A program made the position numbers and the translations under genes. DNA of 44,310 nt, taken from positions 1 to 44,310 of the forward strand of contig JAFAXE010000161.1 of the NCBI GenBank assembly GCA_019241305.1. The letters are read 5' to 3'. Below are positions 1-44,310 of the stretch, piece after piece. The number at the start of each line of letters is the position of its first letter. Within the stretch, counting starts at the first letter, position 1. Origin of the DNA: Vulcanimicrobiota bacterium. Lineage in GTDB: Bacteria > Vulcanimicrobiota > Vulcanimicrobiia > Vulcanimicrobiales > Vulcanimicrobiaceae. Under the pieces are notes generated by a model. The model was given only the letters and a program-made list of their open reading frames with translations, searched no databases and had not been told where the DNA came from.

Positions 1-121
1 GAAGTGGAGACCGCATGAGGCCGGGACTCCTTGGGACAGACTGGATACCCCGGTCTTCGGCGCCAACACGCAACAGAGATAGCCTTCGCCAAAGAGTGTG
101 ACGCGACGCGCACTATCGGTG

Positions 122-205
122 TGCCCTGGAAGGGACTCGAACCCCTACAGCCTTGCGGCCACTGGTACCTGAAACCAGCGCGTCTACCAATTCCGCCACC
201 AGGGC
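122..205 (-). tRNA. tRNA-Leu (anticodon CAG)
   Basis: Read on the minus strand, the 7-bp acceptor stem GCCCTGG/CCAGGGC closes the molecule with discriminator A. The anticodon arm is CTGGT-TTCAGGT-ACCAG, which places CAG at the anticodon. A long variable arm (GCC-GCAA-GGC) marks it as a class II tRNA, and the T-loop is TTCGAGT. The D-arm region AATTGGTAGACG fits leucine tRNA. The 3' CCA is not encoded. It reads CUG, a codon expected to be heavily used in a GC-rich genome. No other tRNA was seen in the window. Confidence 0.96.
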
Positions 206-307
206 AACGGCAGCGCGGCTTCGTTGCGTCGCGGGAGAGTCCCGTCGCTGACGCGAGCGGGGCCAGCGCAACCACCAAGGTTGGCGCTCGGTTGTAGCGC
301 TCGCTCC

Positions 308-1270
308 ATGCTTCAATTCGTCTCCGACCGCACCCGCGATGAGTCGCTGCTCGACGCCTACTCCGAGGCGGTGACATCCGCGGTCGACCGCGTCTCGCCG
401 GCCGTTGTGAACATCGAAGTCTCTCGCGGGGCCCGCGGGAGCGGCTCAGGGTTCATTTTTACGCCCGACGGGTTCGTTCTGACAAACAGCCACGTCGTTC
501 ACGGTGCAGGCTCGATCGACGTCGGCCTCATCGACGGCCGCCGGTTGCGCGCTTCACTCGTTGGCGACGATCCCGATACGGATCTCGCGGTCCTCCGCGT
601 CTCGGCAGGCGACCTTGCTCATGCGACGTTTGGCGATTCATCCGCGATTCGGCCAGGGTCGCTCGCAATCGCCTTAGGGAACCCCTATGGGCTGCAGGCG
701 ACGGTCACCGCCGGCGTCGTCAGCGCACTCGGCCGCACCTTGCGCTCGCAGTCCGGCCGCCTGATGGATAACATCATACAGACCGATGCGGCGCTCAACC
801 CCGGGAATTCGGGAGGTCCGCTCGTCGATTCGCGCGGGCGTGTCATCGGGGTGAACACCGCGATCGTCTCGTGGGCGCAAGGAATCTGTTTCGCGATTGC
901 GATCAACACGGCGCGCGACGTCGCTGCGCTGCTGATGCGCGACGGCCGCGTACGGCGTGGATACATCGGCGTAGCAGGACAAGACGTCACGCTCCCCCGG
1001 CGCATCGCGCGCGAATACGGGTTGCCGAGTGAGCGCGCTGTGGCAGTGCTGTCCGTCGAGCGAAACAGCCCCGCTGCGGCTGCAGGGATTCAAGACGGTG
1101 ACGCCATCGTCGCATTGGCACAGACGCCCGTCCGTGGGCTCGACGAACTTCATCGCATTCTTACACAGCACGCCGTTGGTCTCGAGGCAGAAGTACGCGT
1201 GCTGCGCCGCTATCAGTTACTGACGCTGCGCATCACACCGCGCGAAGCGCCGCCGCGCGCCGAAAACTAG
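308..1270 (+). CDS. htrA: HtrA/Deg-family serine protease with one PDZ domain
   Basis: This is a trypsin-fold protein quality-control protease of 320 residues. The catalytic triad is visible as His62 (TNSHVV), Asp92 (DTDLAVL) and Ser168 (NPGNSGGPL). A single PDZ domain occupies roughly residues 215-310. ATG 308 was chosen because the reading frame upstream, open to a TTG at 224, is low-complexity and contains no signal peptide. From either start there is no hydrophobic N-terminal segment, so the protein looks cytoplasmic or exported by another route. Most DegP/DegS proteins have a signal peptide or membrane anchor. It is followed after about 30 bp by an MFS gene on the same strand. The family call is firm; substrate and location are not known. 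Confidence 0.9.
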   Translation: MLQFVSDRTRDESLLDAYSEAVTSAVDRVSPAVVNIEVSRGARGSGSGFIFTPDGFVLTNSHVVHGAGSIDVGLIDGRRLRASLVGDDPDTDLAVLRVSAGDLAHATFGDSSAIRPGSLAIALGNPYGLQATVTAGVVSALGRTLRSQSGRLMDNIIQTDAALNPGNSGGPLVDSRGRVIGVNTAIVSWAQGICFAIAINTARDVAALLMRDGRVRRGYIGVAGQDVTLPRRIAREYGLPSERAVAVLSVERNSPAAAAGIQDGDAIVALAQTPVRGLDELHRILTQHAVGLEAEVRVLRRYQLLTLRITPREAPPRAEN

Positions 1271-1299
1271 GACGGGATGAACGATGCTTTGCTGAGCGT

Positions 1300-2490
1300 G
1301 TGGCAGCGCACGGCATGCGCGTGATCGCGACGCTGGTGCCGATTCTCGGCATCACCTTCATCGACATCCTCGGCTTCAGCATCCTGATTCCGATCCTCCC
1401 ATTTTATGCACAGCACTTCGGGGCATCGGATACCGAAATCGGGGTGCTGTTCGCGACGTTTGCGGCATGTCAGTTCGTCGCGGGTCCGATTTGGGGCAAC
1501 GTTAGTGACCGGATCGGCCGTAAAGGCGTGCTGATCGTGAGTCAGGCCGGTGCGACCATCGGTTGGACGATGTTGGCCTTCGCCCCGACGCTGCTCTGGG
1601 TGTTTATCGCGCGAATGGTGGAAGGCTTCTCGGGAGGCAACATCGGCGTGACGCAGGCCTATGTCGCGGACCGCGTGCCGCCCTCGGAGCGTGCCCGCGC
1701 CTTCTCCTACATCGGCGCCTCCTTCAGCGCGGGGCTCGTCCTCGGGCCGGCCGCGGGAGGGTTCTTGCTGGGACGCTTCGGGTATACGCTGCCCTTTCTG
1801 CTGGCTGCGGCGTTGCAGGTCGTAACACTCCTTCTGACCGTCTTTTTCTTGCCGGAATCGGTGGCAGAAAGGGGCGAAAAAACCAGCGTACCGTCGCTCC
1901 GCGACATTCCGCGCTGCTTTGCCGATCCACGGGTCTCGCCGGTCCTCGTGCAAAAGCTTTCGTACTCGTTGGGCTTGTTCGCGTGGTTTTCCGTCTTCGC
2001 GCTCGTCTTACAAAAGCAACTGCATTTCACAGCGCAATCGACCAGCTACACCTTCGCGATCTTCGGGCTCATCGGCGTGGCGCTGCAACTCTTTGCGGTT
2101 GGTTCGGTCACCGATGCGGTCGGCAACCGCGCGGCGTCCAACATCGGCTTTGCCAGTATGGTCGCGTTCTTTGCGTCCATTCCATTCGTCCATAGCTTAC
2201 CATCGTTACTCGCGACGATCGTGCTATTTTCGATTGGACTGTCGCTCTCGAATGCGACCATTGCGGCACTGCTCAGCGACGCCGCGCCGAAGGGTGCACA
2301 GGGGACGGTGCTGAGCGTCGGCGATTCGATGCAAAGCATCTCCGGCATCATCATGCCGGCCATCGCGACGAGCGTGCTCGCCTATTACGGTTCCCTGTGG
2401 ACGGCGGCCATCTCGTTCTTTTTCGTGTCGATCGCCTTGGCGCTCGGCGTCGCGGCGCAAGCGCGCCGCGCTACGGAACCCGCCTCGTAA
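1300..2490 (+). CDS. MFS drug/metabolite exporter (DHA1/TetA-like)
   Basis: This is a twelve-helix major facilitator protein of about 396 residues. The loop 2-3 signature is visible as GNVSDRIGRKGVL near residue 65. The first helix carries DILGFSILIPILPF, typical of the TetA/YfkF-like proton-coupled exporter group, and a motif C-like VLGPAAGGFLLG sits in helix 5. It would export a small molecule against proton influx; the substrate cannot be inferred from sequence. The start is uncertain: GTG 1300 and ATG 1315 differ by five residues and neither has a good ribosome binding site. The next gene begins two bases after its stop, so the two are probably co-transcribed. Confidence 0.87.
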   Translation: MAAHGMRVIATLVPILGITFIDILGFSILIPILPFYAQHFGASDTEIGVLFATFAACQFVAGPIWGNVSDRIGRKGVLIVSQAGATIGWTMLAFAPTLLWVFIARMVEGFSGGNIGVTQAYVADRVPPSERARAFSYIGASFSAGLVLGPAAGGFLLGRFGYTLPFLLAAALQVVTLLLTVFFLPESVAERGEKTSVPSLRDIPRCFADPRVSPVLVQKLSYSLGLFAWFSVFALVLQKQLHFTAQSTSYTFAIFGLIGVALQLFAVGSVTDAVGNRAASNIGFASMVAFFASIPFVHSLPSLLATIVLFSIGLSLSNATIAALLSDAAPKGAQGTVLSVGDSMQSISGIIMPAIATSVLAYYGSLWTAAISFFFVSIALALGVAAQARRATEPAS

Positions 2491-2492
2491 CC

Positions 2493-3590
2493 GTGCCGGC
2501 GCAGCTGCGCGCCCTCGTCGTTCTCGGCATTCTGATCGCCTGCGGCATTCTCGCGTTCGGCGTCGTGCACGTACTGGGCGACACCGCGTCCGCGTGGATG
2601 ATCATCGGGGCGTCTGCGATCGTCCTGTACGTCATGCTGCCGCTCGTTCGTTTGTTCGAACGCTGGATGTCGCCGACGCTCGCCTTCGCCGCTGCCTTCG
2701 TCGTGTTCACGTTGACGCTCGTGCTGCTGGCGTGGTGGCTCTTGCCGCCGCTCGTGCTGCAAGCGCAACAATTCGCCGCGAGCCTTCCTCAGATCATCGA
2801 TCAGGCGCAGCGCGATCTCGCGGACCCGAACAATCGGTTGTTGGCCACCATGCCGCCCGGTCTGCGGCTCTACCTCACGACCCTTCCGCAGCAGTTAGAA
2901 AAGTTGGGGCAGCGCTACGCCTTCACGATCGCTCAGCATGCCTTCTCCGTCTTGACGTCGGCATTTGCCGTCTTCCTCGGGATCGTCATCGTACCGATTC
3001 TGACCGCGTATCTCTTCTTCGATCACCGAGAACTCAAGCGCGCGACGCTTGGCTTTGTCCCGGCGTCGTGGCGGCCGCGTGCCGTCGCCATCTTGCGCGA
3101 CATGAACGACGTCTTAGGCAGCTTCGTGCGCGGCCAGCTCATCGACGGGGCGATCCTGGGCGTCATGATCTACGTACTCCTGCTCGTGATGCACGTGCCG
3201 TTCGCGCTGCTCATCGGTGCGCTCGCCGGCATCCTCAACTTCATCCCCTACGTCGGCGCGGTGATCGGCTTCATTCCATCCGTATTGCTGGCGCTCGCAT
3301 ACCATGGCTGGCAGAGCGCGGTAATCGTCGGCATCGGGTTCGCGGTTATCCAGCAAATCGACGGCAACCTCATCGAGCCGCGGATCATGAAAGCACAGGT
3401 ACAGCTTTCACCCGTCGTGCTCATCGTGTCGATTCTGATTTTCAGCGAGCTGTTTGGCGTCGTCGGAACTTTCATCGCCGTTCCCGTCAGCGCGATGCTG
3501 CGCGTCCTGAAACTGCACTTTGCCCCTGCCCCTACCGAAACGGAGCTGCAACAAGACGAGAAGCTCGCCCTCGGAATGACCCGTTTCTAA
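2493..3590 (+). CDS. AI-2E family (UPF0118/PerM) membrane permease
   Basis: This integral membrane protein has 365 residues, the usual length for PF01594. N-terminal helices are followed by a soluble segment (about residues 100-165). The C-terminal half has helices containing the family hallmark GALAGILNFIPYVGAVIGFIP and QQIDGNLIEPRIM. Members have been linked to autoinducer-2 export or Na+/H+ exchange, but most are uncharacterised. GTG 2493 is chosen because it lies two bases after the MFS stop and directly precedes the first hydrophobic stretch; the longer frame upstream only overlaps the MFS gene. The gene converges on the Ku operon across a repeat-bearing spacer. Confidence 0.88.
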   Translation: MPAQLRALVVLGILIACGILAFGVVHVLGDTASAWMIIGASAIVLYVMLPLVRLFERWMSPTLAFAAAFVVFTLTLVLLAWWLLPPLVLQAQQFAASLPQIIDQAQRDLADPNNRLLATMPPGLRLYLTTLPQQLEKLGQRYAFTIAQHAFSVLTSAFAVFLGIVIVPILTAYLFFDHRELKRATLGFVPASWRPRAVAILRDMNDVLGSFVRGQLIDGAILGVMIYVLLLVMHVPFALLIGALAGILNFIPYVGAVIGFIPSVLLALAYHGWQSAVIVGIGFAVIQQIDGNLIEPRIMKAQVQLSPVVLIVSILIFSELFGVVGTFIAVPVSAMLRVLKLHFAPAPTETELQQDEKLALGMTRF

Positions 3591-3601
3591 TTCGTGAAGT
3601 A

Positions 3602-3646
3602 GCGAGGCGGGGCTACGTTTCATTGAGCAAGCTCGGACCGACGAGC
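3602..3646 (+). repeat. Dispersed intergenic repeat, half-copy
   Basis: These 45 bases match the reverse complement of 43006-43050 at 42 of 45 positions. The core reads CGTTTCATTGAGCAAGCTC. The partner lies inside a palindromic element between atpD and atpC. Here only one arm plus about 23 interior bases are present, so this looks like a truncated copy. It sits between convergent genes and overlaps no recognised protein. Confidence 0.85.
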
Positions 3647-3699
3647 ATCCTTCGACTCCGCGAACTGAACGTGCCGCTCAGTTTGCTTCGCTCAGGATG
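3646..3699 (+). terminator. Imperfect hairpin between convergent genes
   Basis: Outer arms CATCCT (3646-3651) and AGGATG (3694-3699) enclose inner arms CGAACTGA (3661-3668) and TCAGTTTG (3678-3685) around a nine-base loop. The location, between the 3' ends of the AI-2E permease gene and the Ku gene, suits a bidirectional transcription stop. There is no clear T-run, so intrinsic termination is uncertain. It may instead be part of the adjacent repeat family. Confidence 0.35.
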
Positions 3700-3717
3700 A
3701 CACCGTCGGGCGGAGCG

Positions 3718-4575
3718 TTAGGCGGCGCTCTTTTTGCGACGTGATGCGCGCTTCGGTTTTTCCTCTTCGTCCGCCGTAGCGAGCCGGCCGCCGCCGTGTT
3801 TGGCGCGTGTTTGCTCGAGGCTCTTCTGCAACACGTCCATGAGGTTCACGACGTTGCTGGCCTTGCGCGCCTTCGGCTTGCCGGTAGGCAACGACTTACC
3901 GGCGGCCCGCGCCTCGATCATCGCAAGCAACTGTTCCCGGTAGGTGTCATGAAATTCGTCGGGTTCAAACTTCGCGGTCATCGTATCGATGAGGAGCTTC
4001 GCTACCTTCATCTCGTTCTCGTGGGGCTTCTCCGTTTCGGGGAGATCGTAGTGGTCCGCATCGACGATCTCATCGGCGAAGTGCATCAGTTCCAGCACGA
4101 GGGCCTCACCGTTAGGTTTGACGGCCGCGAGGTGCTCCCGCGAGCGGATGACGACCTTCGCGATGCCGACTTTGTTCATGGCCTTCAGCGCCTCGCGTAA
4201 CAGCGCGTAGGCGTGTCGTCCCTTCTTTTCCGGTTCGAGGTAATACGGTTTGTCGTAGTACATCGGGTTGATTTCATCGAGCTCGACGAACTGCACGATG
4301 TCGACGGACTGCGTCGCCTCGACGTTGACGCGCTGGAAGTCGTCGTCGGAGAGAATGACGTAGTGACCTTTCTCGTATTCGTAACCCCGGACGATGTCGT
4401 CGTACGACACGTCCTCGCCGTCGAGCGAACAGCGCCGCACGTTTTGGATGCGACCTTCATCGGCCTTGTGCAAGAAGTTGAAACGAAGGTCGTTCGTGCG
4501 GACCGCGGTCTGCAACTTTACCGGAATGGTGACGAGTCCGAAATTGATCGATCCGCTCCAAATCGCGTGCGCCAT
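3718..4575 (-). CDS. ku: Ku DNA end-binding protein (NHEJ)
   Basis: This 285-residue bacterial Ku would form a homodimeric ring on double-strand breaks and recruit LigD. It begins with the characteristic MAHAIWSGSINFGLV and keeps the Ku core through about residue 255 (DEINPMYYDKPYYLEP, ELMHFADEI). The C-terminus ends in a lysine/arginine-rich tail (KRASRRKKSAA), the kind of extension that in other bacterial Ku proteins binds DNA or LigD. The ATG at 4575 has a purine-rich leader (AAGAAGGA) and lies 20 bases after the LigD polymerase stop. It is the last gene of a three-gene NHEJ operon. Confidence 0.96.
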   Translation of the reverse strand: MAHAIWSGSINFGLVTIPVKLQTAVRTNDLRFNFLHKADEGRIQNVRRCSLDGEDVSYDDIVRGYEYEKGHYVILSDDDFQRVNVEATQSVDIVQFVELDEINPMYYDKPYYLEPEKKGRHAYALLREALKAMNKVGIAKVVIRSREHLAAVKPNGEALVLELMHFADEIVDADHYDLPETEKPHENEMKVAKLLIDTMTAKFEPDEFHDTYREQLLAMIEARAAGKSLPTGKPKARKASNVVNLMDVLQKSLEQTRAKHGGGRLATADEEEKPKRASRRKKSAA

Positions 4576-4595
4576 GTCCTTCTTGGTCTCCTCGG

Positions 4596-5567
4596 TTAGC
4601 CTTGAGTTTCCTGCCACGCCCGCTGCGCTTTGCGGAACGCCGTCTCCAGGCGCTGCGGCCGCTGTGCCCCCGCGCTCCAGATGCCGGTCCCCTGCGCGAG
4701 CAGCTTCGGCACGTTCGTCATCGTATAGCGAGCGTTTTCCTTTTGCGTATCCTTTCCACGCCGCCGCGTCATCCCACGCACCTCTTCCCACCCCAGCGGC
4801 ATCGAGACCGGCGCCGCGGTGCGGGCCCTCACGCTGTACGGGGCCACCAGCGTTTTGCCGCGGCCGACCTGCACGTAGTCCAAATAGACCAGATCGTCGG
4901 GCCGTTTCGCGGTTGCACGCTGCAGCGTCGTGTCCCCCGGCATCGTCACGTGCACGCGGCGGGCGATGAGTTCGGCAAATGCTTTGATCGTGTCGTACGA
5001 ATAGCGAGGTTCGAGCGGCACCATCACGTGGAGCCCGGCGCCTCCGGTACTCTTCACGAGCGGGCGCAATCCGATCTCGTCCAACACCTCGTAAAAGCAC
5101 ACGGCGACGCGGCCTAGCCGAGCCACGCTGCAGCGCTCTCCCGCATCGAGATCGAACAGCATGACGTCGGGATGATCCAGTTCCGGCTCGCGCGACGTCC
5201 AGACGTGCAGCACGATCGAGGCAAGGTTTGCGACGAAGACAAGGGTTGGCTCGTCGTCGCACATGATGAAGCACACTTCGCCGCGGCGGCCGTATTCCGC
5301 CGGCACCAAGAGCGTCCGCACCCAGTCGGGAGTGGCGCGCGGCGCGTCCTTCTCGAAAAACGACGGACCCTGCACGCCGTCCGGGAAGCGCTGCAGCGTC
5401 AGCGGCCGGCCCTGCAGATATGGTAATAGGTAACCGGCAACCGCCCGGTAGTACTCGATCAGGTCCCCCTTGGTGTAGCCGTCTTCCGGCCAGAGCACCT
5501 TGTCGAGATTGGAAAGCTGCAGTGCGCGGCCGTCGATCTCCACCGAAGTGACGGTGCGCCGCGCCAT
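4596..5567 (-). CDS. ligD: LigD polymerase/primase domain as a separate protein (PolD)
   Basis: This 323-residue archaeo-eukaryotic primase-type polymerase fills gaps and adds ribonucleotides at broken ends during NHEJ. Catalytic residues are visible: Asp139 and Asp141 in FDLD, the KSTGGAGLH motif with His180, and Asp230 in YLDY. The family start HYPERLINK-like segment is here LSNLDKVLWPEDGYTKGD, as in other LigD Pol domains. The start ATG overlaps the stop of the upstream phosphoesterase-ligase gene as TGATG, so translation is probably coupled. In Mycobacterium and Pseudomonas this domain is fused to the ligase; here it is free, in the Pseudomonas domain order. Confidence 0.94.
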   Translation of the reverse strand: MARRTVTSVEIDGRALQLSNLDKVLWPEDGYTKGDLIEYYRAVAGYLLPYLQGRPLTLQRFPDGVQGPSFFEKDAPRATPDWVRTLLVPAEYGRRGEVCFIMCDDEPTLVFVANLASIVLHVWTSREPELDHPDVMLFDLDAGERCSVARLGRVAVCFYEVLDEIGLRPLVKSTGGAGLHVMVPLEPRYSYDTIKAFAELIARRVHVTMPGDTTLQRATAKRPDDLVYLDYVQVGRGKTLVAPYSVRARTAAPVSMPLGWEEVRGMTRRRGKDTQKENARYTMTNVPKLLAQGTGIWSAGAQRPQRLETAFRKAQRAWQETQG

Positions 5568-7249
5568 CAGGCTACGTCGCGCGTCGAAGCCGGTTGCTCG
5601 CGAACGACGTCGCGCGGCTTCTTGTCGGCGCGTACTCCGACGAAAACCGGCGCTCGTAGTTGGCCGTCGCGCGTCCACTCGAGAAACGTCACTTCCGCGA
5701 CGAGTTTGGGCTCGATCCAGTGCGGGCGCGTATCCGTCTTGATCGGCTTGGCGAACGGTGTCGTCTTGCGCTCCAGCGGCCGCAGTTGTTGCATCACCGC
5801 GGTCAGCGTCTTGCCGTCGAATCCCGTGCCGACGGAGCCGGCCGGCACGAGCTGCTTTCCCTCGTATACGCCGAGCAGCAGCGCGCCAAACGCTTTCCGG
5901 CTTCCGCGCGGCTCGGTCCAGCCGCCGACGACGAACTCTTGTCGCTGCAACGTCTTGATTTTGACCCAATCGCGCGAGCGGCGCTCGACGTAGCGCGAAG
6001 CGCGGCGCTTTCCGATGATCCCTTCGAGCCCCTGGTCGCGCGCGAAAATGAAGAGTGCATTTCCGGTACCCACGACGTGCTTGCTAAAGAGCACGCCTTC
6101 GCCGGGCCGGATGATGCGCTCGAGCGCGCCTTTGCGGAACTCGAGCGGCTCATCGCACAGCTCGCGACCGTTGCCGTACAGCAAGTCGAAGGCGACGAAG
6201 GTCACCTCTTCTTCGGTGCTGCGCTGTCGCCCGTAACGGTCCATCCGGTTCTGCAGCGCCTGAAATGAGGCTTTGCCTTCGTCGTCGAGCGCAACGATTT
6301 CGCCGTCGACGATCAGCGGCCGTTCGGAAAAGGCGTCGGCCAGCTCGGCGAGTTCCGGGAACTTGTCGAGAAAGTCTTTGCCGTTGCGTGAGGTGGCTTT
6401 CACGGTACCGTCCGCGTCGATCGTCAATAAGGCGCGATAGCCGTCCCATTTGATTTCGAAAAACCAATCGGCGTCGTCGAAGGGCTTGTCGATCAGCGTT
6501 GCGAGCATCGGCGTGCTCACCTGCGGAAGCGGTTCGATCTTTCTGCGCGGCCGCGTCGTGCGGGAAGCAGCCGGTCGGGACGATTTCCAATGCGGCGCGG
6601 ACGGATCTTTGGCGATGTCCGCGAGCGTCTTGCCACTCTTCACCGACTCGTTATGGTCTTCGATGCGCCACTTCGGGTCGACGTACTCATCGTGGTCCTT
6701 GATGAGCAGCCACGCGTTTTCTTCGCCACCCCGGCCGCGAATGTGGATCAGGGTGAACATGCCGTGCAGTTTTTGCCCGTGCAGAATGAATTTGACTTTG
6801 CCTTTCGCGATCTGCTGCGTCGTGCTGGTCCCCTCGGCCAACTCGTACCAGCCGCGGTCCCACACGATCACCTCGCCCGCGCCATAGTTGCCCTTTGGGA
6901 TGATCCCTTCGAAGGTGCGGTAATCGTACGGATGGTCCTCGACGTGCATCGCAAGCCGGCGCTCACCCACGTCGAGCGTTGGGCCTTTCGGGATAGCCCA
7001 CGATTTCAATACCCCTTCGTCTTCGAGCCGGAAATCGTAGTGCAGTCGGGTCGCGTGGTGCATTTGAATCACGAAGCGCAACGCGCCCTTGGGGACGCGG
7101 TCGCTGCCCCGTGCGGCGGAGCGGCCGCCGGACGGCTCCGGCGTCTTCGTGAAATCGCGCATCGCCACGTACTTGGAAAGGGCGCCGCTTTTGGCAGCCC
7201 CAGAGCGCTGGGAAGTGGTTTTCTTCGAGGTCGTCCGTCGGCTCGCCAC
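5567..7249 (-). CDS. ligD: LigD ATP-dependent DNA ligase with N-terminal 3'-phosphoesterase
   Basis: This protein has about 560 residues. The 3'-phosphoesterase domain (about residues 55-205) shows HHATRLHYDFRLE, with His65, His70 and Asp72 in the metal-binding region, and it trims 3' ends. A basic linker (about 215-240) leads to the ligase domain, whose nucleotidyl-lysine motif is EIKWDGYR (Lys267). The C-terminal OB-fold contains the usual VAEVTFLEWT. Start choice is uncertain: GTG 7249 has GGAGG only one base upstream, and the frame stays open to an ATG at 7363 that would overlap the divergent gene. The N-terminal basic serine/threonine stretch is unremarkable for LigD. Confidence 0.92.
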   Translation of the reverse strand: MASRRTTSKKTTSQRSGAAKSGALSKYVAMRDFTKTPEPSGGRSAARGSDRVPKGALRFVIQMHHATRLHYDFRLEDEGVLKSWAIPKGPTLDVGERRLAMHVEDHPYDYRTFEGIIPKGNYGAGEVIVWDRGWYELAEGTSTTQQIAKGKVKFILHGQKLHGMFTLIHIRGRGGEENAWLLIKDHDEYVDPKWRIEDHNESVKSGKTLADIAKDPSAPHWKSSRPAASRTTRPRRKIEPLPQVSTPMLATLIDKPFDDADWFFEIKWDGYRALLTIDADGTVKATSRNGKDFLDKFPELAELADAFSERPLIVDGEIVALDDEGKASFQALQNRMDRYGRQRSTEEEVTFVAFDLLYGNGRELCDEPLEFRKGALERIIRPGEGVLFSKHVVGTGNALFIFARDQGLEGIIGKRRASRYVERRSRDWVKIKTLQRQEFVVGGWTEPRGSRKAFGALLLGVYEGKQLVPAGSVGTGFDGKTLTAVMQQLRPLERKTTPFAKPIKTDTRPHWIEPKLVAEVTFLEWTRDGQLRAPVFVGVRADKKPRDVVREQPASTRDVA

Positions 7250-7322
7250 GCCTCCGACTTCGCGTCCCCGGGTCCGGTCGCTTGCGAGGGCCGGACGGCG
7301 GCGCGGCTGTAGCTTCAAGGCG

Positions 7323-7598
7323 ATGTGGGCTTGGATCGGTGCGGGACTTGCGACGCTGGGCACAGCGGTCGCTCTCGTGTACCGGCGACGCCCCGCAGCC
7401 AGTGCGGTCGCCTCTGAAATCTATGGTATGACGGCGCGCTCCCACGGCCGCTTCGCGGCAGTCAGCGGCGCGTTTGCCGCCGGCTTCCTCGTCCTGGCGT
7501 TCGTGCGCGTCGTTCCTCCGCTGCCGTTCGTTGCCGTGTACGTGCTGATCGCGGTGTTGTACGCAACCTCGTTCGCACGCGGCTTCTCCGAGGGATGA
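7323..7598 (+). CDS. Small three-helix membrane protein, unknown function
   Basis: This 91-residue protein was not recognised. It has three likely membrane segments, around residues 3-21, 42-62 and 64-84, separated by a short arginine-rich loop (YRRRPA). Its stop overlaps the ATG of the downstream GT-C-like gene as ATGA, so the two are translationally coupled. The product may assist or associate with that transferase. It is divergent from the NHEJ operon. The ATG at 7323 is the first residue of the first helix and is the natural start. Confidence 0.7.
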   Translation: MWAWIGAGLATLGTAVALVYRRRPAASAVASEIYGMTARSHGRFAAVSGAFAAGFLVLAFVRVVPPLPFVAVYVLIAVLYATSFARGFSEG

Positions 7599-9271
7599 CG
7601 TTCCTCAAATGGCTGGCCGCCGATCCCGAGCGCTATCTCGTCGTTAGCGCAGTCCCGCTGTTCGCTTACGCTGCGATTGCGGTCGCCGGCACATGGTCGC
7701 AGCGTGCCAACACGTGGCTTGGGACGCGCAAAGGAATCGCGTTGATCCTGGCGCTCGCGGGGGTTGTGCTCTTGGCCGCTCGCTGGCCGACGCTCTTCGT
7801 TCGCGATCCGCTGAATCAAGATGAAGCGCAAGCGCTTGCGCAGGCGATTACCGCTTTGCGCGACGCGATTCCGTGGCGCGGTTTCGATCCGAATACCTGC
7901 GGCCCACTCAACACCTACGTGCTCATGCTGCCGGCCGCTCTTGGCCTGCACTTGACGTTCTTGACGACGCGAGTCATCGCATTGCTGCTGGAGTGGGGTG
8001 CGATCGCATCGCTCTACATCTGCGCCGCGCTATGTTTCGAAGCGTCCCTCGCTCGCGTCGCGCTCGTTGCGCCGCTCGCGTTCTTTGCGCTCGTGAGGGA
8101 GGACCACTTCGTCCATTATTCCGGCGAGCATCTGTCCATTTTTCTTGGGATGCTAGCACTGGCGCTTCTGTGCGGGGCGCATCGCCGCGGCTTGCGAGCG
8201 GCGTCGCTTTTTTCCGCCGGCGTGCCCATCGGGATGATGCCGTTCGCGAAGCTGCAATCGCTGCCGCTCGCGGCCTCGACCGCCTTCGTCGCACTCGCGA
8301 TAATCGTCGTGCGGGGACAGCCCGGCGCCCGCGCAACGCTTCGCCGGCTTGCCGCCTTTGCGGCCGGCATCGTCGCCGTTCCGGTCGCGATCGTGGGGAT
8401 GACCGCAGCCGGCGGCGCGCTCCGCGATTTCTGGATCTCGTACGTGCAGACGTCCCTCGCCTACATCTTATATGAGGACCAGCCGGTGGGGTTCTTGACG
8501 GGGACGCCGGAGTTTGGACCGCTCTTCGATGTGCTGCTCGCGTTCAGCGCGATCGGCCTCATCGTTTTGGTTTGGCGTTACCGTACGATCTCGCCGCTGC
8601 AGCGCGGCGCATGTGCGGCATCCCTTGTCGTCCTCATCGGTGCCGTCTGGACCGTGTTCGCACCAAAGCGCGGCTCGCTCAACTACCTGCTCTTTGCGGT
8701 GATGCCCGCCTCAGCCGCCGCGGCGGCCGGCATCGGCGTGGCTCTGAGCGCCCTCTCGGAGCACGCGTCCCGTTTGCTTCCCGCCGTTCGCGCCGGTATA
8801 GGGATGATCGTGGTCCTCGTCGTCCTGGGAGCTATGTCGGCGTTCGACCGCCCGGCCTATCCTTATCTCGGCTCTGTCGCGAACTATTTCGACGGTTCGC
8901 CGGACGCCGTAACGCAACTCATCGCCGCGCATGTGTCTCCCGGAGAACGGATCGCGATTTGGGGCTGGCGTCCCAAGTATTATGTGACCACGTATACCGT
9001 CATGGGGACGCGAGACGCGATCACGCAATACCAGTACAGCCCAAACTTCAACCCGTACCGCAACTATTTCAGAAGCCGGTACGTGAACGACATGCTTACG
9101 AACAAGCCCGTTGCCTTTCTCGATGCCGGCTCAGACTCGTTTGATTTCGAAGGCAAGGGGCGCTTCGGCTACGAGAGCTTTCCCGAACTCGCGGAGATCG
9201 TCGATCGAGACTACCGCCTTGCCGGCGAAGCCAACGGAATCCGCCTCTTCCTGCGCCACTCCCGCTCCTAG
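7595..9271 (+). CDS. GT-C-type membrane glycosyltransferase-like protein
   Basis: This 558-residue polytopic protein has roughly 10-12 hydrophobic segments and a periplasmic-type C-terminal domain. The first extracytoplasmic loop carries NQDEAQ (Asp76, Glu77), matching the acidic pair used by GT-C transferases of the GT39/GT83 type. A GPLNTYVLMLP segment follows, resembling their downstream loop. Such enzymes move sugars from polyprenyl-phosphate carriers onto lipid or protein acceptors. The C-terminal region (about residues 440-558) has YPYLGSVANYF and IAIWGWRPKYYV, as in many uncharacterised relatives. The acceptor and sugar are unknown. It is coupled to the small membrane protein upstream and converges on 9293-10540. 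Confidence 0.75.
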   Translation: MTFLKWLAADPERYLVVSAVPLFAYAAIAVAGTWSQRANTWLGTRKGIALILALAGVVLLAARWPTLFVRDPLNQDEAQALAQAITALRDAIPWRGFDPNTCGPLNTYVLMLPAALGLHLTFLTTRVIALLLEWGAIASLYICAALCFEASLARVALVAPLAFFALVREDHFVHYSGEHLSIFLGMLALALLCGAHRRGLRAASLFSAGVPIGMMPFAKLQSLPLAASTAFVALAIIVVRGQPGARATLRRLAAFAAGIVAVPVAIVGMTAAGGALRDFWISYVQTSLAYILYEDQPVGFLTGTPEFGPLFDVLLAFSAIGLIVLVWRYRTISPLQRGACAASLVVLIGAVWTVFAPKRGSLNYLLFAVMPASAAAAAGIGVALSALSEHASRLLPAVRAGIGMIVVLVVLGAMSAFDRPAYPYLGSVANYFDGSPDAVTQLIAAHVSPGERIAIWGWRPKYYVTTYTVMGTRDAITQYQYSPNFNPYRNYFRSRYVNDMLTNKPVAFLDAGSDSFDFEGKGRFGYESFPELAEIVDRDYRLAGEANGIRLFLRHSRS

Positions 9272-9292
9272 CGCGCGCCTCCGTGTCGCTCT

Positions 9293-10540
9293 TCAGTCGC
9301 CGGTTCGAAAGAACGAGTCCCAATACCAGACGCCCCAGGTGCCGGCGAGCGCCGACCATGCGCACAAGACCGCGCCCCAAAGCGGCATGCGCTGGCGCAC
9401 GGCGAGCGCCATCAGAACGAACAAGAACGGTTCGAAATCGAGCGCGTGCCGCATCCCGAACTGGTACCAGCCGTTGAGGTAATAGAGAAAGCTGGGCCCC
9501 GCCGTCACGAAGACCGCGACCCACAGCGCAACGATGAGCTGACGCCTTGCTCGTGCCAAAAACGCTAAGATCAGTGCAGGACTCGTAAAGGTGAGGGCGA
9601 CGCCGTGCGGGTCGACTTTGAAGTACGGCCACTGCGCGACTTGCAGCCATTCGACGAACACCGGACCCTGAACGAAATACGAGTACAGCTGGTATGGTAA
9701 ATACGCCAGCTGAAACGGCGATCCCGTGGGATGCCCCCACGAGTCTTGATGGTAGTAAAGCGTGTGACCGATATCGTACGGAAGTCCCCACAGCGCTTCG
9801 TTGTACGCAATCCAAAACACCGCTCCGGCCGCTAACACGAGCGCATAGTTGCGGAGCGCACCTCGCCACGCAAATTCAGGCGTCGCTCGCCCGGCTTCGC
9901 GCGCCAACTCCCCGGAGGCGATGAGATAGGCGTATACTGGGACAGCAAGCGCGAGCGTGAACCGCGACTCGAAGGCGCACACCGCAAGGATGCCAATCAG
10001 CCATCCGCGGCGTTTGCCCGCCAGTTCAATCAGGATCAGCAGCGTACAGCCGACGGCACACACGTGCGCGAAGAACCAGACGTCGCCAAGCATTGCGCAC
10101 CACCACAGGTCGGTACCGGCAAAAAGAAACACCGTCAGCCATAGGCGCGGGACGAGCGCGACGCCCAAACGGCCCAGCAGAATCCAGCCGAAGCCAACGT
10201 CGAGTGCCCCCAGGAGCATCGCGGGAAGCGTCTGATTCGCCGCCTCGCCGTAGAAGACGGCGAGCGGTAGAACAAAGAGGACCGGGAACGGCGCATCGAC
10301 GCTGTAGTGCTTGCCATGATACTCGGCAGCATCGATGATGCGCCCAGGCCAGTCGATCCACAAATGACCGTGAAGAATGGAGTACGCGAGGCGCGAATAG
10401 TTGTTGTAACTCGTCGAACGGAAGTGTGCGGCGACGCCGATTGCGATGAGCGCCACGACGACGACGGCCATGAATGAGGCGCTGTGGCGTACCCATGGGC
10501 GCGCCGTCGCAGCGTTCCACAACGCCCTCACGCGTCGCAC
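9293..10540 (-). CDS. Polytopic membrane protein, second of a tandem paralogous pair
   Basis: This 415-residue protein with about ten hydrophobic segments is clearly homologous to its upstream neighbour at 10542-11723. Shared blocks include YNNY near the N-terminus, LHGHxWIxWPG, ANQT, GTDLWWC, GDVWF and QFGMRHALDFEPF near the C-terminus. The WPG loop follows the first helix, where GT-C transferases keep catalytic acids, but a clean acidic pair is not evident. A GT-C-like fold is therefore only a suggestion. GTG 10540 is one base after the upstream stop (TGACGTG), which argues for coupling; the frame is open further upstream but would run into the neighbour. Confidence 0.65.
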   Translation of the reverse strand: MRRVRALWNAATARPWVRHSASFMAVVVVALIAIGVAAHFRSTSYNNYSRLAYSILHGHLWIDWPGRIIDAAEYHGKHYSVDAPFPVLFVLPLAVFYGEAANQTLPAMLLGALDVGFGWILLGRLGVALVPRLWLTVFLFAGTDLWWCAMLGDVWFFAHVCAVGCTLLILIELAGKRRGWLIGILAVCAFESRFTLALAVPVYAYLIASGELAREAGRATPEFAWRGALRNYALVLAAGAVFWIAYNEALWGLPYDIGHTLYYHQDSWGHPTGSPFQLAYLPYQLYSYFVQGPVFVEWLQVAQWPYFKVDPHGVALTFTSPALILAFLARARRQLIVALWVAVFVTAGPSFLYYLNGWYQFGMRHALDFEPFLFVLMALAVRQRMPLWGAVLCAWSALAGTWGVWYWDSFFRTGD

Positions 10541-10541
10541 G

Positions 10542-11723
10542 TCAATAGGTGGGCCGGAAGAAGTTGCGCCAATACCACAAGCCCCAAAAACCGAAGAGCA
10601 CCGAGTAGGCGAGCAAGACGGTCCCCCACCCCGGCAGTTGCCGCCGCACTCCAAGCGCCATCAATACAAGAACAAACGGCTCGAAATCCAGTGCGTGCCG
10701 CATCCCAAACTGTGAGGCGCCGTTCGCGTAATAGAAAAGCAGTGGAATCCACAGCGCGGCGACCGTCGCCCACAGTGTCACAACGAGATAGCGCGGCTGG
10801 CGCGCCAAGAGCGCCAGCACCAAGGCGGGACTCGTCCAGACGAGCGCGATCCCGGCGTTCGGTGCGCTTAACCACGGATAGCCCTGCAACACGCGCGGCG
10901 GTGCGACGAAGTACGAGAACAGTTCGAACGGCAGATACTTCGGCTTGAACGGAGGACCCGTGGGATCGCCGAGGTCGTCTTGATGGTACCAGAGCGAGTA
11001 TCCAATATCGTACGGCACGTGCCAGCGCGCGAGGTTATACGCAACCCAGCCCGCCACGAACGGCACGAGGACCATGCCAAATTCGAGAGACCGCCGCACT
11101 TTTTGGGATTCAGGAGAGGCGCGCAAGGCCAAATATGCAAACACCGGCAGCGCGAGGACGAGGTTGAACCGGCATCCGGTCGCACACGACGCGAGAAGGC
11201 TGACGAGCCATGGGCGGCGTTTTCCCAGCACCTCCACCAGTGCGAGCATGGTAAAGCACACGGCCCCGGCGTGCGCGAGAAACCACACGTCGCCGTACAT
11301 CGAGCACCACCAGAGATCTGTTCCGACCATAAAGAACGCGACGAGCAGCAGCCGCGTATTCGCCGGAACGTCCAGGCGAAGCAGCGACTCCCACGCCGCA
11401 CCCACCGCGATCCCGCCAAGAAGCGCCGAAAGGATCGTTTGGTTCGCGCTGCCTCCAAAGAGGTACACGGCGGGAAGCAACAGCAGCGCGGGCAACGGCG
11501 CTTCGATGACGTAGTAGCGGTCGTGGAATTTTATGGCGTCGATCGCTTCGCCCGGCCAGCGGATCCACGTGTGACCGTGAAGCAGCGCCTGGTCGAGGAG
11601 CACGTAGTTGTTGTATGGCGATGAGCGCAGTCCGGTACTGATGAGGATCAGTACCGTCGCAATCGCGCCCACCGCGACCGACGCATACGGCGCAAGCGTC
11701 TGCACAGACCAACGTGGGCGCAC
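10542..11723 (-). CDS. Polytopic membrane protein, first of a tandem paralogous pair
   Basis: This protein has about 393 residues and about ten predicted membrane segments. It shares the whole-length pattern of its downstream paralogue, including HGHTWIRWPGEAID, GTDLWWC, GDVWFLAH and QFGMRHALDFEPF. It was not recognised as a named family. The conserved loop after the first helix and the neighbouring GT-C-like gene suggest a role in glycan or lipid transfer at the membrane, but this is inference. GTG 11723 and TTG 11729 are both possible starts and neither has a clear ribosome binding site. The start lies only about 36 bases from the divergent serA start. Confidence 0.65.
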   Translation of the reverse strand: MRPRWSVQTLAPYASVAVGAIATVLILISTGLRSSPYNNYVLLDQALLHGHTWIRWPGEAIDAIKFHDRYYVIEAPLPALLLLPAVYLFGGSANQTILSALLGGIAVGAAWESLLRLDVPANTRLLLVAFFMVGTDLWWCSMYGDVWFLAHAGAVCFTMLALVEVLGKRRPWLVSLLASCATGCRFNLVLALPVFAYLALRASPESQKVRRSLEFGMVLVPFVAGWVAYNLARWHVPYDIGYSLWYHQDDLGDPTGPPFKPKYLPFELFSYFVAPPRVLQGYPWLSAPNAGIALVWTSPALVLALLARQPRYLVVTLWATVAALWIPLLFYYANGASQFGMRHALDFEPFVLVLMALGVRRQLPGWGTVLLAYSVLFGFWGLWYWRNFFRPTY

Positions 11724-11759
11724 GGGCAAGCGGCTTTAAGCCGACGCGTCTCTAGTCCT

Positions 11760-13367
11760 ATGGCAGCCGAGGAAACGCTTCGGGTGGTCGTGGCCGAGCC
11801 GTTTGCGGAGGCGGGGATGGCCGTATTGCGGCGCGCCGGCATCGACGTCGTTCAGATGGCAGGAGCTTCGAGAGCCACACTTGCTGACGCGCTTTCCGAT
11901 GCCGACGGATTGATCGTCCGCTCCGAGACGCGCGTCGACCGTGAGCTGCTTCGTTGCGGAGCACGGCTCGCAGTCGTCGCTCGTGCCGGCGCCGGCGTCG
12001 ATGCAATCGACGTCGACGCGGCCACCGAAGCCGGCATCGTCGTCCTCAACACGCCGGGAGCCAATACGCTCGCTGCCGCCGAGCATACGTTCGCCTTGAT
12101 CCTGTCGCTCTGCCGTAACGTGCCGCAGGCGGTCGCGGATATCCGCGAGGGCCGCTGGGATCGGCGTCATCTCATCGGGAGCGAACTCGCCGAGAAAACG
12201 CTTGGCATCGTGGGGTTGGGCCGGATCGGCGGCGCGGTCGCACAACGGGCGAAGGCCTTTGGGATGCGCGTCGTTGCGACCGATCCGTTCGTTTCAGCGG
12301 CGCGTGCCGATTCCGTCGGCGCCCGGCTCGTCACGCTCGACGAACTTCTCGAGTCGAGCGACATCGTGACGCTTCACGTCCCGCTGGGACCGCAAACTTC
12401 CGGGTTGATCGGCGCGGCACAACTCGCGCGACTACGTCCGCATGCGCTGCTCGTCAATTGTGCACGAGGCGGCCTCGTAGATGAAGAGGCGCTCCTCAAG
12501 GCTTTGGATCGGCACGCGCTGCGCGGAGCTGCGCTCGACGTCGTTGCCGAAGAACCACCATCTCCCGAAAGCGCGAGTGCGCGGCTACACCGTCATCCGA
12601 AAGTGATCGCGACGCCGCACATCGGCGGCTCGACGCGCGAGGCGTTGGAGCGCGTCGCTACCGAAGTTGCCACCGACGTTGTGAACGTGCTACGGGGCGC
12701 GCCTCCGGTTGCGGCCGTGAACGCGCCCGCTTTGGCCGGACCCGGCGCGGGCATTTTGCAACCGTTCGTTCAACTGGCCTATCGCCTGGGCGTGCTGCTA
12801 CCGCAAATCTCAACGTCGCAAAACCGGGCAACGTACGTGCTGACGTTGGAAGGCCACATCGCCGAAATGGAGGCGAGCCCGCTCGAAGCGGCGTTCCTTT
12901 CTGGATTTTTGCAGGGCATATCGGATCGACGAGTGTCGATGGTCAACGCGCGCGCGATTGCACGAGAGCTGGGTATCGTCATCGACGTTCAGCGCTCGAG
13001 CGACGCCGGCGCGTTCGCATCGCGGCTGCGAGTCGCCGGCGAAGCGACGACGCTTGCCGGAACGAGCACGAACGCCGGCTTACGGCTCTTGGAATGGAAC
13101 GGTTACGAGATCGATGCCGTACCGGCCGGCGACCTCGTGGTGACGCTGCACCGCGACGTCCCGGGGATGGTTGGAAAGGTCGGGACGATCCTCGGCGACG
13201 CCCACATAAACATCTCGACCATGCAGGTATCCCGCAACGCCTTCGCGGGTGAGGCTGCGATGGTGTTGTCCGTCGATCGTACGGTGAATGCCGCGACGGC
13301 GAAGGACCTGGGATGCATCGAAGGGGTGCAGTTCGTTCGCACGCTCCGTTTGCCGGCTGCGTCATGA
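11760..13367 (+). CDS. serA: D-3-phosphoglycerate dehydrogenase
   Basis: This enzyme oxidises 3-phosphoglycerate to 3-phosphohydroxypyruvate, the first committed step of serine synthesis. It is the long form (535 residues) with all parts present. The NAD-binding motif is GLGRIG (about residues 152-157), and the catalytic residues are Arg236 (NCARGG), Glu265 (AEEP) and His287 (TPHIGGS). An intervening ASB-type domain occupies about residues 315-450. A C-terminal ACT domain (about 460-530, HRDVPGMVGKVG...HINISTMQVSR) probably binds serine for feedback inhibition. The stop overlaps the ATG of the downstream phosphatase gene (ATGA), which suggests both act in one pathway. Confidence 0.96.
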   Translation: MAAEETLRVVVAEPFAEAGMAVLRRAGIDVVQMAGASRATLADALSDADGLIVRSETRVDRELLRCGARLAVVARAGAGVDAIDVDAATEAGIVVLNTPGANTLAAAEHTFALILSLCRNVPQAVADIREGRWDRRHLIGSELAEKTLGIVGLGRIGGAVAQRAKAFGMRVVATDPFVSAARADSVGARLVTLDELLESSDIVTLHVPLGPQTSGLIGAAQLARLRPHALLVNCARGGLVDEEALLKALDRHALRGAALDVVAEEPPSPESASARLHRHPKVIATPHIGGSTREALERVATEVATDVVNVLRGAPPVAAVNAPALAGPGAGILQPFVQLAYRLGVLLPQISTSQNRATYVLTLEGHIAEMEASPLEAAFLSGFLQGISDRRVSMVNARAIARELGIVIDVQRSSDAGAFASRLRVAGEATTLAGTSTNAGLRLLEWNGYEIDAVPAGDLVVTLHRDVPGMVGKVGTILGDAHINISTMQVSRNAFAGEAAMVLSVDRTVNAATAKDLGCIEGVQFVRTLRLPAAS

Positions 13368-14017
13368 GCACAACGCTTGCCATTGTCCGTCACGGCGAGA
13401 CGACGTGGAACCTTGAGGGCCGCTACCAGGGCCGCCTCGAGTCTCCACTTTCCCCACTCGGCATCGAACAGGCTCGCGCGCTCGCCCAGTACTTTGCGAC
13501 GTGCGGCGAGCGGGGCGAGCCGGCGCCGCAGCAGATCTTTTCCAGTCCGCTACGACGGTGCCGCGAAACTGCGGACGCTGTTGCGCAAACGCTGTCGCTC
13601 AACGTCACCGTCGACGCGCGCCTCATCGAGATTGGCCACGGCACGTGGCAAGGCCGATACCGCGACGAGATCGCGGCGAACGATCCCGAACGCTATTGGT
13701 CGTGGCGGAACACACCCGAACGCGTACGGTTCGAGAACGGTGAATCACTGCACGATGTCGAAGCGCGGTGGCGCTCCTTCGCGCACGACGTTGTTGCGCA
13801 TCCCGTCGGCGCGCTCGTCGTGACCCATGACGCGCTCTGCCGCGTTGCACTGTTGCAAGCGATGGACCGCGACCTCGCCGAATTCTGGAAGGTCCATGTC
13901 GAGAACGGTGCGTTCTCGCGTCTTGCAATAAAGCATGACGGGCTCATCGCACTGGAAGAATGCCATTCCTCTCACCTCGCAGCACTTCGCGCACCCTTGG
14001 AACGCCAGGCACTGTAG
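13364..14017 (+). CDS. Histidine phosphatase family protein, possible phosphoserine phosphatase
   Basis: This 217-residue cobalamin-phosphatase/phosphoglycerate mutase-type enzyme has the phospho-acceptor motif RHGET at residues 9-13 (His10). A second conserved block is SSPLRRCRETA, and the general-base/His region is VVTHDALCR. It hydrolyses a phosphomonoester. Translation is coupled to serA by an ATGA overlap. Metal-independent phosphoserine phosphatases of this superfamily are known (Hydrogenobacter PspA/PspB, cyanobacteria), so conversion of phosphoserine to serine is the most economical guess. Alternatives are alpha-ribazole phosphatase (CobC) or a broad sugar-phosphate phosphatase. ATG 13364 is chosen because RHG falls at the expected distance from the N-terminus. 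Confidence 0.85.
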   Translation: MSTTLAIVRHGETTWNLEGRYQGRLESPLSPLGIEQARALAQYFATCGERGEPAPQQIFSSPLRRCRETADAVAQTLSLNVTVDARLIEIGHGTWQGRYRDEIAANDPERYWSWRNTPERVRFENGESLHDVEARWRSFAHDVVAHPVGALVVTHDALCRVALLQAMDRDLAEFWKVHVENGAFSRLAIKHDGLIALEECHSSHLAALRAPLERQAL

Positions 14018-14025
14018 CGCGCTCG

Positions 14026-14742
14026 TTAGCGTATGGGCGTCGAAAGGCCACGCGGCTCGGAAAACGTCGAATTTGGAAGTGACGCTGGAAAATCGTAATT
14101 GTGGAACGTGAGCCGCTCCCGCGCGATCTTTCCGGCGATCCGGACGCTCGCGGTGGCTTGCGCGACGACCCAATACTTGTCTTGTCGCCAGAAGGTCAGC
14201 GTGCCGTGTCCACGCACATCGCCGGATACGGTCGAGTACGCAATGAGCCGTGGCAAGAAATGCACACCTTCGATCGCGACGCCCACGACCTGATACGCCC
14301 CGGCGCTCTCTGCATGCGGAGCCGTCTTAAAGACGTAGTCGATGACTGCGCCATCGCGATGCGTCCCGACGTAGGTAAAATCGTAATCCCGTAGACGCGG
14401 CGCGAGCGTGACGACATTGTAGCGGTTCACGCGGTCACGGATGATCCGGATCGATGGCATGGGCAACGGCTGGCCATCGACACTCAGGATCTCATCGCGC
14501 TCGTCCAGCGCGCTGCGGTAGACACGATGCGTTTGCGAGAGGTTGTGCGGGCCGACCTGTTCGACGGCGTATTCGAACCGCATTATCTTAGGGGTTCTCA
14601 AGCCTTCCATGGCGCGTTCGTATCGCGCGAGCACCGTGGTCGAGCTCAGAAGGACGACCGCTTGTCGCTCTGCGGCTTCTGCGCGCTGGCTGAAAATGAA
14701 CGCAACGAGCGCGAACGCGCAGGCGGCGGTGCGCGGGCTCAC
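14026..14742 (-). CDS. Secreted protein of unknown function
   Basis: This 238-residue protein was not recognised. It starts with an arginine-containing N-region and a hydrophobic stretch ending RAEA-AE, consistent with a Sec signal peptide cleaved near residue 23. The mature part is rich in beta-strand-like alternation and Tyr/Arg (for example RVNRYNVVTLAPRLRDYDFTY), and could be a LolA/LppX-like or beta-sandwich periplasmic protein; this is only an impression. The GTG start overlaps the alaS stop as GTGA, so it is probably the last gene of the long minus-strand run. It converges on the phosphatase gene with eight bases between stops. Confidence 0.7.
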   Translation of the reverse strand: MSPRTAACAFALVAFIFSQRAEAAERQAVVLLSSTTVLARYERAMEGLRTPKIMRFEYAVEQVGPHNLSQTHRVYRSALDERDEILSVDGQPLPMPSIRIIRDRVNRYNVVTLAPRLRDYDFTYVGTHRDGAVIDYVFKTAPHAESAGAYQVVGVAIEGVHFLPRLIAYSTVSGDVRGHGTLTFWRQDKYWVVAQATASVRIAGKIARERLTFHNYDFPASLPNSTFSEPRGLSTPIR

Positions 14743-17384
14743 GCGCCCAGCGCCGTACGAATCGCTCCCAGTGCAGCCTCGGCGCCCTCCGGTTTCTTGC
14801 CGCCGCCCTGCGCCTGTCCCGGTGCGCCGCCGCCTTTGCCGTCGACGAGCGGTGCTGCCGTCTTGACCAAATTGCCGGCATGCACGCCGGATTTGGTCAG
14901 GTCGTCGCTGACTGTTACGAACAGCGAAACGCTGCCATTCTGCACCCCCGCCAGTGCGATGATGCCCGTGCGAAGCCGCGATCGAATCGCATTGCCAAGC
15001 GTCCGCAGCGCGTCCGCGTCGACGTCCGGGACGACGGCGGCGACGAGTTGCCGTCCCGCGATCGTCTCTGCTCGTTTCACGTAGGCATCCGCATCGGCTG
15101 CGGCAACGCGCGAACGCAGCTCAGCCGCCGCTTTTTGCGCTTCACGCGTCTCGTTTTGGAGGCGAGCAATGCGCTCAGCCAACTCCTCCGGCTTCGTCGA
15201 TAGCGCTTCCGAGAGCGAGGCGAGGACGTTTTGCTGACGCTCGATATAGGCGTCGGCGGAGCGTGAGACGATCGATTCGATGCGGCGAATTCCGCTTCCG
15301 ATGGACGATTCCGAAACGATGATGAACGTTCCGAGCTCACCGCTGGTTTCGGCGTGCGTTCCGCCGCAAAACTCCTTGGAGGGCCCAAACGAGACGACGC
15401 GCACGCGGTCACCATAATCCTCGCCGGCCATCGTGATCGCGCCGGTTTTGCGCGCTTCGTCGATGGGCAGCTCGATGACCTCGCGATGATAGTCCGCACG
15501 AATCAGTTCGTTGACGCGCCGTTGCACCGCGGCGCGCTGCTCCGGGGTCAGTGACGGTCCGCTAAAATCGAAGCGCTGCCGGTCGATGCCGACCCACGAT
15601 CCCCGCTGCACGACGTCTTCGCCGACGATCTCTTTGAGCGCGCGCTGCAACAAGTGCACGGAGGTGTGTTCCCGCCGGATCTCTTCACGCCACTGTGGCG
15701 CGACGGCCGCGTGAACCCTTTGCCCAACGCGAAGCATCCCATGGACGAGACTTCCGCGGTGGACGACGCGTTTGCCGTTCCCGAGAAATTGCGTGTCGGT
15801 AACGTCGAAGGCGGCGCCGTCCGATGAAATCGTCCCACGGTCGCCGATTTGGCCACCCTTTTCAGCATAGAATGACGTGCGATCGAGGATGAGGTCCGCC
15901 TCGGCACCCGCCTCAATACCCTCGACGTGCGCGCCATCACGCACGATGGCGAGCAGCGTTGCGTCGGTTTCCAGGCCCTGGTAACCGGTAAATTGTGTCT
16001 CGTTCGAACCGCCGTCAGTCGAAGTCGTGGCTGCGCGGGCTGCCGGAACGTCCTCTTTCGCCACGACGACCGGCCGCTTCCGCAACGCATCCTCGCGACC
16101 GCGCCGGCGCTGTTCCTCCATTTCATGTTCGAAGCCCATCAAGTCGACGGCGATGCCCTGCTCCGCAGCAATCTCGCGTGTCAGCTCGGATGGAAAGCCG
16201 TAGGTGTCGTGCAGCGTGAAGATGTCTGTGCCGGCAAGCGGTGTTCCCGAAGCCTTGGCGGCATCGAGCAGCCCCGCCACCATCTCCATTCCGCGCTCCA
16301 GCGTACGGTCGAAGGCGCGTTCCTCTGCCCCAAGGGTCTGCTCGACGCGCGGGCGCGCTTCGATCAATTCGGGATAACCTGGACCTAACGAACGAACGAC
16401 TGCCGGAACGAGCGGCGTCAAAAAGCCACGCGGATACCCGAGCAGACGCCCATTGCGGATCGCGCGCCGAATGAGAAAACGGAGCACGTAGCCGCGATCC
16501 GTGTTCGACGGCGCGATTCCGTCTGCAATGATGAAGGTCACGGCGCGTGCGTGGTCGGCGATGATGCGCCGGCGAACGAGTTGTTCCGCGTCGTCGAGCG
16601 GCGTTTCGCCGACGTCGGGCTGCGCCGCAATCAGATCGAGGAAGAGGTCGGTGTCGTACATCGACGCCTTGCCGTTCGCAACGGCGAGGACGCGCTCGAA
16701 CCCTGCTCCGGTGTCGATGTTCTTGCGCGGCAGCTCTTTGAGCGAACCATCCGCGGTACGGTTGAATTGCTGAAAAACGAGGTTCCAGATTTCGAGGAAG
16801 CGGTCTCCGGCGTTCGGTCCGGTGTCGTGTGGACCGCTCGCGTTCTCCGCTCCCGTATCGACGAAGATCTCCGTCGACGGTCCGCAGGGCCCCGTCGCGC
16901 CCATCGTCCAAAAATTTTCTTCGTCGAAGTACGTGATGCGGGACGACCGCAGCCCGATTTCCTGTTCCCAAAGCCGCTGAGCTTCTTCATCAGAGGTGTG
17001 GACGGTCACGTGCAAGCGCTCGGCCGGCAAGCGTAGCCGCTCCGTCAGATACTCCCACGCGAACAGGATCGCTTCGCGCTTGTAGTAGTCGCCAAACGAG
17101 AAATTTCCGAGCATTTCCAGAAACGTCCCGTGTCGCCCGGTACGGCCGACGTTTTCGATGTCGCTCTTTGCGCCGGCGACGCGTAAGCAGCGCTGTACCG
17201 TCACCGCTCGAGGGACGGCAGTCGGCGCCTCACCGAGGAACACTGGGACGAATTGTTCCATCCCCGCGATCGTGAACAGCGTGGTCGACATCTCGGGCGG
17301 AACGAGCGTCGCTGCGGGCAGATGCGCATGTCCGTTCGAAACGAAGTACTCGACAAACGACGCGCGGAGTTCTTGACTGGTCAT
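14739..17384 (-). CDS. alaS: Alanyl-tRNA synthetase
   Basis: This 881-residue enzyme charges tRNA-Ala. The class II catalytic core is at the N-terminus (TIAGMEQFVPVFLGE, GRTGRHGTFLEMLGNFSFGDY). The editing domain keeps the zinc ligands in HTSVH and CGGTHAETSG, which clear mischarged serine and glycine. The C-terminal region has a coiled coil (about residues 700-760) and the C-Ala domain ending in GGGAPGQAQGGG-type glycine-rich sequence. The length is normal. The ATG at 17384 lacks a strong Shine-Dalgarno. It lies 72 bases downstream of the DUF2723 gene and overlaps the following secreted-protein gene. Confidence 0.97.
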   Translation of the reverse strand: MTSQELRASFVEYFVSNGHAHLPAATLVPPEMSTTLFTIAGMEQFVPVFLGEAPTAVPRAVTVQRCLRVAGAKSDIENVGRTGRHGTFLEMLGNFSFGDYYKREAILFAWEYLTERLRLPAERLHVTVHTSDEEAQRLWEQEIGLRSSRITYFDEENFWTMGATGPCGPSTEIFVDTGAENASGPHDTGPNAGDRFLEIWNLVFQQFNRTADGSLKELPRKNIDTGAGFERVLAVANGKASMYDTDLFLDLIAAQPDVGETPLDDAEQLVRRRIIADHARAVTFIIADGIAPSNTDRGYVLRFLIRRAIRNGRLLGYPRGFLTPLVPAVVRSLGPGYPELIEARPRVEQTLGAEERAFDRTLERGMEMVAGLLDAAKASGTPLAGTDIFTLHDTYGFPSELTREIAAEQGIAVDLMGFEHEMEEQRRRGREDALRKRPVVVAKEDVPAARAATTSTDGGSNETQFTGYQGLETDATLLAIVRDGAHVEGIEAGAEADLILDRTSFYAEKGGQIGDRGTISSDGAAFDVTDTQFLGNGKRVVHRGSLVHGMLRVGQRVHAAVAPQWREEIRREHTSVHLLQRALKEIVGEDVVQRGSWVGIDRQRFDFSGPSLTPEQRAAVQRRVNELIRADYHREVIELPIDEARKTGAITMAGEDYGDRVRVVSFGPSKEFCGGTHAETSGELGTFIIVSESSIGSGIRRIESIVSRSADAYIERQQNVLASLSEALSTKPEELAERIARLQNETREAQKAAAELRSRVAAADADAYVKRAETIAGRQLVAAVVPDVDADALRTLGNAIRSRLRTGIIALAGVQNGSVSLFVTVSDDLTKSGVHAGNLVKTAAPLVDGKGGGAPGQAQGGGKKPEGAEAALGAIRTALGA

Positions 17385-17456
17385 GCTGGCAAGGCGCCGT
17401 CGTTCGCCGTACGGCCGTCGAACTCTAGCAACACGACGTCCGGATGCCCCGCGGCA

Positions 17457-18944
17457 TCAGCCGCTGGGTCGAGCGGTCCACAAGGCGACGCCTGACGCGG
17501 TGCGCCGCCGTTCAAAGACAAACGCGGAGCTTCGCGGCGCGGCGGTGTCCCGGTCGAGAAATAGCATTGGGCGTCTGCGGAGCAAGCCCGCTGGAGCGTG
17601 CTCCAGAAGGCCCACCTCGCAGCACACGACCACGGCTCCCGGAACGCGATGTTCAACGTAGAACGCATAGGCGAGTGGCGCAGCATACGTAAAGGGTGCC
17701 AGCACGATGGCATCGCGAGGGATCGACGAAAGCACGGCCGCGACACCCATGGCGCTTCTTGTGGAACGATCCTGCGCGATTCGGGAAACGTGGGACGTAT
17801 CGACGGCAGCAATCCAGACGACGAGGAGCACGAGCGCCCCGCCCCAGATAGCGCGAACGCGCAGCGTCGATGAGACGACCCACGTCGACGACCACGCCAG
17901 CGCTGTGAAGAGCAACAGCAGTTCGCGCGGCACGTACCTGCCGACGTCGGATTCTGCGCCCCACGACGTCATGTACCACGCGCACGGAGCGCTCACGAGC
18001 GCGATTCCCACGGCGATGCGCCCTCGGCGTACGAGAAAGACGACGACCGCAACCACCCCCATAACGAGCGCGAGCGGTCCCAGTTCCTCGGTGACGAGTG
18101 ACGTGAAATCGTTCCACGTGCGCAGGATTGCGTGTGGCGAAAGCATGGCACGAAAGGCGCTCGGCGCACCGGAGGCCGCGCCCGTCGTCAGGAGGACAAA
18201 GTTGTGGAGCGTAGCGGGATGATGGTGATCGAAGAATTGATCGGGCTCATTCAGTCCGAGCGCGCGCGTGGGATCGAGCCCGTGCGTCGCCACGTAACCG
18301 CTGCGCAGCGGAAGATAGGCGTAGGCGCCCGCGATGACGATGCACGCGCACAGCGCGGGCAGCCATCGTTCGCTCTTCGTGGGCGCGCGGCAAGAAAAGA
18401 TCAGCGCGAGACCAGGTAAGGCGAGAACGGTCGAACTGTCGGTTGCAATCGAAAGTGCGTACAACGTCGCCGCGCTCGTGAGAACGTAACCATGTCCCGA
18501 TCTCACCCAACGAACCGCGAAAAAGAGAGAAGCAACGAGGAGCGCCGTCCCGACTTCATGAGCGCTGGCCGCGCCGGCATGCGTCCAGCTTTGGTACGTC
18601 GTGCCAAACAGAAGGGCCGCTACCGCGGCGGCAAGCGGCGCGACGTCCAACTCGAGGAGCAGCGCGGCGAAGGAGACGTTCGTCGCGGCGGCGGCTACCA
18701 CGCTCAAAACGTTCAGCCGCAGCGCCACGCTTCCGACGGGCAGACCGTGACTCCAGAGCCAACCGAGCAGCGTATAGCCGGGAAACCCCGGCGGGTACGC
18801 GATTCCCAAAATGTATGGTACCGTCTGGAAATCGCCGTAGTCCCCGAGATCCAAGCCGCGGTCGATCGTCGCCGCATAGAGGGCGGCGCTACACGCGAAC
18901 ACCGCAACGAGCAACCATCGCTGAAGCCCACGACGCGCGGGCAC
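17457..18944 (-). CDS. DUF2723 (TMEM260-like) membrane protein
   Basis: This 495-residue polytopic protein has the DUF2723 signature in its first loop. An Asp-rich DLGDYGDFQ is followed by LGIAYPPGFPGY and a helix pair. Relatives include eukaryotic TMEM260, an O-mannosyltransferase, and many bacterial proteins assumed to be GT-C transferases acting on polyprenyl-linked sugars. About 10-11 membrane segments precede a soluble C-terminal part (about residues 405-495). The GTG start lies 27 bases after the sigma factor stop. The substrate is unknown. It is the fourth candidate membrane transferase in the window's first half. Confidence 0.8.
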   Translation of the reverse strand: MPARRGLQRWLLVAVFACSAALYAATIDRGLDLGDYGDFQTVPYILGIAYPPGFPGYTLLGWLWSHGLPVGSVALRLNVLSVVAAAATNVSFAALLLELDVAPLAAAVAALLFGTTYQSWTHAGAASAHEVGTALLVASLFFAVRWVRSGHGYVLTSAATLYALSIATDSSTVLALPGLALIFSCRAPTKSERWLPALCACIVIAGAYAYLPLRSGYVATHGLDPTRALGLNEPDQFFDHHHPATLHNFVLLTTGAASGAPSAFRAMLSPHAILRTWNDFTSLVTEELGPLALVMGVVAVVVFLVRRGRIAVGIALVSAPCAWYMTSWGAESDVGRYVPRELLLLFTALAWSSTWVVSSTLRVRAIWGGALVLLVVWIAAVDTSHVSRIAQDRSTRSAMGVAAVLSSIPRDAIVLAPFTYAAPLAYAFYVEHRVPGAVVVCCEVGLLEHAPAGLLRRRPMLFLDRDTAAPRSSAFVFERRRTASGVALWTARPSG

Positions 18945-18971
18945 GGCGGAGGTGCGGTGATAGACCAGCCG

Positions 18972-19802
18972 CTACCGCTCCTGCATCACGGATCGTAGCT
19001 TTTCGAGCGCCTTTTGTTGCAAGCGCGAGACGTGCATCTGTGAGACGTTGAGTCGCTTGGCGATCTCCGTCTGCGAAACGCTCTCGTAGAATCGTAGAAA
19101 CAGAATGATCCGTTCGCGGCGTGACAGGACAGAAAATGCCCGTTCGAGATTGGCGCGGTCTTCCAACAGCTCGAGACCCGGATCGTCTTGCCCCACGTAG
19201 TCCGCAAGCGTGTGTGACTTCTTGTCGCCCTCGCCCGTCACTTCGGTATCGAGCGAGAGCAAGTTGTAGGCTTGGCCGAGTTCCTGTGCTTCGAGGATGT
19301 CCTCTTGCGACGCGCTGAGGTGATCGGCCAACTCCGCGACCGTGGGGGAATGGCCAAGTTTCGTCGTCAGCTTTTCGATCGCGCGGTTGACGCTGAGGTT
19401 CAGTTCCTGCAGGCGGCGTGGAACCTTCACCGCCCAACCCTTGTCGCGGAAATAGCGCTTGATCTCTCCGACGATCGTCGGAGTCGCATACGTCGTGAAT
19501 TCCACGCCCCGTGCGAGATCGAAGCGATCGATCGCTTTGAGCAGTCCGACCGTTCCCACTTGAATCAGATCGTCGAGCGATTCCCCCCGGTTCGCGAACT
19601 TGACCGCGAGGAAGCGAACGAGGTTGAGGTGCGCGACCACGAGTTCGTCCCGCAGTCGCTCGTACGTCCCGTCGTGGCCCTCGCCGCGCTCTTTCGCGGC
19701 GCGAGCTTCCGCAAAAAGGCCGAACGCCTCGCGCGCTCGCCGGCGATCCCAGCGTTCCTCGTCCTGCGAGAACTCGTGCTCGTCTTCGGCTTTCGGCGTC
19801 AC
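18972..19802 (-). CDS. sigB: RNA polymerase sigma factor, SigB/SigF group
   Basis: This 276-residue group 3 sigma factor directs RNA polymerase to stress or developmental promoters. Region 2 shows LVRFLAVKFANRGESLDDLIQVGTVGLLKAIDRFD (core binding), followed by YATPTIVGEIKRYFRDKGWAVKVPRR (regions 2.4-3.0). The C-terminal region 4.2 helix-turn-helix is QTEIAKRLNVSQMHVSRLQQKA. An N-terminal extension of about 50 charged residues is longer than in Bacillus SigB. Its ATG overlaps the stop of the RsbW-like anti-sigma gene as ATGA. The module is arranged antagonist, anti-sigma, sigma, as in Bacillus rsbV-rsbW-sigB. Confidence 0.95.
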   Translation of the reverse strand: MTPKAEDEHEFSQDEERWDRRRAREAFGLFAEARAAKERGEGHDGTYERLRDELVVAHLNLVRFLAVKFANRGESLDDLIQVGTVGLLKAIDRFDLARGVEFTTYATPTIVGEIKRYFRDKGWAVKVPRRLQELNLSVNRAIEKLTTKLGHSPTVAELADHLSASQEDILEAQELGQAYNLLSLDTEVTGEGDKKSHTLADYVGQDDPGLELLEDRANLERAFSVLSRRERIILFLRFYESVSQTEIAKRLNVSQMHVSRLQQKALEKLRSVMQER

Positions 19803-20206
19803 CTGGCGTGGACGCGTTTGGTCATCTGGAGGACGACTCCGCTTTGCTCCGCGCGGTACTCGACAGCGTCCATCAACGATTGGATGATGATGATACCGAG
19901 ACCGTCCTCGCTCCGCACGTCCGCCCGTAAGCGAACCGCCGCCCCCCCGCCGACCTCAACGGTCAGTTCCGTCAGAGTGGCTTCACAACGAATATCGATC
20001 TGACCGGGCGATGTTGCATGCCGTATCACGTTCGTGCAGGCTTCCGCAATCGCCAAGCGCACGTCCTCGATATCTTCGACGGAGAAATCCAGCCGGTTCG
20101 CCACGGCGGCTACCGCCAGCCGTGCAACCGCGACCCATTCCGCCTTCGCGGGGATTCGCAGCTCGACGACATCGAGCTCGGCCGGGACCGTCACGGGCTG
20201 ATTCAC
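19799..20206 (-). CDS. rsbW: RsbW-type anti-sigma factor, serine kinase
   Basis: This protein of about 135 residues has a GHKL-type ATPase fold. The N-box is visible as EACTNVIRHA, and an EDGLGIIII segment corresponds to the G1 region. In the known switch it binds and silences the sigma factor, and phosphorylates the RsbV-type antagonist to inactivate it. GTG 20206 is preferred because GAGGG lies eight bases upstream and it starts after the rsbV stop. An ATG at 20257 in frame would add 17 residues and overlap rsbV by 35 bases. It is coupled to the sigma gene by ATGA. Confidence 0.92.
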   Translation of the reverse strand: MNQPVTVPAELDVVELRIPAKAEWVAVARLAVAAVANRLDFSVEDIEDVRLAIAEACTNVIRHATSPGQIDIRCEATLTELTVEVGGGAAVRLRADVRSEDGLGIIIIQSLMDAVEYRAEQSGVVLQMTKRVHAR

Positions 20207-20222
20207 GAAAGCGGCCCTCGCT

Positions 20223-20567
20223 TCATACGAGGGCCTTTTTGGCGCTTTGCTCGTCATCGAAGATTCCGAAGATCTTCACGAGTCCGGTGATGTCGAAAAT
20301 CTTCTTGATTTGCGGGTTCGTGCAAACGAGGTTGACCGTGCCGCCGTGCTCTCGCACGCGTTTGAGGCCGCCGATGAGAACGCCCAATCCCGTCGAGTCG
20401 ATGTATCGCACTTTCTCGAGATTGATGACGAGATTGTAGTGGCCTTGATCGATCAGCTCCGTGATCGCATCCTTGACTTTGGGCGACGTATAAACGTCGA
20501 TCTCGCCGCTCAGCTCGACGACGTACGCCTCGTGTTCCGATTCACGGACCTGCACTTTGATATCCAC
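20223..20567 (-). CDS. rsbV: RsbV-type STAS anti-sigma factor antagonist
   Basis: This 114-residue single STAS domain protein has the conserved phosphorylation motif RYIDSTGLGVL, with Ser58 the likely target of the RsbW kinase. Unphosphorylated, it would bind RsbW and free the sigma factor. GTG 20567 has AGGAG four bases upstream, overlapping the TAG stop of the YtxH-like gene, so co-expression with that gene is likely. No RsbU-type phosphatase that would reactivate it is present in the window. Confidence 0.94.
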   Translation of the reverse strand: MDIKVQVRESEHEAYVVELSGEIDVYTSPKVKDAITELIDQGHYNLVINLEKVRYIDSTGLGVLIGGLKRVREHGGTVNLVCTNPQIKKIFDITGLVKIFGIFDDEQSAKKALV

Positions 20568-20574
20568 GCTGCTC

Positions 20575-20934
20575 CTATGCGGGACTCCGTTGTTTGAGAT
20601 ATCGCTGCTCGAGTTCGGCGCGATGACTGCGTGCGGCGTCTTGGCCCTCTCTTACGGCGTCGTCGACCGCAAACCGAACGTCGTCGACCGCCTTCGACCC
20701 GCGAGCGTACGCGTCACCGAGGTTCGCCGCGCCCTCGGAGGCCGCGGAGCGCGCTTGATCGCTGAGGTCTGCCAGCGTGTCTTTGGCCCGGTTCGACGCC
20801 TCGCGCGCCTTGGCGCGCAGGATGTCGCGCGTCCCATCGTCGTTCCACGGCCCAAGATACAGGGCCAGGGCACCGCCGACGACCGCACCCAGCGCAAGCC
20901 CTCCTGCGAACGCGACTCCGCCGCGGCCTGGCAT
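20575..20934 (-). CDS. YtxH-like general stress protein
   Basis: This 119-residue protein has one glycine/alanine-rich membrane helix near the N-terminus (about residues 7-27, GGLALGAVVGGALALYLGP). A long polar amphipathic helix of alanine, aspartate, arginine and serine follows (about 35-110). That architecture is typical of YtxH, a SigB-controlled general stress protein of Bacillus of unknown mechanism. It lies between a DUF948 gene and rsbV with gaps of only a few bases. Family assignment rests on architecture and context rather than a diagnostic motif. Confidence 0.75.
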   Translation of the reverse strand: MPGRGGVAFAGGLALGAVVGGALALYLGPWNDDGTRDILRAKAREASNRAKDTLADLSDQARSAASEGAANLGDAYARGSKAVDDVRFAVDDAVREGQDAARSHRAELEQRYLKQRSPA

Positions 20935-20937
20935 CCT

Positions 20938-21345
20938 TTAGCGGTCCGATTCCGCGCTGCGATCGCCGCCGCGCATAAAGCGCCGAAGCCCCGCGGTGAC
21001 TCCGGTCAGCGTCGCGCCCACGTTGATGAGCGATGGCGAGATCGCTTCTTGAGCCAGCGTCGACGTCCGCGTGACGTTCGCAGCAACCGTTTCCAGGGAA
21101 CCGACGACCCCCACCAGCTTGGCCAAGGTCACGTCGGCCGTATCGGTGATCCCGCCCACGTGCGAAAGCGTTTCCGCGACCGGAGCGGAGAGGGAAGCGA
21201 TCTGACGGTCGACCTCATCGAGCGTCACGCCGACGCGCGTCAGCAGCGTAGCTAGGCGCGTACAGGCGACGAACACGCCGATCCCAATCAGCAGAACGCC
21301 GAGTCCGACCCCGATCGCAAGGATGAGCGATGACTCTGCCGACAC
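20938..21345 (-). CDS. DUF948 protein (YtxG-like)
   Basis: This 135-residue protein begins with a single membrane helix (about residues 8-28, LILAIGVGLGVLLIGIGVFV). A long heptad-like helical region with repeated Thr/Ala/Leu follows (LATLLTRVGVTLDEVDRQIASL, ISPSLINVGATLTGVTAG). This matches DUF948, whose Bacillus member YtxG is encoded directly next to YtxH. GTG 21345 is the natural start just before the helix. It lies three bases upstream of the YtxH-like gene and begins the stress subcluster ending with sigB. It is probably an inner-membrane protein with a cytoplasmic or periplasmic coiled tail. Confidence 0.8.
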   Translation of the reverse strand: MSAESSLILAIGVGLGVLLIGIGVFVACTRLATLLTRVGVTLDEVDRQIASLSAPVAETLSHVGGITDTADVTLAKLVGVVGSLETVAANVTRTSTLAQEAISPSLINVGATLTGVTAGLRRFMRGGDRSAESDR

Positions 21346-21385
21346 GGATAAAGCAACGACCTCCGGTGAGCTCTAGGCGCGCACC

Positions 21386-22546
21386 TCAGCTTGTTCCCAC
21401 CAACTCTGGAAAGTCACGCACGCCCTCGACCATGGCGGGAAGTCGAGCGATGACTTCGTCGATCTCCGCAGTCGTCGTCGTCCGCCCCAAGCTCAAGCGA
21501 ACCGCACCGCGAGGCTGCGCCGGGGGACCGAGCGCCGCGATCACGTGGCTCGGCTGGGCGGCGCCCGAACTGCAAGCGCTCGCCGAAGACGCGGCGATCC
21601 CCGCGAGGTCAAGGCGCACGAGGAGCGCGGCCGACTCGACTCGGGGAAATCCTACGTTGACGATCTTCGCAAGCCGCTCCGCTCCTTCGCCGTGGACGAC
21701 GGCGTCAGGGACAGCGCAGCGGATGCCGTCTTCGAGTTGAGCGCGCAGACGACCGACGCGTTCCGTGGTCTCTGGACGCTCGCGCTCAGCGAGTTCGAGA
21801 GCCGTCGCAAGGCCCGCGATCGCGGCGACGTTCTCGGTCCCGGCACGACGGCCGCCCTCCTGGGCGCCTCCGACGATCGCCGGAACGAGCCGCGTCCCCG
21901 CGCGGATGTAGAGCACCCCCGCACCTTTGGGGCCGTAGCATTTGTGCGCCGACAGGCTAAGGAGATCGACGCCGAGCTCATCCGCGCCTAGCGGAAGCCA
22001 GCCTGGCGCCTGGACCGCGTCGGTATGAAAGAGAACGCCGCGGCGCCGAGCGATCGCAGCGAGCATGCCTACCGGGGCAACCGTGCCGATCTCGTTGTTC
22101 GCGAGCGCGATCGATGCGAGCACCGTATCGTCCCGCAGCGCGTCGGCAAATGCGTCGGGATCGACTCGGCCTGCGCGATCGACGGGAAGAACCGTCAGCG
22201 ACCACCCTTCTTCATGGAGCGCCTCCATCGCGCGCAACACGGAATGGTGTTCGGTCGCCGCCGTCACGAGATGGCGACCGCGAAGCGCGCGCGCGACGCC
22301 GAAGATCGCAAGGTTGTTCGCTTCTGAACCGCCGGCGGTAAAGACGATCTCGCGGGGATGCACTCGCAGAACTGCGGCGACGCGTTGACGCGCGTCGTCG
22401 ACGACTGCACGAGCGCGCCGGCCTTCCGTATGCAGTGAACTCGGATTGTCGGCGGCACCGTTCAGAAGTGGAAGCATCGCCTCCACGGCCTCGGGCCGGC
22501 ACGGCGTCGTCGCGGCGTGATCGAGATAGATGCGCTGATCGTTCAC
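21386..22546 (-). CDS. Cysteine desulfurase (IscS/NifS family)
   Basis: This 386-residue PLP enzyme removes sulfur from cysteine as a persulfide for Fe-S clusters or tRNA thiolation. Visible residues are His100/His101, Asp176 (HTDAVQA), the PLP lysine Lys202 (SLSAHKCYGPKG) and the catalytic Cys325 in SSASACSSG, the longer group I loop typical of IscS/NifS. The GTG start overlaps the rarA stop as GTGA. No IscU, SufU or MnmA gene is next to it, so its acceptor is not shown by context. Confidence 0.94.
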   Translation of the reverse strand: MNDQRIYLDHAATTPCRPEAVEAMLPLLNGAADNPSSLHTEGRRARAVVDDARQRVAAVLRVHPREIVFTAGGSEANNLAIFGVARALRGRHLVTAATEHHSVLRAMEALHEEGWSLTVLPVDRAGRVDPDAFADALRDDTVLASIALANNEIGTVAPVGMLAAIARRRGVLFHTDAVQAPGWLPLGADELGVDLLSLSAHKCYGPKGAGVLYIRAGTRLVPAIVGGAQEGGRRAGTENVAAIAGLATALELAERERPETTERVGRLRAQLEDGIRCAVPDAVVHGEGAERLAKIVNVGFPRVESAALLVRLDLAGIAASSASACSSGAAQPSHVIAALGPPAQPRGAVRLSLGRTTTTAEIDEVIARLPAMVEGVRDFPELVGTS

Positions 22547-23949
22547 GTCGCTGCACGCCCGCGGCGCTTCCGGATCCAGGCGCCGAGCCGAGCTTCCTCA
22601 CCCTGCGCGCCCGGCTCGAAATACGCGCGCTCGCGCAACGACGTAGGAAGATAGTCTTCCAGTCGCTTCGCCGGCGGCAGATCCCCGGCGGCCGCCATCT
22701 CCGCGTAGTCGCTGTGCGCGTAACGATAGCTTTTGCCGTACCCGAGCGTTCGCATCAATCCCGTCGGAGCATTGCGAAGGTTGAGCGGCACGGGATCGTT
22801 CCGCGTTTGCTCCACATCGGCGAGTGCGGCTCCGTACGCTCGTCCGACGCTGTTGCTCTTCGGCGCGGTCGCTAGATACAACGTTGCGTGGGCAAGCGGG
22901 TAAAACGCTTCCGGCATTCCGACGAAGTGAGCCGCCTGTTGCGCAGCGACGGCGACCGCTAACCCGCGCGAATCTGCAAGCCCCACGTCCTCAGAAGCGA
23001 GGATGACGAGCCGGCGTGCGATGAACATGAGATCTTCGCCCGCTTCGAGCATGCGCGCGAGCCAGTAGATCGCGGCATCGGGATCGCTTCCGCGAACCGA
23101 TTTGATGAAGGCACTGATGACGTCGTAGTGAGCGTCACCTTTCTTATCGTACAGTACAGCTCGCCGCTGCAGCGCGTCGGCGATCAATGCCGCCGTCACG
23201 TGGCGCGTGCCTTCCGAATCGAGCGGCGCCGCCGTCGTGGCGAACTCGAGCGTGCTCAGCGCCACGCGCGCGTCTCCGTTCGCAAGGTTGACGAGCGCCG
23301 TCAACGCCTCCTCGTCCAGCGCCAGGCGCTCCCCTCGCAGCCCGCGTTGCTCATCATCGAGCGCGCGGCGCACGAGGCGCGCGATGTCGTCGTCACTCAG
23401 TGCGTGCAGCACGAACACACGTGACCGCGATAGCAGCGCCGAGTTCACTTCGAACGATGGATTTTCTGTCGTTGCGCCGATCATCGTGATGGTGCCGTTC
23501 TCGACGTACGGAAGCACCGCGTCTTGTTGCGCCTTGTTGAAACGATGGATTTCGTCGATGAACAGAATCGTACGGCGTCCGTGCGCGCGAGCGCGCCCTG
23601 CCTCAGAAACGACGCGGCGCAAATCGGCAACGCCGGCACTCACCGCCGACAGCGCAACGAAGCGCGCTCCCGTCGCACGCGCGATCACCGCAGCGAGGGT
23701 CGTCTTTCCGGACCCGGGCGGTCCCCAGAGGATCATCGATGGAACGGCGTCGGTTTCGATCGCCCGGCGCAGCGCGTGTCCGGGACCAATGAGGTGCTCT
23801 TGTCCGAGAAACTCGTCGAGCGTGCGTGGGCGCATGCGCGCGGCGAGCGGCGCGCCGGCGTCCGCGTCGAGTTCCCTCAGTCCGGCGGCATTGTCCCTGG
23901 GCGGTTCTGGAAACAGTCCCAGCGCAGGGTCGCCGGACGTTGTGTTCAC
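22543..23949 (-). CDS. rarA: Replication-associated recombination ATPase RarA/MgsA
   Basis: This AAA+ ATPase of about 468 residues acts at stalled forks, in the same group as eukaryotic WRNIP1. Walker A is GPPGSGKT (about residues 76-83), Walker B is LFIDEIHRFNK, and sensor 1 is IGATTENPSFEVN. The conserved entry MRPRTLDEFLGQEHL precedes the ATPase core. The C-terminal part contains the family block DPDAAIYWLARMLEAGEDL and the later YGAALADVEQTRNDPVPLNLRNAPT. GTG 23949 is chosen because it follows the upstream OstA-like stop by 13 bases; the ORF is open further upstream only as an overlap with that gene. Confidence 0.93.
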   Translation of the reverse strand: MNTTSGDPALGLFPEPPRDNAAGLRELDADAGAPLAARMRPRTLDEFLGQEHLIGPGHALRRAIETDAVPSMILWGPPGSGKTTLAAVIARATGARFVALSAVSAGVADLRRVVSEAGRARAHGRRTILFIDEIHRFNKAQQDAVLPYVENGTITMIGATTENPSFEVNSALLSRSRVFVLHALSDDDIARLVRRALDDEQRGLRGERLALDEEALTALVNLANGDARVALSTLEFATTAAPLDSEGTRHVTAALIADALQRRAVLYDKKGDAHYDVISAFIKSVRGSDPDAAIYWLARMLEAGEDLMFIARRLVILASEDVGLADSRGLAVAVAAQQAAHFVGMPEAFYPLAHATLYLATAPKSNSVGRAYGAALADVEQTRNDPVPLNLRNAPTGLMRTLGYGKSYRYAHSDYAEMAAAGDLPPAKRLEDYLPTSLRERAYFEPGAQGEEARLGAWIRKRRGRAAT

Positions 23950-23962
23950 CTTTGGAGCCGTC

Positions 23963-24637
23963 TCACGGCTTCTTGCGCTTGGGCTTCGGCGTCGCTGAGG
24001 GGCGCGTCCCCGCGGAACTGGGCGCGGCGTTTTCGACCGGAGTCCGTACCATGACGGGATTACCGCTCGCCTTGACATCTCCGGTCTTCGTGTTATAGAG
24101 GACGTCGGTTCCGTCTAAGTATTGATCTTTGTCACGAATGTGAACGTTGCCGGTCAAATGCAATTCGTTCGTGATGTCGTTGAGCGTGCCGCGGTCGGCG
24201 GTCGCATCGCGACTCGCCTGGGTAAAGTGCACGTTTCCAGTGGCGATGTAATACTTGCGAACGCCGTCGACTTCCAGCGAGTCACACGTCAACGTCGATG
24301 GCTCTTGTGAAGCTGCGGACTGATCGCCCGCACCGGGAAGCGGACCGGTTCGATGGACGACCACGTGCCCGGTTGCGTGCACGATCTTCCGCCGAGAGTT
24401 GCCGGTCGCACGATCGGCGGAAATCTCGGTTCCGCTCCGCGTGGCATCGAAATGGTCGGGAACCGTAAAATCGCCCGTGTTGAGATTGGTGTCGATGCTC
24501 TTCGTCGTAATGGTGTCGAAACCACCGATATTGTGAAAGCCCTCGGGCGTCGCACCGCGTACTGGGCGCCACGCTGAACCGGCGGCAGCTGCGAACGTTG
24601 TCACGACGACCAAAGCGGCCAGGCGCAAGCGTTTCAC
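23963..24637 (-). CDS. OstA/LptA-like periplasmic protein
   Basis: This 224-residue protein has a signal peptide (MKRLRLAALVVVTTFAAAAG, cleavage probably near residue 29) and an OstA-type repeated beta-jellyroll. Evidence includes LTCDSLEVDGVRKYYIATGNVHF, RGTLNDITNELHLTGNVHI and YLDGTDVLYNTKTGDVKASGN. LptA bridges the periplasm for lipopolysaccharide or related glycolipid transport. The C-terminus is proline/lysine-rich. The GTG start overlaps the tsaC stop (GTGA). No other Lpt genes are nearby. Presence of this fold supports an outer membrane, although OstA-like domains also occur in other contexts. Confidence 0.82.
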   Translation of the reverse strand: MKRLRLAALVVVTTFAAAAGSAWRPVRGATPEGFHNIGGFDTITTKSIDTNLNTGDFTVPDHFDATRSGTEISADRATGNSRRKIVHATGHVVVHRTGPLPGAGDQSAASQEPSTLTCDSLEVDGVRKYYIATGNVHFTQASRDATADRGTLNDITNELHLTGNVHIRDKDQYLDGTDVLYNTKTGDVKASGNPVMVRTPVENAAPSSAGTRPSATPKPKRKKP

Positions 24638-25209
24638 CGCGGTGATGGCACCTCGACGGCGCCAAGGAGGCGCTCTAACATCGTTTTACTGATCGCTCCT
24701 TCCCGCAACAGTCGCGGAACGCCCGCCGTGAGGTCGACGACGGTCGACTCGATACCGAGCGGTGTCGGACCATCATCGATGAGGAGGTCCGCCGGCGGCA
24801 GCGGGCCACTCCCGGTCCCGCCCGCGAAGGCGGGTTCGCCACTGAGGTTTGCGCTCGTCGCGGCAAGCGGGCCGCAGCGCTCGAGGATTTCGGCGCATAC
24901 GGCGTGATCTGGGACGCGCAGCCCCATCGTTGGAAGTCCTGAAGTCATGTGCTCGTCGATAAACGAGGGGCGGCGCACGATCAGCGTCACCGGTCCGGGC
25001 ATCAAGCGCCGGATCGCGGTAACGGCTCGGCGGTCCTCTTCGACGTACTCGAGGGCCTCTTCAACGGAAGCGACGTGCAACGAGAGCGGCTTGGCTGCAG
25101 CGCGTCCCTTGAGCGCGTAAATGCGTGCGATTGCCTCGGACCGCAACGGATCGCACGCGATGCCGTAGACCGTGTCGGTCGGGATGATCACGGTTCCACC
25201 CGCGAACAC
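24634..25209 (-). CDS. tsaC: Threonylcarbamoyl-AMP synthase (TsaC/Sua5/YwlC), start unresolved
   Basis: This enzyme makes threonylcarbamoyl-AMP for the t6A modification of ANN-decoding tRNAs. Family motifs are GGTVIIPTDTVYGI, LKGRAAAKPLSLHV, and SANLSGEPA near residue 110. The only standard start is GTG 25209, which would cut into the first helix of the domain. The frame stays open upstream to the mreB stop at 25291-25293, and those 27 codons read like the missing N-terminus (ERLIVRDRDLPTILDSVA). They contain no ATG, GTG or TTG. A GAGGG lies at 25285-25289. Either the protein is truncated, a rare start is used, or translation continues from mreB. Confidence 0.9.
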   Translation of the reverse strand: MFAGGTVIIPTDTVYGIACDPLRSEAIARIYALKGRAAAKPLSLHVASVEEALEYVEEDRRAVTAIRRLMPGPVTLIVRRPSFIDEHMTSGLPTMGLRVPDHAVCAEILERCGPLAATSANLSGEPAFAGGTGSGPLPPADLLIDDGPTPLGIESTVVDLTAGVPRLLREGAISKTMLERLLGAVEVPSPR

Positions 25210-25290
25210 GGCCGCGGCGACGCTGTCGAGGATGGTGGGGAGATCGCGGTCCCGGACAATCAGTCGTTCGATGGAGACGTCGGTCCCTCG

Positions 25291-26316
<1,026 letters not shown>

Positions 26317-26478
26317 TTAAGGCGCCGGCTCGCGGCCCCCTGCGTGGCATCGCGGCGCAACGCAAATCCACACGGTGAAGAGCGTCACATGATGGCGTCA
26401 AGAAAGCGTTGCGGTGCAGGCGGGTGTTGTTAGCCCGTCGTAAGCGCGGCACACCCTCGTTTTCGCCTGAGGTTATGC

Positions 26479-27882
26479 ATGCACATGGGCCCCCAACCCC
26501 ATACTCGCGGGCGATTTTGCGCCGCCGCGCTCGCGACGATTTTCGTGACGGCCTCCTGCTCGGCGCCGTCCTCATCCGTGCATTCTCTGCTCGTGCCGGC
26601 ACCGTCGCCGGCGCTGCAACACAGGGCGCGGTTTCACCACGCAGGCGCCTCGACGCCGATTACGCACGTCGTCGTCATCATTCAGGAGAACCGCAGCGTC
26701 GACAATCTGTTCAACGGTTTTCCGAACGCCGATACGACGCAGTATGGCTACGATTCACACGGAAACCTGCATGTTCTGCAGCCCGTTTCATTGGCCACGG
26801 AATGTGGCGGTGGCCATTCGCACACCTCCTTCGTGAGCGAGTTCAACAACGGCGCAATGAACGGCTGGGATCTCAACAACATCGTTTGCTATCACGGCCA
26901 AACGCTTCCCGATGGAATGTTTGCCTACGTGCCCGGTTCCGAGACGGCAGCGTACTGGGCTGCAGCCTCCAACTACGCCCTGGCCGATGAAGTATTCCAG
27001 GGGAACGAAGGTCCGAGTTTTCCGGCGCATCAATACCTGATCGCCGGGCAATCCGGCGGACACGGTGCCGATGGCACCTGGGCATTCGCCGAGAACGGCG
27101 GCGGAAGCTCGAGTAGTGACGATTCCGTCGAACAAGGGCCACCCGTCCGCCACAGCTGTTCGAATCGAAAACCGATCATCGCCCAGATCGATTTTCAGTC
27201 ATCCTATCCGGGGACCGAAGGCAATACGACCGCGCCTTGCAAGGACTACCCAACGATCTTCGATCTCGCGATGTCGCACAGCCCGCCGCTGTCGTGGAGA
27301 TACTATGCCAATCAAGCGGGGACGCTTTGGAGCGCCGTCGATTCAATCCGGCATCTCTGGCAGCGTCGCGAAGGCCCGACGATTCCGGAGTCAACGGTCC
27401 TGAACGACATCGCGAGTCATCAACTTCCGAGCATCGCGTACGTCACGCCGTCGTGGCGAAACAGCGATCATCCGCACTCGAGTCCGGTCCCTGCAAAGGC
27501 CGGGCCGGAATGGGTCGCCCGCGTCGTCAACGCAATCGGCAACGATCCCTATTACTGGGCGAACACGACGATCCTCATCACCTGGGACGACTGGGGCGGT
27601 TGGTTTGACCACGCCGTCTACGGATCGACCATGCACCCGCTCAGCTTCCCCACGGATCCCTATGAATACGGATTTCGGGTTCCGCTCATCGTCATCTCAC
27701 CGTACGTCAAGGCTCACCTCGTCGACCATACCCAGCGCACGTTCGATTCGGTGATCACCTACATCGAGAGTACCTTCGCTCTAGGAAGTCTCGGAATGCA
27801 AGACTCGACGACGGACGACCTGAGCGACATGTTCGACTACAGCCAGCAACCGCTGCAGTTCGTCCCCATGCCGTCCAAATAG
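26479..27882 (+). CDS. Phosphoesterase-family (phospholipase C/acid phosphatase-like) lipoprotein
   Basis: This 467-residue exported enzyme belongs to PF04185. The metal-binding segment VVVIIQENRSVDNLFNGFP near residue 70 is the family hallmark, and a second acidic block lies in ITWDDWGGWFDH near residue 375. The N-terminus has a hydrophobic signal ending in FVTASC, which resembles but does not perfectly match a lipobox, so a lipid anchor is likely rather than certain. Substrates in the family are phosphatidylcholine, sphingomyelin or phosphomonoesters. GAGG lies six bases before ATG 26479. It stands alone between divergent mreB and convergent murA. Confidence 0.88.
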   Translation: MHMGPQPHTRGRFCAAALATIFVTASCSAPSSSVHSLLVPAPSPALQHRARFHHAGASTPITHVVVIIQENRSVDNLFNGFPNADTTQYGYDSHGNLHVLQPVSLATECGGGHSHTSFVSEFNNGAMNGWDLNNIVCYHGQTLPDGMFAYVPGSETAAYWAAASNYALADEVFQGNEGPSFPAHQYLIAGQSGGHGADGTWAFAENGGGSSSSDDSVEQGPPVRHSCSNRKPIIAQIDFQSSYPGTEGNTTAPCKDYPTIFDLAMSHSPPLSWRYYANQAGTLWSAVDSIRHLWQRREGPTIPESTVLNDIASHQLPSIAYVTPSWRNSDHPHSSPVPAKAGPEWVARVVNAIGNDPYYWANTTILITWDDWGGWFDHAVYGSTMHPLSFPTDPYEYGFRVPLIVISPYVKAHLVDHTQRTFDSVITYIESTFALGSLGMQDSTTDDLSDMFDYSQQPLQFVPMPSK

Positions 27883-27901
27883 CGCCGTACTCCGGACCTC
27901 G

Positions 27902-29251
27902 CTAACGGACTGCGGGATACGCCGTCGTTTCGAAGGTGCCGTTGGGTTCGAGGAAGGGCGTGATACCGCTGGCGCGGTGAACCTGCGCACCGAGTGCCGC
28001 CAGCATCTCTTCGAGCCGTTCGTAGCCCCGATCGATGTACTCGAGACCGATGATTTCCGTCTCGCCTTGAGCCGCAAGACCAGCGACCACGAGGGCCGCG
28101 CCGGCACGAATATCCGGCGCTTCGACAGGCGCTCCCGAGAGCGGAGTTCCGCCGCGAATGAGGGCGGTGTTGCTTTCGATCGCGACACGCACGTCGGCGC
28201 CCATGCGCGCCAGTTCGTTCACGTACGAGAAGCGCGCATTGAAAATCGCTTCTTCAACGACGCTCGTTCCCGGTGCCGTGCATAAGAAGGTCAGCATCTG
28301 AGGTTGTAGGTCCGTCGGGAAACCTGGGAAAGGCGCCGTGAGCACGTCGGTCCCGCCGGTGATGCGGTCGCCGCGCACACGGATCCAATCGTCTCCGCTC
28401 GTGACGTTGACGCCGCACTCCGTCAACTTCAGCGACAGCGCTTCCAGATCGTGTGCGGCGCAACGCGTCACCGTGACGTCTCCCCGGGTAGCGCTTCCGG
28501 CAATCAGAAGCGTACCGGCCACGATACGGTCGGGAATGATCTCGTATTCAATCCCGTTGAGTTCATCGACGCCTTCGATGACGATGGTGTCGCCGCCGTG
28601 ACCTGCGATGCGCGCACCCATTCGGTTGAGGCAGTTCGCAAGATCGACCACCTCCGGCTCCATCGCGACGTTGCGAAGCGTCGTCGTTCCCGAGGCCAGC
28701 ACCGCGGCCAACATCGCATTCTTGGTCGCACCGACGCTCGGCGCACGAAACTCGATCTCGGCGCCGCGCAGGGAACGCCCGCGCACTTTCGCGATCAGAA
28801 ACCCATGGGCGCTCGTGACCTCTGCGCCGAGTGCACGAAACGCTTGCTCGTGCATATCGGTGGCCCGCGTACCGAGGATGCAGCCACCGGGAAGTGGGAC
28901 CTCGGCACGGCCAAAACGGCCCAGGAGCGGCCCCACCAGATCGAACGACGCCGCGAGCTTACGGACAAGCGTGTACGGAGCGCGATGGTTTGCGGCATTG
29001 GCGGGATCGATCGTGAGCGTGCCGTCACCATCGGAAGCGAGTCGCGCGCCGAGCGCTTCGAGCAGCGACCACATCACGGAGACATCGGTGATCCGCGGGA
29101 CGCGCCGCAGGGTGACCGGCGTTTTGGCGAGCAGGGCAGCAGCCATGATCGGCAGCGCAGCGTTTTTTGCACCGTGCGTATCGACGGAACCCTGCAGCCG
29201 CACGCCCCCTCGGACGCGCAACGTCGTTTCGAGGCGATCGAGGACTCTCAC
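27902..29251 (-). CDS. murA: UDP-N-acetylglucosamine 1-carboxyvinyltransferase
   Basis: MurA transfers enolpyruvate to UDP-GlcNAc, the first committed step of peptidoglycan synthesis. In the 449-residue form, Lys29 and Asn30 lie in GAKNAALP, and the fosfomycin-reactive cysteine is Cys124 in LPGGCILGTRATDMH. The catalytic aspartate block is FPTDLQPQ. The cysteine is retained, so fosfomycin sensitivity would be expected in this family. GTG 29251 overlaps the methyltransferase stop as GTGA and is preferred over GTG 29269. It ends 19 bases from the convergent phosphoesterase stop. Confidence 0.96.
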   Translation of the reverse strand: MRVLDRLETTLRVRGGVRLQGSVDTHGAKNAALPIMAAALLAKTPVTLRRVPRITDVSVMWSLLEALGARLASDGDGTLTIDPANAANHRAPYTLVRKLAASFDLVGPLLGRFGRAEVPLPGGCILGTRATDMHEQAFRALGAEVTSAHGFLIAKVRGRSLRGAEIEFRAPSVGATKNAMLAAVLASGTTTLRNVAMEPEVVDLANCLNRMGARIAGHGGDTIVIEGVDELNGIEYEIIPDRIVAGTLLIAGSATRGDVTVTRCAAHDLEALSLKLTECGVNVTSGDDWIRVRGDRITGGTDVLTAPFPGFPTDLQPQMLTFLCTAPGTSVVEEAIFNARFSYVNELARMGADVRVAIESNTALIRGGTPLSGAPVEAPDIRAGAALVVAGLAAQGETEIIGLEYIDRGYERLEEMLAALGAQVHRASGITPFLEPNGTFETTAYPAVR

Positions 29252-29964
29252 CGGCGAACCGGTTTGCACACGTAATAGATTTCCGCAGCCAACTCCGGAA
29301 GGGTCGCTCCGAGATCCATAAAGCCTTGCAGCACCTTCTCGTCGAGAGACTCCATTTGGGCGCTCGAAAGCGGCTTCAAGAAAACACCGCGCAATTCTGC
29401 ATGCGATAGACCGGCCGCCTCGACGTCGCGCGCCAAGCTCTGTGGGTCGTACACTCGCCGGTGGCCGCCCATATGATCTCGTTCGGATAGGTCATAAACG
29501 GTTCGGGCAAGACCCATTTGCACACCCAGGCGGCGATGGATTGAGAATGCATTAGGGACGCAAGCGACGATGACGCCGTCGTCGCTCAGCCAGTTCTTCG
29601 CACGCTGGAGAATGGGTACGGGTTCTTCGACGTGCTCGAGGACGTGGGAAAAGATAATCACGTCGTATCGCCGGTCCGGCTCAAAGTTTTCGAAAAGGCT
29701 CACGAAGAACCGCACCCGCGAATCGTGGATGCGGCTCTTGGCGATGTCGATGTAGTGCTGCGAACCGTCGACGAGATCGATCGCTCCGACGGCGTCGAGG
29801 AGGAGCGAAGCGGTGTACCCCGTCGCACAACCGAGCTCGAGAACGAGCCGTCCCGCGACGAGCGGCGAAATTGCGGCCGTGAACGAGCGCAGCATCCATT
29901 TGTCAAAGTCGTTCGCAGGATCGTACGCGCCCGACAACGTTTCCAATCGCTGCGCTTCACTCAT
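29248..29964 (-). CDS. Class I SAM-dependent methyltransferase
   Basis: This 238-residue protein has a Rossmann SAM-binding fold. Motif I is VLELGCATGY (about residues 41-50), the acidic end of strand 2 is DLVDGSQ, and the post-motif SHVLEHVEEP is typical of the Methyltransf_11/23 group. The substrate cannot be assigned. Its start overlaps the PEBP-like gene stop (ATGA) and its stop overlaps murA (GTGA), so it is embedded in a tightly coupled PEBP-methyltransferase-murA unit. A role in envelope biosynthesis is possible from context only. Confidence 0.87.
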   Translation of the reverse strand: MSEAQRLETLSGAYDPANDFDKWMLRSFTAAISPLVAGRLVLELGCATGYTASLLLDAVGAIDLVDGSQHYIDIAKSRIHDSRVRFFVSLFENFEPDRRYDVIIFSHVLEHVEEPVPILQRAKNWLSDDGVIVACVPNAFSIHRRLGVQMGLARTVYDLSERDHMGGHRRVYDPQSLARDVEAAGLSHAELRGVFLKPLSSAQMESLDEKVLQGFMDLGATLPELAAEIYYVCKPVRR

Positions 29965-30479
29965 TGCGCGGTTTGCTCGTACATGCCGGTGAGCATTCCT
30001 TCGGCAACGATGTGGCCGCGCATCATGAACCTCAGCAACGCAGCCGTGGAAGCTTCGCCGGCTTCGAGCGTCGGCACATCCAGCGCATAGACGTGCACGT
30101 TGTAGTGATGCGGCCCGTGTCCCGGCGGCGGGGCGGGTCCTCCGTAGTGCGCGGCCCCGAAGTCGGTATGACCGTGCTTTGCACCCTTGGGCAGACGTCC
30201 ACCGCCTTTTACTCCTGCGTTCTCCTCGAGTTCGGTCACGTCACCCGGTACGTTAAAAACAACCCAATGAAAAAAACCGGTCCCGGTCGGTGCATCCGGA
30301 TCGTGCAGAATGATGGCGTAGCTTTTCGTTCCGGGCGGAGCGCCGCTCCACGAAAGATGAGGCGAGCGGTTCTCTCCGCCGGCCCCGAAACCGTCGAACA
30401 CGGTCGAGCGCGGCATCGTCGCGTTGTGCTCGAATGTTTTGCTTTTCACCGTCAGCTTTGCCGGTTGCGCCTCGGGCAT
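29961..30479 (-). CDS. PEBP-family YbhB/YbcL-type protein
   Basis: This 172-residue phosphatidylethanolamine-binding-protein homologue shows the ligand-pocket blocks GENRSPHLSWSGAPPGTKSYAI, DPDAPTGTGFFHWVVFNVP and GPAPPPGHGPHHYNVHVYALD. Bacterial members are cytoplasmic or periplasmic and their role is mostly unknown; no signal peptide is visible here. ATG 30479 has GAGGAGAG seven bases upstream, deciding the start against a longer open frame. Translation is coupled to the methyltransferase downstream. Confidence 0.92.
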   Translation of the reverse strand: MPEAQPAKLTVKSKTFEHNATMPRSTVFDGFGAGGENRSPHLSWSGAPPGTKSYAIILHDPDAPTGTGFFHWVVFNVPGDVTELEENAGVKGGGRLPKGAKHGHTDFGAAHYGGPAPPPGHGPHHYNVHVYALDVPTLEAGEASTAALLRFMMRGHIVAEGMLTGMYEQTAQ

Positions 30480-30564
30480 GCGGATGCTCTCCTCGCAGTT
30501 TTGTATGCTCGTTCGCGGAGCGCCGCGTTCTGCCATCCTAGCGATTGTCACGCTGCGCCGAGCG

Positions 30565-31770
30565 CTACGCCCGCTCCAGCAGGACGGCGATGCCTTGTCC
30601 GACGCCGATGCACATCGTGCATAAGGCGTAGCGGCCGCCCGTCCGCGCGAGTTCGTACGTCGCGGTCGTCGCCAGTCGCGCACCGCTGGCGCCGAGCGGG
30701 TGACCGAGCGCGATCGCTCCGCCGTTGGGGTTGACGAACGGCGCGTCGTCCGGAATGCCGAGTTCACGAAGAACCGCCAGCGCTTGCGCCGCAAACGCCT
30801 CGTTGAGTTCGACGATATCGATCTGGTCCAGCGTCATTCCCGCCTGCGATAACAGCTTACGAGTCGCGGGGACGGGTCCGATGCCCATGATTCTGGGTGG
30901 AACGCCGGCCGTCGCCGAGGTGGCGACACGGGCTTTGGGAACGAGCCCAAAACGCCGAACCGCCGTTTCCGATGCAACGAGGAGCGCCGAAGCGCCGTCG
31001 TTCACGCCCGAGGAATTGCCAGCCGTTACCGAGCCATCGGACCGCACGATACCTTTCAAGGATGCCAGCGCCTCGAGCGACGTCGTCGGACGCGGTTGCT
31101 CGTCTCTGGTCACGGCGGCTGGCTCGCCACGTTTTTGCGGCACGTTCACCGGAACGACTTCTGGCGAAAACCGGTCGGCACGCTGCGCTTCGACCGCACG
31201 CTGCTGACTGCGTAATGCAAAAGCATCCTGATCGGCGCGAGAGATGCGATAGTCTGCCGCGACGTTTTCCGCCGTTTCAGGCATCGAGTGCGTGCCGTAG
31301 CGTTGGCGGAGCAACGGGTTGGGAAAGCGCCAACCGATCGTCGTATCGAACATTTGCGCGGATCGGGAAAACGGGACGTCGGCCTTCGCGAGCACGAACG
31401 GTGCGCGTGACATGCTCTCGACACCTCCCGCGATCGCCAAGTGCATCTCACCGGCTTTGATTGCGCGTGCAGCACTCGCGAGCGCGTCGAGCCCCGAACC
31501 GCACAGTCGATTGGTCGTCGCTCCCGGCACATCGACGGGAAGTCCGGCAAGAAGCGCCGCCATGCGGGCGACGTTGCGATTGTCCTCGCCGGCTTGGTTT
31601 GCGCAACCGTAAAAGACGTCGTCGACGGTGGACCAGTCGACCGTCGGGTTGCGTTGCATCAACGCGGCGATGGGAATGGCGGCGAGATCGTCGGTCCGCA
31701 CGCCGGCGAGCGCACCGCCATAGCGTCCGAACGGGGTGCGTACCGCATCGCAGATGAAGGCCTCGGGCAT
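30565..31770 (-). CDS. Thiolase, closest in pattern to 3-oxoadipyl-CoA thiolase
   Basis: This 401-residue thiolase cleaves or forms 3-ketoacyl-CoA. The nucleophile Cys90 lies in NRLCGSG, and the second-site residues are the His in GHPLGASGAR and the Cys in CTMCIGVGQG. The N-terminus (AVRTPFGRYGGALAGVRTDDLAA) and YGCANQAGEDNRNVARM resemble PcaF/PaaJ, which split 3-oxoadipyl-CoA in aromatic degradation. Acetyl-CoA C-acetyltransferase is the alternative. No other beta-ketoadipate gene is nearby. It lies 35 bases after an OFA-family transporter gene, so an imported acid may feed it. Confidence 0.9.
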   Translation of the reverse strand: MPEAFICDAVRTPFGRYGGALAGVRTDDLAAIPIAALMQRNPTVDWSTVDDVFYGCANQAGEDNRNVARMAALLAGLPVDVPGATTNRLCGSGLDALASAARAIKAGEMHLAIAGGVESMSRAPFVLAKADVPFSRSAQMFDTTIGWRFPNPLLRQRYGTHSMPETAENVAADYRISRADQDAFALRSQQRAVEAQRADRFSPEVVPVNVPQKRGEPAAVTRDEQPRPTTSLEALASLKGIVRSDGSVTAGNSSGVNDGASALLVASETAVRRFGLVPKARVATSATAGVPPRIMGIGPVPATRKLLSQAGMTLDQIDIVELNEAFAAQALAVLRELGIPDDAPFVNPNGGAIALGHPLGASGARLATTATYELARTGGRYALCTMCIGVGQGIAVLLERA

Positions 31771-31805
31771 AGCGGCCCGTTCGGGCGTTCCGGTTCCGCC
31801 TCCGG

Positions 31806-33161
31806 CTACGAGCCTTTTCTCGCCGGCGTGTCTTGGAATGACGGTCTCCCCGTCAATGCAGGCAGCGCCGCAGTGAGCAGCAGCGCAACCGCGACCGGCT
31901 CAAGCCAGGCGGTGAGGGAACCGAAGATCTGCTCCAGTCCTCCGACGAGCAGCGGTCCGATGAGCCCCGCCACCGATGCGGCGGTAATGATGAAGGAATA
32001 GTCCTCGCCGAAGAAACGGGTTCCGAAAAACTCCGCCATGATTGCCGGAATGATCGCGAAGATGCCCCCAAAGCACAAGAGAACGATCGCGAATCCGAAC
32101 GCGGCGGTCGTTTGGCCGTGCGCTCGCGCCAGCCACCACAAACCGATACCTTCAAGCGCAAAGCACAACGACAGTGAGGGCATGCGGCCGATCACATCGG
32201 AAAGCCACGCCCATAAAAGGCGGCCGATGCCGTTCGCTGCCGAAATGGTACCGAAGGCAAGGGTGGCCGCCGCCGCCGCGATACCGGCGACGCGCGCGTA
32301 GATTGGAACGGCGTTACTAAACAGCGCCAGACCGCAGGTCGCATTCACGAAGAGCATGATCCATACCAAATAGAAGGCGCGCGTGCGCAGCATTTCGCCA
32401 GGCGTGAAGTCGCGCTCGCGGGCAAGCTCCGCAGCGGCTTTCGGCACGAAATAGCCGGGTGGCGGCGAGTGCAACACCAAGGCACACAGCGATCCGACGA
32501 TCGCATACACGACGCCCGGCACGATGAAGGCCGCCTTCATCGTTGCAACGTCACCGTGCGCAACGCTCCTCGCGAGCGTGTGGCCGGCAGCGAGTGCGGC
32601 CTCGCGCGCGCCAATGATCTGCGCTGAGGCGTTCGTGACGGCGGTAAAGGCTGGAAAGGCGCCGATGATGAGGTTGAACACCAGGGCACCGAAACCGAAT
32701 CCGCACAGGACGATCCCGTTGGCGAGTCCACGTTCTTCGGGAAACCATCTCGCGGCGGTCGCGCCCGGGACGACATACATCATGCCGCACGCAACGCCGC
32801 CGACCACGCCGTACCACAATGACAACCACCACACGCCGAACCGGCCCAAACCTACACCGGAGACAATTCCGGCAGCGCCCCACAACAGCGCTCCGACGAG
32901 CACCGCTCGCTTGGGTCCGAAGCGGTCGTGCAGCACTCCACCGGCGATGGCGCCGATCCCGAGGCAGAACGAGAACGTCGCAAAAACGCTTGCAACTTGT
33001 AGGCTCGACCAGTCGAACAGCGCCATCAAGGGGTGCGCGTAGACGCTCCACGACAGGGCGGCACCGACCGTCAGCAGGACGCCGACGCCCGCCCCGAGCA
33101 CGATCCAGCGCTCCGATTTCGAAGGGACTCGCTTCACTTGGGGCCGATTAGCGTCGGGCAC
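31806..33161 (-). CDS. OFA-family MFS transporter (oxalate/formate antiporter-like)
   Basis: This 451-residue, twelve-helix MFS protein has the OFA pattern YGVVGGVACGMMYVVPGATAARWFPEERG in helices 4-5, and loop 2-3 reads LHDRFGPKRAVLVG. Members move small carboxylates. GTG 33161 is chosen because GGAGG lies five bases upstream (33167-33171). The frame is open to ATG 33212, which would place an unsupported leader across the divergent spacer. The next gene on the strand is the thiolase. Confidence 0.87.
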   Translation of the reverse strand: MPDANRPQVKRVPSKSERWIVLGAGVGVLLTVGAALSWSVYAHPLMALFDWSSLQVASVFATFSFCLGIGAIAGGVLHDRFGPKRAVLVGALLWGAAGIVSGVGLGRFGVWWLSLWYGVVGGVACGMMYVVPGATAARWFPEERGLANGIVLCGFGFGALVFNLIIGAFPAFTAVTNASAQIIGAREAALAAGHTLARSVAHGDVATMKAAFIVPGVVYAIVGSLCALVLHSPPPGYFVPKAAAELARERDFTPGEMLRTRAFYLVWIMLFVNATCGLALFSNAVPIYARVAGIAAAAATLAFGTISAANGIGRLLWAWLSDVIGRMPSLSLCFALEGIGLWWLARAHGQTTAAFGFAIVLLCFGGIFAIIPAIMAEFFGTRFFGEDYSFIITAASVAGLIGPLLVGGLEQIFGSLTAWLEPVAVALLLTAALPALTGRPSFQDTPARKGS

Positions 33162-33223
33162 AGGGGCCTCCGCCCCGGCGAAACACGGAAGGCTCTGTGC
33201 TCGTAGCAGCATCGGAGGTCCTC

Positions 33224-33814
33224 ATGAACGCCGTCGCCGACTACGCGGCCGCGAAAGCCCTGCTGACGCGACCGCTTCCAGCCTACGTTTCGTACCACGT
33301 ACGGTCACACGTAAAATTCGATGCGATTATCAGCGACGAAACGAGCGAGATCACGGTGCGAACGTCCGACGGCGTGGTCGTGAAGGGAAAGGTCCCGTCC
33401 GCACCGCGGGCAGAGGTGCACGTCGGCAACGAGCGCGATCAGGGGATGGAACCGGTTCGGCACGCCGCCTTCAAACCAGCGTGTTACGAAGCCAAAAGCG
33501 CGCGGATGCAGTCTTATCAAGGACGCCAGCTCGAAGCTCTTCAACTCCAGGACCTCTGTTCGAAGGACCCGGGTGACAAAGACTTCGACACGTTGTATAT
33601 CGACCCGCGCTCGCTCGAGCCGGTGGTCGCGAGCGGTAGCGACGACAGCGACCACGTCGACGTGCAGTTGTTACAAAACTTCACGCGAGTCGAAGATCAC
33701 GTCCTTCCCTCGACGCTGTACGTGCGGGTGAAGGGAAGCGGCTTGATGTTCTGGCTCGATTTGCTCGTCGACGAGCGTTACGATCGCTACCGCTTCAGCA
33801 ACGTTGCGCCGTAG
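33224..33814 (+). CDS. Protein of unknown function, 196 residues
   Basis: This protein was not recognised. It has no signal peptide or membrane helix. The sequence alternates beta-like strands (AYVSYHVRSHVKF, EITVRTSDGVVVKG) with a polar middle and a C-terminal block HVLPSTLYVRVKGSGLMFWLDLLVDERYDRYRFSN. The overall impression of a beta-rich lipid- or ligand-carrier-like fold resembles that of the secreted protein at 14026-14742, but this is weak. ATG 33224 has GGAGGT four bases upstream and is firm. It is followed after six bases by a GNAT gene. Confidence 0.75.
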   Translation: MNAVADYAAAKALLTRPLPAYVSYHVRSHVKFDAIISDETSEITVRTSDGVVVKGKVPSAPRAEVHVGNERDQGMEPVRHAAFKPACYEAKSARMQSYQGRQLEALQLQDLCSKDPGDKDFDTLYIDPRSLEPVVASGSDDSDHVDVQLLQNFTRVEDHVLPSTLYVRVKGSGLMFWLDLLVDERYDRYRFSNVAP

Positions 33815-33820
33815 CGCTTC

Positions 33821-34267
33821 TTGACGGTCCGCATCGAGCGAGCGACGCCGGATGACGCCGCGGCGCTCGCGCCGTTGTTCGATGCGTACCGCCGTTTCTT
33901 CACCGGACGCGATGATCTAACGGAATCGCGGCGCTTTCTCGCGCAGCGGCTAACGCAGGGCGACGGCGTCGTTTTCATCGCACGCTGTGAAGAGATACCC
34001 TGCGGCTTCACCCAGCTCTATCCGCTTTGGTCTTCGTGGCACTGCAAACGCATGTGGTTCCTCAGCGATCTGTACGTCGCCGAGGAAAAGCGGCGGTACG
34101 GCATCGGTCGGCGCCTGGTCGAGATGGCAAAGACCTTTGCCGCCGAGACCGAGGCGAGCAGCGTCGTCGTTGAGGTCCCCCGCCAGGAACCGCGTCTGCA
34201 GACGTTTTACGCTGCGCTCGGCTTCCATGAGGACGACCTTTTCACGCTGGCTCGCTATCAGCCGTAG
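33821..34267 (+). CDS. GNAT-family N-acetyltransferase
   Basis: This 148-residue acetyltransferase has the acetyl-CoA binding motif A as LYVAEEKRRYGIGRRLVEMA. The C-terminal YAALGFHEDD is the motif B strand and turn. Substrate unknown; proteins, aminoglycosides and amino sugars are all possible. The start is TTG 33821, six bases after the previous stop, with no good alternative in frame. Because amino-sugar genes follow downstream, acetylation of a sugar amine is conceivable but unsupported. Confidence 0.87.
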   Translation: MTVRIERATPDDAAALAPLFDAYRRFFTGRDDLTESRRFLAQRLTQGDGVVFIARCEEIPCGFTQLYPLWSSWHCKRMWFLSDLYVAEEKRRYGIGRRLVEMAKTFAAETEASSVVVEVPRQEPRLQTFYAALGFHEDDLFTLARYQP

Positions 34268-34328
34268 CCGAGGTAACGCACGAAGCCGCCCCAGGAAGCC
34301 CCCCTGCCGCCTGCGTAACCTAGCCAAA

Positions 34329-35360
34329 GTGCTCCGCATTGCCGTTGTGGGCCTCGGTTATTGGGGTCCCAATCTCTTACGAAATATCGTCAATTCCCGT
34401 CAATGGCACCTCGAAGCGGCGGTCGACCGAGACCCGGCGCGGGTTGCCAGTGCGCTACGGTCATTCCCCGTACAGCGCGGCGCCTTTTCGATCGAAGACG
34501 TCATCGACGACGTCGACGCAGTTGCCATAGCAACACCGTCGGAGACGCACGCTGACCTCGTCCGGATGGCGCTGCAAGCCGGCAAACACGTGCTCGTCGA
34601 AAAACCCTTGGCCGACGATACGGCGACCGCCTGGGACCTCGTCGCTGAAGCGGAACGCCGCAGGCTCGTGCTCGCGGTCGACCACACCTTCCTCTACACG
34701 GGTTCCGCCGAGTATCTGCACGACGCGATTGCACGCGGCGACCTCGGCCGCGTCTACGGCATCGACTCGGTTCGCGTCAACTTGGGATTGTATCAGCGCT
34801 TCGCCAGCGTCTACGTCGATCTGGCATCGCACGACATCTCGATTTTCAACTACCTGCTCGGAGAAGCGCCGTCCCACGTCGCGGCCACCAGTTTGCGGTT
34901 GCTGGACGAGTCGTTCAGCGATGTGGCCTATATCACGCTGCGCTATCCTTCCGGAATTTACGGCCACATCCACGTCAGCTGGCTTTCACCGGTGAAAGCG
35001 CGCCGCATGACGATCGCCGGCTCGCAAAAAATGGCTGTTTGGGACGACGTTGAGCCTTCGGAAAAAATCCGCATCTATGACAAGGGAGCCGACCTCGCGC
35101 GAGATGAGGAAGCGCGCGCTGCTCGGCTGGTTTCGTACCGCGCCGGTGACGTCTTCGCACCCGCGCTGGACACCCGCGAAGCGCTCGGCAAGTTGGTCGA
35201 CGCTTTTGCAGCGGCGATTCAGAAAGGCGACTCCCTGCGTTCGAGCGGCCGCGACGGCGCAGGCGTCGTCGGTACGCTGAACGCCATCGATGCATCCGTT
35301 GCGGCCGGCGGGGGCTTTGTACCGGTTAAGGGTCCCCCGACCTTACAACGAACACCGTGA
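34329..35360 (+). CDS. Gfo/Idh/MocA-family oxidoreductase
   Basis: This 343-residue NAD(P)-dependent sugar dehydrogenase has the Rossmann motif RIAVVGLGYWGPNLLRN at the N-terminus. The family lysine lies in HVLVEKPLADD, and SHDIS near residue 175 supplies the conserved histidine-aspartate pair. Similar enzymes such as WlbA/WbpB oxidise nucleotide-sugar C3 before transamination by a DegT aminotransferase, and one lies at 41309. GTG 34329 is chosen because the residues after it align with the family N-terminus; the open frame upstream overlaps the GNAT gene. It begins the glycan locus. Confidence 0.9.
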   Translation: MLRIAVVGLGYWGPNLLRNIVNSRQWHLEAAVDRDPARVASALRSFPVQRGAFSIEDVIDDVDAVAIATPSETHADLVRMALQAGKHVLVEKPLADDTATAWDLVAEAERRRLVLAVDHTFLYTGSAEYLHDAIARGDLGRVYGIDSVRVNLGLYQRFASVYVDLASHDISIFNYLLGEAPSHVAATSLRLLDESFSDVAYITLRYPSGIYGHIHVSWLSPVKARRMTIAGSQKMAVWDDVEPSEKIRIYDKGADLARDEEARAARLVSYRAGDVFAPALDTREALGKLVDAFAAAIQKGDSLRSSGRDGAGVVGTLNAIDASVAAGGGFVPVKGPPTLQRTP

Positions 35361-35425
35361 GTCCGTATCTCCATCGTCGCCGCGCAGGGCCAAACCCTGC
35401 GAACCGGCGCGATCGCGCATCGTGA

Positions 35426-36487
35426 ATGTCGTTTCATAACACCGTCGCGGCTCCCAGCGAGGAAGCCGGCGCGGCCGTACGACCCCTAATGTCCATCGTC
35501 ATTCCAGTCTACGAGACGGAAGAGAGCCTTGACCGGCTTCTTCGAGAACTTGCAGCTCTCTCACCGCGGATGCCGGTTACGATGGAGGCCGTTTTCGTCG
35601 TCGACGGCAGCACCGACCGCAGTCTGGAGATCTTGCGGACACGTCTTCCGCAAGCGCCATACCCGTGGCAGTTATTGTCGTTGAGCCGTAACTTCGGCTC
35701 ATGGGCGGCGGCGACGGCAGGGCTTCAACAGGGACGCGGCGACTACTTCGCGACCCTCGCTGCCGATTTGCAAGAGCCCCCCGACCTGATGATCCGCTTC
35801 GCAGAAACGCTCGCATCAGGGCGCGCCGACATCGTCATTGCGCATCGCCAAAGCCGCAGCGACCCGTGGCTCACGCGCATTTCCAGCAACATATTTTGGG
35901 CCGCTTACCGCAGGCTGGTCGTTAAGGACATCCCTCCGGGAGGCGCCGACGTCTTCGCCGTCACGCGCGAGGTCCGCGACGTTCTCATCAATTTCCGCGA
36001 ATCCAGCACCAGTCTACTCGCCTTGCTTTTTTGGATCGGATTCCGGCGCAGCTTCGTTTCGTACGTGAGAGCGCCGCGCCTTGAGGGCAAGAGTGCTTGG
36101 ACACTTCCGAAGAAACTGCGGCTGGCGGCCAATAGCGTTCTCAACTTTTCCGATCTGCCCTTACAGTTGCTGCTCTTCATGGGCGGACTTGGAATGGGAA
36201 CTGCCGTCGTGTACGGCACCATCGTGCTGCTGGCAAAGTTGCTCGGAAGGGTTGACGTTCCCGGCTACGCCGCCCTTATCGTTGCGATTACATTTTTCGG
36301 CGGGCTGACCAGCATGGGTTTGGGTATCATCGGTCAATATCTCTGGCTCGTGCTTCAAAACGTTCGCCACCGTCCGAACTACATTATCGCGGAAAACAAA
36401 GCATCGGACCTCTTCGCGAGCGTGCGGGCGGACTCGTCTCTTGGCGAGCCACAAATCGGCCAGAGGTCGGTTGTTACGACTCAGTAG
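35426..36487 (+). CDS. GT2 glycosyltransferase (DPM1/ArnC-like, two C-terminal helices)
   Basis: This 353-residue glycosyltransferase has an N-terminal GT-A domain. Evidence is SIVIPVYETEESLDRLL, DGSTD, and ADLQEPP as the DXD-like metal/nucleotide site. Two membrane helices follow near residues 245-330. This is the architecture of polyprenyl-phosphate glycosyltransferases (DPM1, ArnC, GtrB), which charge undecaprenyl phosphate with a sugar at the inner membrane. The sugar is not determinable. ATG 35426 starts about 20 residues before the domain. Its 3' end probably overlaps the flippase gene. Confidence 0.87.
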   Translation: MSFHNTVAAPSEEAGAAVRPLMSIVIPVYETEESLDRLLRELAALSPRMPVTMEAVFVVDGSTDRSLEILRTRLPQAPYPWQLLSLSRNFGSWAAATAGLQQGRGDYFATLAADLQEPPDLMIRFAETLASGRADIVIAHRQSRSDPWLTRISSNIFWAAYRRLVVKDIPPGGADVFAVTREVRDVLINFRESSTSLLALLFWIGFRRSFVSYVRAPRLEGKSAWTLPKKLRLAANSVLNFSDLPLQLLLFMGGLGMGTAVVYGTIVLLAKLLGRVDVPGYAALIVAITFFGGLTSMGLGIIGQYLWLVLQNVRHRPNYIIAENKASDLFASVRADSSLGEPQIGQRSVVTTQ

Positions 36488-37778
36488 GCTGGTCTCAGAG
36501 CCGTCCGGCCGAGTCGATGCCAGACCTGCCACCAGTGTGTTTCGGCAGAGCGCGGTTGTTTTTGCCGGCTCGACCGCGCTCAGCATCGGCGGTTTCGTAT
36601 TCCATGCCATAGCCAGCCGCCTGCTCGGCGTTGCTACGTACGGAACGCTCTATACGCTCATTTCCTTGAACACGTTGGCGTCGCTTCCGGGCGCCGTCTT
36701 GAATCCGGTGGTGTCGCGTTTTGCCGCCGAGTTTCGCGCGGTTCAGAACGCCGGTCATCTGCGTGGCCTCGTCGCAGATCTTTGGCGTTTATGCGTCTTC
36801 GTGGGGAGCGTGTACGTTGCGTTCGCCGTTCTGCTCGCGGCTCCGGCGGTTTGGTATCTCGGGTTGCCCGCCTGGGGCTTGCCGATCGTCGGCCTCATTG
36901 CGGCGGCGACCTTCGCACTGATGGTCCTTCGAGGTTTCGCTCAAGGAATGCACGACTTCGGCAGCTATGCGTATTCTTCGGCGGTCGAGGGCGTCACGAA
37001 AGTGCTAGCGCTAGCGGTTTTCGCCGCCGTGGGCATGAGGCTGTTCGCCGGAACGCTGGGTTTTCTCGTCGGCACGTTGTGCGGCGTTGCGATGGTGGCG
37101 TGGAGTACCATGCAACGCACGAGCAGGATCGCGCCCGTCACTCCCAGCTACGACTGGTCCCGGATCGCTCTTTCCAGCATGGGCGCCGCGGCAATGATCG
37201 TAGCAACGAACTGCATGGGTTCGCTCGACGTCGTGTTGGTCCGGCACTTTTTTTCGGCACGAGACGCCGGACTCTACTCGGCGGCATCGCTCGGTGGAAG
37301 AGCGGTCCTGTATCTCGTGAACTTCGCTCCGCTCGTCATGCTGCCAAGCGTGACCGACCGATTCGCTCGAGGCGCTCGGACCCGGCGTCCCTTTTGGGAG
37401 AGTTTCGGATTGCTCTTAGCACTCGCGCTCTGTGCGGTGCTCGGCCTTCAAATCGCGGGGGCTCAGCTGCTTCACGCTCTCGTCGGTCACGCATTTGATG
37501 CATCCCTGCCGCTCCTCTTGCCCTACGGTCTTGCGATGATGCTCCTGGCCGCGACGAATTTGATCGCCTCGTATGGCGTCGCCACCCACCGTCTGGGCTT
37601 CGCCGGACCTCTTGTGGTGGGAACGCTGGCAACGCTCGGGGTGATCGCCTCCGTGCATCCTTCGTTGCTGGCAGTAACCCGCGAGTTGCTTATAGGAAAT
37701 GCAGTCATCTGTTTGCTCGTGGCGGGAGCGCTCGTTTTTCAGCGAAAACCGCGCCGAGCGGTTATGGCCCGTACTTGA
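36471..37778 (+). CDS. Polysaccharide flippase-like membrane protein (Wzx/MATE-type)
   Basis: This 435-residue protein has about 12 membrane segments and belongs to the MOP exporter superfamily. The N-terminal block SIGGFVFHAIASRLLGVATYGTLYTLIS corresponds to the conserved first helix pair of polysaccharide flippases. It would move undecaprenyl-linked sugar units across the membrane. The start is unresolved. TTG 36471 has AGAGG upstream and overlaps the previous gene; GTG 36537 would begin closer to the first helix; TTG 36441 is also open. It is 16 bases from the next start signal cluster. Confidence 0.8.
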   Translation: MLRLSRLVSEPSGRVDARPATSVFRQSAVVFAGSTALSIGGFVFHAIASRLLGVATYGTLYTLISLNTLASLPGAVLNPVVSRFAAEFRAVQNAGHLRGLVADLWRLCVFVGSVYVAFAVLLAAPAVWYLGLPAWGLPIVGLIAAATFALMVLRGFAQGMHDFGSYAYSSAVEGVTKVLALAVFAAVGMRLFAGTLGFLVGTLCGVAMVAWSTMQRTSRIAPVTPSYDWSRIALSSMGAAAMIVATNCMGSLDVVLVRHFFSARDAGLYSAASLGGRAVLYLVNFAPLVMLPSVTDRFARGARTRRPFWESFGLLLALALCAVLGLQIAGAQLLHALVGHAFDASLPLLLPYGLAMMLLAATNLIASYGVATHRLGFAGPLVVGTLATLGVIASVHPSLLAVTRELLIGNAVICLLVAGALVFQRKPRRAVMART

Positions 37779-37784
37779 AGGAGG
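37778..37784 (+). promoter_or_regulatory. Strong Shine-Dalgarno deciding a TTG start
   Basis: AAGGAGG ends ten bases before TTG 37795 and shares its first base with the TGA stop of the flippase gene. It is the best ribosome binding site in the window and fixes the epimerase start despite the rare TTG codon. Confidence 0.8.
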
Positions 37785-37794
37785 ATCACGGTTT

Positions 37795-38793
37795 TTGGCA
37801 GCTCGATCAGTATTGGTAACGGGTGGGGCAGGCTTCATCGGCTCACACATCGTCGAACATTTGGTACGCGACGGCCACGCCGTCACGGTTTTCGACAATC
37901 TCTCGAGCGGCTTGCGTGAAAATGTAGCCGCGGTAGAAAACGACATCGAATTCATCGAGGGCGATATCCTCGACCAAGTCGCCCTCGGTAAGGCCGCCCA
38001 GGGCAAAGATGTGATTTCTCATCAGGCGGCGCAGCTCGAGATTACCAAATGTCTCGAAGACCCGCTCGGTGATCTCAACACGAACCTGGTGGGTACGCTG
38101 AACGTGTTGGAAGCGGCACGCGAAAGCGGTGTGGAACGCATGATCAACGCCTCGTCCGCGTGCATCTATGGGCAAGCTGTCGCTCCGCCTGTCCGCGAGG
38201 ACGAACACCCCCACAACCCCAATTGGTCGTACGGCGCGAGTAAGCTTGCAGCCGAAAAGTATGCGCAGGTATTCTCCGCAGATTACGGCTTTCCGGTTTT
38301 TTCTCTGCGTTACGGAATCGTTTATGGCCCCCGAGAGTGGTACGGTCGAGTGCTCACCATGTTCTTGAAGCGAGCCGCCTCCGGCCTCCCTCCCGTCGTC
38401 TTTGGAGCCGGCGAGCAACGGCGCGATTTCGTCTTCGTCCGCGATCTCGTGGACGTGCATCGCGCCTGTATGGAGACGCAGCTCAAAGGCGCGACGTCGC
38501 TCAACGTCGGTACAGGGGTTGCAACATCGGTCGTGGATCTCGCGACGCTGGTATGCGATGTCACAGGGATCAAAGATGCACCAATCCGTGAGGACGTCTC
38601 CCCAGGTGAGCGCTCGTCGCTACTGGACGGACGGCTTCGCTTGCCGTCGGAACTCGGCGTCATGCACCTGTCCCCCGACAAGACGGAGCGTCTGCTTAAC
38701 GTGCGGCCCTCGACGCCGCTACGAGACGGCATCGTCAAGGAATGGGAGTGGCTTCTCCACAACCCCGACCGATGGGACGCCCTGCACATTTAA
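37795..38793 (+). CDS. NAD-dependent nucleotide-sugar epimerase/dehydratase
   Basis: This 332-residue extended short-chain dehydrogenase has the cofactor motif LVTGGAGFIGSH. The catalytic residues are the Ser block SSACIYG and YGASK (Tyr and Lys). A substrate-loop region contains VFGAGEQRRDFVFVRDLVDVH. The pattern resembles UDP-GlcNAc/UDP-Glc C4-epimerases of surface glycan loci, but 4,6-dehydratases share the fold and cannot be excluded. The start is TTG 37795, supported by the AAGGAGG site. It follows the flippase stop by 16 bases. Confidence 0.9.
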   Translation: MAARSVLVTGGAGFIGSHIVEHLVRDGHAVTVFDNLSSGLRENVAAVENDIEFIEGDILDQVALGKAAQGKDVISHQAAQLEITKCLEDPLGDLNTNLVGTLNVLEAARESGVERMINASSACIYGQAVAPPVREDEHPHNPNWSYGASKLAAEKYAQVFSADYGFPVFSLRYGIVYGPREWYGRVLTMFLKRAASGLPPVVFGAGEQRRDFVFVRDLVDVHRACMETQLKGATSLNVGTGVATSVVDLATLVCDVTGIKDAPIREDVSPGERSSLLDGRLRLPSELGVMHLSPDKTERLLNVRPSTPLRDGIVKEWEWLLHNPDRWDALHI

Positions 38794-38800
38794 CGAAGAG

Positions 38801-39616
38801 ATGGCGATGGAACGAGCTGCCGACAGGACCACGATGAAGACGACGGCCGATGGGTTTGGCATCAGCACGTATCCATCTTCGCCCGACTATTTGCAATCCG
38901 CGGACGAGCTCGCTGAATTACTGGCTTCCTCCCCTATACCGCGGAAAGAAGCAATCGAGCAGTGCCTGCTCTATGCCAGTCCTTCATCGCTCCGGCGCTT
39001 TTTGTATCTTGACAGGCTGTACCGCAAGATCCTGGATATTCCGGGAGCTGTCATGCTTTTCGGCGTCCGCTGGGGACGCGATTTGGCCGCTTTTCAAGCG
39101 TTTCAGCAGGTCTACGAGCCGATGAACTACGCGCGTCGAATCATCGGGTTCGACACCTTTTCGGGATTTCCGTCGGTTTCGAGCAAAGACGGTGCCGACG
39201 AAAGCATACGGACGGGGGCTTACGGTGTTACCGCCTCCTTCGAGGAGCATCTCCGACGCGTGCTCGCCACCAAACGGCAACTAGGAACTTTTTCACATAT
39301 GGAGCGTATCGAGATACACAAGGGTGACGCGGTCGAACGGCTGCAATCGTATCTCTCCGATCATGTGGAAACCGTCGTTGCGCTCGCGTATTTCGATCTC
39401 GATCTCTACGAGCCCACCAAGGCTTGCGCTAAACTGCTCCTACCTTTTTATGCACGCGGCGCCGTGGTGGCCTTTGACGAATTCATTCATCCCGTCCATC
39501 CCGGCGAAACCACGGCCGCCCGAGAGGTTTTCGGGACGAACGCCGCCTTTAGGCGCATTCCGAACTTTGGCCCCGGTCACTCCGGTTACGTCGTCTTCGA
39601 AGCAACCTCACGATAA
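38801..39616 (+). CDS. TylF/MycF-like sugar O-methyltransferase
   Basis: This 271-residue protein follows the TylF pattern. IIGFDTFSGFP is the acidic strand after motif I, FDLDLYEPTKACAKLLLPF carries metal-ligand-type acids, and VAFDEF lies further on. Motif I is unusual: MLFGVRWGRDL replaces the usual EVGVWRGGS, losing the acidic residue and one glycine. Methylation of a sugar hydroxyl in the locus product is the likely role if the enzyme is active. The start is ATG 38801 or ATG 38807; both are close to GAAGAG. It ends in convergence with the phosphatase gene, overlapping by nine bases. Confidence 0.8.
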   Translation: MAMERAADRTTMKTTADGFGISTYPSSPDYLQSADELAELLASSPIPRKEAIEQCLLYASPSSLRRFLYLDRLYRKILDIPGAVMLFGVRWGRDLAAFQAFQQVYEPMNYARRIIGFDTFSGFPSVSSKDGADESIRTGAYGVTASFEEHLRRVLATKRQLGTFSHMERIEIHKGDAVERLQSYLSDHVETVVALAYFDLDLYEPTKACAKLLLPFYARGAVVAFDEFIHPVHPGETTAAREVFGTNAAFRRIPNFGPGHSGYVVFEATSR

Positions 39617-40147
39617 GCGCACAGCCCTAAACTCGCCCGGTTCGAGCGGCCTCACGTCCCGCGAGGCAAGCCGCTGTCCGCGCAGGAGACGCTCGATGAC
39701 GCCGAGGCTTCCGCGGTGGGCGATGACGAGCGTCGGCGTCGCGTTTCCCCTCAGCTCCTCGACCAGCGGAGTCACGCGTTCGGCGACGTCCGCAAAACTC
39801 TCGCCGCCGCGCGGCCGGAAATTGACGGGATCTCGCGCGCGCTCCGCGACTCCGCGCGGGTCGTGCACCTCCAGCCACGATAGCGTCCTGCCCTCCCACT
39901 CACCAAAGTCGATCTCGCGCAACGCCTCTTCTATCCGATACGGAACGCGCGGTGCGATGATCGAGCGCGATTCCTGCGCACGTCGCGCCGGACTGACTAC
40001 ACAGCGGTCGAGTACGACGTCTCGCAGCGCGTCGCGCACGCCTTCGCACTGAATTCTCCCAGCAGCGCTGAGCGGCGGATCGCTTCGCGACAAGAAGACC
40101 CCGCGCTCGTTCCCTTCGGTCGCGCCGTGCCGGCACAGGACGATCAT
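39608..40147 (-). CDS. Histidine phosphatase family protein
   Basis: This 179-residue phosphatase of the phosphoglycerate mutase/CobC superfamily has RHGATEGN with the phosphate-accepting His at residue 7, SPARRAQES as the second arginine block, and AHRGSLG as the second histidine motif. It lies 21 bases after the ATP-grasp gene on the same strand, inside the glycan locus. It might therefore act on a sugar phosphate, but alpha-ribazole phosphatase or an unrelated role is possible. Confidence 0.85.
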   Translation of the reverse strand: MIVLCRHGATEGNERGVFLSRSDPPLSAAGRIQCEGVRDALRDVVLDRCVVSPARRAQESRSIIAPRVPYRIEEALREIDFGEWEGRTLSWLEVHDPRGVAERARDPVNFRPRGGESFADVAERVTPLVEELRGNATPTLVIAHRGSLGVIERLLRGQRLASRDVRPLEPGEFRAVRLS

Positions 40148-40168
40148 CGCGAGTTTGCGTTCGGCTCG

Positions 40169-41149
40169 CTACAGACCCGTCCCGCGCCACGTCGCGCCGT
40201 CGGTATCTTCGAATACCTCGCTCCAGTACCGCAACATCGTCACACCGGGCCGATGCCGCCCACGCAAATCGGGAATCGGTCTTCCTTCCACGCAGTCGAG
40301 CAGCAACGAGGCGAAGTTGATCCCGGCAGCGGTCGTCAACGCGAGCGTACCAGAAAATCGCGGGTTCATTTCGATGATGGAAAAGGCTCCGTCCGTCTGT
40401 AACATCCCTTGCACGTTGGCGGGCCCCACGATCCCGCTCTTTTCGACCACCGTCGCGGCGATCGACTCGATGTGCGGATCGTGAAAGGTTCTCCCCTTCA
40501 CCGAGACGCCGGCCTTGATCGCAATGCGTTCGCGCGGGACCGCGCTCACGACGCGGCCGCTCTCGGCGGCGAAGCAATCGACGGTGAATTCACGGCCTTC
40601 CAGAAGACCCTGCACGACCAAGTCGGAGCGGCCGTGGGCCGCCTCGTGCAAACTGGCCGCACTCTCTACCTTCACCGCGCCGACGGAGCCCGAGCCGTGC
40701 CGCGGCTTGAGGTACGCGGGAAAGTCGCGGTAATTCAAATCGGTTGAATATTCGACCGTTGGTGCGCCGGGCAAGCCGTGCCGCTCCAAAAAATGCGCGA
40801 ACGCCAGCTTGTCCCCGATCGTGAGCACGACATCCCGCGGAGGGACCCACAGCCGGCAGCCGATCTCGGTGAACCTTTCGCGAACCGCGTCCAGGGGCAA
40901 GAACTCGCGCTCGACGATGAGCGGAATGAAGAGCTCGATGCGCAAACGGCGCGCAGCCTCGACATATTCGCGCGCCGCGTTCGGCGACGTCGCCGGCGGC
41001 AAGAGCACGAATTCGTCGACGAAGGCTTTCGTAGCATTGAGCGCATCCATGTCCGCGATCGCAATCAAGCTGGCACGACCGTCTTCCCTCAGCGCCTTCA
41101 CGACGGACTGAGCGGTCACGGTGCCGCCTGCTGAAATCATTACCCGCAT
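40169..41149 (-). CDS. ATP-grasp enzyme (CarB/PylC-like)
   Basis: This 326-residue ATP-grasp ligase has an N-terminal Rossmann-like domain (MRVMISAGGTVTAQSVVKAL). Nucleotide-binding follows with YLKPRHGSGSVGAVKV (lid loop), and EMNPRFSGTLAL carries the catalytic metal acids. Family members join a carboxylate to an amine via an acyl phosphate; in capsule or O-antigen loci they modify sugars. The substrate is unknown here. ATG 41149 is favoured by GAAGAGG eight bases upstream (41158-41164). The frame is open to a GTG at 41170. Confidence 0.85.
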   Translation of the reverse strand: MRVMISAGGTVTAQSVVKALREDGRASLIAIADMDALNATKAFVDEFVLLPPATSPNAAREYVEAARRLRIELFIPLIVEREFLPLDAVRERFTEIGCRLWVPPRDVVLTIGDKLAFAHFLERHGLPGAPTVEYSTDLNYRDFPAYLKPRHGSGSVGAVKVESAASLHEAAHGRSDLVVQGLLEGREFTVDCFAAESGRVVSAVPRERIAIKAGVSVKGRTFHDPHIESIAATVVEKSGIVGPANVQGMLQTDGAFSIIEMNPRFSGTLALTTAAGINFASLLLDCVEGRPIPDLRGRHRPGVTMLRYWSEVFEDTDGATWRGTGL

Positions 41150-41277
41150 GGGTTGCGCCTCTTCACGCACTCACCGGCGCGCTCCGCCCGCGACACTACG
41201 ACATTCGTCGCTTCTACGGCCACGGTTCGGGCGACGCCCAGGACCCAGACCGCGGTAGCACAGAACAGTGACGGCAC
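41140..41277 (-). CDS. Possible 45-residue leader ORF, low confidence
   Basis: GTG 41277 is preceded by AGGAG four bases upstream. The frame ends at a TAA inside the first codons of the ATP-grasp gene, with 10 bases overlap. The translation has a hydrophobic middle (ATAVWVLGVA). It could be a coupled leader peptide, or chance in a GC-rich spacer, since no homologous protein is recognised. Confidence 0.2.
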   Translation of the reverse strand: MPSLFCATAVWVLGVARTVAVEATNVVVSRAERAGECVKRRNPCG

Positions 41278-41308
41278 ACCACTCCTGTAACCAGAAACGA
41301 GCGCGCGC

Positions 41309-42433
41309 GTGACCGTCCCCTTCGTCGACCTCAAACGCCAGTTCCGAACGATCGAACCGGAGATTCGTCCCGCAATCGAAGGCGTGCTGGAGTCGTGCGC
41401 ATTTATCATGGGGCCGGAGATGCGAGCGTTCGAACAGGAATTCGCTCGCTATTGCGACGTCCGTCACTGCGTGGGAGTCGCCTCCGGTACTGCGGCGATC
41501 GAGTTGGCATTGCGTGCACTCGATATCGGACCGGGAGATGAGGTGATCATCCCCGCGAACACGTACGTAGCCTCCGCTTTGGCGGTCACCGCTACGGGCG
41601 CATCGGTCGTGCTCGTCGACGTCGATCCCGTTTCCGCGAACATCGATGCTGACGTGCTCGAGCGTGCGTTCACGCCCCGAACGAAGGCGATCATGCCCGT
41701 GCACCTCTACGGGCGTCCCGCCGACATGGAGAGCATCCTCGCGGTCGCGCGCCGGCACGGCTGTTTCGTCGTTGAAGATGCGGCGCAAGCACATGGCGCT
41801 CGTTACCGCGACCGCCTCGCAGGCGGACTCGCCGACATCGCATGCTTCAGTTTCTATCCCGGAAAGAACCTCGGCGCCTACGGTGACGGTGGCGCCGTGA
41901 CGACGAACGATCCGGCGCTCTACGATCGGCTCATCTTGCTACGCGACTTCGGGCAACGGCGCAAGTACGAGCATCTCATCAAGGGCACGAACTCCCGCCT
42001 CGACACGCTGCAAGCCGCGGTCTTGAGCGTCAAGTTGCGGCACTTGGATCGCTGGAACGCACGTCGCCGCGAGGCGGCGCAGCTATACAACGAACTGCTG
42101 CGCGAGCTTCCCGACGTGGCGGTTCCGGATATTTCGAAGGAGTGCGAGTCGGTTTTTCATCTCTACGTCATCGAGGTTCCGGACCGCTCGAACGTCATCG
42201 AGGCGCTCGAAGGAGCAGGCGTGCAGTACGGAATCCACTACCCGATACCGATTCACCGTCAACCCGCGTACACCGAACTTGCAAGCGGGTCGTTCCCCGT
42301 CACCGAACGCCGCGCCGAGCGAATTCTGTCGCTCCCGATGTTCGGCGAAATCACCGACGACGAGATTCGTTATACGAGCTCGGTCATCGCTCGGGCGGTA
42401 GACCGGAAGCCCGCTCCCGTGGGAGCGCGCTGA
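41309..42433 (+). CDS. DegT/DnrJ/EryC1/StrS-family sugar aminotransferase
   Basis: This 374-residue PLP enzyme transfers an amino group to a keto-nucleotide sugar. The PLP lysine is Lys186 in SFYPGKNLGAYGDGG, and Asp157 lies in EDAAQAHGA. The N-terminal PFVDLKRQF and the block IHYPIPIHRQPAY are the usual family signatures. The resulting amino sugar would enter the surface glycan. Together with the Gfo/Idh dehydrogenase at 34329 this suggests synthesis of a 3-amino or similar sugar, though the two are 6 kb apart. GTG 41309 is the start, with no strong ribosome binding site. Confidence 0.94.
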   Translation: MTVPFVDLKRQFRTIEPEIRPAIEGVLESCAFIMGPEMRAFEQEFARYCDVRHCVGVASGTAAIELALRALDIGPGDEVIIPANTYVASALAVTATGASVVLVDVDPVSANIDADVLERAFTPRTKAIMPVHLYGRPADMESILAVARRHGCFVVEDAAQAHGARYRDRLAGGLADIACFSFYPGKNLGAYGDGGAVTTNDPALYDRLILLRDFGQRRKYEHLIKGTNSRLDTLQAAVLSVKLRHLDRWNARRREAAQLYNELLRELPDVAVPDISKECESVFHLYVIEVPDRSNVIEALEGAGVQYGIHYPIPIHRQPAYTELASGSFPVTERRAERILSLPMFGEITDDEIRYTSSVIARAVDRKPAPVGAR

Positions 42434-42438
42434 GCCCC

Positions 42439-42855
42439 TTAGTGTGAAGCGAGCGCGATGCGGGCGTTCGCAAAATCGATCGCGGATTGCTCCCGCGCGT
42501 ACTCGGCGCTCTGTGGCGTCAGCCCGCGCTGACGCTCCTCGGCTGCCTGTAACTCTTTGCGGGCCACATCGACGTCGATTTCCTCACGACGGAGTGCCGC
42601 GTCGGTCAGGACGGTAACGCGGTCCGGGAGCGCCTGCAAAAAGCCTTCGCTCGTTGCGAATTCGAGCCGCTTCGTCTCACCTGCGGCGACCACGTTGGCG
42701 CGAAGAATCCCGGGACGCAGCGCCGTGAGGAACGGCGCATGCGACGCGAGGATGCCCTCTTCGCCTTCCGTGCCAACGCCGATGACGAGCTCAGCATCGC
42801 CTTCGAACGCGACCTGCGTCGGCGTGATGAGTTTGAATGGTACGGTTTTCGCCAT
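42439..42855 (-). CDS. atpC: ATP synthase epsilon subunit
   Basis: This 138-residue epsilon subunit couples the rotor to the catalytic head and can inhibit ATP hydrolysis. The N-terminal beta-barrel includes LITPTQVAFEGDAELVIGVGTEGEEGILASHAPFLTAL. The C-terminal two-helix domain (about residues 90-138) is intact. The ATG at 42855 has no Shine-Dalgarno. The start lies downstream of an unusual 333-bp gap after atpD, and codons 2-7 (through the first base of codon 7) are perfectly complementary to a segment in that gap. It converges on the DegT gene with five bases between stops. Confidence 0.96.
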   Translation of the reverse strand: MAKTVPFKLITPTQVAFEGDAELVIGVGTEGEEGILASHAPFLTALRPGILRANVVAAGETKRLEFATSEGFLQALPDRVTVLTDAALRREEIDVDVARKELQAAEERQRGLTPQSAEYAREQSAIDFANARIALASH

Positions 42856-43149
42856 TTACAGAATGCTCAGCGCCGGTATGCAGGTGCGAAATATCCGGCG
42901 AGCACCGCAAGCCGGGGCGACATTCCATCTCGCAACCGCTCGTCGCTCGCCGTCCGGGCTCGCTCCTGGCTGCTCCGCCTCCTCGCTCTCACCGTCCGTG
43001 GTTACGCTCGTCGGTCGGAGCTTGCTCAATGAAACGTCGCCCCGCCTTGCGGCGCTAGCGTCGCTTCGGATTTGACAGCAAAGACCGTCACTGACATTCA
43101 TATCAGAGCCGAACTCGTCGCCATTCTTGTGAAGCGAAAACCGTACCAT
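42837..43149 (-). promoter_or_regulatory. Candidate atpC-masking long-range RNA duplex
   Basis: In the atpD-atpC transcript, the segment from 43149 to 43134 reads AUGGUACGGUUUUCGC. It is a perfect 16-bp complement of 42852-42837, which are atpC codons 2-7 (through the first base of codon 7). Beyond a small internal loop that contains the AUG, bases 43122-43130 can pair with 42858-42865 (ACA/UGU, a bulge, then GAAUG/CAUUC). The whole would enclose about 256 bases and trap the start codon between helices. This is read from sequence; no folding energy was calculated. Confidence 0.55.
42902..43055. repeat. Palindromic MITE/REPIN-like element with 27-bp inverted arms
   Basis: Arm 42902-42928 matches the reverse complement of 43029-43055 at 23 of 27 positions; its first bases read GCACCGCAAG. 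The 100-bp interior is GC-rich and asymmetric. The right arm and interior (43006-43050) recur at 3602-3646. No transposase is present, and no clear target duplication flanks it. It would form a large hairpin in the transcript. Confidence 0.75.
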
Positions 43150-43181
43150 CGGTGTGAAGGGACTTGCGTGGAATGACACCG
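43150..43181 (-). terminator. Small hairpin just after atpD
   Basis: CGGTGT at 43150-43155 and ACACCG at 43176-43181 give a six-pair stem with a 20-base loop, eight bases past the atpD stop. There is no T-run, so it more likely stabilises or punctuates the transcript than terminates it. It abuts the segment complementary to atpC. Confidence 0.35.
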
Positions 43182-43188
43182 TTTGCAT

Positions 43189-44310
<1,122 letters not shown>

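Follow-up and report, generated by a model that had tools for sequence, protein, structure and literature searches.

The window analyzed here, a 44,310-nt stretch of a Vulcanimicrobiota genome (2.8 Mb in 227 contigs) whose family we infer to be that of Vulcanimicrobium alpinum (phylum Vulcanimicrobiota), places genes for a DUF948 protein and a YtxH-like protein at the head of an rsbV-rsbW-sigB module. Does this pair feed stress into the partner switch, or is it controlled by the switch? The initial annotation, which proposed both options, described the Bacillus counterparts YtxG (DUF948) and YtxH as SigB-controlled proteins of unknown mechanism encoded away from sigB. PMC7824861 indeed counts both genes among the SigB regulon of B. 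subtilis, and DUF948 lies apart from rsb/sigB in Bacilli (0/10 loci with linkage within about 1.5 kb), whereas in the window the DUF948-YtxH pair heads the operon. The description of YtxG as a protein of unknown mechanism is outdated: FacZ (YtxG) has a role in division-site placement and prevents misplaced division in Staphylococcus aureus and Bacillus subtilis, according to PMC10914604. Linkage of DUF948-YtxH to rsb-sigB is undescribed in titles and abstract openings among the matches listed, which come mainly from the open-access literature.

Layout of the block in the window

A block of five genes, encoding a DUF948 protein, a YtxH-like protein, RsbV, RsbW, and a SigB-family sigma factor, is confirmed on the minus strand at 18972-21345, with iscS upstream and alaS downstream as landmarks (Table 1). 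The tight linkage first noticed from the sequence holds: gaps of 3, 7, and 16 nt separate DUF948, ytxH, rsbV, and rsbW in turn, rsbW and sigB overlap by 4 nt, and 40 nt lie between the end of iscS and the start of DUF948. The upstream order is an lptA-like gene, rarA, and iscS. The listed rsbW ORF begins at 20257; its start was placed at the GTG at 20206 because this agrees with the starts of relatives.

Table 1. Features of the block and its surroundings in the window
Feature	Coordinates	Strand	Evidence and remarks
iscS/nifS-type cysteine desulfurase	21386..22546	-	PF00266, 239 bits; upstream neighbor, context
SigB-like promoter candidate	21392..21417	-	inside iscS 3' end; GTGACT (21417-21412), 13 nt, GGGAAC (21398-21393)
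DUF948 (YtxG/FacZ-like), 135 aa	20938..21345	-	PF06103, 23.1 bits (cut-off 37.2); class synteny
YtxH-like protein, 119 aa	20575..20934	-	PF12732, 29.3 bits (cut-off 37.5)
RsbV-type STAS anti-anti-sigma factor	20223..20567	-	PF01740, 87.6 bits (cut-off 22.6); TIGR00377, 107 bits; Ser in DSTGLG
RsbW-type anti-sigma factor	19799..20206	-	HATPase_c_2 PF13581, 75.8 bits (cut-off 27.4)
SigB/SigF/SigG-family sigma factor	18972..19802	-	NCBIfam SigBFG TIGR02980, 289.7 bits (cut-off 234.35)
TMEM260-like membrane protein	17457..18944	-	PF11028, 38 bits; between sigB and alaS, context, outside the block
alaS	14739..17384	-	PF01411, 608 bits; downstream landmark, context
Gene after alaS	14026..14742		LolA-like match, sub-threshold only (E 0.026)

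Family assignments differ in how they are grounded. The sigma factor contains Pfam sigma regions 2, 3, and 4, and scores 229.4 bits against the SigB equivalog TIGR02941, under its cut-off of 315. The RsbV protein exceeds the cut-offs of both PF01740 and TIGR00377 and carries a phosphorylatable serine, and thus belongs to the RsbV type. The DUF948 protein itself falls under the Pfam cut-off, and its membership rests on orthology because same-position relatives in 5/148 phylum genomes pass PF06103; the YtxH-like protein also scores under its Pfam cut-off. The former has a single N-terminal hydrophobic stretch (hydropathy 2.77 over 19 residues), and like FacZ/YtxG, a member of the same family, it combines an N-terminal membrane segment with a cytoplasmic tail. 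The YtxH-like protein begins with a hydrophobic stretch (hydropathy 2.07) followed by a charged, helix-like tail. The B. subtilis rsbV-rsbW-sigB and ytxG-ytxH genes resemble the window in protein families and in the RsbV-RsbW-SigB order; a SigB-type promoter motif may be a further likeness, the window's own candidate site being imperfect.

Two neighboring genes were also recorded. The TMEM260-like gene, which in the window separates sigB from alaS, follows alaS in 11 relatives. The relatives of the gene after alaS comprise 43 frames across the window and the fetched loci.

Conservation in the class and beyond

Within the phylum, alaS was detected in 142/148 genomes, and 60 alaS neighborhoods were taken: 42 from the same class, selected by genus spread and contig size, and 18 from more distant families. 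Twenty extra class stretches were added, ten of them selected because DUF948 stood apart from alaS. The class counts cover 60 loci from 59 genomes (two from G111); L041 and L042 gave way to L282 and L281, and L284 (G057), whose contig ends in the block, was left out. The block or part of it lay by alaS in 41/42 of the first class loci and in none of the 18 loci from more distant families, one of which had a lone sigma match. The single exception among the 42, G008 (L281), inferred to be V. alpinum WC8-2, carries all five genes in order, with a 13.2-kb stretch between sigB and alaS.

The five genes are complete and in order in 56/60 class loci, and the block is for this reason more than a chance arrangement. 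Two of the remaining four loci are cut by contig ends (G092 and G038), and two lack a recognized ytxH (G040 and G131). Counting at least 300 nt between neighbors as an interruption, we found none inside the block (DUF948|ytxH 0/56, ytxH|rsbV 0/58, rsbV|rsbW 0/60, rsbW|sigB 0/60); at its edges, iscS and DUF948 were interrupted in 1/58 loci, leaving iscS directly upstream (gap below 300 nt) in 57/58, and sigB and alaS in 24/57. The gene-neighborhood survey thus strongly supports a linkage that is class-wide and, as described below, also occurs in part of the Actinomycetota. Seven loci of the third family of the class (L073-L078 and L080) have rarA on the strand opposite to the rest of the cluster. 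RsbV and the sigma factor of L068 (G052) have diverged to an unusual degree, scoring 144 and 230 bits, respectively, against the window proteins.

A related block, DUF948-RsbW-SigB-alaS, is present in deep Actinomycetota. DUF948 was detected at E ≤ 1e-5 in 69/119 Actinomycetota genomes, and loci were examined in 60 of these 69. DUF948 stood upstream of alaS at the same locus in 56/60 genomes, 46 of them without an intervening sigma gene, and a SigB-family gene lay between the two in 10/60. Of these ten sigma-bearing loci, five had a recognized RsbW and five had iscS upstream and no recognized RsbW; no rsbV was recognized between DUF948 and alaS in any of the ten. An AI-2E-like membrane gene often precedes alaS in this neighborhood. 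In the Actinomycetota class of G268, a close sigma relative occurred in 19/36 genomes (four overlapping with the ten), with alaS after and an RsbW-like gene before the sigma gene in 18/19 loci. Among these 18, the RsbW-like protein lacked the N-box Asn in every case, rsbV was recognized in none, and 12 had a recognized DUF948 in the 1.5 kb fetched; the 19th locus (L350) has rsbV and lacks alaS. The Actinomycetota arrangement, rarA/iscS-DUF948-(RsbW)-SigB-alaS, therefore shares with the window its landmarks and the slot for RsbW and SigB, but differs in having no recognized rsbV in the block and an RsbW without the N-box Asn.

Elsewhere, no rsb or sigma genes were recognized near DUF948 in 20 loci (ten from Bacilli, three cyanobacterial, and seven further ones from the Bacillota sample). 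DUF948 is often followed by YtxH in Bacilli, and the pair is in reversed order, YtxH then DUF948, in the cyanobacterial loci L195 and L197. In six Actinomycetota genomes (L231-L236), DUF948 occurs a second time at a distance from alaS, and no block genes were recognized beside this copy.

The class sigma factors group as one clade (98/99); in the wider sigma tree, the diverged L068 sigma falls outside the class clade, beside a long branch. In a constrained tree that left out 17 of the 45 rows of the wider one, long or distant ones among them, holding all block sigmas together was not rejected (p-AU 0.48), and grouping the class with one Actinomycetota group gave p-AU 0.364. A single origin of the blocks of both phyla is neither supported nor rejected by the sigma tree, and we do not claim one.

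Promoter motif and RsbW ATP site

In 22/58 class loci, the motif GTG-N15-18-GGGWA occurs between 30 and 150 nt ahead of the estimated start of DUF948. Of 12,137 background windows from these loci, 0.58% contain it, and it precedes none of 379 starts of rarA, iscS, ytxH, rsbV, rsbW, sigB, and alaS; the patterns were derived from the same sequences they were counted in, and the relatedness of the loci makes the counts non-independent. The GYGT form occurred at DUF948 in 23/58 loci versus a 0.45% background and at rsbV in 1/60. The GGGWA core was present in 43/58 DUF948 upstream regions versus an 11% background, and also in 22/56 ytxH regions. The GTG form is missing in 36/58 class loci and GGGWA itself in 15/58. 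A Bacillus-like pattern, G[TGC]TT-N13-18-GGG[TA]A, was found in 10/58 against 2.95 expected from mononucleotide shuffles, with L060, L281, and L282 read on the wrong strand. L073 and L076 carry GTTT-N15-GGGTAT, close to the B. subtilis SigB promoters given in PMC7824861. Some class motif sites lie inside iscS and others across or past its stop, which favors a DNA element over a protein motif. No such motif was found within 160 nt upstream of DUF948 in the ten sigma-bearing Actinomycetota loci.

Upstream of position 21345 in the window, the promoter search yielded one candidate, GTGACT-N13-GGGAAC. Set against the SigB-type scheme (a GTTT-type -35 and a GGGWAW-type -10, about 13-15 bp apart), both of its boxes are imperfect, and a whole-window pattern scan that returned eight matches (3.19 expected) did not include it, its mismatches exceeding the limit. 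The SigB-like motif ahead of DUF948 in 22/58 class loci fits an autoregulated operon and lends the suggested feedback control by the switch support at the level of sequence.

Does the block encode its own kinase? With B. subtilis RsbW as motif reference, the N-box Glu is retained in 60/60 class RsbWs; the Asn is lost in 21/60, the G1 Asp in 12/60, and either in 25/60. Many class RsbWs may be active kinases, given that 35/60 retain both Asn and Asp and all retain Glu. On the AlaS tree of 42 loci, the minimum number of changes was at least seven for Asn, at least seven for Asp, and at least nine for either. The window RsbW keeps the N-box Glu and Asn and, unlike B. subtilis RsbW, has lost the G1 Asp, as well as the G1 Gly; its ATP-binding motif (Glu, Asn, G1 Asp, and Gly) is thus incomplete. 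It passes the HATPase_c_2 model and falls under the cut-off of the RsbW equivalog models (98.9 vs 145). Its predicted fold (pLDDT 87.3) is least certain between the G1 and G2 boxes, and the top PDB matches are B. subtilis RsbW (6m37 and 6m36). L258 has a 94-aa ORF where RsbW would be expected; lacking any Pfam match, it was not accepted as an RsbW.

A reading of the losses as decay of RsbW is not supported. Among relatives, ten pairs with two Asn-less RsbWs have a dN/dS of 0.06-0.27, which overlaps the 0.10-0.22 of seven pairs retaining Asn, both ranges being rough because dS was often above 1, and RsbW frames are present in 60/60 loci; the pairs L045-L282 and L049-L060 were left out of the comparison, L282 and L060 having been read on the wrong strand. 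The RsbV phosphoserine in DSTGLG is retained in 42/42. Four other HATPase proteins of the window genome (L001, L003, L004, and L005) retain Glu, Asn, and Asp, and two of them are PAS-SpoIIE-HATPase fusions, which could in principle both phosphorylate and dephosphorylate RsbV. A precedent is the SigF switch of M. smegmatis, in which, according to PMC7693655, the anti-sigma factor RsbW1 lacks kinase activity and a separate motif-intact homologue, RsbW2, acts as the kinase and phosphorylates the antagonist serine. In M. smegmatis, the gene for the antagonist RsfB lies away from sigF, whereas the window RsbV sits in the block with DUF948-YtxH.

The membrane pair as output or input

We lean towards reading the block as a self-contained SigB-type partner-switch operon in which the envelope pair forms the first two genes and the output is under feedback, with RsbV phosphorylated in trans where RsbW is incomplete; gene order, motif, and ATP-site residues make this account fairly plausible. 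The sigma factor would transcribe its own operon, and DUF948 and YtxH would be made together with RsbV, RsbW, and the sigma factor when the switch is on. RsbW would hold the sigma factor, and unphosphorylated RsbV would displace it. In lineages with an incomplete block RsbW, RsbV would probably be phosphorylated and dephosphorylated in trans, since in many lineages ATP-site residues are gone from RsbW but the RsbV serine has been kept; candidate partners are the genome's PAS-SpoIIE-HATPase proteins or free-standing RsbW-type proteins, comparable to the RsbW1/RsbW2 pair of M. smegmatis. The main role of the DUF948-YtxH pair would be that of an output under feedback from the switch, protecting the envelope or the site of division like FacZ. 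The likeness to FacZ has its bounds: FacZ's partner GpsB and its part in division were demonstrated for Firmicutes (PMC10914604), and the window protein scores under the Pfam cut-off.

Alternatively, the pair could be a membrane-bound input: DUF948 and/or YtxH would bind RsbW (or RsbV) and, depending on envelope or divisome state, keep the sigma factor held or let it go, a mechanism that would stand in for part of the phosphorylation. The deep Actinomycetota would then represent a partner switch without phosphorylation, with an RsbW devoid of an ATP site and no RsbV in the block, to which the Vulcanimicrobiota would have added RsbV as a second input. The strongest point for this arrangement is that Actinomycetota keep DUF948 beside RsbW-SigB where no rsbV is recognized in the block; combined with the Asn-less RsbW throughout one of their classes, this would call for another input there. 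The five genes are unseparated in all class loci counted, and both DUF948 and YtxH have a single hydrophobic stretch at the N-terminus, followed by a soluble tail. Yet two class loci keep the rest of the block without a recognized ytxH, and most Actinomycetota examined have DUF948 by alaS without sigma genes, so that DUF948 must work there without the switch. We regard an input role as doubtful.

A third reading, in which DUF948-YtxH has long belonged to the rarA/iscS-alaS region and the rsb-sigma genes are there by history and without a special functional tie, would suit the many Actinomycetota loci with DUF948 upstream of alaS and no sigma gene between, but is improbable, as the class block parts from alaS in numerous loci and never splits internally, and as the SigB-like motif precedes DUF948 rather than rsbV or alaS.

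The FacZ/YtxG family is fixed within a sigma operon throughout one class and is found again next to RsbW-SigB in another phylum. A link between the state of the envelope or of division and a general-stress sigma factor thereby becomes a concrete hypothesis. If G008 is V. alpinum WC8-2, the block is intact in a cultured, fully sequenced species, and its RsbWs form a natural series across the class, some having a complete ATP site and others lacking it.

Follow-up and report, generated by a model that had tools for sequence, protein, structure and literature searches.

The window (the whole 44,310 nt stretch of DNA analysed) comes from a genome in 227 contigs that is 91.5 % complete. It contains the 3′ part of atpD and, downstream on the same strand, a complete atpC (Table 1). 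The named relatives used for comparison are Candidatus Eremiobacterota genomes. In 27 of the 29 relatives compared at this junction, none of which belongs to the genus of the source genome, the gap between atpD and atpC is −8 to 10 nt, and in the source genome it is 333 nt. The long gap is therefore an insertion, and it exists because a hairpin element (core at 42914–43042) has been inserted. A leader conserved for atpC was rejected as an explanation, as the relatives have almost no atpD-atpC spacer in which it could lie. The two remaining relatives carry other insertions here. The 843 nt found in G015 (L012) include a long open frame that is apparently a gene. The 110 nt in G016 (L010) are a different repeat-like sequence, parts of which weakly match other places in G016 as well as the source genome; this insertion was read through for inverted arms and none was seen.

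The reading frame of the spacer runs from TAGATG, at the end of atpD, to TAAATG, where atpC begins. A first stop at precisely this point has a probability of 0.001, and one anywhere in the last seven codons 0.009, both figures being post hoc. The frame was rejected as a real gene, as it has no Pfam match and, unlike atpD and atpC, a negative codon log-odds in its own frame. A direct duplication of the atpC start on its upstream side (MQTVSF.../MAKTVPF...) was also considered and is not significant (P 0.09).

Upstream of the inserted core lies a 16 nt arm that is the exact reverse complement of atpC codons 2–7 (ending at the first base of codon 7), as a sequence-only reading of the window had reported. 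The two arms are the sole perfect inverted repeat of ≥14 nt with a spacer of ≤500 nt in the window. Inverted repeats of ≥16 nt occurred once in 20 simulated windows matched to the real one in dinucleotide make-up, i.e. ~0.05 per window, and a chance origin of the match was rejected on this basis, in agreement with that reading. The relatives have no such complementarity at atpD-atpC, which that reading had named as grounds for abandoning its interpretation; given their near-zero gap, the downstream arm is old sequence and the upstream arm is new. In the minimum-free-energy fold the arms form an 18 bp stem that consists of the 16 exact pairs and two G-U pairs. An internal loop, in which the A and U of the atpC AUG lie, separates it from a predicted 6 bp stem (AGAATG/CATTCT), so that the eight further pairs reported around the start codon are the two G-U pairs and this stem. 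Folding of a 401 nt region and of its shuffled versions, a comparison that had been proposed with the original observation, gave −184.3 kcal/mol versus −148.5 (sd 5.9), z=−6.0. However, the arms are 281 nt apart with the hairpin element between them, which the sequence-only reading had missed, and much of the folding energy of the region stems from this element.

Table 1. Features of the atpD-atpC junction (positions in the window)
Feature	Position	Strand	Basis and remarks
atpD (ATP synthase beta), 3′ part	43189–44310	−	Pfam PF00006, E 2e-73; TAG stop 43191–43189
Inserted spacer, whole	42856–43188	−	Single open frame, 110 codons, TAG-ATG to TAA-ATG
Upstream arm (U), new copy, ATGGTACGGTTTTCGC	43134–43149	−	Exact reverse complement of 42837–42852; missing in relatives
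6 bp stem beside the arms	43122–43127 (5′ side), 42860–42865 (3′ side)	−	Predicted fold
11 bp outer-stem extension of the element	43046–43056 (5′ side), 42901–42911 (3′ side)	−	Predicted fold
Core of the dispersed hairpin element	42914–43042	−	Model R1, 144.9 bits, E 4.9e-28
GGA hexaloop 1 (ACGGAC; closing pairs ACC/GGT)	42994–42999	−	Fold; loop GGA in 105/108 aligned matches
GGA loop 2 (CGGAC; closing pairs GCC/GGC)	42952–42956	−	Fold; loop GGA in 89/108 aligned matches
atpC (ATP synthase epsilon)	42439–42855	−	Pfam PF02823, E 2.8e-19; ATG 42855–42853
Downstream arm (U′), atpC codons 2–7, old sequence	42837–42852	−	Homologous atpC starts in 29 relatives

When the spacer was searched against its own genome, 21 further matches were found, all restricted to its middle part. 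The feature between atpD and atpC is one copy of a dispersed family of structured elements, with a core of ~129 nt that is common to the aligned copies and flanks that vary from copy to copy; the 11 bp outer-stem extension is not common to other copies. Alignment A1 contains 16 copies, and the core model, R1, has 129 positions. The source genome has about 26 copies (27 R1 matches at E ≤0.1), and of the 43 Eremiobacterota genomes (the class) searched with R1, 23 have matches at E ≤0.001. The 25 genomes taken from the rest of the phylum gave no match at E ≤1e-5, which also supports the specificity of R1. Elsewhere in the window, a 45 nt fragment (3602–3646, plus strand) shares 93 % identity with the initial portion of the element.

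The consensus fold of A1 has 35 pairs, 23 of them with changes on both sides. Among 108 distinct aligned matches, standard pairs account for 94.7 % of pair cells versus 63.0 % in shuffles and two-sided changes are seen in 35/35 consensus pairs, a signal that is lost when the partners are slid. Though this alignment was fitted to the structure, the margin of covariation is very large. In the outermost helix, all 15 pairs have changed on both sides and 93.9 % of cells are paired. G-U cells are about twice as frequent as A-C cells (147 versus 71), and the modelled strand is therefore favoured as the one that folds. This strongly covarying family has apparently not been described before.

No Rfam family scored above its threshold in a search with the elements. 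The nearest, TwoAYGGAY (RF01731), reached 32.6 bits at best, below its gathering score of 43, and its model gave three matches at E ≤0.1 over the 43 genomes, all of them R1 elements. Several copies can be aligned with the TwoAYGGAY model over its full length, and both have two hairpins with GGA loops, tandem G-A pairs in a stem and a poorly conserved external stem. Tandem G-A pairs, a described feature of TwoAYGGAY (PMC4333381), were found in A1 by inspection as C-GA-C-GA-GC opposite GC-GA-G-GA-G. Loop 1 of the element is often AYGGAY and often shortened to AGGAY, and loop 2 is varied. However, the second loop is less strict than that of TwoAYGGAY, and the element has many dispersed copies per genome and is found in a different phylum. 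It is not filed as a member of TwoAYGGAY.

CsrA is the proposed binding partner of TwoAYGGAY (PMC4333381), and the element shares with the CsrA/RsmA-binding hairpins of the CsrB and RsmZ type its GGA hairpin loops, with two sites per element. Its first hairpin resembles CsrA/RsmA sites (ANGGAN hexaloop or CAGGAUG; site definition from PMC7652899), and the element may bind CsrA. In contrast to the CsrB/RsmZ type, the copies are not gathered in one small RNA but spread over intergenic spacers, where they occur in either orientation. The source genome has a csrA gene (G000:C153:36556–36708, E 1.4e-22), as do 33 of the 43 genomes overall, including all genomes with ≥4 elements (P 0.008, uncorrected for phylogeny).

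Placement of the copies, which rests on mechanical gene calls, shows 54 between convergent genes, 45 between co-directional genes (18 sense, 27 antisense) and two between divergent genes; divergent promoters are avoided. Nine of 11 close pairs of elements are inverted and face outward. This is the pattern of REP repeats (PMC3733652), and like REP/BIME repeats the element is extragenic and palindromic, lies near gene 3′ ends and forms inverted pairs. It is possible, though on balance doubtful, that the family is a REP/BIME-like selfish or architectural DNA repeat, or a 3′-end hairpin acting in messenger stability or termination, with the atpC arm a neutral by-product that has no effect on expression. 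However, the core is ~130 nt, not 20–40, and contains an internal multiloop, and copies number in the tens and not the hundreds. The conserved GGA loops and the excess of G-U over A-C point to one folded strand, against a DNA repeat. A search for the Y1 (RAYT) transposase (PF01797) in the source genome, within its 91.5 % completeness, gave no match and mobilization by RAYT was rejected accordingly; no invariant GTAG, one of the two REP end tags (GTAG or CGTC), was seen in the 16 copies of A1. Moreover, different species, and even different genera, have some element sites in orthologous positions, so that copies can be old.

Several individual sites were noted. In the source genome, a second copy (C64:4743–4868; L144:1501–1626) lies near a contig end, 26 nt past an apparent atpH and on the opposite strand, and at least two copies are therefore located among the atp genes of this genome. 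G020 has an element in the atpG-atpD spacer, antisense (L163:1201–1326), and G022, from another genus, has one at the same position by flank similarity (L128), with both flanks resembling those of G020. Judged by flank similarity on one side, elements beside apparent nuoE/nuoF genes may recur in three genera, represented by the source genome (C204, L137), G013 (C183, L208) and G022 (C256, L213). The signal recognition particle RNA gene of the source genome has a copy nearby (L079:444–542), as does a 6S RNA match in G039 (L161:940–1122), and others are inside tRNA clusters (L040 and L041). Inverted pairs of elements are found beside similar enoyl-CoA hydratase-like gene starts in contigs C109 and C13 of the source genome (L084/L085). 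Their arms differ from each other and yet are self-complementary, and these may be a duplicated locus or strain variants.

Inverted arms are not confined to atpC. Seven of 23 testable copies in the source genome (C71, C216, which is the atpC copy, C109, C153, C13, C149 and C46) have unique inverted flanks that exceed 99 % of mismatched controls. The arm of C71 has 20 nt exact within ~55 nt of matching flank and lies between two permease-like genes of the livH/livM type, not at a start, and the arm of C109 is 16 nt. Over all genomes, 18 of 132 copies lie beyond the 99th percentile of the controls, some of these (G042, G045) due to other repeats. General targeting of start codons, hinted at by the first flank listings, was excluded once genes had been placed. 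Where genes could be placed, the unique arms are mostly away from start codons, and the overlap with atpC therefore follows from the insertion site.

These data also bear on the suggestion, made with the original observation, that the arms are an assembly artefact, namely a chimeric join at a repeat that produced inverted arms. The assembly has 227 contigs and several copies are at contig ends, which would fit such a join. However, both genes beside the spacer are intact, comparable arms recur at further loci as well as in G006 and G014, and the linkers contain indels and divergence not expected of a chimera. Because the pattern recurs in this way, we regard an artefact as very improbable. The other suggestion, a plain inverted duplication, comes nearer to the likely origin of the upstream arm, though here the copied arm would extend the stem of an inserted element.

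Orthologous copies provide an indication of how such arms may arise. In pairs such as G039/G038 and G037/G039 the core is conserved and the outer stem has been rewritten on both sides, often with changes that span several neighbouring pairs together. This is as predicted by template switching, which has been described for RNA stems, with one flank copied into the other (PMC8794818), and likewise for quasipalindromes in E. coli (PMC7202029). In quasipalindromes, reverse-complement copies create or repair perfect stems and give multi-base compensatory changes (PMC8794818), and the arms seen here are alike in this. They differ in that the stem of a repeat element has been extended into coding sequence, and in that we infer the event without reconstruction on a tree.

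As the simplest account, we propose that, after the hairpin element was inserted between atpD and atpC, it promoted a short template switch during replication, which would have written a reverse-complement copy of atpC codons 2–7 into the upstream flank. The copied arm would extend the outer stem over the atpC start. In the mRNA this stem may hinder initiation at atpC, and ribosomes arriving from atpD might open it, possibly via the 110-codon open spacer. We assign this account as a whole a probability of roughly 0.6. For naked RNA at 37 °C, opening the atpC start is predicted to cost 14.1 kcal/mol without the insertion and 27.5 in its presence, a figure that falls to 16.8 when the arm is scrambled, versus 10 to 24 in the relatives; judged from these energies, an effect of the stem on atpC is likely. 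On the other side, the linkers between the arms and the core are far less complementary than the 16 nt arm, which implies either more than one event or selective retention of the outer part. Perfect stems would likewise be expected under selection on RNA structure.

A structure at this type of junction has a reported parallel. Dallmann and Dunn (1994) are reported to have described a structure in the E. coli uncDC mRNA that is opened by passing ribosomes. In both cases a structure in the junction mRNA would be expected to limit epsilon synthesis unless it is translated through. In the source genome, however, the predicted structure comes from a repeat element that was inserted, together with a copy of the atpC start in inverted orientation.

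This parallel, the burial of the atpC start in the predicted fold and the frame that connects the atpD stop with the atpC start would all suit a selected switch, in which the arm would have arisen, or been retained, for its ability to sequester the atpC start, with epsilon synthesis tied to translation of atpD or to a factor such as CsrA. One version, drawn by analogy, is that CsrA bound to the GGA loops might clamp the stem shut, a mode of action described for RsmA at the SD/anti-SD hairpin of the psl leader (PMC7652899); the csrA gene of the source genome and the conserved GGA hairpin loops are compatible with this. However, the arrangement is absent from all 29 relatives compared, the unique arms of other copies are mostly clear of start codons, and co-directional copies are antisense (27) at least as often as sense (18). 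We consider a selected switch unlikely. A broader scheme, in which class-wide CsrA-binding hairpins would lengthen their outer stems by copying adjacent DNA and the atpDC copy would be a CsrA- or translation-controlled epsilon switch that closes the atpC start, appears more speculative still and has little probability. The earlier proposal of a structure that tunes epsilon translation thus holds in part. The stem exists, the atpC start is predicted to be buried in it, and its opening by translation from atpD is plausible. However, the structure represents a single copy of a dispersed element and not a dedicated atpC leader.

What began as an odd match at one gene leads to a well-supported family of structured elements that has apparently not been described before, in an uncultured lineage. 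The family offers natural material on how long perfect stems originate and are maintained, whether by template switching or by selection, and a testable case of Csr-type hairpins beyond the Gammaproteobacteria. The placing of a hairpin into the atpD-atpC junction also amounts to a natural experiment on ATP synthase.
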